In this document: positions 1-45,855 of the stretch, one piece after another
Position numbering within the stretch: position 1 is the first letter of the stretch
How the letters are laid out: each line of letters begins with the position of its first letter
Source of the DNA: Thioalkalivibrio sp.
GTDB lineage: Bacteria > Pseudomonadota > Gammaproteobacteria > Ectothiorhodospirales > Ectothiorhodospiraceae
Reading direction: 5' to 3'
DNA length: 45,855 bases
NCBI GenBank assembly: GCA_011389655.1
Contig: JAABTX010000012.1
Coordinates: forward strand, 1-45,855
The notes under the pieces: generated by a model
The model's database searches: none
The model's input: only the letters and a program-made list of their open reading frames with translations
Told to the model about the DNA's origin: nothing
Program-made: the position numbers and the translations under genes

Positions 1-132
1 TGGGACGAGAACATCAGAAAGGCCTTTCAGGAGCTTCCCCGCTTCGACTGGGAGGCGACGCGCGACCGCAAGAGGCGCGGCACGCTGTTCCACACCCGGA
101 GCGACGACAAGGCGCGCAAGCCATCGCGCTGA
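1..132 (+). CDS. C-terminal 43 residues of an unrecognised protein (5' truncated)
   Basis: Frame 1 is open from the first base to a TGA at 130-132, encoding 43 residues that end in a strongly basic tail (many Arg and Lys, ending KARKPSR). The start lies outside the window. The fragment carries acidic, aromatic and basic residues typical of a soluble protein, and I recognise no domain. It is the only gene besides yhbY on the plus strand and runs convergent to the transglutaminase cassette. It could be a spurious frame, but its length and codon use look coding. Confidence 0.45.
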   Translation, partial: WDENIRKAFQELPRFDWEATRDRKRRGTLFHTRSDDKARKPSR

Positions 133-164
133 CTGCCACGGGCCACGGGCGCCGATGCCAAAGG

Positions 165-200
165 CTCCCCCCTGCTGGCGGGGGGTTGGGGTGGGGGGGC
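165..200. repeat. C-rich/G-rich dispersed repeat, copy 1
   Basis: A C-run followed by a short spacer and G-runs (CTCCCCCC, TGCTGGC, then GGGGGG TT GGGG T GGGGGGG). It resembles the stretch at 18689-18725 in order and spacing, so the two look like copies of one dispersed element. Such C-rich/G-rich intergenic repeats are common in high-GC proteobacteria. The G tracts at 180-199 also fit a G-quadruplex pattern. It lies in the convergent intergenic region between the left-edge gene and the transglutaminase gene. Confidence 0.5.
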
Positions 201-251
201 GAGCTTCACGCGGCGGCAGGCCGCACCGCCACGGACCGACACGGTGGGGAT

Positions 252-277
252 GGTGGGCCCGCTGCGCTTGGCCCACC
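252..277. repeat. Intergenic hairpin, repeat-like
   Basis: Perfect 7-bp arms GGTGGGC (252-258) and GCCCACC (271-277) enclose a 12-nt loop containing GCTGCGCTTG. Read on the minus strand, the flank (TAGGGTGGGCCAAGCGCAGC) resembles a dispersed hairpin found between genes in many proteobacteria. It sits between convergent genes and could act in transcript ending or stability. No T-run follows, so it is not called as an intrinsic terminator. Confidence 0.4.
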
Positions 278-333
278 CTACGCCGGCTTGAATACCCCTC
301 GTTTCCGGGCCTCATCTTCGCGCCGACGCTCCG

Positions 334-1221
334 TCAGTCCTGGCCGATCGGCTGGACATCGACGGACACCTGCAGGTCGTGATCCTGACCGCCACCGCGG
401 ACCACACCGCGTACCGGCGCCACATCGCTGTAATCGCGCCCCCAGGCCAGCGTGATGTAGCGCTGGTCCGGCACCGCGTCATTGGTGGGATCGAATTCGA
501 GCCAGCCCCGGGCCGGATCGTACACCGCGAACCAGGCATGCGTGGCGTCGGCACCCACGAGTCTCTCGGCGCCCTCGGGCGGCCGCGTCTCCAGGTATCC
601 CGACACATAGCGCGCCGGGATCCCGAGCGCACGGCTGCAGGCGATCGCGAGGTGGGCAAAGTCCTGGCAGACGCCCATCCGGCTCTCGATCACCCGGGAC
701 AGCGGCGTGCTCACCTCCGTCTGTCCGGGGCGGTAGGCGAACTCCCGGTGGATGAAACGGGACACCTGCCGGCCCACGGCCTCGATGCCCTGATCGGCAT
801 CCTCGGGCAGGCAAAGGCGCCGCAGCAGGTCCGGCTGGAGCGGCAGCAGCGGCGATGCCTGGGTGTACCCGCGCGCATCCAGCGCCGCGGTGTCCACGTC
901 CTGGCGGAGGCGCGCACGGGCCGCCTCCAGGGACAACGGCGGCTCGAACGCGAGTTCGGCCTCGGCCGCGTGGCGCGTGACCTCGAATACCGTGGTGACG
1001 TTCCACTCCCGGTGCACCTGGTCGATGTTCAGCACGCAGGCCGGATTGCCGAAGGCGTCCACGTGCTCCGCAAGGTAGCGTGGCCGCGGCTCCGCCTCCA
1101 GCCGGTAGTGGTGAAGCTGCTGCAGCGGCGCCCGCCGGGGTTTCAGGTGCAGCTCGTTGAGACTGCCGTGCACCGGCGCCGCATAGCGGTAGCGGGTGAT
1201 GTGACGGACGCGGTATTTCAT
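334..1221 (-). CDS. Transglutaminase-like cysteine peptidase/amidase of the ATP-grasp/alpha-E cassette
   Basis: A 295-residue protein with a bacterial transglutaminase N-terminal domain (about 1-85) followed by a transglutaminase-like core (about 150-255). The papain-like triad is visible: Cys185 in GVCQDFAH, His228 in ATHAW and Asp244 in FDPTND. No signal peptide is seen, so it is probably cytoplasmic. The ATG at 1221 overlaps the stop of the upstream gene (ATGA), indicating translational coupling. The frame stays open further upstream inside the neighbour, but the start MKYRVRH matches the family. Relatives sit beside circularly permuted ATP-grasp and alpha-E genes, and their substrate is unknown. 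A role in cleaving or transferring peptide amide bonds made by the ATP-grasp partner is inference. Confidence 0.9.
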   Translation of the reverse strand: MKYRVRHITRYRYAAPVHGSLNELHLKPRRAPLQQLHHYRLEAEPRPRYLAEHVDAFGNPACVLNIDQVHREWNVTTVFEVTRHAAEAELAFEPPLSLEAARARLRQDVDTAALDARGYTQASPLLPLQPDLLRRLCLPEDADQGIEAVGRQVSRFIHREFAYRPGQTEVSTPLSRVIESRMGVCQDFAHLAIACSRALGIPARYVSGYLETRPPEGAERLVGADATHAWFAVYDPARGWLEFDPTNDAVPDQRYITLAWGRDYSDVAPVRGVVRGGGQDHDLQVSVDVQPIGQD

Positions 1222-3809
1222 CCGTCCATCCGCCCCACCAGCGGCAGGGTCGGGGCCGGCGCGAGGTAGTGCGCGAACAGCGCGCGATAGCCCGCATCCA
1301 GTGCCTGCTGCTGTGCCGCCAGCAGCCCATCGAGCTCGTTGCGCATGGTGCCCGGCCCCGCGGTCCAGTCCTCGATCGCCGCGAGGCGCAGGCGTGCCCT
1401 CGCCTCCTCGAAGTGCCGGGCGTGCTCCGGAAGACGCGGCTGCCGTTCCAGGCGCGGCAGCCGCTCCAGGTGCTCCAGCAGCCGGTCCAGCTGGTAGATC
1501 AGGGCGCGCGGATTTCCGGTCTCCAGCAGCAGCAGATCGAGCAGGCCGGCGTCGTCGCGCCGGCTCGCCGGCTGCGCCCGGTAGACCGACAGGCTCTCGG
1601 CGAAGGCCAGCACCATGTTGTTCAGCAGTGCCGCCTCCCGCTGCGCGGACGGCACCACGACGGTGGCACGCAACAGGTTGACCAGCATCAGGCCCCGCTC
1701 CAGGCGTCGGCCGCAGTCCATGAAGCGCCACCCGTCCTCGCGCAGCATGCTCTCCTGGGCGAGACCCGACAGCGCCAGCAGGTGCACGGTCACATCGTCG
1801 AGCACACCGCCCGCCGCCAGCGGATCGCGCAGCGCGGCCAGCGGCTGCGCGGCGTCGCGCAGCCCGCTCAGCACGCGCACGCTGTCCGCGGACAATCGAT
1901 CGAGCAGCGCATTCGCCGTGTTCTGCAGGGCCGCGAGCGCGGCAGGCACGCTGCCGGGCGCGCCGGAATCGGTCAGCAGCCGCAGGAGCTCGGCCTCCGG
2001 GTGCAACAGGCCCTGTTCCGCGCTGTCCGGACCGACGAAGCCCGGATAGCTGCAGCTGAGGTGAGTCAGCGCGCGCAGCATGCGGTCGGTGACCCCGTCG
2101 CCGGCGCGGCCCTCGGTTCGGATCGCCTGCAGCCGGCGCAGGAGCAGGCGGAACCACCGGATCAGCCCCTCCGCCCGTTCCGCGTAGCGTCCGGCCCAGA
2201 GCAGATCGTCGGCGACCCGCCGCGGGAGACTGGCGGGCAGACGGACACCGGGCTCCGGCGCCGCGACGCCGGGCTGCCCATCCGGGGCGACCGCCCCTGC
2301 GGCCGGTGGCAGCACCCAGGTGTCCTTGCTGACGCCTCCCTCCTGGTTCGACACCAGACGGTCTCCCGGCCGCCTTGCCACACGGGTCAGACCGCCCGGC
2401 AGCACCTGGACCCCGCCCGCAAACTGGCTGGCGAAGACCCGGACCGTTCCGTGCCGCGGTTCCACGCCCCCCTGCTCGTCCAGGCAGGGCATGGTGGACA
2501 GCCCCGCGCGCTCCTGCCCGACGAAGCGGGTGGGCTGTGCGCGGATCTGCCGGTACAGCGCCTCCCGTTCCGGGCCCGGCATCTCGCCCGGAAACAGCGG
2601 CCGGCCGCCCTCGATTCGGTCGATGCTGCGCACCACGAGGTCGTGGCCATGGGTCATCACGTGTTCCAGCGAATCGGGGTCACCGCACCACCAGGTGGCC
2701 ACCGAGGGAAGCAGCAGATCCTCGCCGAGCGCGAAACGGGCGATGGCCGGCAGAAACGCGGGCCACGCCGGGCTCTCCAGCAGACCGGTGCCGAGCGCGT
2801 TGGTCACCACGACGTTGCGATGGCGCACCGCCTCGACCAGGCCGGCAACGCCCAGCCGCGAATCCGGGTCCAGGCTCAGCGGATCGCACCAGGCGTCATC
2901 CACGCGGCGGAGGATCACGTCGACGCGCTCCAGCTGCCCGAGCGTGCTCAGCCAGATGCGTCCATCACGGAAGACCAGGTCCTGACCCTGCACCAGCACC
3001 AGCCCGAGCCGGCGCGCCAGCAGCACGTGTTCGAACCAGGCCTCGTTCAGCGGCCCCGGGGAGAGCAGCACGATGCGCGGCTCCGCGACATCCGGGACCA
3101 GGTCGCGCAGTCCCCGGTGCAGGCCGTCGAAGAACGGCCCCAGGTCCCGCACACCGAGCTCGGCGAAGGTGGCCGGCCAGGTCCGCGACAGGATTTCCCG
3201 GTTCTGCAGCGCATAGCCGCTGCCGGAGGGCGCCTGGGCACGGTCGCCGATCACCCGGAACCGGCCGTCCCGATCACGGGCGAGGTCGGCCGCATACAGG
3301 CTGACCACCGGGAGTCCGGCGTGCAGGGAGCCCTTCAGCACCGGCAGAAAGCCGGCGTGCGCCGCGAGGAACTCCGGGGGAACCAGGTTCGCCCGCAGCA
3401 GTTCGCCCGGGCCGAAGACATCCCTCAGGATCCATTCGAAGAGGCGTGCCCGCTGGGACAGGCCGTGCTCGATCGACGCCCATTCACCGGGGTCCAGCAA
3501 CTGGGGCAGCGCATCCAGCGGCCAGGGACGCTGCACGCCGGCGGGATCCGAATAGACGTGGTAGGTAACCCCCAGCTCATCGACCAGGCGCCGGGTCTCC
3601 CGCCCGATGCCGCGTAGCGTGGCACCCTCGTGCGCCTCCAGCGCGCGCAGCAGCGGCAGCCAGTGCGCCCGCGGCCTGCCGTCGGGCAGAAGCAGCTCGT
3701 CCGCATTCCCCGCGACCGGCGCATAGTCGTGCAGCACGTCGCGCCGGGAGCCAGGCTGCCGACGCGGCGCCGTGTCCTGCGCCTGTTTCATGCCGTTCAT
3801 GGGCTGCAT
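1218..3809 (-). CDS. Fusion of circularly permuted ATP-grasp-like domain and alpha-E domain
   Basis: An 863-residue protein. Residues about 30-500 are a type-2 circularly permuted ATP-grasp region. Landmarks are APSGSGYALQNRE (193-205), SPGPLNEAWFEH (250-261) and GGLTRVA near 472, followed by the block from SNQEGG to SKDTW (about 487-498). Residues about 527-860 are an alpha-helical alpha-E domain that opens with RYAERAE, like the stand-alone alpha-E protein upstream. Compared with the full-length ATP-grasp at 4800-6248, the ATP-binding Lys is Arg394 and the glycine loop is altered, so catalysis may be lost. ATG codons at 3800 and 3791 are alternative starts, and the 3800 start has a better-spaced GAGGT. 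It follows the alpha-E gene by 44 nt and overlaps the transglutaminase gene by 4 nt. Confidence 0.88.
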   Translation of the reverse strand: MQPMNGMKQAQDTAPRRQPGSRRDVLHDYAPVAGNADELLLPDGRPRAHWLPLLRALEAHEGATLRGIGRETRRLVDELGVTYHVYSDPAGVQRPWPLDALPQLLDPGEWASIEHGLSQRARLFEWILRDVFGPGELLRANLVPPEFLAAHAGFLPVLKGSLHAGLPVVSLYAADLARDRDGRFRVIGDRAQAPSGSGYALQNREILSRTWPATFAELGVRDLGPFFDGLHRGLRDLVPDVAEPRIVLLSPGPLNEAWFEHVLLARRLGLVLVQGQDLVFRDGRIWLSTLGQLERVDVILRRVDDAWCDPLSLDPDSRLGVAGLVEAVRHRNVVVTNALGTGLLESPAWPAFLPAIARFALGEDLLLPSVATWWCGDPDSLEHVMTHGHDLVVRSIDRIEGGRPLFPGEMPGPEREALYRQIRAQPTRFVGQERAGLSTMPCLDEQGGVEPRHGTVRVFASQFAGGVQVLPGGLTRVARRPGDRLVSNQEGGVSKDTWVLPPAAGAVAPDGQPGVAAPEPGVRLPASLPRRVADDLLWAGRYAERAEGLIRWFRLLLRRLQAIRTEGRAGDGVTDRMLRALTHLSCSYPGFVGPDSAEQGLLHPEAELLRLLTDSGAPGSVPAALAALQNTANALLDRLSADSVRVLSGLRDAAQPLAALRDPLAAGGVLDDVTVHLLALSGLAQESMLREDGWRFMDCGRRLERGLMLVNLLRATVVVPSAQREAALLNNMVLAFAESLSVYRAQPASRRDDAGLLDLLLLETGNPRALIYQLDRLLEHLERLPRLERQPRLPEHARHFEEARARLRLAAIEDWTAGPGTMRNELDGLLAAQQQALDAGYRALFAHYLAPAPTLPLVGRMDG

Positions 3810-3853
3810 GACCTCATGGCAGGGCCTCCGGGCACCAGCCGAACCCCCGGCCC

Positions 3854-4798
3854 TCAGGCGGCCCTGTCCAGCGCGAACCAGGTATCGACGATCGCACCGT
3901 GAAGCCCGGCGATCTCCTGCTGCAGCGCGTCGATGAAGTCGTGCAGGCGATCGTCATCGATCAGCTGATCGACCTCGGCCTTGAGCACGTGCCGCCGCGC
4001 CTGCAGCGCCAGCCGCAGCGGCACCTCATTGCGGGGCAACCGCTCGATCGCGCCGCGCACGTAGTCCAGCGAATGTGCGACCGCGCGCGGAAACGGGATG
4101 TCCTGCAGCAGGAAGCGGACCACGTCGACGCCGTTGATGCGCCGCTTCACGTGCTGGCGGTACATCTGGAAGCCGCTCTGCGAGCGCAGGATGCCGGTCC
4201 ACAACAGTCCCTCGTAGGGACCGGCCGCGTCGCCCTCCGGCCGCTTCAGCAGGCGCAGGGCGCCGGCGTCGATCTGGCGCGAGGTCATGTCCGCGCGTTC
4301 CAGGTTGCGCCCGAGGCGGATGAAGTCGTAGGCCGGATCGTGGCTCATGCAGCCGGCCAGCAGCCCGGTCAGCGTCTGGCAGCGCTGCACCACCTCGGTC
4401 AGGAACTGGTAGCGGCCGCGCTTCCCGAGACCGCTGTCGAGGTTGTCGCGCGCGAACAGGTACAGTTCGTTGACGATCTCCCAGGCCTCCGAGGGCACGA
4501 GGTCGCGGGTGGTGCGTACATTCTCCCGCGCCGACTTCAGCGAGCTGGAGACCGAGCTCGGGTTGTAGTGATCCGCGAGCAGGAACTTCACGCAGTTGCG
4601 TTCGTCCTCGCGCTGGTAGTGCTCCTCGAAGATGTCCTCCTTGCCGGTCACCGCCACCAGGTTCTTCCAGGTGAGCGGCACCGATTTCGGCATGTCCAGG
4701 GCGACCAGGTGGAAGGACATCACCATGCGCGCGGTGTTCTCCGCGCGCTCGACGTAACGGGCCAGCCAATACACGCGTTCCGCGACCCTCGAGAGCAT
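3854..4798 (-). CDS. Alpha-E domain protein
   Basis: A 314-residue, almost entirely helical protein that begins with the family hallmark MLSRVAERVYWLARYVERAE. It carries conserved acidic and Arg-rich helices such as FIRLGRNLERADMTSRQID near 170-190. Alpha-E proteins are nearly always encoded next to circularly permuted ATP-grasp proteins. Their activity is not established, and the conserved charged residues suggest either a catalytic partner or a scaffold. The start lies 1 nt downstream of the ATP-grasp stop, so the two are almost certainly cotranslated. The C-terminal half of the downstream fusion protein is a paralogue of this gene. Confidence 0.9.
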   Translation of the reverse strand: MLSRVAERVYWLARYVERAENTARMVMSFHLVALDMPKSVPLTWKNLVAVTGKEDIFEEHYQREDERNCVKFLLADHYNPSSVSSSLKSARENVRTTRDLVPSEAWEIVNELYLFARDNLDSGLGKRGRYQFLTEVVQRCQTLTGLLAGCMSHDPAYDFIRLGRNLERADMTSRQIDAGALRLLKRPEGDAAGPYEGLLWTGILRSQSGFQMYRQHVKRRINGVDVVRFLLQDIPFPRAVAHSLDYVRGAIERLPRNEVPLRLALQARRHVLKAEVDQLIDDDRLHDFIDALQQEIAGLHGAIVDTWFALDRAA

Positions 4799-4799
4799 C

Positions 4800-6248
4800 T
4801 CAGTCCTCCTCGTCCACGATCCAGGTGTCCTTGCTGCCGCCGCCCTGCGAGGAGTTCACCACCAGGGAGCCCTTGCGCATCGCCACCCGGGTCAGGCCCC
4901 CGGCAGTCACGTCCGTGCGCACACCCTGCAGCACGAAGGGCCGCAGGTCGAGGTGGCGGGGCTCCAGGCTCTCGTCACAGAGCGTGGGGGCCACCGACAG
5001 GTTCAGTGTCGGCTGCGCGATGTAGTTGCGCGGATCCTTCTTGATCAGCTGGGCGAACTCGGTCCGCTGCTTCTTCGACGCCTGCGGACCCACCAGCATC
5101 CCGTAGCCGCCGGACTCGTTCGCGGGCTTCACCACCAGTTCGTCCAGGTGGTCGAGCACGTAGGCCTGGTCCTTCTCGTTCACGCAGAGATAGGTCGGCA
5201 CGTTGGGGATCACCGGCTCCTGGTCCAGGTAGTACCGGATCATCGCCGGCACGTAGGCATAGATCACCTTGTCGTCGGCCACGCCCGAGCCCGGCGCGTT
5301 TGCGAGCCCCACCTTACCGTTGCGCCAGGCCCGCATCAGCCCCGGCACCCCGAGCAGGGAGTCCGGATTGAATTCCTCCGGATCCATGAAGTCGTCGTCG
5401 ATACGACGGTAGATCACGTCCACCCGCTCCAGCCCCTCGATGGTGCGCATGTACACGCAGTCGTCGTCGCCAACCACGAGATCCGCGCCCTCCACCAGCT
5501 CCGCGCCCATGCGCTGGGCGAGAAAGGAGTGTTCGAAGTAGGCGGAGTTGAAGATCCCGGGCGTCAGCACCGCGATCTCCGGGTAGTCCTGCGGCCGCGG
5601 CGAGATCGCGGCCAGCATGTCGAACAGCTGTGTGGGGTACTCGTCCACCGGGAGGATGCTGGAGTTCTCGAAGACCTCGGGGAAGACCCGCTTGGTCACC
5701 TCGCGATTCTCCAGCATGTAGGACACCCCCGACGGGACGCGGAGATTGTCCTCGAGCACGTACAGCGTGCCGTCCCGGTCGCGCACCAGGTCGGACCCGC
5801 AGATGTGCGCCCATACGCCGTGCGGCGGCCTGATGCCGCGGCACTGTTCCCGGAAGTTCCGCGACTTGTTCAGCACGTACTTGGGCAGGACCTTGTCCCG
5901 GAAGATCCTCTGGTCGTTGTAGACGTCGTCGATGAACAGGTTCAGCGCGGTCAGGCGCTGCACGAGGCCGGCCTGCACCCCCTCCCACTCGCGCTTCGGG
6001 ATCACCCGCGGGACGATGTCGAAGGGCCAGGCGCGATCGATGTTCTCGCCTTCGCTGTAGACCGTGAAGCTGATGCCCATCTCGAGGATCGCGTGATCAG
6101 CGGCCTGCTTGCGCACCTGCAGCTCCCGGTCATCCAGGGAACTGAGGTACTCCATCAGCTTGCGTGCCACCGGGCGGGGCTTGCCCGGAGCGGCGATCAG
6201 CTCGTCGTAGAAGGGCGATGGGTCGTAGGACTTCCAGTCGATGGACAT
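4800..6248 (-). CDS. Circularly permuted type-2 ATP-grasp protein
   Basis: A 482-residue protein matching the full length of the family. Residues predicted for nucleotide binding are intact: Lys374 in ELVVKPANESGGYGML, the glycine loop 378-383, LRPFV near 435, and GGLTRVA followed by NSSQGGGSKDTW (450-476). Upstream landmarks are LEDNLRVPSG (165-174) and a TPGIFNSAYFEHSF block around 230-242. ATP-grasp enzymes make amide bonds through acyl phosphates, so this is the likely ATP-dependent ligase of the cassette. The acceptor and donor are unknown. It is the first gene of the unit, and an AGGAG lies about 11 nt before the ATG. Confidence 0.92.
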   Translation of the reverse strand: MSIDWKSYDPSPFYDELIAAPGKPRPVARKLMEYLSSLDDRELQVRKQAADHAILEMGISFTVYSEGENIDRAWPFDIVPRVIPKREWEGVQAGLVQRLTALNLFIDDVYNDQRIFRDKVLPKYVLNKSRNFREQCRGIRPPHGVWAHICGSDLVRDRDGTLYVLEDNLRVPSGVSYMLENREVTKRVFPEVFENSSILPVDEYPTQLFDMLAAISPRPQDYPEIAVLTPGIFNSAYFEHSFLAQRMGAELVEGADLVVGDDDCVYMRTIEGLERVDVIYRRIDDDFMDPEEFNPDSLLGVPGLMRAWRNGKVGLANAPGSGVADDKVIYAYVPAMIRYYLDQEPVIPNVPTYLCVNEKDQAYVLDHLDELVVKPANESGGYGMLVGPQASKKQRTEFAQLIKKDPRNYIAQPTLNLSVAPTLCDESLEPRHLDLRPFVLQGVRTDVTAGGLTRVAMRKGSLVVNSSQGGGSKDTWIVDEED

Positions 6249-6286
6249 CCGGGCCGGGCTCCTGAGGCGGAAGCGGAGACTCCGTT

Positions 6287-6316
6287 ACTCTACTCCAGAG
6301 CACGCCCGGCAAAGAA
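6287..6316 (-). promoter_or_regulatory. Weak candidate promoter for the ATP-grasp/alpha-E cassette
   Basis: On the minus strand TAGAGT (6292-6287) lies 18 nt from TTCTTT (6316-6311), giving a modest sigma-70-like match about 40 nt before the ATP-grasp start. A 7-bp inverted repeat, AGATTCA (6330-6336) and TGAATCT (6350-6356), lies just upstream of the -35 and could be an operator. This is sequence pattern only. Confidence 0.3.
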
Positions 6317-6366
6317 GGACCCGATCGGAAGATTCACAGGTCGACCCCATGAATCTCCGAAGGCCA

Positions 6367-6432
6367 GTAGGAGCGGCTTCCAGCCGCGATGGCGCGCCCG
6401 GCGAAGGGCATCGCGGCCAGAGGCCGCTCCCA
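6367..6432. repeat. REP-like palindromic element R1
   Basis: The left half reads GTAGGAGCGGCTTCCAGCCG followed by CGAT. The right half (about 6409-6432) is its imperfect reverse complement, ending GGCCGCTCCCA, so the whole element can fold into one long hairpin. R2 begins exactly 80 nt further on and a related element lies at 45697-45767. GGAGCGGC-type REPs are known in gammaproteobacteria and are often mobilised by RAYT transposases. None is encoded here. Confidence 0.75.
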
Positions 6433-6446
6433 CGAACCCCCGATCT

Positions 6447-6511
6447 GTAGGAGCGGCTTCCAGCCGCGATGGCGCGCCGGGCGAAGGGCAGCGCGGCCGA
6501 GAGCCGCTCCC
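6447..6511. repeat. REP-like palindromic element R2
   Basis: The second tandem copy of R1 in the same orientation. It shares the 24-nt left half and the linker GGCGCGCC..GCGAAGGGCA, and ends with GAGCCGCTCCC. It abuts the stop codon of the methyltransferase (6515), so transcripts of that gene would end with this structure. This fits the usual location of REPs just after coding regions. Confidence 0.75.
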
Positions 6512-6514
6512 GGT

Positions 6515-7135
6515 TCAGAGGGATTTGGTGAACTGCACCTGCTTCCAGTAGCCGAACAGGCTCGCGGGCTCGATGGCCACCGGCTCGCGACCGGTCACCG
6601 CCACGAAATCGTTCAGTTCCATGTCCGGACGGAATCCCACCGCCCGGGAGAGCGGCCGCAGGCTGCGTTCCAGGCTGCGCAGGATCCACTGCCGCGAGGC
6701 GAAGTGGTTGACCACGAGGATCTGCCCTCCCGGCCTGCAGACCCGCCACATCTCGGCAAACAGCCGGTCGGGATTCGGCACCACCGAGGCGACGTACATC
6801 GCGACCACCGCGTCGAAGCTGTCATCGGTGAAGGCCAGCTGTTCGGCATTCATCTCGACCAGGCCGGTCACGGCCGAGCAGTCCCCTTCGGCGAGGCGTT
6901 GGCGCGCGACCTCGAGCATCTCCCGGCTGACATCGATGCCGACGACCTCGGCGTCCGGGGTATAGAACGGCAGCGAGATACCGGTCCCCACCCCGACCTC
7001 CAGCACACGCTTGCCCGAGACCGGGGCCAGCGTCTCCAGTGCGAGGCGGCGGCCCCGGGCGAACACACGCCCGAAGATCACGTCATAGTGCCGTGCGTAA
7101 CGCCGGTAACTCTTCCGTATGCTGACCAGATCCAC
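6515..7135 (-). CDS. Class I SAM-dependent methyltransferase, PmtA (phosphatidylethanolamine N-methyltransferase)-like
   Basis: A 206-residue Rossmann-fold methyltransferase. Motif I is VLEVGVGTG (44-52), the acidic end of strand 2 is GIDVS (66-70), and FDAVVAMYVASVVPNPDR forms the post-motif II region. The N-terminus (SYRRYARHYDVIFG), the length and LEVGVGTGISLPFY resemble Rhodobacter-type PmtA. That enzyme methylates phosphatidylethanolamine on the way to phosphatidylcholine at the inner membrane face. Other small-molecule methyltransferases share these motifs, so the substrate is inferred. It lies 92 nt after pnp and before the REP pair, and could be cotranscribed with pnp. Confidence 0.72.
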   Translation of the reverse strand: MDLVSIRKSYRRYARHYDVIFGRVFARGRRLALETLAPVSGKRVLEVGVGTGISLPFYTPDAEVVGIDVSREMLEVARQRLAEGDCSAVTGLVEMNAEQLAFTDDSFDAVVAMYVASVVPNPDRLFAEMWRVCRPGGQILVVNHFASRQWILRSLERSLRPLSRAVGFRPDMELNDFVAVTGREPVAIEPASLFGYWKQVQFTKSL

Positions 7136-7192
7136 GGCCCACCCGCACCTTCAGAGAGACTTGGCCCGCCGGCGCACCAACGGGGCGGTGCA

Positions 7193-7208
7193 CGCCGCCG
7201 TGGCGGCG
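7193..7208 (-). other. GC-rich hairpin after pnp
   Basis: A near-perfect dyad, CGCCGC and GCGGCG with a CGTG loop, lies about 20 nt after the pnp stop. No T-run follows, so it would not be an efficient intrinsic terminator. It may protect the pnp mRNA end or allow partial read-through into the methyltransferase gene. Confidence 0.35.
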
Positions 7209-7227
7209 CACGCGCTTGCCGGGAACA

Positions 7228-9312
<2,085 letters not shown>

Positions 9313-9338
9313 GCTTTCCTTCCCGCTCCGAGGTGGAC

Positions 9339-9608
9339 TTACCGACGCAGCCCGAGGGTCTGCACCAGCGCCTGGTAACGCTGCTGATCCTTGCCCTTCA
9401 GATAGCTGAGCAGCTTGCGGCGCTGATTGACCATCTTCAGCAGTCCGCGGCGCGAGTGATGGTCCTTCTTGTGGGTCTCGAAGTGCCCCATCAGGTGCTG
9501 GATGCGCTTGGTCAGCAGGGCAACCTGGACCTCGGGCGAGCCGGTGTCCTTGGGACCCCGACCATGTTCCTCGACGATGGCCGTCTTGGTTTCGGTGTTG
9601 AATGGCAT
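9339..9608 (-). CDS. rpsO: 30S ribosomal protein S15
   Basis: An 89-residue protein, the standard S15 length, starting [16 protein letters not shown] and ending QTLGLRR. S15 binds 16S rRNA in the central domain and nucleates platform assembly. The diagnostic block [14 protein letters not shown] and the C-terminal [21 protein letters not shown] are complete. The ATG at 9608 is chosen on homology; an upstream in-frame extension to 9683 has no family support. It is followed at once by pnp, the usual rpsO-pnp pair. Confidence 0.98.
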
Positions 9609-9811
9609 GTCTTGCTCGACTCCTGAAAACGAAAAGAACCTGTTGTCTGCCCCTGGTGCGGCCGCCGGCGCCCCGCAGCGCACTGTGCGGCTTCATCTGC
9701 ACTGGCGGGGCCGTGCACACGGCCGGGATGGGTGCCGGCCGCGCACGCAGAACCCCGTGACCGTACGAGGTCCCCCAAAGGCGCGAAATATTAGCATGCC
9801 AGCGGCATGAA
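9609..9811 (-). promoter_or_regulatory. rpsO leader and promoter region
   Basis: A 203-nt gap between truB and rpsO. On the minus strand TAATAT (9793-9788) is a strong -10, with TTAATT (9815-9810, overlapping the truB stop) 16 nt upstream as a weak -35. The predicted leader is about 175 nt, GC-rich and able to fold. S15 represses its own translation through leader structures in several bacteria, so an autoregulatory element is plausible, but I could not identify the fold. A dyad lies in the spacer (see separate feature). Confidence 0.5.
9795..9809. promoter_or_regulatory. 15-nt dyad inside the rpsO promoter spacer
   Basis: CATGCC (9795-9800), AGC, GGCATG (9804-9809) form a perfect palindrome. 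It fills almost exactly the spacer between the proposed -35 and -10 elements of the rpsO promoter. The position suits an operator. It could instead be a weak structure at the end of truB transcripts. Confidence 0.35.
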
Positions 9812-10732
9812 TTAACAGGAAACCGGCGAAACGAACAGACGGCGCGGCGCCACCCGGCCGTCGTCCTGCAGCGACCCGACGCCGATGAAGACGCCCGCGG
9901 CATCGTAGAGGCGCAATGGCCCCGTCTCCCGCACCCCCGGGACGAACACCGGCTGCCCCTGACGCAGGAACCGGCTGCTCGCGGCGTCCAGCCGGACCGC
10001 CGGCCGGTCCGCCAGCGCCCGGTCGGCCGGCAGCAGCCAGCGCTCGAGACCCTGCGGCCCCGCCTCCGCGGCCGCGGCCTCGAGGGTCTCCAGCGTCACC
10101 ATGTCGGTTGCCGCGAAGGCCCCATGGCCGGTCCGGCGCAGTTCCGCGACCGTCGCACCGCAGCCGAGCGCCTGGCCCAGGTCCTCGACCAGGGTGCGGA
10201 TGTAGGTGCCCTTGCTGCACCGGACCGCCAGCCGCAGCCGGTCGGGAGCCACCAGCGACGCGCTGAGCGCATGCACCTGCACCGTGCGCGCCGGCCGTGC
10301 CACCTCGACGCCCGCACGCGCGAGCTGATAGAGGCGCCGGCCCTGGTGTTTCAGTGCCGAGTGCATCGGGGGCACCTGCCGGATCTCGCCGCGCAGACCG
10401 GCGCAGGCCCGTTCGATCGCGCCGGCGGACAGGGAGGGCACCGGAGCCTCCCGCAGCACCTCGCCTTCCATGTCGCCGGTCGTGGTGACCAGGCCCAGCC
10501 GGGCCACCGCCTCGTAGTGCTTGTCGGCGTCCAGCAGCCAGCCGGAGACCTTCGTCGCCTGGCCGAAGCAGAGCGGCAGCAGACCGGTCGCCAGGGGATC
10601 GAGACTGCCGGTGTGCCCCGCCTTGCGCGCGGCCAGCAGGTACTTCACCCGCCCCAGCGCCTGGGTGGAGGTCCATCCCCGGGGCTTGTCCAGCAGGATG
10701 ATGCCGTCGATGTCGCGGCGCTGGATCGGCAT
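9812..10732 (-). CDS. truB: tRNA pseudouridine(55) synthase
   Basis: A 306-residue enzyme that isomerises U55 in the T-loop of most tRNAs. The catalytic Asp45 lies in [16 protein letters not shown], and the N-terminal [15 protein letters not shown] and the [13 protein letters not shown] block are typical of TruB. The C-terminal region (about 240-306) is a PUA-like domain. The ATG at 10732 ([10 protein letters not shown]) aligns with known TruB starts. A GTG at 10756 would add eight residues and cannot be excluded, as neither has a strong Shine-Dalgarno sequence. It lies 48 nt after rbfA within the nusA-infB operon. Confidence 0.96.
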
Positions 10733-10780
10733 GCGGCGGAGGCCGGAGAGGGACACCGCTGGGGTATCCCGCCCGACCCC

Positions 10781-11200
10781 TCAGCGGTCGTCGTCCCGGC
10801 CGCCGGAATCCTCCGGCGGCGGTTCCCCGGCATGGTGGGCCTCGTCCTCGGCGATCGCCGAATCGATCAGGGCCGACAGGCGCGCGCCCCGCTCGGGGGT
10901 ATCGTCGTAGATGAAACGCAGCTGCGGCACGGTGCGCAGGCGCATGCGCGCGCCCAGTTCGTGACGCAGGTAGCCGGCCGCGTGGTTCAGCCCCTGCTCC
11001 GCCTCCCGCCCCTTTTCCTCCCCGCCGAGCTGGGTGAAAAAGACCTTCGCATGCGCGAGGTCGCGCGAGACCTCCACCCCGGAGAGGGTCACCATGCCGA
11101 CGCGCGGGTCCTTGACCTCGAGCCGGATCAGCTCGGCCAGCTCGCGCTGCATCTGGTCGCCCACGCGATCACTGCGCTGATAGTCCCGACGGGCCGTCAT
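10781..11200 (-). CDS. rbfA: Ribosome-binding factor A
   Basis: A 139-residue protein with a single KH-like fold that binds the 30S subunit and supports 16S rRNA 5'-end maturation. Family blocks are RVGDQMQRELAELIRLEVKDPRVG near 12-35 and the C-terminal RFIYDDTPERGARLSALID. The last 25 residues form an acidic, disordered tail. The ATG overlaps the infB stop by one base (TGATG), so translation is probably coupled. Confidence 0.97.
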   Translation of the reverse strand: MTARRDYQRSDRVGDQMQRELAELIRLEVKDPRVGMVTLSGVEVSRDLAHAKVFFTQLGGEEKGREAEQGLNHAAGYLRHELGARMRLRTVPQLRFIYDDTPERGARLSALIDSAIAEDEAHHAGEPPPEDSGGRDDDR

Positions 11201-13914
11201 CAGAGCGTCCGGGCCACTTCAACCCGCTGATACACCTCGATCTGGTCACCGGGACGGACATCGTTGTAATTCTTCACCGCGATCCCGCACTCCGTGCCGG
11301 TACGGACCTCGCTGACGTCTTCCTTGAAGCGCCGCAGGCTCTCCAGTTCGCCCTCGTAGATCACCACGTTATCGCGCAGCACGCGGATCGGGTTGCCGCG
11401 CCGGACCGTGCCCTCGACCACCAGGCAGCCGGCGACCGCACCGAAGCCCGAGGCCTTGAAGACGTCGCGCACCTCGGCCAGACCGACGATCTCCTCCCGT
11501 GTCTCTGGCGACAGCAGGCCGGAGAGCGCGTGCTTCACGTCCTCGATCGCCTCGTAGATCACCGAGTAGTAGCGGATATCGACGTCGTTGTCCGCGGCAA
11601 GGCGGCGCGCACCCGCGTCGGCACGCACATTGAACGCGATGATGATCGCCTGACTGGCCATCGCGAGGTTGATGTCGGACTCCGAGATGCCGCCCACGCC
11701 GGTGGACACCACCTTCACCCGGACCTCGTCGGTGGAGAGCTTGATCAGCGAATCGCGCAGCGCCTCGGCCGAGCCCTGGACATCCGCCTTCAGCAGGATG
11801 TTCACGGTCGCGACCTGGCCTTCCTGCATCTGGTTGAAGATGTTCTCCAGCTTGGCGGCCTGCTGCGCGGCCAGCTTGTGCTCGCGCTGGCGGGTCTCGC
11901 GGTGCGCGGCCACCTCGCGCGCGGTCTTCTCGTCCGCGACCACGAGGACCTCGTCCCCGGCGTTGGGCACGCCCGACAGGCCGAGCACCTCCACCGGCAT
12001 CGACGGCCCGACCTCCTTCACTCCCGAGCCGGTATCGTCGAACATCGCGCGCACGCGGCCATACTCCTGTCCGCTCAGCACGATGTCGCCGTGCTTCAGG
12101 GAGCCGGACTGCACCAGGACCGTCGCGACCGGTCCCCGCCCCTTGTCCAGGCGCGACTCGATCACCACGCCGCGCGCCGGACCCTCGTCGGGCGCCTTCA
12201 GTTCCATCAGCTCGGCCTGCAGCCCCACCGCCTCCAGCAGTTCGTCGACGCCCTGGCCGGTCAGAGCCGAGACCTGGACGAACTGCGTGTCGCCGCCCCA
12301 GGCCTCCGGTATCACCTCGCGCTGGGCCAGCTCGTTCATCACCCGCTCGGGATCCGCGTCCGGCTTGTCGATCTTGTTCACGGCGACCACCAGCGGTACG
12401 CCGCCGGCCTTCGCGTGCTCGATCGCCTCCATGGTCTGCGGCATCACGCCGTCGTCCGCGGCGACCACCAGGATCACGATGTCCGTGGCCTTTGCGCCCC
12501 GGGCCCGCATCGCGGTGAATGCGGCATGTCCCGGAGTGTCCAGGAAGGTGATGCCGTCCCGCGTGTTCGGGACGTGATAGGCACCGATGTGCTGGGTAAT
12601 GCCGCCGGCCTCGCCCGAGGCGACCTTGGCCTTGCGGATATAGTCCAGCAGCGAGGTCTTCCCGTGGTCCACGTGCCCCATCACCGTGACCACCGGCGGA
12701 CGCGGCTTCATGTCCAGGCTCTGCTCGATGTCCAGGGTGATCTCGTCCTCGATGCTTCGGGCCTGGGCGGGGATCGCCTTGTGCCCCATCTCCTCGACCA
12801 CCAGCACCGCGGTGTCCTGGTCGATGCTCTGGTTGATCGTCGCCATCACGCCCATGCCCATCAGCGCCTTGATCAGCTGCGGCGCCTTGATGGCCATCGC
12901 CTGGGCCAGCTCGCCCACGGTGATGGTCTCCGGCACCTCGATCTCGCGCACCACCGGCGCGGTCGGCCGCGCGAAGCCGTGCTTGCTGGCCACTGCGGCG
13001 GCGGCGGCGGTCTGCGCCACGCGGCTCCTGCCCTTTTCCCGGCGTCCGCGCCGCTCGCCGGTCACGTGCAGCTCCCGGCGGCCGCCCTCGGGCTCGCGGC
13101 CACCGCGCCGACCCTTCTTCTTCGCCGGCTCGGCCTTGGCCGCGGCCTCCTGCCGGGCCTTCACCTCCTTGTCCGCGAGCTCCCTGAGCACCTCTTCCTT
13201 GCGCTCCATGCGCGCCTTCTCCTCGGCCTTCGCGCGCGCCGCGGCCTCCTCTTCCCGCTGCTTCTGTTCCTGCCGCTGCCGCCGCTCTTCCTGTTCCTGC
13301 TGGCGCTGTTCGACCGCGCGACGCATCGCGTCGCGTTCGACCTCCACCTGGCGGGCGAGCTGCTCGGTGCGACTGAGCGGCCGCGTCGGGGCCGCTTCCG
13401 CCTTTTCAGGCTCGGCCTCCGGCTCGGGCGCCGGCGGCGCCTCGGGCTCGGCCGGCTCGGCAGCCACCGGCATCTCCGGTTCGACCGCCGGCGTGGCCTC
13501 GGCAACCGGCATCTCCGGGGCGGGCTCGGGCGCCGGCGCCTCCGTTACCGCGGGTTCCGGAACCGTTTCCGGGACGGGCTCGGCGACCGGTTCCGGGGCG
13601 ACCTCCGGCTGCTTGCGCAGGAGCTGGCGGCGCTTGCGCACCTCGACGTTGACGGTCTTGGTCCGCCCCTGCCCGGCATTGACCTTCAGGGTCTGCGTGG
13701 TCGCACGGCGCTTCAGCGTCACCCGGTCGCCATCGCCCTTTTCGGCACCGCCGTGCGTCTCGCGGAGGTGCGCCAGCAGGCGCAGCTTCTCCGCGTCGGT
13801 CACCCGGGCGGCCGGGCCTTCCACCTCGACACCGGCCTCCTTCAGCTGGCCGATCAGGCGCTCGACCGGCGTACCTACCGATTCCGCGAGTTGCTGTACC
13901 GTTATCTGCGACAT
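11200..13914 (-). CDS. infB: Translation initiation factor IF-2
   Basis: A 904-residue GTPase that places initiator tRNA on the 30S subunit and promotes subunit joining. It has a first IF2-N domain (1-52) and then a long low-complexity linker (about 100-300). The linker is Pro/Ala/Glu-rich at first, followed by Arg/Glu/Gln coiled coil and basic stretches. A second IF2-N domain lies at about 328-380. The G domain follows, with P-loop GHVDHGKT (413-420), DTPGH (459-463) and NKID (513-516), then domains II-IV ending in EVARTL. It lies 67 nt after nusA. Alternative internal starts (IF2-beta-like) are possible but not resolved. Confidence 0.98.
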
Positions 13915-13981
13915 TGCGCCTACCTCCTGTCCAATTCTATACGCTCGAAGCGCGCGCTGGTTCCACCGGCCACGGGCGGCC

Positions 13982-15478
13982 TCAGGCGTCGGCCGCGAAC
14001 CAGGGGGCCCGCGCCGTCATGATCAGCTCGGCCGCCTGCTCGGCATCGATGCCGGTGACCTCCACCACGTCATCGACCGCCTGCTCGGCCAGATCTTCCA
14101 TGCTGCAGATGCCGTGCGCCGCCAGCTTGTTGGCCAGCGCCGGGGTCATCCCCTCCATGTTCATCAGGTCGTCCGCGGGCTGTGCGCCCTCGAGCTGCTC
14201 CTCGGCGGCGATCGCCCGTGTCAGCAGTGCGTCGCTCGCGCGCGAGCGGAGCTCCGCGACGATGTCCGCATCGAACTCCTCGATTCCCAGCAGCTCCTGC
14301 TCATCGACATATGCCACCTCGTCGAGGGTGGTGAATCCCTCCTGCACCAGGATCGCCGCGACCTCCTCGTCAACGTCCAGGGAGTCCATGAACTGCTGCT
14401 GGACCACCTGCGCCTCGGCGTCGCTCTTCTCGGCCGCCTGCGCCTCGGTCATCACGTTCAGATCCCAGCCCGTCAGCTGCGACGCCAGACGCACGTTCTG
14501 GCCGCCGCGCCCGATCGCCAGGGAGAGCTTGTCCTCCGCGACCGCGATGTCCATGCTCTGCTTGTCCTCGTCCACCACGATCGACAGCACCTCGGCGGGC
14601 GACATCGCGTTGATCACGAACTGCGCCGGGTTCTCGTTCCAGACGATGATGTCGATGCGCTCGCCGGCCAGTTCGTTCGAAACCGACTGCACACGCGAGC
14701 CGCGCATTCCGACGCAGGCCCCCACCGGGTCCAGCCGGGGATCGTTGGAGCGCACCGCGATCTTCGCCCGCATGCCCGGATCCCGGGCCGCGCCCATGAT
14801 CTCGATGATGTTCTGGCCGACCTCCGGGACCTCCAGCTTGAACAGCTCGATCAGGAACTCGGGCACCGTACGACTGATGAAGAGTTGCGGGCCACGGGCC
14901 TCCGGGCGGATCTCGCGCAGGTAGCCCCGGAGCCGGTCGTTGTTGCGCACGGACTCGCGGGGAATCATGTGTTCGCGCGGCACGAAGGCCTCGGCGTTGC
15001 CGCCGAGGTCAATGTAGACACCGTTGCGGTCGGTGCGTTTCACGATGCCCATCACCAGGCCGCCGACCCGCGACTGGTATTCCTCCACCACCTTCGCGCG
15101 CTCCGCTTCGCGCACCTTCTGCACGATCACCTGCTTCGCCGTCTGTGCCGCGATGCGGCCGAAGTCGACGGCCTCGACCGGCTCCTCGATCACGTCGCCG
15201 ACCTCGATGTCCGGGTGCGTCTGGCGCGCGTAGGAAAGCAGGATCTGGTGCTCCGGCGATTCGAATTCCGGGTCGTCATCGTCCAGTACGGTCCAGCGCC
15301 GGAAGGCCTCGTAGTCGCCGGAATTGCGGTCGATCTTCACCCTCACGTCCATCTTGCCGCCGTGGCGCTTGCGGGTCGCCATGGCCAGCGCCGACTCCAA
15401 CGCCTCGAAGATGACGCTCTTGTCCACGCCCTTCTCGTTCGACACGGCGTCGACGACCAGCAGGATCTCCTTGTTCAT
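13982..15478 (-). CDS. nusA: Transcription termination/antitermination factor NusA
   Basis: A 498-residue RNA polymerase-binding factor. Order of domains: N-terminal polymerase-binding domain (about 1-125, with [12 protein letters not shown]), S1 (about 135-200, with [15 protein letters not shown]), two KH domains (about 205-350, including [11 protein letters not shown] and [12 protein letters not shown]), and two C-terminal acidic helix-hairpin-helix repeats (about 360-495). The two C-terminal repeats are typical of gammaproteobacterial NusA. It follows rimP by 44 nt. In E. coli NusA influences its own operon, which fits the terminators found upstream of rimP here. Confidence 0.98.
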
Positions 15479-15522
15479 TCAATACATCTCCACGACGTCG
15501 GCGGACTGCCACCGATGGTTCA

Positions 15523-15993
15523 TCAACGACCGGACCCGGCCGGCTCCAGCAACCGCGCCCTGGCGATTGCACCGAATGGCAGCAGGAAGGCATCGCCATC
15601 GACCTCGATCTCGACGCCATCACCGGACACGGACAGCAGGCGGCCACGGTAGTTGCGCCGGCCATGTTCGGGCCAGGCCAGCCGCACCTTCACCTCGCTG
15701 CCCAGGTACTGCCGGTACTGCGCAGCGGTGAACAGGGGGCGTTCGATTCCCGGGCTCGAGACCTCCAGGACGTAGTCACCCCGGATGGGCTCCTCGACGT
15801 CCAGCACCGCACTCACCTGCTCGCTGACATTGCCGCAGTCATCCACGGTGATGCCGTCCGGGTGATCGATGTAGAGCCGCAGCAGCGCCGGCCGCGACCC
15901 CGCATGGTATTCGAGACCCCAGAGGTCGAAGCCCAGCGATCCCACCACGGGCCTCAGCATCGCTCCGAGTTCCTCCGACTTCTCCAACGCCAT
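15523..15993 (-). CDS. rimP: Ribosome maturation factor RimP
   Basis: A 156-residue protein needed for 30S subunit maturation. The N-terminal domain contains LGFDLWGLEYH, RPALLRLYIDHPDGITVDDC and EVSSPGIERPLF; the C-terminal SH3-like domain contains VRLAWPEHGRRNYRGRL. The ATG at 15993 follows GGGAGCAGG and matches the family start. The same frame runs upstream across the terminator region without support. First protein gene after tRNA-fMet, heading the nusA-infB operon. Confidence 0.96.
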   Translation of the reverse strand: MALEKSEELGAMLRPVVGSLGFDLWGLEYHAGSRPALLRLYIDHPDGITVDDCGNVSEQVSAVLDVEEPIRGDYVLEVSSPGIERPLFTAAQYRQYLGSEVKVRLAWPEHGRRNYRGRLLSVSGDGVEIEVDGDAFLLPFGAIARARLLEPAGSGR

Positions 15994-16045
15994 CCTGCTC
16001 CCGGGCCCGGCCACGGGCCCCGATTCGCCGGGCGCGCCCGGCACC

Positions 16046-16072
16046 AACAAAAAAGGGGCGCCCAACCGCCCC
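16046..16072 (-). terminator. Intrinsic terminator/attenuator just upstream of rimP
   Basis: On the minus strand GGGGCG (16072-16067) pairs with CGCCCC (16060-16055) across a GTTGGG loop, followed by six T and then GTT. It ends about 50 nt before the rimP ATG, too close to leave room for another promoter. It is therefore likely an attenuator that polymerase must read through. Confidence 0.7.
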
Positions 16073-16151
16073 CGGATACGGTCGCCGGCCTCACCCGCGT
16101 CCGCCAAGCCTTCGCTACCCCGGATCACCGACCGGAGTCGAAGATCGCGGA

Positions 16152-16182
16152 CCCAACAATAAAGGCCCCGGTTGGGGCCTCA
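16152..16182 (-). terminator. Intrinsic terminator in the rimP leader
   Basis: Minus-strand AGGCCCC, loop AACC, GGGGCCT, then TTATTGTT. A 7-bp GC-rich stem followed by a T-rich tract is a good rho-independent terminator. It lies 80 nt upstream of a second terminator and downstream of the proposed leader promoter. Confidence 0.75.
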
Positions 16183-16335
16183 AGGCATGTGCCTGCGGAC
16201 GACCTGCGGGATTGCTCCACGCGGCTGCCGGCCACCGGCGAACTCCATCTCAGCCCCAAGGGAGGACCGCCACGCGGACCATCCTTCCAATCAGGGCCCG
16301 CGCGGCGTAAAGCCGTCCAGCCACGCGGGAGCGGT

Positions 16336-16365
16336 ATAGTACCGCAGGGGCCTCTGCGCGGTAAA
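16336..16365 (-). promoter_or_regulatory. Candidate promoter for the rimP-nusA-infB operon
   Basis: Minus-strand TTTACC (16365-16360) and TACTAT (16341-16336) are separated by 18 nt. The -10 lies within the dyad GCGGTA-TAG-TACCGC (16331-16345), which could be an operator or an RNA hairpin. It would give a leader of about 335 nt containing two terminators. Pattern evidence only. Confidence 0.35.
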
Positions 16366-16395
16366 GGGCTGCGGACGCATGCCGGGAATCGCGTC

Positions 16396-16420
16396 GTGGG
16401 AGCGGCCTCTGGGCGCGATC
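16396..16420. repeat. Half REP element (truncated)
   Basis: GTGGGAGCGGCCTCTGGGCG followed by CGATC matches the first half of the REP family seen at 45697-45767 and 6367-6511. The second half is missing. A GGGGACAGAT palindrome begins two bases later, so the REP appears interrupted or replaced at this point. Confidence 0.6.
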
Positions 16421-16422
16421 GA

Positions 16423-16450
16423 GGGGACAGATTCAAATAAATCTGTCCCC
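16423..16450. repeat. GGGGACAGAT palindrome, copy A
   Basis: Arms GGGGACAGATT (16423-16433) and AATCTGTCCCC (16440-16450) are perfect 11-bp complements around CAAATA. Copies B and C near 18652 and 18735 share the GGGGACAGAT arm with a different core. Such palindromes are typical of small non-coding mobile repeats. Confidence 0.75.
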
Positions 16451-16463
16451 TTTGAATTGGGGT

Positions 16464-16498
16464 CACAAAAAAACCCGCGCCGGAGCGGGGCGCGGGTC
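16464..16498 (-). terminator. Intrinsic terminator after tRNA-fMet
   Basis: Minus-strand ACCCGCGCC (16497-16489) pairs with GGCGCGGGT (16481-16473) around CCGCTCC, followed by seven T. It is the strongest terminator in the window and begins 16 nt after the tRNA 3' end, so most tRNA transcripts should stop here. Confidence 0.88.
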
Positions 16499-16513
16499 TT
16501 GGCTGTTCATCAT

Positions 16514-16590
16514 TGGTAGCGGGGGCAGGATTTGAACCTGCGACCTTCGGGTTATGAGCCCGACGAGCTGCCAGACTGCTCCACCCCGCA
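16514..16590 (-). tRNA. Initiator tRNA-fMet (CAT), CCA encoded
   Basis: A 77-nt cloverleaf with anticodon CAT. The initiator signature is present: three GC pairs in the anticodon stem (CGGG..CCCG around CTCATAA) and an unpaired 1:72 position. The D arm (GAGCAGTCTGGCAGCTC) and T arm (GCAGG TTCAAAT CCTGC) are normal, and CCA is encoded. Position 1 is U and position 72 is U, not the usual C1-A72. It lies upstream of rimP as metY does in E. coli. Confidence 0.95.
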
Positions 16591-16603
16591 CCGGAGAAAC
16601 GGA

Positions 16604-16632
16604 ACAATAGCAAAACGGTGGGGGATGCGCAA
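16604..16632 (-). promoter_or_regulatory. Promoter of tRNA-fMet
   Basis: Minus-strand TTGCGC (16632-16627), 17-nt spacer, TATTGT (16609-16604). This is a good sigma-70-like promoter placing the start about 7 nt before the tRNA. A hairpin, GGGCTC-GCG-GAGCCC (16654-16640), lies just upstream and may help end transcription of the preceding gene. Confidence 0.65.
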
Positions 16633-16684
16633 GACTCGAGGGCTCCGCGAGCCCGGGACGAGGCGACCCGCGCACCGCCCGGCA

Positions 16685-18583
16685 TCAACCACCGACGGCC
16701 TGTATCCGCCCGCGTTCCACCCGCCGGATCCGGTCTTGGCCGGCCTTCTTGGCGGCCCGCAGTGCGCGATCGGCGGCACGGATCAGGGCCTCCGGGTCGT
16801 GCATGTCGCCCTCCCTGCTCGCGAGCCCGATGCCGATCGTAACCGGTACCGCCTGGCCGCCGGCCGTAATCCCCAGTGCATGGACCGCATCGTGCAGCCG
16901 CTCGGCCACCGCGTGGAGCGAGCCGGTCTGCGTGTTCGGACAGATCACCAGGAACTCGGCGCCGCCCATCCGCGAGATGTGGTCGCATCGGCGTCCCGAT
17001 GCCCGAAGAACCGAGGCCACCGCGATCACCACCTCATCCCCTGTCCGGTGACCGTGCAGCCCGTTGATTGCCTGCAGGCCGTCCACGTCGATCATCATCA
17101 TGGCCAGCGGCTGCCCGTACCGGTCTGCGGCGCTCCAGGCCCGGGCCAGGAACTCCATGCCCGCACACCGGTTCGGCAGGTTCGTGAGCGGGTCCGTGAG
17201 CGCGGCCTCCTCCAGCCGGCGGTTGCTGACGGCCAGGTCGGAGGCCAGTCTCGCCAGACGCGCCCGATCGCGTTCGCGCTCCTGGAGCAGGCTCACGTGG
17301 CGGGAGGCGGTGCGCAGTCGCAGCCGCATCAGCGGAACGCTCACCGGTCCGGGCAGATAGTCGTCCGCATCCAGCCCGAGTTGTTCGGGCGACCCGGCCT
17401 CGCCCTCGGCCCCGGTCAGCGCGATCAGGTAGACCGAGCGCCCCCAGTCCGTCGCGCGCAGCGAATGGCAGAACTCGAGATCGTCCCCGGCCGGACGCGC
17501 GCAGTCGGTGATCACGACCTGCGGGACCACCTCCAGCGCGAGCGCCAGTGCCTCCTCCCTGTTCACCGCCGGATAGACCGTGTGGCCGAGCCTGGAGACG
17601 ATGCCGCTGAGCAGCAGGCGGCTCGAGGGATCCTCCTCGATCAGCAGCACGCGCAACGGAACCGGGTCATGCCCGTGATCGCGGAGGACCGGTTCCGATC
17701 CGGACATCCGGGCAAAGGGCTGGGCGAAGCGCACCGGCACCCTGAGCAGCTGACTCCATTCATGCCAGTCGCCGACGATGCGCTCCATCAGCGTGTCCAG
17801 GGATTCGGCGTCGAGGCCGATCTGTGCCGCCTCGGTCATCAGGGCCGACCGGAGTTCCGCCCGCGCGGCCTCCGATGCGAACCCGAGATCCGCAACCCGA
17901 CTCGCGAGCGCCAGCGTCTGCAGGATCCGCTCGGGCCGCGAACCGGGGGCAAACCCCGAGGCCGCGGGGCACCGATGGTAGTAGACCGGCTCCGCCAGCG
18001 TCTCCGGGATGCCGAACTCGCGCAGCAGTTCGGCGGTACACTCGTCGTGGTCCGTCTGCAGGACCTGCCGTTCCAGACGCAGCAGCGGCGCATCCCCCTG
18101 CTCCGCCCTGCGCAGCACCTCGCCGTATTCCGACGGACAGGCGGTCGCCAGCGCAAGACTGCCGATGTCCGCCAGCAGCCCGCAGGCGAAGAGCTCCTCG
18201 ACCCCCCGCAGCCGCGCGCGCGCGCCGAACTCGCGGGCGGCCAGCGCCATCAGCAGCGATCGGGACCAGAAGCGCTCGTAGTCGAAGGCCTTGCAGGGTC
18301 CGTCGCGGTACTGATCCACCAGCGAGAACCCGAGCGTGACCCGGGTCACGGTACACAGCCCGAGCCGCACCACCGCGTCGCGCACCGCGGCCACCGGCCG
18401 GCCCGCGTGCAGCGCGGAGTTCGCGAGCCGGATCAGCCGCCCCGTGAGCGCGGGATCCGTCTGCACGACCTCCGCGATCTTCTCCATCGTCACGTCATCG
18501 CGGCGGCTGAGCCGCATCACCGACAGCGCAACCCCCTTCGGACTCGGAAGCCGGCCGCTCGCTCGCAATTCCTCGATGGTCAT
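16685..18583 (-). CDS. HDOD-receiver-GGDEF protein with degenerate GGAEF active site
   Basis: A 632-residue cytoplasmic signalling protein. HDOD domain about 1-205 (LLADIGSLALATACPSEY, and DHDECTAELLREFGIPETLAE). Receiver domain about 310-425 with phosphoacceptor Asp360 in ITDCARP. A coiled linker about 428-460. GGDEF domain about 455-620. The GGDEF signature reads GGAEF (540-544): the third residue, a metal-binding Asp/Glu in active diguanylate cyclases, is Ala. Asp499, Asn507 and Asp516, expected for metal and GTP binding, remain. The inhibitory site RxxD is intact (RRCD, 531-534) five residues before the motif. The receiver lacks its conserved Lys. The ATG at 18583 follows GGGGGGG; a start at 18667 would lie inside a palindromic repeat. 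It is unlinked in function to nuo or tRNA-fMet as far as I can see. Confidence 0.9.
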   Translation of the reverse strand: MTIEELRASGRLPSPKGVALSVMRLSRRDDVTMEKIAEVVQTDPALTGRLIRLANSALHAGRPVAAVRDAVVRLGLCTVTRVTLGFSLVDQYRDGPCKAFDYERFWSRSLLMALAAREFGARARLRGVEELFACGLLADIGSLALATACPSEYGEVLRRAEQGDAPLLRLERQVLQTDHDECTAELLREFGIPETLAEPVYYHRCPAASGFAPGSRPERILQTLALASRVADLGFASEAARAELRSALMTEAAQIGLDAESLDTLMERIVGDWHEWSQLLRVPVRFAQPFARMSGSEPVLRDHGHDPVPLRVLLIEEDPSSRLLLSGIVSRLGHTVYPAVNREEALALALEVVPQVVITDCARPAGDDLEFCHSLRATDWGRSVYLIALTGAEGEAGSPEQLGLDADDYLPGPVSVPLMRLRLRTASRHVSLLQERERDRARLARLASDLAVSNRRLEEAALTDPLTNLPNRCAGMEFLARAWSAADRYGQPLAMMMIDVDGLQAINGLHGHRTGDEVVIAVASVLRASGRRCDHISRMGGAEFLVICPNTQTGSLHAVAERLHDAVHALGITAGGQAVPVTIGIGLASREGDMHDPEALIRAADRALRAAKKAGQDRIRRVERGRIQAVGG

Positions 18584-18651
18584 GCACCCCCCCGGATGAT
18601 GCACGAATAGTCTTGCGCCAACCGTCATGGACCTGCGCGGCGAATCCCCCT

Positions 18652-18677
18652 GGGGACAGATTTGCAAATCTGTCCCC
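18652..18677. repeat. GGGGACAGAT palindrome, copy B
   Basis: A perfect 26-nt palindrome. Arms GGGGACAGATTT (18652-18663) and AAATCTGTCCCC (18666-18677) flank GC. It lies 69 nt upstream of the HDOD-GGDEF start and 57 nt from copy C. The pair brackets a C-rich/G-rich repeat. Confidence 0.8.
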
Positions 18678-18688
18678 CGACTTTAAAG

Positions 18689-18725
18689 CCCCCTCCCCCG
18701 CCTGCCAGGGAGGGTTGGCGTGGGG
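18689..18725. repeat. C-rich/G-rich dispersed repeat, copy 2
   Basis: CCCCTCCCCC, GCCTGCC, AGGGAGGGTTGGCGTGGGG. It matches 165-200 in block order and allows a hairpin between the C and G tracts. It is placed between GGGGACAGAT palindromes B and C, so three repeat units make up most of the 199-nt gap between nuoN and the HDOD-GGDEF gene. Confidence 0.5.
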
Positions 18726-18734
18726 CGCCCCCCC

Positions 18735-18760
18735 GGGGACAGATCTGTACATCTGTCCCC
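18735..18760. repeat. GGGGACAGAT palindrome, copy C
   Basis: Arms GGGGACAGAT (18735-18744) and ATCTGTCCCC (18751-18760) flank CTGTAC. It begins 23 nt after the nuoN stop in the direction of transcription and would form a stable hairpin at the 3' end of the nuo transcript. No T-run follows. Confidence 0.78.
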
Positions 18761-18782
18761 TGCCTGTTCGGCGTTCCGGGCG

Positions 18783-20228
18783 TCAGCCCGCCACCGCGTA
18801 GTGGGTGAGGGTCAGCAGCAGGCCGGGGAAGATCCCCAGCAGCAGCACCGCGAGTCCGTTCACGCTGATCGCGGTCGCGAACACGCCGCCGCGGTCCGCC
18901 GCGGCCCGCTCCTCCACCGGATCGTCGAAGAACATCAGCTTCACCACCCGGAGGTAGTAGAAGGCGCCGATGATCGAGAAGACCACGGCGTAGATGCCCA
19001 GCCACACGTAGCCGGCACCGATCGCCGCCTGGATCACCGACAGCTTGGCGAAGAAACCGACGGTGGGCGGCACCCCGGCCATGGAGAACAGCAGCAGCAG
19101 CATGATGAACGCGAACCAGGGGTTCCGGCGCGCGAGCCCCCTGAAGTCGTCGAGCTGATCGGCCTCGTGGCCGCGACCCGACAGCAGGATGATCATTCCG
19201 AAGCCGCCGGCCGCCGTCAGCGCGTACACGATGATGTAGAACATCGCCGATGCATAGCCGGTTTCGGTGCCCGCCAGGACACCCATGAACAGGAAGCCGA
19301 CGTGGGCGATGGTCGAGTACGCGAACATGCGCTTGAGACTGGTCTGGGCGATCGCGATCACGTTGCCGACCGCGAGCGACAGGACGGCGAGCACCACGAG
19401 CATGTCGCCCCAGTCGCCGTGCAGCGGGCCCAGGCCCTCGACCAGCAGGCGCATCAGCAGCGCGAAACCGGCGATCTTCGGTGCGGTGGCGATGAACAGG
19501 GTGACCGCGGTGGGCGCCCCGTCGTAGACGTCCGGCACCCACATGTGGAACGGCACCGCCCCCAGCTTGAAGGCGACGGCCACGACCACGAAGACGAGGC
19601 CGAAGACCAGCGGCACGTTCATGCCCTCCTCCGTCGCGCGCAGCGCGGCCGCGACGGTGGCGATGTCCAGGCTGCCGGTCATGCCGTAGATCATCGACAG
19701 CCCGTAGAGCAGCAGCCCGGAGGCCAGCGCTCCGAGCACGAAGTACTTCATCGCCGCCTCCGACGCGCGCATCGAGTCGCGCCAGAAGGCCACCAGGGCA
19801 TAGGAAGACAGCGCCAGCAGCTCGAGCCCGAGGTACAGCGTGAGGAAGTTGTGCGCGGAGATCATCACCATCATGCCGAGCACGGCGAACAGGCCCAGTA
19901 CGTAGAACTCCCCCCGGTAGATGTCGCGTTCGATCAGGTAGGGACGCGCGTACAGGAACACGAAGAAGGTCACCCCATACATCGCGAGCTTCAGCACGTC
20001 GCTCATCGGGTCGGCGACGAAGGTTCCGCTGAAGGTCGTCTGCGTCTCGGGCCCGGCGAGCCAGAGGGTCAGGACCGCGGCGCCCGCCAGGGTCGCCTGC
20101 ACCAGCCCGTAGGTGATATCGCGGCGGGAATCGGGCAGGAAGGCGTCCAGCGCCAGGATCAGGCAGGCCATGGCCAGCACGAACATCTCGGGCACGGCGG
20201 GCAGGAAGGCAGGAATCTCGAAATTCAT
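18783..20228 (-). CDS. nuoN: NADH-quinone oxidoreductase subunit N
   Basis: A 481-residue, about 14-helix antiporter-like subunit of the complex I membrane arm. Conserved features include the glutamate in [19 protein letters not shown], the buried lysine of [20 protein letters not shown] and the [14 protein letters not shown] block. It transmits proton pumping. It is the last gene of the nuo operon and starts 13 nt after nuoM. Repeats, not another gene, follow it. Confidence 0.97.
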
Positions 20229-20241
20229 GTCAGGTCCCGTA

Positions 20242-21768
20242 TCAGAGCGCAGGCAGCTTCGACTCGGCGATGTGCACGACCAGGTGGTCGATGGTCGCGT
20301 TCATGACCTCGAGCAACGGAGCCGGCCAGACCCCGAGCAGCAGCACAAAGAAGGCCAGCACGCCCATCACGAAGAATTCTCGGCGATCCAGATCCTTCAG
20401 CTGGGCGACGTTGTCATTGCCGATCTCGCCGAAGACCACCCGCTTCACCAGCCAGAGCGTGTAGGCTGCGGCCAGAATCAGCGTGGTGGCCGCCAGGAAG
20501 GCCAGCCAGAAGTCGGCGCGGAAGGCCGCCAGGATCACCATGAACTCGCCGACGAAACCCGAGGTGCCGGGCAGCCCGGTGTTCGCCATCGCGAACAGTA
20601 CGAAGAACACGGCGAACCAGGGCATGGTGTTCACCACCCCACCGTAGTCGGCAATGTTGCGGCTGTGCAGCCGGTCGTACAGCACCCCGACTGCGAGAAA
20701 CATCGCCGCCGAGATGAAGCCGTGCGAGATCATCTGCACCATGCCGCCGGCGATGCCGAGGGTGGCGCCACTCCAGTCGCCGGTGTTGCGGTAGATCATG
20801 AAGGCGATGAAGAAGCCCAGGGTCACGAAGCCCATGTGCGCGATCGAGGAGTAGGCGATCAGCTTCTTCATGTCGCTCTGGATCAGGGCGACCAGGCCGA
20901 TGTAGACGATCGCGATCAGCGACAGCGTGATCACCAGCACGTCAAGCACCGCGGCCGCATCCGGCGTGATCGGCAGGCTGAAGCGCAGGAACCCGTAGCC
21001 GCCGATCTTCAGCATGACCGCGGCCAGGATCACGGAGCCGCCGGTGGGCGCCTCCACGTGGGCATCCGGCAGCCAGGTGTGTACCGGGAACATCGGGATC
21101 TTCACCGCGAAGGCCGCGAAGAAGGCGAGGAAGATCAGGATCTGCGCGGTCATCGGCAGCGGCAGCTGGTGGAAGTCGAGGATCGCGAAGCTGCCGCCGG
21201 ACTGGACGTACATGTAGATCAGCGCGATCAGCATGAAGACCGAGCCGAGGAAGGTGTACAGGAAGAACTTGATCGTCGCGTACACGCGCCGCGGGCCGCC
21301 CCAGATGCCGATGACCAGGAACATCGGGATCAGCATCGCCTCGAAGAACACGTAGAACAGGACCGCATCCAGCGCCGAGAACATGCCGATCATCAGCCCC
21401 TGCATGACCAGGAAGGCCGCGAGGTAGTAGGCGACGCGCTCCTTCACCGAGCCCCAGGCGGCGATCACCACCAGTACCGTGGTCAGCGTGGTCAGCAGGA
21501 TCAGCGGCATCGAGATGCCGTCCACCCCCAGGTGGTAGTGCACGTTGAAGGCCGCGATCCAGGGACGGAACTCCTGGAACTGCATCTCCGCGGTCCCGCG
21601 CTCGAAGCCGAGCCAGAGGAACAGGCTCGCGACGAAGGTGGCCACGGCCACCGCAAGCCCCAGCCGCAGCGCGACCAGGGGTGCGTCCCGCCCGGCGGTG
21701 AGCGTGAGGAACCCGCCGAGGATGGGCAGCCAGATCAACAGACTCAGGATGGGCCACTCAGTAGACAT
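20242..21768 (-). CDS. nuoM: NADH-quinone oxidoreductase subunit M
   Basis: A 508-residue multi-helix membrane subunit related to Mrp antiporters. Diagnostic stretches are [18 protein letters not shown] (with the conserved Glu), [20 protein letters not shown] and [21 protein letters not shown]. It forms one proton channel of complex I. It is separated from nuoL by 139 nt, longer than most gaps in this operon. Confidence 0.97.
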
Positions 21769-21817
21769 GGTCGTTCCTTGATGAAGCCGGTGCGGGGCAT
21801 GCGGACAGGCCTGTCGG

Positions 21818-21840
21818 CCCCGGCGCCCGGTGCGCCGGGG
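21818..21840. other. Perfect hairpin in the nuoL-nuoM gap
   Basis: CCCCGGCGC (21818-21826) and GCGCCGGGG (21832-21840) are perfect 9-bp arms around a 5-nt loop. With no T-run it is not a standard terminator. Inside an operon it may be a processing or stability element. Confidence 0.5.
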
Positions 21841-21907
21841 AGCGGTCGGCGGCGCGCTGCTGCGGTCCCGAGGCGGTGGTTCGTACGATCGATATCACGG
21901 CAGGCAT

Positions 21908-23923
21908 TCAGATCACGAAGGCGAAGATCAGGACCAGCAGGCCGATGATCATCACGAAGGCATAGTGGTAGAGAAAACCGGTCTGGATCGAGCGCGCGCG
22001 GGCGGCGATCCAGCCCACCGAACGCGCGGTGCCGTTGACCAGCACCCCGTCGATCGCGAAGACATCCCCGTAGCGCCACAGCCAGTGGCCGAGACGGCGC
22101 GATCCGCCGGCCAGGACCCGGTCATTGAAGGTGTCGAAGCCGTACTTCGCCTCGAGGATGCGCACGCCGAGCCGCAGCCGGTGCGCAATCACGCCCGGCA
22201 GGTCCGGCCGCCTGATGTACAGATACCATGCGCTGACCAGGCCGGCCATGGCCAGCCAGAAGGCCGGCAGCATCAGGCCATGCAGCACGAACGCGAGCAC
22301 GCCGGTGTAGCCCTTGCCCTTCTGGGCCAGCACGTCCTGTTCCTCGAGCACGAACAGGCTGTCGGCGAAGAAGTCACCGAACAGGATCGGGCCGATGAAG
22401 TAGCCCGCCACCACCGACGGGATCGCCAGCAGCACCAGCGGCACGGTGACCACCCACGGCGACTCCTTCGGCTTCAGCGGGCCGTGGTCGTGGTGGTGCT
22501 CGTCACCGTTCTCGTCGTGATGGTCATCGCCATGATCCGGCATGTACTTGTGCGCCTGATCAAAGCGTTCCTCGCCGTGGAACACGAGGAAGAACATGCG
22601 GAAGGTGTACAGCGCGGTCACGAACACCCCGAGCAGCACCAGCCAGTAGGCGAAGGTCGCCCCGGGGGTCTGCGAGTACCCGACCGCCTCGATGATCGCG
22701 TCCTTGGAAAAGAAACCGGAGAAGAACGGGAAGCCGATCAGCGCGAGGGAACCGATCAGCGCGGTCGCGTAGGTGACCGGCATGTACCGACGCAGGCCGC
22801 CCATCGCGCGCATGTCCTGCAGGTGGTGCATCGCGATGATCACCGAGCCCGCGGCCAGGAACAGCAGCGCCTTGAAGAAGGCGTGGGTCATCAGGTGGAA
22901 TACCGCCGCCGCGTAGGCGGAGGCCCCCAGGGCCACGGTCATGTAGCCGAGCTGCGAGAGCGTGGAGTAGGCGACCACCCGCTTGATGTCGTTCTGCACC
23001 AGCCCGATCAGGCCCATGAAGAAGGCCGTGATCGCACCGATCACCAGGATGAAGGACAAGGCGGCCACCGAGTACTCGTACAGCGGCGACATGCGCGCGA
23101 CCATGAAGATGCCCGCGGTCACCATCGTCGCCGCGTGGATCAGGGCCGAGATCGGGGTGGGGCCCTCCATGGAATCGGGCAGCCACACGTGCAGCGGCAC
23201 CTGCGCGGATTTGCCCATCGCGCCGATGAACAGGAAGATCAGCGCGAGGTCCAGCAGGCCGAAGGTCCAGCCCGGCCAGATGGTGATGACCGCGTCGCGC
23301 ATCGCCTCCGCCTCTGCGAAGACCTCGGTGTAGTTCAGGCTGCCGGCGTAGAAGACCAGCGTCGCAATCCCGATCAGGAAGCCGAAGTCGCCAACCCGGT
23401 TCACGATGAAGGCCTTCATGTTCGCGTAGGTCGCGGTCGGGCGCTTGTACCAGAACCCGATCAGCAGGTAGGAGACGAGACCGACCGCCTCCCAGCCGAA
23501 GAACAGCTGCAGGAAGTTGTTCGCCATCACCAGCATCAGCATCGCGAAGGTGAACAGCGAGATGTACGCGAAGAAGCGCTGGTAGCCGGGATCGTCCGCC
23601 ATGTAGCCGATGGTGTAGACGTGCACCATCAGCGACACGAAGGTGACCACCAGCATCATCAGCGCGGTCAGGTTGTCCACCAGGAACCCGATCTCGAAGT
23701 GCAGGCCATCGGTGAACATCCAGGTGTAGACGGTCTCGTTGTAGACGGGCACCCCGTTGAAGACGTGCTGATAGAAGACCACGGCCGACAGCACGAAGGA
23801 GAGCCCGACAGCGAGGATGGTCACGCTGTGGGCGCCGATGCGGCCGATCTGCCGGCCGAACAGCCCCGCGATCGCCGCGGCCAGCAGCGGTGCGAGTACG
23901 ATAATCAGATATACGGTGTCCAT
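21908..23923 (-). CDS. nuoL: NADH-quinone oxidoreductase subunit L
   Basis: A 671-residue membrane subunit, the most distal antiporter-like unit of complex I, with the long amphipathic C-terminal helix expected for NuoL. Seen are FFGWEAVGLVSYLLIGFW (key Glu), KSAQVPLHVWLPDSMEGPTP and NDIKRVVAYSTLSQLGYM. A loop of about 18 residues near 462-480 is very rich in His and Asp (HGDDHHDENGDEHHHDHG). This loop type occurs in other NuoL proteins and its role is unclear. It starts 6 nt after the nuoK stop. Confidence 0.97.
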   Translation of the reverse strand: MDTVYLIIVLAPLLAAAIAGLFGRQIGRIGAHSVTILAVGLSFVLSAVVFYQHVFNGVPVYNETVYTWMFTDGLHFEIGFLVDNLTALMMLVVTFVSLMVHVYTIGYMADDPGYQRFFAYISLFTFAMLMLVMANNFLQLFFGWEAVGLVSYLLIGFWYKRPTATYANMKAFIVNRVGDFGFLIGIATLVFYAGSLNYTEVFAEAEAMRDAVITIWPGWTFGLLDLALIFLFIGAMGKSAQVPLHVWLPDSMEGPTPISALIHAATMVTAGIFMVARMSPLYEYSVAALSFILVIGAITAFFMGLIGLVQNDIKRVVAYSTLSQLGYMTVALGASAYAAAVFHLMTHAFFKALLFLAAGSVIIAMHHLQDMRAMGGLRRYMPVTYATALIGSLALIGFPFFSGFFSKDAIIEAVGYSQTPGATFAYWLVLLGVFVTALYTFRMFFLVFHGEERFDQAHKYMPDHGDDHHDENGDEHHHDHGPLKPKESPWVVTVPLVLLAIPSVVAGYFIGPILFGDFFADSLFVLEEQDVLAQKGKGYTGVLAFVLHGLMLPAFWLAMAGLVSAWYLYIRRPDLPGVIAHRLRLGVRILEAKYGFDTFNDRVLAGGSRRLGHWLWRYGDVFAIDGVLVNGTARSVGWIAARARSIQTGFLYHYAFVMIIGLLVLIFAFVI

Positions 23924-23929
23924 CCCGGC

Positions 23930-24235
23930 CTACCCCTTCATTGCGTCCAGATCCTGGACGTTGATGGTGCCCCGATTGCGGAACAGCAGGACAAGGATCG
24001 CCAGCCCGATCGCCGCCTCCGCCGCGGCGACGGTGAGGATGAAGAACACGAAGACCTGGCCCGCGAGGTCCTGCAGGAAGAACGCGAAGGCGATGAAGTT
24101 GATGTTCACCGACAGCAGCATCAGCTCGATGCACATCAGCAGAACGATCACGTTCTTCCGGTTCAGGAAGATGCCGGCCACGCTGATCGAGAACAGCAGC
24201 GCGGCGAGCACCAGAAAGTGCGACAGCGTAATCAT
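23930..24235 (-). CDS. nuoK: NADH-quinone oxidoreductase subunit K
   Basis: A 101-residue, three-helix membrane subunit. Glu37 ([11 protein letters not shown]) and Glu73 ([12 protein letters not shown]) match the conserved membrane glutamates needed for proton transfer. It is unusually far (245 nt) from nuoJ, its normal immediate neighbour. Confidence 0.97.
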
Positions 24236-24480
24236 GAGTTGGTCCTGAATCCCCTGTGAGGGCCCGGTCGCCCGGAGCCCGTCTTCATCGCGGGCGGCAC
24301 GCAGGCCGCCAGGCTTGGTTGTGCAAACAAACGCCGCTTCAGTCCGTCATCGCAGGGCGCGGCCGTGAGCCGCCAGCGGACCGCGGCGCACGGCGACGAT
24401 CCGCAGGCTCGCGATCCCGGCCATGCCTCCCCGGTTCCCGTGCCGCACGTGCGGTGACGAGGTCCCTCTGCAGCGTTCTT
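24236..24480 (-). other. 245-nt non-coding insertion between nuoJ and nuoK
   Basis: In most genomes nuoJ and nuoK abut or overlap, but here 245 nt intervene. The minus-strand RNA contains GGCGGC..GCCGCC (24310-24293) and GGGC-T-CCGG, GCGA loop, CCGGGCCC (24280-24260), two stable hairpins upstream of nuoK. A 25-codon frame (24424-24347) begins after GGGGAGGC but resembles nothing known. No promoter is clear. Confidence 0.55.
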
Positions 24481-25095
24481 CTAAGCGCCCTTTTTCTTCT
24501 TGCGTTCCCTTGGCTCCGACTCCATCGAGACCAGCCGGACCCGGTCCTCGCGGCGCGCCTTCATCTGTTCGGTCGGGTCGATGGACTTCGTGTCCGGCCG
24601 TCGCCGCATGGTCAGCGAGATCGCGGCGATGATCGCCACCAGCAGGATCACCGCCGCGATCTCGAACGGATAGACGTAGTCGGTATACAGGATCCGGCCG
24701 AGCTCGAGCGTGTTCGCGTAATCGGCCCCGGCCGGCTCCGGCGGATCCATGGTGATGAAGCGGGTGATCACCAGCGTCAGCACCGTTGCCATCGCGGCCG
24801 CGACCACCAGGCCGGCGGGGAGGTACTCGGTGAAGCCCTCGCGCAGCTGCTCCACATTGATGTCCAGCATCATCACCACGAACAGGAACAGCACCATCAC
24901 CGCGCCGACATACACGAGCACCAGCACGATCGCCAGGAACTCCGCCTCGGCGAGCAGCCAGATCGCCGCGGCGGTGAAGAAGCACAGCACCAGAAACAGC
25001 GCCGCATACACGGGGTTGCGCACCGTGATCAACGCCAGCGCCGCCCCGAGCAGGATCGCGCCGAAGACGTAAAACAGGAGGAGTTCGAAGGTCAT
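24481..25095 (-). CDS. nuoJ: NADH-quinone oxidoreductase subunit J
   Basis: A 204-residue, five-helix membrane subunit. The conserved third helix region reads VYVGAVMVLFLFVVMMLDIN. The C-terminal 30 residues are hydrophilic and end in a lysine-rich tail. It takes part in the conformational coupling near the quinone site. It starts 14 nt after nuoI. Confidence 0.96.
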   Translation of the reverse strand: MTFELLLFYVFGAILLGAALALITVRNPVYAALFLVLCFFTAAAIWLLAEAEFLAIVLVLVYVGAVMVLFLFVVMMLDINVEQLREGFTEYLPAGLVVAAAMATVLTLVITRFITMDPPEPAGADYANTLELGRILYTDYVYPFEIAAVILLVAIIAAISLTMRRRPDTKSIDPTEQMKARREDRVRLVSMESEPRERKKKKGA

Positions 25096-25109
25096 CGTCG
25101 ATCCCTGGC

Positions 25110-25598
25110 TCAGCGGTAGACCGCGTCCGCCGAACGGGCGGCCGCGATCTCCTTTTCATAGCGGTCCCCGATCGCCAGCAGCTTGTCCTTGGTCATGATC
25201 TGCTCGCCACGGTTCTCGAAGTGGTACTCGAAGATGTGCGTCTCGACGATCGAATCGACCGGACAGGCCTCCTCGCAGAAGCCGCAGTAGATGCACTTGA
25301 ACAGGTCGATGTCGTAGCGGGTGGTGCGCCGGGTGCCGTCGGTCCGCTGTTCGGAGTCGATGGTGATGGCCAGCGCCGGGCAGACCGCCTCGCAGAGCTT
25401 GCAGGCGATGCAGCGCTCCTCGCCGTTGGGATAGCGGCGCAGCGCGTGCAGACCGCGGAAGCGCGGCGACATCGGGGTCTTTTCCTCCGGATACTGCACG
25501 GTCACCTTGCGTGCGAAGAGGTAGCGCCCGGTCAGGCGCATGCCCATCAGCAGTTCCCAGAGCAGGAAGGTCCTGAAGAAGTTTCGGATCGCGGTCAT
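25110..25598 (-). CDS. nuoI: NADH-quinone oxidoreductase subunit I (two 4Fe-4S clusters)
   Basis: A 162-residue peripheral-arm subunit carrying clusters N6a and N6b, with ligand motifs [12 protein letters not shown] and [12 protein letters not shown]. The N-terminal helix ([22 protein letters not shown]) anchors it at the membrane. The ATG at 25598 follows GGGAGGTTTTGTC, a clear ribosome binding site; the open frame further upstream is discarded. Confidence 0.97.
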
Positions 25599-25629
25599 GA
25601 CAAAACCTCCCGCCGACCGGCGCCGCGAC

Positions 25630-26694
25630 TCAGGCGAACCACGGCCCAAGCCCCATGAAGATGAATACGCCGAGCACGAACAGCCACACGATGGTGACCG
25701 GGATCAGCACCTTCCACCCCAGCCGCATGATCTGGTCATAGCGGTAGCGGGGAAAGGTCGCCCGGAACCAGAGAAACAGGAACAGGAAGAACGCCGTCTT
25801 GAGCAGGAACCAGTGGATGCCCGAGTCGAGCACCCAGCCGATCGCCGGCCAGGCGAACACGCCCTCCGGCAGAATACCCTGGAACGGCGAGAGCCAGCCA
25901 CCGAGGAAGAGCAGCGCGGCCAGGGCCGAGATCAGGATCATGTTCGCGTACTCGGCCAGGAAGAAGACCGCGAAGGCCATGCCGGAGTACTCGACGTGGA
26001 AACCCGCGACGATCTCCGATTCGCCCTCGGCGACGTCGAACGGCGCCCGGTTGGTCTCGGCCACGCCCGAGATGAAATAGACGAAGAACAGCGGCAGCAG
26101 CGGCAGCAGGAACCAGTGGTAGACGCTGCCCTCCTGCGCGCGCACGATCTCGCCGACGTTCAGGCTTCCCGCGGCCATGATGACCCCGACCAGCGCGAAG
26201 CCCATCGCGATCTCGTAGGCAACGATCTGCGCCGCCGAGCGCATGGCCCCGAGCAGTGCGTACTTCGAGTTCGACGCCCAGCCGGCGATGATCACCCCGT
26301 ACACGCCCAGGGAGGTCAGGGCCAGCAGGTAGAGCAGTCCGGCGTTGACGTCCGCCAGTACCATGCCGTCGTCGAAGGGAATCACCGCCCAGGCGGCCAG
26401 CGCCGGGACGATCGCGAGAACGGGCGCGCTCAGGAACAGGAAGCGGTTCGCGTTGGTCGGCAGGATCACTTCCTTGGTCAGCAGCTTCAACGCGTCCGCG
26501 ATCGGCTGCAGCCAGCCGCGCGGACCGACCCGGTTCGGTCCGATGCGCACCTGGATGTAGCCGATCACCTTGCGTTCCGCGTAGGTCGTGTAGGCCACGG
26601 CCAGCATCAGCGGTGTCACGATCAGGGTGATCTTGAACAGGATCTGCATCACCACCGGGAGGTTGTAAAAGCTTTCCATGATCCAGTCGAACAT
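25630..26694 (-). CDS. nuoH: NADH-quinone oxidoreductase subunit H
   Basis: A 354-residue, eight-helix subunit that forms part of the quinone chamber. It contains [20 protein letters not shown], the acidic loop [20 protein letters not shown] and a C-terminal [15 protein letters not shown]. All are family hallmarks. It lies 13 nt after nuoG. Confidence 0.97.
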
Positions 26695-26707
26695 CAGTCT
26701 TTCCTTG

Positions 26708-29086
26708 TCAGGCCCGTGCGAGCGTCACGGTGGTGCCCGGCGCCCCGAGGCGCGCGAGCGCGGGTGCGCCCGCAACGGTCACCACCGTTCCGGCCGGCAC
26801 ATCATCGTCCAGCACCAGTCTCAGCTCCGTCTCCTCCGCGCCCTGACGGATCCGGACCATGCTGCCGTCGGCGTGGTCGCCGGCCGAATCAGGATTCACG
26901 TAGACCGCCTCGGCGCGGCGTCCCTCGGGCGACGCCTGCAGCGGGTCGGCCCGCCTGGCCAGCGCATCCCCGGAGTAGAGGCCGCGCACCTGCATGCGCA
27001 CCAGGCCCTCCACCGGCTCCGGCACCTCGACCTGGACCAGCCGCAGGTCGATCTGCGTGCTGAAGCCGTCCTCCGGCAGCAGCGGCTTGACGGCGTCGCG
27101 CACCGAGCGCGAGTCGAGGTAGTCCATGCCGCGGACGTCGAGAAGGTTACCGAGTACCCGCCACACCTTCCAGCCCGGGCGCGCCTCGCCCGGGGCGGTG
27201 GCGGCGGCGCGGAAGCTCTGCCAGCGCCCCTCCGAATTCACGAAGGTGCCGGAGGTCTCGAAGCTGGTTGCGACCGGCAGCAGCACATCGGCCACCGACT
27301 CGAGCTCGGCATCCGCGAAGGCGCCCACCGCGACCACCAGGCCGGCGCGTTCCAGGGCGGCCTTCGCGAGCCGGGGATCGGCGAGGTCGCGGGCCGGATC
27401 GACGCCCGCGAGCACGAAGAGGTCGCGGCCCTGCTCCAGCATCGTCATCGCGTCCGCGCCGGCTTCGGTCGCCGCACCGCCCACCCCCCGGTGGGGCACG
27501 CAGCCCGCAAGCCACGCACCGGAGGCATTGGCTCCCGGGCTCACGTAGCCCAGTCGCGCGCCGGTGCTGCGCGCGATCCAGCCCGCCAGCGCCCTGAGGG
27601 TGGCGAAGGCCGGGCTTGCGATGGCCTCGGCACCCAGCAGCACGTGGGCCTGGTGCCCCTGCGTGAGTGCGGTCGCGATGCGCCGCTGCGCCTCGAGGAT
27701 CTCGCTGTCGTCGGTGGCGGCGGCGGCCACCACCTCTTCGAGCACCTTCGGCAGCTTGCCGCCCGATGCCACGAGCTGTCCCGCGACCCCGGCCAGGGCC
27801 AGGACCTGGCTGCGCGTGGCGCCCAGCAGCTGGGCCTCGGTGGAATAGGTCAGATCCAGCCGGTGCGGGTAGATCGCGCTGATCCGCGCGCCCATCAGGG
27901 CCGCCTTGCGCAGGCGGTGCGCCAGCATCGGCTGTTCCCTGCGCGGATTGCAGCCGACCAGCAGCACGGCGTCCGCGCGCTCGGCCTCCTCGATGCTGCT
28001 GCCCAGCCAGGGAAACAGGGGCGCGGCCGCATCGTCGCGGAAGTCCAGCTGTTCCAGCCGGTGGTCGATGTCCCGTGCACCAATGCCGCGCAGCACCTTC
28101 TGCGCCAGATAGAACTCCTCCAGCGTCAGCGACGGCGAGAGCAGGGCCCCGATGCGCTCCGGGGCGGTGTCACGCAGCGCCTCGGCAACGCGCGCCAGCG
28201 CCTCTTCCCAGGTCGCGTCGCGCCACTGGCCGTCCTCCTTCAGCCGCGGGGTCGTAAGCCGGTCTTCCGCGTAGAGCCCGGCATAGCTGAAGCGGTCCCG
28301 ATCCGAGATCCAGGTCTCGTTGACCGCCTCGTTCTCCCGCGGCACCACGCGCATCACCTTCCCGTTGTACACGTGCGCGAAGAGGTTGGAGCCGACGCCG
28401 TCGTGCGCGGCGACCGTCGGGGACTGCCGGTACTCCCATGCCCGCGCCATGTAGCGCGAGGGCTTCGCGGTCAGCGCGCCGACCGGGCAGAGATCGATCA
28501 CGTTGCCCGACAGCTCGTGACTGACGGTGTTCTCGACGAAGGTGCCGATGCGCAGGTGCTCGCCGCGGCCGGTGGCGCCCAGTTCGCGCACGCCCGCGAT
28601 CTCCTCGCCGAAGCGCACGCAGCGGGTGCAGTGGATGCAGCGCGTCATCTCGGTCTCGATCAGCGGACCGATGTCCTTGTCCTTCACCACGCGCTTGGCC
28701 TCGGCGTAGCGGGACACGCTCTCGCCGTAGCCCATCGCGACGTCCTGGAGTTCGCACTCGCCGCCCTGGTCGCAGATCGGGCAGTCGAGCGGATGGTTGA
28801 TCAGCAGGAACTCCATCGTGCTCTTCTGCGCGGCGATCGCCAGCGGCGAGCGCGTGTATACCTTCATGCCGTCCATCACCGGCGTGGCGCAGGCCGGCAG
28901 CGGTTTCGGGGCCTTCTCGACCTCCACCAGGCACATGCGGCAGTTGGCCGCGACCGAGAGCTTCTTGTGATAGCAGAAACGCGGGATGAGGATGTTCGCC
29001 TCATCGGCGACGTCGATCAGCATCGCGCCCTTCGCTGCCTGCAGCGTCCGACCGTCGATCTCGAGGGTGACCAGATCCTGGCTCAT
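26708..29086 (-). CDS. nuoG: NADH-quinone oxidoreductase subunit G
   Basis: A 792-residue iron-sulfur subunit. The 2Fe-2S ligands are Cys38, 49, 52 and 66; N5 is His98 with Cys102, 105 and 111 ([14 protein letters not shown]); another 4Fe-4S cluster uses Cys150, 153, 156 and Cys200. After residue 220 the CxxC motif that holds the extra N7 cluster in some NuoG proteins is absent. The C-terminal two thirds is a molybdopterin-oxidoreductase-like domain without cofactor. The ATG at 29086 has CAGGAAACC upstream; a GTG at 29101 would add five residues. Confidence 0.96.
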
Positions 29087-29109
29087 AGCGGTTTCCTGCA
29101 CCGGGGCAA

Positions 29110-30390
29110 TCAGGCGGCCTGGGCCACCGGGCTCTTGCCGTGCTCAATGTAGTGTTCGAACTCGTGCCGGTAGTGCTTCAGGAAGCTGCGTACCGGCATC
29201 GCGGCCGCGTCACCCAGCGCGCAGATGGTGCGTCCCTCGATCTTTGCCGCCACGTCGTCCAGCCGTTCGAGATCCTCGGGGCGGCCGCGACCCTCGACGA
29301 TCCGGGTCAGCATGCGGTAGAGCCAGCCGGTGCCCTCGCGGCAGGGCGTGCACTGACCGCAGGACTCGGAGAAGTAGAACCGCGAGATCCGGCGCAGCAC
29401 CTGGACCATGTCGGTGCTGTCGTCCATCACGATCACCGCCCCGGAGCCGAGCATGGAGCCCGCCTTCGCGATCGAGTCGAAGTCCATGTCGGCGTCCATC
29501 ATGACCTCGCCGGGCACCACGGGCACGGAGGACCCGCCCGGGATCACCGCCTTCAGCTGCCGCCCGTCCAGCACCCCGCCCGCCATCTCGAGCAGGTCAC
29601 GGAAGGGCGTGCCCAGCGGAATCTCGAAGTTGCCGGGCTGGTTCACGTGTCCGGACACGGAGAACAGCTTCTCGCCGCCCGACTTCGGCACGCCGAGTTC
29701 TGCGAACCACTCGCCGCCGTTGCGGATGATCGCCGGGATGGAGGCCAGCGATTCCGTGTTGTTGATCGTGGTGGGCCGTCCGTAGAGGCCGAAGTTCGCC
29801 GGGAACGGCGGCTTGAAGCGCGGCTGCCCCTTCTTGCCCTCCAGGGACTCCAGCAGCGCGGTCTCCTCGCCACAGATGTAGGCGCCGGCGCCGAGCGTCG
29901 GGTAGAGCTCGAAGTCGATTCCGGAGCCGAGGATGTCCTGGCCGAGGAAACCGGCCTCATAGGCCTCCTTCAGCGCCGTCATGAAGCGGGTGTTCACCTC
30001 GTCCATGAACTCCCCGCGCATGTAGTTGTAGCCGACGGTCGCCCCGATCGCGTAGCCGGCGATGGCCATGCCCTCCACCAGCGCGTGCGGGTTGAAGCGC
30101 AGGATGTCGCGATCCTTGCAGGTGCCCGGTTCGGACTCGTCCGAGTTGCAGACGATGTACTTCTGCCCGGGCGTGTTGCGCGGCATGAAGCTCCACTTCA
30201 GCCCGGTGGGAAAGCCGGCGCCGCCGCGTCCCCGGAGGTTCGACCTCTTCACCTCCTCGATCACGTCTTCCGGCGGCATGCGTTCCCCGAAGACCTTCTT
30301 CAGGGCCTCGTAGCCGCCGACACTGAGGTAGCTCTCCAGCGACCAGGGCTCGTCGAGATGGCGCGTTGCAAAGCAGATCCGGTTGGCCAT
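29110..30390 (-). CDS. nuoF: NADH-quinone oxidoreductase subunit F (NADH and FMN site)
   Basis: A 426-residue flavoprotein that oxidises NADH. The FMN/NADH loop is [13 protein letters not shown] (54-66). Cluster N3 ligands are Cys344, 347 and 350 (SCGQCTPC) and Cys390. [14 protein letters not shown] and [16 protein letters not shown] are standard blocks. It starts 3 nt after nuoE, so the two are translationally linked. Confidence 0.97.
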
Positions 30391-30393
30391 GGC

Positions 30394-30903
30394 TCAGGAC
30401 TCCAGCTTGGCGAGGATCTCGTCCACCCGCTCGGGCGTCAGATTCTCGTGGTACACGTGGTCGACCTGCATCATCGGCGCGCCGCAGCAGGCCGCCAGGC
30501 ACTCCTCCTCGCGCTTCAGGTAGAACCTGCCGTCGGGCGTGGACTCGCCGACCTTCACGCCCAGCTTCGTCTCGAGGTGCTCGATGATCCGGTCCGCACC
30601 GCGCAGCATGCAGGAGATGTTGTCGCAGACCGCGATGGTATGGCGGCCCACCGGCGCCAGTTCGTACATCGAGTAGAACGACGCGGCCTCGTAGACCTCC
30701 ATGGCCGGGATGCGCAGGTACTCCGCCACCGCGTCCATCATCGGGACGCTGAGGTAGCCTTCCTCGTGCTGCACCGCCCGCAGCGCCGCCAGCACCGCGG
30801 AGCGCCGCTGGTTCTCGGGATAGCGCGCCAGCCAGGTATCGATCTCCTCGCGCACGTGCTCGCTCAGCCGGGCCTGCCGGGCCTCCTTCTTCTGGGCTGA
30901 CAT
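30394..30903 (-). CDS. nuoE: NADH-quinone oxidoreductase subunit E (2Fe-2S)
   Basis: A 169-residue thioredoxin-fold subunit with the N1a cluster ligands Cys93, Cys98, Cys135 and Cys139. The start ATG at 30903 overlaps the nuoD stop by one base (TGATG). The frame remains open far upstream inside nuoD, but [10 protein letters not shown] is the only start giving a normal NuoE. Confidence 0.97.
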   Translation of the reverse strand: MSAQKKEARQARLSEHVREEIDTWLARYPENQRRSAVLAALRAVQHEEGYLSVPMMDAVAEYLRIPAMEVYEAASFYSMYELAPVGRHTIAVCDNISCMLRGADRIIEHLETKLGVKVGESTPDGRFYLKREEECLAACCGAPMMQVDHVYHENLTPERVDEILAKLES

Positions 30904-32156
30904 CAGCGGTCGACCTCCCCGAACACCAGATCCTGGGTCCCGATGATCGCGACCACGTCGGCCAGCATGTGGCCGCGAACCATCTCGTCCAGCGCCGACA
31001 TGTGCACGAACCCGGCGGCCCGGATCTTCAGCCGATACGGCTTGTTGGCACCATCCGACACCAGATAGGCCGCGAACTCGCCCTTCGGATGCTCCACCGC
31101 TGCATAGGCCTCGCCCTTCGGCAGGCAGAAGCCCTCGGTGAACAGCTTGAAGTGGTGGATCAGGGCCTCCATGTCGGCCTTCATCTCCTCGCGCCGCGGC
31201 GGGGAGACCTTGTAGTTCTCCAGCAGCACCGGGCCGGGATGGGCCCGCAGCCAGTCGATGCACTGGCGGATGATGCGGTTGGACTGGCGCATTTCCTCGA
31301 TACGCACCAGGTAGCGATCGTAGCAGTCCCCGTTCACCCCGACCGGGATGTCGAAATCGAGCCGGTCGTACACCTCGTAGGGCTGCTTCTTGCGCAGATC
31401 CCACTCCACCCCCGACCCGCGCAGCATCGGTCCGGTCAGGCCCAGCTGCTTCGCCCGTTCCGGCGTGACCACGCCGATCCCGACCGTGCGCTGCTTCCAG
31501 ATCCGGTTTTCGGTGAGCAGGGTCTCGTATTCGTCCACGCAACCCGGGAAGCGCTCGGTGAAGGACTCGATGAAGTCCAGCAGCGAACCCTCGCGGTTCG
31601 CATTCAGCGCGTCCACCTCCGCCTGGGTCTTCCAGCGCGAGGCCTGATACTTCGGCATCGACGCGGGCAGATCGCGGGCCACCCCGCCCGGACGGTAGTA
31701 GGTTGCGTGCATCCGGGCACCGCTGACCGCCTCGTAGCAGTCCATCAGGTCCTCGCGCTCCCGGAAGGCGTAGAGGAAGACCGTCATCGCGCCGATGTCC
31801 AGCGCGTGCGCGCCCAGCCACAGCAGGTGGTTCAGGATCCGGGTGATCTCGTCGAACAGCACCCGGATGTACTGGGCGCGCAGCGGCGGCTCGATCTGCA
31901 GCAGCTTCTCCATCGCGAGCACGTAGCCGTGCTCGTTGCACATCATGGAGACGTAGTCCAGCCGGTCCATGTAGCCGATGGACTGATTGTACGGCTTGGT
32001 CTCGGCGAGCTTCTCGGTGCCGCGGTGCAGCAGTCCGATGTGGGGATCCGCGCGCTGCACGACCTCGCCGTCCATCTCCAGCACCAGCCGCAGGACGCCG
32101 TGCGCCGACGGATGCTGCGGGCCGAAATTCAGGGTGAAGTTGCGGATCTCAGGCAT
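30903..32156 (-). CDS. nuoD: NADH-quinone oxidoreductase subunit D
   Basis: A 417-residue subunit related to the hydrogenase large chain, forming the quinone head-group site with Nuo[14 protein letters not shown] at 11-23 includes the expected histidines 15 and 19, and the C-terminus ends with [12 protein letters not shown]. It is encoded separately from nuoC and overlaps it by 8 nt. Confidence 0.97.
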
Positions 32157-32871
32157 TGTTTTCCTCTCCGGCCGATTCGCCCTCGAGGTAGCGGTGGTCG
32201 TCGCGGATCACCTTGGGCACCAGCACCCGGGGCTCGATCGACACCGGCTGGTAGATCACGCGCTGCTGCTCCGGGTCGTAGCGCATCTCGACGTGGCCGA
32301 TCAGCGGGAAGTCCTTGCGGAAGGGATGCCCGACGAATCCGTAATCGGTGAGGATCCGGCGCAGGTCGGGGTGTCCGGTGAACAGGATGCCGAACAGGTC
32401 GAAGGCCTCGCGCTCGAACCAGTTGGCGCTCGCCCAGACCTCGGTGAGCGACTCGATCTCGGGGAACTCGTCGTCCGGCAGCCAGGCCCGCACGCGCAGG
32501 CGCCGGTTGTGCGCGATGGAGAGCAGATGCAGCACCACCGCGAAGCGCGGCTCCTCCCGGTTTCCTTCACCGGGCGCGTCGTCAAAGGTGAAACGCCCGG
32601 AGGTCGCGGCCGTGACTCCGCGCCCGAAGCCCTGCGTGGAGGCCGCATCGGTGGACCACTCGGTCAGGCCGTACCCGAGGTAGTCGACGCCGCACAGGTC
32701 CACCAGCATGTCGAAGCCGAGCTCCGGGTGGTCGCGCAGCCGCTCCGCCACGGCCTTCCATTCGGCGGCGGGGACCTCGACGGTCGCCTCGCCAAGGTCC
32801 AGGCTCAGCGACTGCAGGTGCTCGGCGAGCTCGGCCTGCAGGATGTCGACCCAGTTCTTGCTCTCGGACAT
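32149..32871 (-). CDS. nuoC: NADH-quinone oxidoreductase subunit C
   Basis: A 240-residue peripheral-arm subunit (30-kDa subunit homologue). Diagnostic block: [40 protein letters not shown], seen in pieces around 150-190. The central part (about 75-105) is longer than in many NuoC proteins. It starts 17 nt after nuoB. Confidence 0.96.
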
Positions 32872-32888
32872 CGGTTACCCCGGACGAA

Positions 32889-33365
32889 TCAGCGTGCGAT
32901 GGTGTTGGTGCGGCGGATCTTGTTCTGCAGCTGCAGGATCCCGTAGAGGAGCGCCTCGGCGGTGGGCGGACAGCCCGGCACATAGACGTCGACGGGCACG
33001 ATCCGGTCGCAGCCGCGCACCACGGCGTAGGAGTAGTGGTAGTACCCGCCGCCGTTGGCGCAGGAGCCCATCGAGATCACCCAGCGGGGCTCGGCCATCT
33101 GGTCGTAGACCTTGCGCAGGGCCGGCGCCATCTTGTTGACCAGGGTTCCGGCGACGATCATCACGTCGGACTGGCGCGGACTCGGCCGGAAGACGATGCC
33201 GAAGCGGTCCAGGTCGTAGCGTGCGGCACCGGCGTGCATCATCTCCACCGCGCAGCAGGCAAGCCCGAAGGTCATCGGCCACATCGAGCCGGTACGGGCC
33301 CAGTTGATCAGCTTGTCGGCGGAAGTGGTGACGAAGCCTTTTTCCAGAACGCCTTCTATTCCCAT
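32889..33365 (-). CDS. nuoB: NADH-quinone oxidoreductase subunit B (cluster N2)
   Basis: A 158-residue subunit bearing the terminal 4Fe-4S cluster N2. Ligands are the tandem Cys37-Cys38 (GLACCAVEM), Cys102 ([10 protein letters not shown]) and Cys132 ([10 protein letters not shown]). The ATG at 33365, reading [14 protein letters not shown], is the usual family start and follows AAGGGGG; the nuoA stop lies inside it, giving a 10-nt overlap. An upstream ATG at 33386 would add seven residues. Confidence 0.97.
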
Positions 33366-33712
33366 TCCAGGGCCCCCTTCTTCCACTCGTAGATGAACCC
33401 GATCACGAGGATGGCGAGAAACACCGCCATGGCCAGCAGCCCGAACACGCCGATGTCACCGAGGGCAACGGCCCACGGAAACAGGAAGGCGATCTCGAGA
33501 TCGAAGATGATGAACAGGATCGCGACGAGATAGAAACGCACGTCGAATTTCACGCGGGAGTCTTCGAAGGCCTCGAAGCCGCACTCGTAGGGGGAATTCT
33601 TTTCGGCATCGGGCTTGCTGGGTCCGACGACCATGCCCAGGGCCAGGGGCACGAGACCGGCGACGGCCCCGACGACCAGGAAAATCAGTATCGGCAGATA
33701 GCCTTCCAGCAT
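33356..33712 (-). CDS. nuoA: NADH-quinone oxidoreductase subunit A
   Basis: A 118-residue, three-helix membrane subunit. The loop [35 protein letters not shown] contains the conserved Cys and acidic residues near the quinone site. It is the first gene of the operon, with GGGAG seven bases before the ATG. Overlaps nuoB. Confidence 0.97.
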
Positions 33713-33723
33713 GTTCGTCTCCC

Positions 33724-33749
33724 GAACGCCGCCAGAGGTTGGCGGGTTC
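33724..33749 (-). promoter_or_regulatory. Hairpin in the nuo leader next to the nuoA ribosome binding site
   Basis: Minus-strand GAAC, CGCCA, loop of five, TGGCG, GTTC form a bulged stem whose 3' end abuts the GGGAG ribosome binding site of nuoA. It could affect translation of the first cistron. Structure is predicted by eye. Confidence 0.35.
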
Positions 33750-33854
33750 CTGGTGCCGGCCGCGCAGACGGCGCGGCGGGCGAATCCCGTGTGCTGGGCG
33801 AGATCTGGTGCAACAGGCGGGATGCCGCGGCGCCCTCGCTCTCATCGGGCTGGC

Positions 33855-33884
33855 AGTCTAGGTGAAGCCTGAAAACGGTGTCAA
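33855..33884 (-). promoter_or_regulatory. Promoter of the nuo operon
   Basis: Minus-strand TTGACA (33884-33879), an 18-nt spacer, TAGACT (33860-33855). The -35 is a perfect consensus and the -10 matches four of six bases. An AT-rich tract (about 33885-33935), rare in this genome, lies upstream and could act as an UP element. The predicted leader is about 136 nt. Confidence 0.78.
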
Positions 33885-33970
33885 GTTCTCTTGTTATTCT
33901 AAATTACTGATATAGCGAAACAATTTTCTTCAATAGCGGGGCGCTGCGAGGATACGCAGGGTCTGAGGTA

Positions 33971-34055
33971 TGGTGCAGATGGTGGGACTCGAACCCACAC
34001 GGCTTTCGCCACTACCCCCTCAAGATAGCGTGTCTACCAATTCCACCACATCTGC
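33971..34055 (-). tRNA. tRNA-Leu (GAG), CCA encoded
   Basis: An 85-nt type II tRNA with a long variable arm (GTGGCGAAAGCC). The acceptor stem GCAGATG/CATCTGC is fully paired and the anticodon loop TTGAGGG gives GAG, reading CUC and CUU. The position after secG matches leuU in E. coli. It lies 65 nt after the secG stop with no obvious own promoter, so it may be processed from the secG transcript. Confidence 0.95.
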
Positions 34056-34120
34056 GAACACGGTCTGCGGACCGCTCCGGTCTGGAGCCCGGCCCGCGCC
34101 GGAAGGCGGCGGTCCGCCAC

Positions 34121-34489
34121 CTACTGCGGCACGTCGTCCGGCCGGCCCGGCATCGGCTCGTCGGTCGGAATCTGATCCATCGGGATGGCGTCGTCGCGCA
34201 CCTCTTCCTGACGCTCCTCCTCCTGCATCTGATCGATCAGACTGCGCGCCTCGGGCTCCGTTGCGGCCAGATAGGCGAGCGACAGGCTGTTCAGAAAGAA
34301 TACCACTGCGAGGATCGCCGTGCCGCGGCTCAGAAAGTTCGCGGAGCCGCGTGCGCCGAACACGGTCGCCGAGGCGCCGCTGCCAAAGGCCGCGCCGGCA
34401 TCGGCGCCCTTGCCGTGCTGCATCAGGATCAGCGCGATCAGCGTGACCGCCACCACGACCTGAATGACCAGCAGGATGCCGTACAGCAT
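34121..34489 (-). CDS. secG: Protein translocase subunit SecG
   Basis: A 122-residue inner-membrane protein with two transmembrane segments (about 2-22 and 55-76) and the family loop [25 protein letters not shown] in between. It supports SecYEG export. The tail after residue 80 is acidic and disordered. It starts 2 nt after tpiA. Confidence 0.96.
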
Positions 34490-34491
34490 CC

Positions 34492-35262
34492 CTAGCCCCG
34501 CGCCCGGGCCGCGACGGCCGCGTTCACGATGCCGGCAAAGGCATCGGCGTCCAGCGAGGCGCCGCCGATGAGTCCGCCGTCGATGTCGGGCAGCGCGAGC
34601 AGCCCGGCCGCGTTGTCCGCCTTCATGCTGCCCCCGTAGAGGATGCGCAGACCCTCGGCAACGGCCGGGTCGCGCCCTGCCACCCGGGAGCGGATGAACG
34701 CGTGCACCTCGGCCGCCTGTTCGGGGGTCGCGGTCCGGCCGGTGCCAATGGCCCAGACCGGCTCGTAGGCCACGACGGCCCGGTCGAAGGCCGCGACGCC
34801 GGCCGCGTCCAGCACCGCGTCCAGCTGTTCCGACACCACCGTCTCGGTGCGCCCCGCCTCGCGGTCCGCCAGCTGCTCGCCGACGCAGAGGATCGGCACC
34901 AGCCCGGCCGCCTGCGCGGCAGCGAACTTGCGGGCGACCCAGGCGCTGTCCTCGTGCTGACGCGCGCGGCGCTCCGAGTGCCCGACGATCACGTACTCGC
35001 AGCCAACCTCCTTCAGCATCCCGGCGGCGACCTCGCCGGTGAAGGCGCCGGACTCCTCATCCGAGCAGTCCTGGCCGCCCACGGCGATCGGGCTGTGCTC
35101 GAGCTGCGCCACGGCGTCCCGGAGATACACCGCTGGGGGACACACCGCCACCGCCACCGCATCGCTGCCCTGCACCGCATCGTCCAGCGCGGTGAGAAGC
35201 GCGCGGTTCGCCGCCAGCGAACCGTTCATCTTCCAGTTTCCTGCGACCAGGGCCTTGCGCAT
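34492..35262 (-). CDS. tpiA: Triose-phosphate isomerase
   Basis: A 256-residue TIM barrel that interconverts dihydroxyacetone phosphate and glyceraldehyde 3-phosphate. Catalytic residues are Asn9 and Lys11 (AGNWKMNG), His95 (VIVGHSERR) and Glu167 ([11 protein letters not shown]), with the phosphate loop [10 protein letters not shown]. Its placement between glmM and secG is common in gammaproteobacteria outside the enterics. Confidence 0.97.
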
Positions 35263-35301
35263 CTCAGCAACCTAGGGAAGTCCTCGACAAGGCGCGCGAT
35301 G

Positions 35302-36672
35302 TTACCGATGCGCCGGGTGCAAATCAACCGGACCGGACGCCAGACCTTCACGGATCGCGTCCGCGATCCGCTGGGCCGCCGCCTCGATCCGCTCGGCGTC
35401 GGTGCCCTCGACCATCACCCGGACCAGGGGCTCGGTCCCGGAGGGCCGCAGCAGTACGCGGCCGTCCCGGGCCAGCTCGGCGGAGACCTGCTGCACCGCG
35501 GCCTGCACGACCGGCGCCTCGAGCACCGATGCCGCCTGCCCGCTCACCGGCACGTTGACCAGGACCTGGGGGTACTTGTGCACCACCTTGCGCAGCTCGG
35601 ACAGCGGCCGTCCGGTGCGCTGCATCAGATGGGCCACACGCAGCGCGGCGACGGTGCCGTCTCCGGTGGTGGTGTGGGTCAGGCAGACGATGTGCCCCGA
35701 TCCCTCTCCGCCGAGATGCCATCCGTTGCGGCGCAGTTCATCGAGCACGTAGCGGTCCCCGACGCGGGCGCGCACGAAGGGAATCCCGGCATCTCCCAGG
35801 GCCAGCTCCAGGCCGAGGTTGCTCATCTGGGTACCGACCACGCCGCCCCTGAAATTCCCCTCCGCCTGGTCGGACAGCGCCAGGATCCCGAGGGTCTCGT
35901 CGCCATCGACGATCTCCCCCGTCTCGTCGACCAGGATCACCCGGTCGCCGTCCCCGTCCAGCGCAATGCCCAGGTTCGCGCCGGTGGCCAGCACCCGCAG
36001 CCGCAGCTGCTCCGGGTACAGGGCGCCGCGGTCGTCGTTGATGTTGTAGCCGTCCGGGCGGGCGCCGATGGTCTCCACCTCGGCACCCAGTTCGTCGAAG
36101 ACCTGCGGGGTCACGTTGTAGGTCGCCCCGTGCGCACAGTCGACCACCATGCGCAGGCCCCGGAGCTCCGAGCGCGCGGGTATCGCGCTCTTGCAGAACT
36201 CGATGTAGCGCCCGGCCGCGTCGGCAATCCGGACCGCCTTGCCCAGCCGTTGCGGGTCGAGGGCGCCGGCGGGCTGGTCCAGCCGATCCTCGATCGCCTG
36301 TTCCAGCTCGTCCGGCAGCTTGTCGCCCCCGGGGGTGAAGAACTTGAAGCCGTTGTCCTGGTACGGGTTGTGCGAGGCGCTGATCACCACCCCGGCGGAG
36401 GCCCGGAAGGTGCGCGTCAGGTAGGCCACCGCCGGGGTCGGCATCGGGCCGAGCAGCGCCACGTCGGCCCCGGCAGCGGACAGGCCCGCCTCCAGCGCCG
36501 ACTCGAACATGTAGCCGGACACCCGGGTGTCCTTGCCCACCAGCACCGGCCCCTCGCTGTGTCGGCCCAGGACCTCGCCCACCGCCTGTCCCAGGCGCAG
36601 CGCGAAGTCCGGCGTCATCGGCCACTCGCCGGTCCGCCCACGAATTCCGTCGGTTCCGAAATACCTCCCCAC
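35302..36672 (-). CDS. glmM: Phosphoglucosamine mutase
   Basis: A 456-residue enzyme converting glucosamine 6-phosphate to glucosamine 1-phosphate for peptidoglycan and lipopolysaccharide. The phosphoserine is Ser100 in [13 protein letters not shown], the metal loop is DGDGDR, and the C-terminal phosphate site is [15 protein letters not shown]. It starts 3 nt after folP. Confidence 0.97.
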
Positions 36673-36675
36673 CCT

Positions 36676-37533
36676 TCACACCTCCCCTTGCTGTTTCGGT
36701 TCCAGCGCATGCTGGATCATCAGCGCGTCCACCGTTTCGCGCACGTCATGGACGCGCAGGATGCGGGCGCCGGCGCGTGCCGCCAGCACCGCCGCGGTCA
36801 CGCTCCCCGCCAGCCGCTCCGTGACGGGCCGGCCCCCGAGCAGCGCTCCGATCATCGACTTCCGGGAGACCCCGACGAGCAGCGGATACCCGAGCGCCGC
36901 AAGCGCGGGCAGGGACCGGAACAGCGCCAGGTTGTGCTCCAGCGCCTTGCCGAAACCGAAGCCGGGGTCGAGCACGATCCGCTCGCGGGCGACGCCCCCG
37001 GAGACCAGCGCCTGCGCCTGCCCGACCAGGAAGTCCGCCACCTCGGCGACCACGTCGGCGTAGTGCGGCCGCTCCTGCATGGAACGCGGCTGGCCCTGCA
37101 TGTGCATCACGCAGACGGCCGCGGTACCCGACGCCACCACCTCCATCGCCCCCGGGGCGCGCAGGCCGTTCACGTCGTTGATCATCCCGGCGCCCGCATC
37201 CAGCGCGGCCTGCATCACGGCCGGCTTGCTGGTGTCGATCGAAAGCACCACGTCCAGCTCCCGGCGCAGCCGCTCCAGCACCGGAATCACGCGGTCCAGC
37301 TCTTCCTGCAGCGGCACCGGCCCGGCACCGGGACGCGTGGACTCGCCGCCGACGTCGATGATGCCCGCACCTGACGCGACCATCCCGCGGGCATGCGCGA
37401 GCGCCGACTCCATCCCGGCATGGCGGCCGCCATCGGAGAAGGAATCCGGGGTGACGTTCAGCACCCCCATCACCACGGGCCGCTCAAGCGGCAACGGATG
37501 CCCGGCGCAGTCGAGCACGGGTTCTTCACTCAT
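36676..37533 (-). CDS. folP: Dihydropteroate synthase
   Basis: A 285-residue TIM barrel in folate synthesis, joining p-aminobenzoate to the pterin pyrophosphate. Present are MGVLNVTPDSFSDGG (22-36), IDVGGESTRPG, DPGFGFGK and GVSRKSMIG. The start lies 21 nt after the end of a strong terminator-like structure, so its promoter probably lies upstream within ftsH or transcription reads through. Confidence 0.96.
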   Translation of the reverse strand: MSEEPVLDCAGHPLPLERPVVMGVLNVTPDSFSDGGRHAGMESALAHARGMVASGAGIIDVGGESTRPGAGPVPLQEELDRVIPVLERLRRELDVVLSIDTSKPAVMQAALDAGAGMINDVNGLRAPGAMEVVASGTAAVCVMHMQGQPRSMQERPHYADVVAEVADFLVGQAQALVSGGVARERIVLDPGFGFGKALEHNLALFRSLPALAALGYPLLVGVSRKSMIGALLGGRPVTERLAGSVTAAVLAARAGARILRVHDVRETVDALMIQHALEPKQQGEV

Positions 37534-37554
37534 CCCGGAATGGTAATCGAATCC

Positions 37555-37594
37555 ACAACGAAAAGGGCCACCCGGATCGAGACCCGGATGGCCC
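37555..37594 (-). terminator. Intrinsic terminator between ftsH and folP
   Basis: Minus-strand GGGCCATCCGGGT (37594-37582), loop CTCG, ATCCGGGTGGCCC (37577-37565) form a 13-bp stem (two G-T pairs) followed by TTTTCGTT. It lies 26 nt after the ftsH stop. Only 21 nt remain before folP, so it likely sets a lower level of folP-glmM expression. Confidence 0.8.
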
Positions 37595-37620
37595 TGGCGG
37601 CCCCGTCGGCCGGATGCGGC

Positions 37621-39555
<1,935 letters not shown>

Positions 39556-39594
39556 AACGCCACCTCGAAATTCTTCGGTTCGTCAAATCGAACG

Positions 39595-40221
39595 TTACAC
39601 ATCCCGGAGCCCCCGCGCCAATACATACACTTCCCGTGACCGCGGCCGCGACGCCTCCGGTTTGCGGATCGAGACCCGGTGGAACCGACGCCGCAGTTCG
39701 CGCAGAAAATCGTCGGAGCCCTGTCCCTGGAACACTTTGACGAGAAAAGCACCATTCGGTTTCAAAATCCCGCCTGCCAGGTCCAGTGCCAGTTCCGCAA
39801 GATATATCGCCCGGGGCTGATCGACCGCGTCTACACCAGAGAGGTTGGGGGCAATGTCGGACAGCACAAGATCGGCGGGCCCGTCGCCGAGTGCATCCAG
39901 GATCCGGCGCAGCACCGCCTCCTCGCGAAAGTCTCCGGGCACGATCTCGACCCCGGGAATCGGGTCCATGGCCAGCAGGTCGGAACTCACGACCCGGCCC
40001 GACGGCCCCACCCGGTCGGCCGCATACTGACTCCACCCCCCGGGTGCCGCCCCGAGGTCCACCACCCTCAGCCCGGGCCGCAGGAGCTGGTCGCGCCGAT
40101 CGATCTCCGCCAGCTTGTAGACTGCGCGCGAGCGGTAGCCCTCCTGTCGGGCACGTGTGACGAACGCGTCGTCGAAGTGTTCCTTCAGCCAGCGCTGACT
40201 GGATTTGCTGCGTTTGGCCAC
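39595..40221 (-). CDS. rlmE: 23S rRNA (uridine-2'-O-)-methyltransferase RlmE
   Basis: A 208-residue enzyme methylating U2552 of 23S rRNA. The SAM site is [15 protein letters not shown]. The catalytic K-D-K-E set is seen in [24 protein letters not shown] and [10 protein letters not shown]. The start is GTG at 40221 (GTGGCCAAACGC), giving the usual length. It diverges from yhbY across an 82-nt spacer. Confidence 0.96.
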
Positions 40222-40269
40222 CCCGCATCCCCTCCGCACGGGCTTTGCGGGCCCGCCCCCTGGCCGTGC

Positions 40270-40275
40270 TAGACT
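40270..40275 (+). promoter_or_regulatory. Candidate -10 element of yhbY
   Basis: TAGACT lies 28 nt before the GTG start, with a TTTGCG/TTGCGG-like -35 about 19-20 nt upstream. The inferred transcript would have a leader of about 20 nt. The match is moderate, but the compact divergent spacer supports a promoter here. Confidence 0.4.
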
Positions 40276-40303
40276 CGAGTCTTTGATCGGCGGTAGACCG
40301 TAC

Positions 40304-40615
40304 GTGGATCTGAACGAGCCGCAGCGTCGGCTGCTTCGCAGCCTCGCGCACCCGCGCAAGCCCATCGTGAGCATCGGCCGCAACGGCCTGACCGAACCAG
40401 TCCTTTCCGAACTGGAGCGCGCACTTGACCACCACGAGCTGGTAAAGGTCAAGATCGGCGTCGCCGACCGTGCGGTCCGCGCCGAGATCATCGACGCGAT
40501 CTGCGAACACACGGGTGCGCTGCTGGTCCAGCGCGTCGGATTCATCGCCACCGTGTTCCGGCGCAACCGGGAGAGGCCGGTGATCTCGCTGACGGGGAGT
40601 CCGCCGCTCAGCTGA
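40304..40615 (+). CDS. yhbY: Ribosome assembly RNA-binding protein YhbY (CRM domain)
   Basis: A 103-residue CRM-domain protein linked to 50S subunit assembly. It aligns with E. coli Yhb[43 protein letters not shown] and VKVKIGV. The start is taken as GTG at 40304, preceded by a weak GGTAG; an open frame runs back to 40205 without family support. Only complete plus-strand gene in the window; its 3' end overlaps greA by 8 nt tail to tail. Confidence 0.92.
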
Positions 40616-41086
40616 CGTAGCGGACGGCGACGATCTCGTACTCGATATTGCCGCCCGGGGCCTGCACCGTGACGATGTCGCCCTCCTCCTTTCCGATCAG
40701 CGCACGGGCGATCGGCGAACTGACCGAGATCATGCCGAGCTTGATGTCGGCCTCGTCGTCCCCGACGATCTGATAGGTGAGCGGCCTTCCGCTCTCCGTC
40801 TCCTCGAGGTCGACGGTCGCCCCGAACACCACCTTGCCGGTCGGCGGCAGCGTGGCGACATCGACGATCTGCGCGTTGGCCAGCTTGCCCTCGATCTCCC
40901 GGATCCGTCCCTCGATGAAGCTCTGCTGCTCCCGCGCCGCGTGATACTCGGCGTTCTCCTTCAGGTCGCCGTGCGCCCGCGCCTCGGCGATCGCGCTGAC
41001 CACGCGCGGCCGGTCCTCGCCCTTCAGCCGTCGCAGTTCCTCCTTCAGCTTCTCGGCGCCCGAGACGGTCAGCGGGGTCTTGGCCA

Positions 41087-41087
<1 letters not shown>
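40608..41087 (-). CDS. greA: Transcript cleavage factor GreA
   Basis: A 159-residue factor that rescues backtracked RNA polymerase. The N-terminal coiled coil (about 1-75) has the acidic tip [12 protein letters not shown] with Asp41 and Glu44; the C-terminal domain (about 80-159) is FKBP-like with [14 protein letters not shown]. The ATG overlaps the carB stop by one base, so it is coupled to carAB. Confidence 0.97.
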
Positions 41088-44326
<3,239 letters not shown>

Positions 44327-44374
44327 GGGGAGGGGGCTCCGGAATCGGATTCGTATGCGACGGGAGGCGGCGGT

Positions 44375-45508
<1,134 letters not shown>

Positions 45509-45578
45509 GGCGACCTCCGGGGTGTTGGCTTGCGCGCGGCTCACCGCTGCATGCAGAGGCGAGCGGATGGGTACTCGG

Positions 45579-45630
45579 GATGCAGCCAGTGTACGCGAGC
45601 ACCGATAGCGGGTCCAACGCGGGCTGCATC
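45579..45630. promoter_or_regulatory. carA promoter nested in a 9-bp inverted repeat
   Basis: Minus-strand TTGGAC (45617-45612), an 18-nt spacer, TACACT (45593-45588) form a good sigma-70-like promoter about 80 nt before the GTG. GATGCAGCC (45579-45587) and GGCTGCATC (45622-45630) are perfect complements that bracket the promoter, one arm touching the -10. This suits an operator pair or a repression loop. It does not match the ArgR box. Confidence 0.5.
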
Positions 45631-45696
45631 GGTGCGGCGTGGGATTGCGCGGTGCCCGGGGCGCGAATGCGGCGCCTCCGGGTGGGAGCAGGGTTC

Positions 45697-45767
45697 GTGG
45701 GAGCGGCCTCCGGCCGCGATGCCTTCCGGTGGCGCCCTGCCCGATCGCGGCTGGAAGCCGCTCCCAC
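45697..45767. repeat. REP-like palindromic element R3
   Basis: The left half is GTGGGAGCGGCCTCCGGCCG then CGAT; the right half is ATCGCGGCTGGAAGCCGCTC then CCAC. The halves are imperfect reverse complements around a 23-nt linker. The right half matches the left half of R1 and R2 in reverse, so this copy is inverted relative to the pair at 6367-6511. Confidence 0.75.
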
Positions 45768-45855
45768 TGGGGACTCCATGCCGGTACCGCGTTCCGGCCT
45801 CTCCCTGTCGCGGGTTCGTGGAGTGCGGGAGTTCGCTCCCTCAGCCGGGAGCAGG

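Follow-up and report, generated by a model that had tools for sequence, protein, structure and literature searches.

In PleD, E370 is a metal ligand, and K332 and R446 are triphosphate contacts. These residue roles are partly restated in work on SgmT (PMC3509222). Several GGDEF proteins with a degenerate A-site and an intact I-site bind c-di-GMP, namely CdgA with a Kd of about 2 uM (PMC3271064) as well as SgmT and PopA (PMC3509222). SgmT is also without phosphate-binding residues, and its R794 is part of a secondary c-di-GMP site (PMC3509222). The motif GGAEF has been made deliberately to kill cyclases: in Salmonella STM4551 it led to no c-di-GMP rise or function (PMC3229569), and in Vibrio vulnificus it was used as the catalytic-mutant control for RcbB (PMC12282931). 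Degenerate cyclases that remain active, such as VCA0965 (AGDEF) and ECA3270 (SGDEF), keep the third residue of the motif (PMC3974145). Lastly, MmoQ of Methylococcus capsulatus is a regulator that is encoded with MmoS and has been proposed to take part in the copper switch of methane monooxygenase (PMC7994243).

Here, we compare these systems to a gene of Thioalkalivibrio sp. (assembly GCA_011389655.1, 3.46 Mb in 367 contigs). The window, i.e. the whole stretch of DNA that was analysed, comprises 45,855 nucleotides of contig JAABTX010000012.1 and includes the following features:

16685-18583, minus strand: HDOD-REC-GGDEF protein of 632 aa (open frame, translation, Pfam; AlphaFold2 mean pLDDT 85)
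17972-18550, minus strand: HDOD domain, residues 12-204, the presumed output (Pfam, E 4.6e-48)
17333-17650, minus strand: receiver domain (Response_reg), residues 312-417 (Pfam, E 4.3e-8)
16730-17203, minus strand: GGDEF domain, residues 461-618, catalytically degenerate with the predicted fold intact (Pfam, E 7.6e-36)
16952-16966, minus strand: GGAEF motif, residues 540-544, in which Ala542 replaces the metal-binding Glu/Asp (PleD E370)
16982-16993, minus strand: I-site RRCD (R531, D534), which together with R562 matches PleD R359/D362/R390
16514-16590, minus strand: tRNA-Met, conserved downstream neighbour and locus marker in relatives
18783-20228, minus strand: nuoN, conserved upstream neighbour

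The gene starts with an ATG at 18583 and has no internal stop. Pfam, profile matches and a tree with 42 relatives assign the protein to the MmoQ-like HDOD-REC-GGDEF family with the domain order present in full length; an NCBIfam search of the protein yielded no equivalog above cut-off. The best solved relative of its HDOD domain is MmoQ (3ljx/3p3q in the PDB, E 7.9e-55), and the HDOD part of an AlphaFold2 model built on 25 family members fits both structures. The GGDEF domain is mostly modelled with a pLDDT above 90 and superposes over 161 columns on 3ign, a GGDEF domain with bound c-di-GMP, at 1.3 A (TM 0.93 by target). As the pTM is low (0.49), the packing of the domains is not predicted by the model.

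Judged by its HDOD part, a protein of 611 aa (L067) is closely orthologous to MmoQ; its gene adjoins a chaperonin gene, as expected for mmoG. MmoQ itself has an apparently intact GGEEF cyclase domain and an I-site (L067; L117:4005-5891), which would tie the methane-monooxygenase copper switch to c-di-GMP. In a methanotroph-like group (L115, L120), the family member adjoins a DUF4154 gene of the YfiR/HmsC-like type; L115 additionally has a TonB-dependent receptor gene and a REC-GGDEF-EAL gene beside it.

Full-length or contig-cut orthologues of the window gene are present in 6 of the 47 family genomes, window genome counted. We found nuoN upstream in all five orthologue loci with enough contig; where the downstream sequence is readable, it contains tRNA-Met, followed by rimP where the contig reaches. 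Because these flanks are common to them, the six orthologues represent one locus. Three of them carry GGAEF and form clade A (the window protein, G036 with 83% identity and G038 with 94% identity), and the three members of clade B carry GGEEF (G029, G031 and G037, 55-57% identity to the window protein). Together with 37 more distant full-length relatives, obtained by profile searches of the wider class and of the family of the best outside match, they form a comparison set of 43 sequences. The GGAEF sequences are one clade with 100/100 support in the tree of this set. Two complete genomes, G013 (L123) and G014 (L122), have nuoN directly followed by tRNA-Met, without an HDOD-REC-GGDEF gene, and their NuoN proteins group with clade A with moderate support in the nuoN tree (0.88). 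Most simply, these two genomes have lost the gene. It is dispensable in this branch, where the ancestral cyclase would thus have been disabled in some members and deleted in others.

The neighbours of the window gene are housekeeping genes (the nuo operon and rimP-nusA-infB). In Pfam scans, the flanking genes included no histidine kinase and no obvious partner, and the flanks in relatives revealed no constant partner gene or kinase. REP-like palindromes (GGGGACAGAT...ATCTGTCCCC) at 16423-16450, 18652-18677 and 18735-18760 flank the gene on both sides; such palindromes were not seen in the inspected flanks of an active sister gene (L016). Elsewhere in the window (1218-6248, minus strand), adjoining genes contain circularly permuted ATP-grasp and Alpha-E domains; one gene encodes the two as a fusion, and the two genes after it encode them separately.

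The preliminary description of this DNA had read residues 540-544 as GGAEF with alanine as the third residue, and the translation agrees exactly. Position 542 is Ala in clade A alone; the other 40 of the 43 sequences have Glu (39) or Asp (1). With PleD numbering assigned by alignment, all three clade A members share E542A (E370), K504Q (K332), R616Q (R446) and F503L (F331). In the other 40 family members, K504 and F503 are found in 40/40 and R616 in 39/40. The last three changes had been passed over in the preliminary description, as had the receiver domain between HDOD and GGDEF. Clade A keeps the equivalents of PleD D327, N335, D344, E371 and K442, and the window protein retains the guanine contacts N507 and D516, the first metal ligand D499 and, among the triphosphate contacts (PleD K332, K442, R446), K612. 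E542A, K504Q and R616Q thus leave the domain without one metal ligand and two triphosphate contacts, with the guanine contacts kept. Catalytic positions are changed more often than other conserved GGDEF positions (4/8 vs 5/40, Fisher p 0.03), a contrast that is suggestive only, with the positions sorted post hoc. The earlier claim that catalysis has been lost is strongly supported: three substrate or metal positions and one neighbour are gone, and GGAEF is the laboratory kill mutant (PMC3229569, PMC12282931). Judging from these residues, the window protein is in all likelihood a dead diguanylate cyclase.

The receiver domain is degenerate as well. The window protein keeps the phospho-acceptor D360 and T390, carries D317E and has lost the switch lysine (K412G). 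K412G is common to clade A and the lysine is kept in clade B; the set of acceptor Asp, Thr and switch Lys of a phosphorylation-dependent response regulator is incomplete in clade A. Since the switch lysine is lost, conventional phospho-activation of the clade A protein is unlikely, by analogy with CheY-type receivers. The reverse combination, degenerate receiver residues with an intact GG(E/D)EF, occurs in two other family members (L064, L068).

The RRCD motif at 531-534 had been described as lying at the spacing of a functional I-site. This holds, as R531xxD534-x5-G540 corresponds to PleD R359xxD362-x5-G368 with a constant offset of 172, and the site extends to the secondary Arg562: the distance from R531 to R562 is 31, as in PleD (R359-R390) and SgmT (R763-R794). 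A gapped mafft pairwise alignment equated R562 with PleD R392; the ungapped offset and the SgmT spacing give R390. All three residues of the triad are invariant in 43/43 family members. Nearly all of these proteins look like active cyclases by sequence and all of them carry RxxD; we thus conclude that RxxD in clade A was inherited as a feedback site. Of 48 conserved GGDEF columns, 9 differ in every clade A member; for any three given residues, the odds of being kept by chance are hence about even, and the retention of the I-site in the three clade A sequences is not statistically significant. Receptor function cannot be read from the presence of RxxD alone, as the motif is found in 44-57% of GGDEF domains overall (PMC3974145), and each of the eight GGDEF domains with a readable motif in the window genome carries it.

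Within the Ala clade, dN/dS is 0.16-0.24 for the whole gene and 0.17-0.27 for the GGDEF domain, compared to 0.20-0.23 for the GGDEF domain of the active sister clade. These values show that the gene is still under purifying selection in clade A. In the tree, the Ala clade sits on a long stem branch, with a length of 0.78 vs 0.20 for its sister. The GGDEF and post-HDOD regions are accelerated in the Ala clade whereas HDOD is not, with significance fading with more distant outgroups. For instance, one relative-rate comparison gave 34 vs 6 unique changes in GGDEF and 16 vs 17 in HDOD. Such a pattern would be predicted for an output half that retained its function and a regulatory half that was re-tuned.

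A ligand should be available in the cell. Besides the window protein, the window genome encodes seven GGDEF proteins whose motifs are intact and which carry RxxD. It also has five near-complete EAL domains, two partial EAL matches and four PilZ proteins; c-di-GMP is thus very probably present. Seven other HDOD proteins are encoded as well, of which two are HDOD-GGDEF proteins with intact motifs.

Our preferred reading, to which we assign a probability of about 0.57 from sequence comparison, is that the window protein is a diguanylate cyclase that recently turned into a c-di-GMP receptor via its I-site, with HDOD as output. An MmoQ-like HDOD-REC-GGDEF cyclase would have lost catalysis and the conventional phospho-switch in one Thioalkalivibrio-group lineage and kept the I-site. 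The c-di-GMP would be supplied by the cell's other, intact GGDEF proteins, and an intercalated dimer of it may bind R531/D534 and the R562 of a neighbouring GGDEF domain. The bound ligand would cross-link or reorient the GGDEF domains, this rearrangement would shift the oligomeric state or the position of the N-terminal HDOD domain, and HDOD may then contact a partner. The sequence shows the loss of catalysis, the conserved I-site, the persisting purifying selection and, by prediction, an intact fold; c-di-GMP binding, conformational coupling and the role of HDOD as output are inferred. The preliminary description had already proposed a c-di-GMP receptor; its two premises, lost catalysis and an intact I-site, stand, and the receptor step, including c-di-GMP binding, is plausible only. 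Conversions of this sort are not very unusual, and this one would be seen at a recent stage. More tentatively, the protein could represent a recent enzyme-to-receptor conversion, in which catalysis and the phospho-switch were lost and the feedback site became the ligand site, and it would then be the first c-di-GMP receptor whose output is an HDOD domain.

Other explanations have to be weighed against this receptor reading. The protein could be a decaying or purely structural pseudo-enzyme, in which GGDEF only helps HDOD to dimerise or fold, no nucleotide is meaningfully involved and the I-site is a relic. The long stem branch of the Ala clade (0.78 vs 0.20), the faster evolution of its GGDEF domain, the lost switch lysine and the empty nuoN-tRNA-Met site in the genomes beside it in the nuoN tree (0.88) all fit such decay, which stays alive mainly because the gene would have been disabled or deleted in the branch of the Ala clade and G013/G014. 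However, the frame is open with a dN/dS of 0.16-0.24 in three genomes, GGDEF is constrained no less than in the active sister clade and all I-site residues are kept, and we therefore consider decay a serious but less likely rival. In Caulobacter, the GEDEF domain of CC3396 is a GTP sensor, and the degenerate active site might likewise bind and sense another nucleotide (GTP, ppGpp). This would agree with the retention of N507, D516, D499 and K612 and with the existence of PleD structures with ppGpp (9g85, 9g86), but three triphosphate or metal contacts are gone (K504Q, E542A, R616Q), which makes it distinctly improbable.

We attach much less weight still to residual cyclase activity, whether of the protein by itself or of a heterodimer that it forms with an intact GGDEF protein. 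VCA0965 and ECA3270 are degenerate but active (PMC3974145); however, they vary the first Gly only and keep the metal-binding Asp/Glu, whereas the window protein has lost the metal residue itself and three further contacts, and enzymes engineered to GGAEF neither raised c-di-GMP nor functioned (PMC3229569, PMC12282931). That Ala542 is an error, or a change confined to one strain whose enzyme is active, as one might suspect from the Glu or Asp in 40/43 relatives, has a negligible probability: Ala recurs in two further independently assembled genomes, down to 83% identity and in one clade (100/100), and three other catalytic changes accompany it. The preliminary description had left room for a strain-specific change if orthologues had GGDEF or GGEEF here. 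These motifs are indeed found elsewhere in the family, but Ala542 is fixed in the three-genome clade A and is thus lineage-specific.

The receptor reading would matter in two ways. The change from enzyme to receptor in degenerate cyclases is mostly discussed on the basis of distant relatives; in this genus group, a dead and an apparently live form of the orthologue occupy one locus with 55-57% identity, which provides a matched control. The order in which catalysis and the receiver switch were lost and the I-site was kept, and the effect on binding, are directly testable in this orthologue pair. Furthermore, the protein would connect c-di-GMP to HDOD domains, about whose outputs little is known. 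In the accessible parts of the papers that name HDOD, GGDEF and c-di-GMP, subscription papers aside, we found neither an HDOD-GGDEF c-di-GMP receptor nor a degenerate-GGDEF receptor with an HDOD output.

When comparing the window protein to the known systems, the MmoQ orthologue shares its HDOD-REC-GGDEF order and the RxxD motif (RTSD), but it has GGEEF, the Lys and Arg and a complete receiver switch, about 37% identity overall and other neighbours. The clade B proteins share the locus, the architecture and an I-site (RTDD or RADD); they differ in having kept GGEEF, F, K and R as well as the receiver lysine, and are predicted to be active cyclases. PleD and WspR share the REC-GGDEF module and the I-site triad and are the closest fold matches, but they are active cyclases without HDOD. 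PopA, SgmT and CdgA resemble the window protein in their degenerate A-site with RxxD five residues before the motif, whereas the partner domains differ: receiver domains in PopA, GAF-kinase-REC in SgmT and HDOD in the window protein. In its proposed working, the window protein would thus be a member of the known kind of degenerate-GGDEF receptors, in which an HDOD output would be new.
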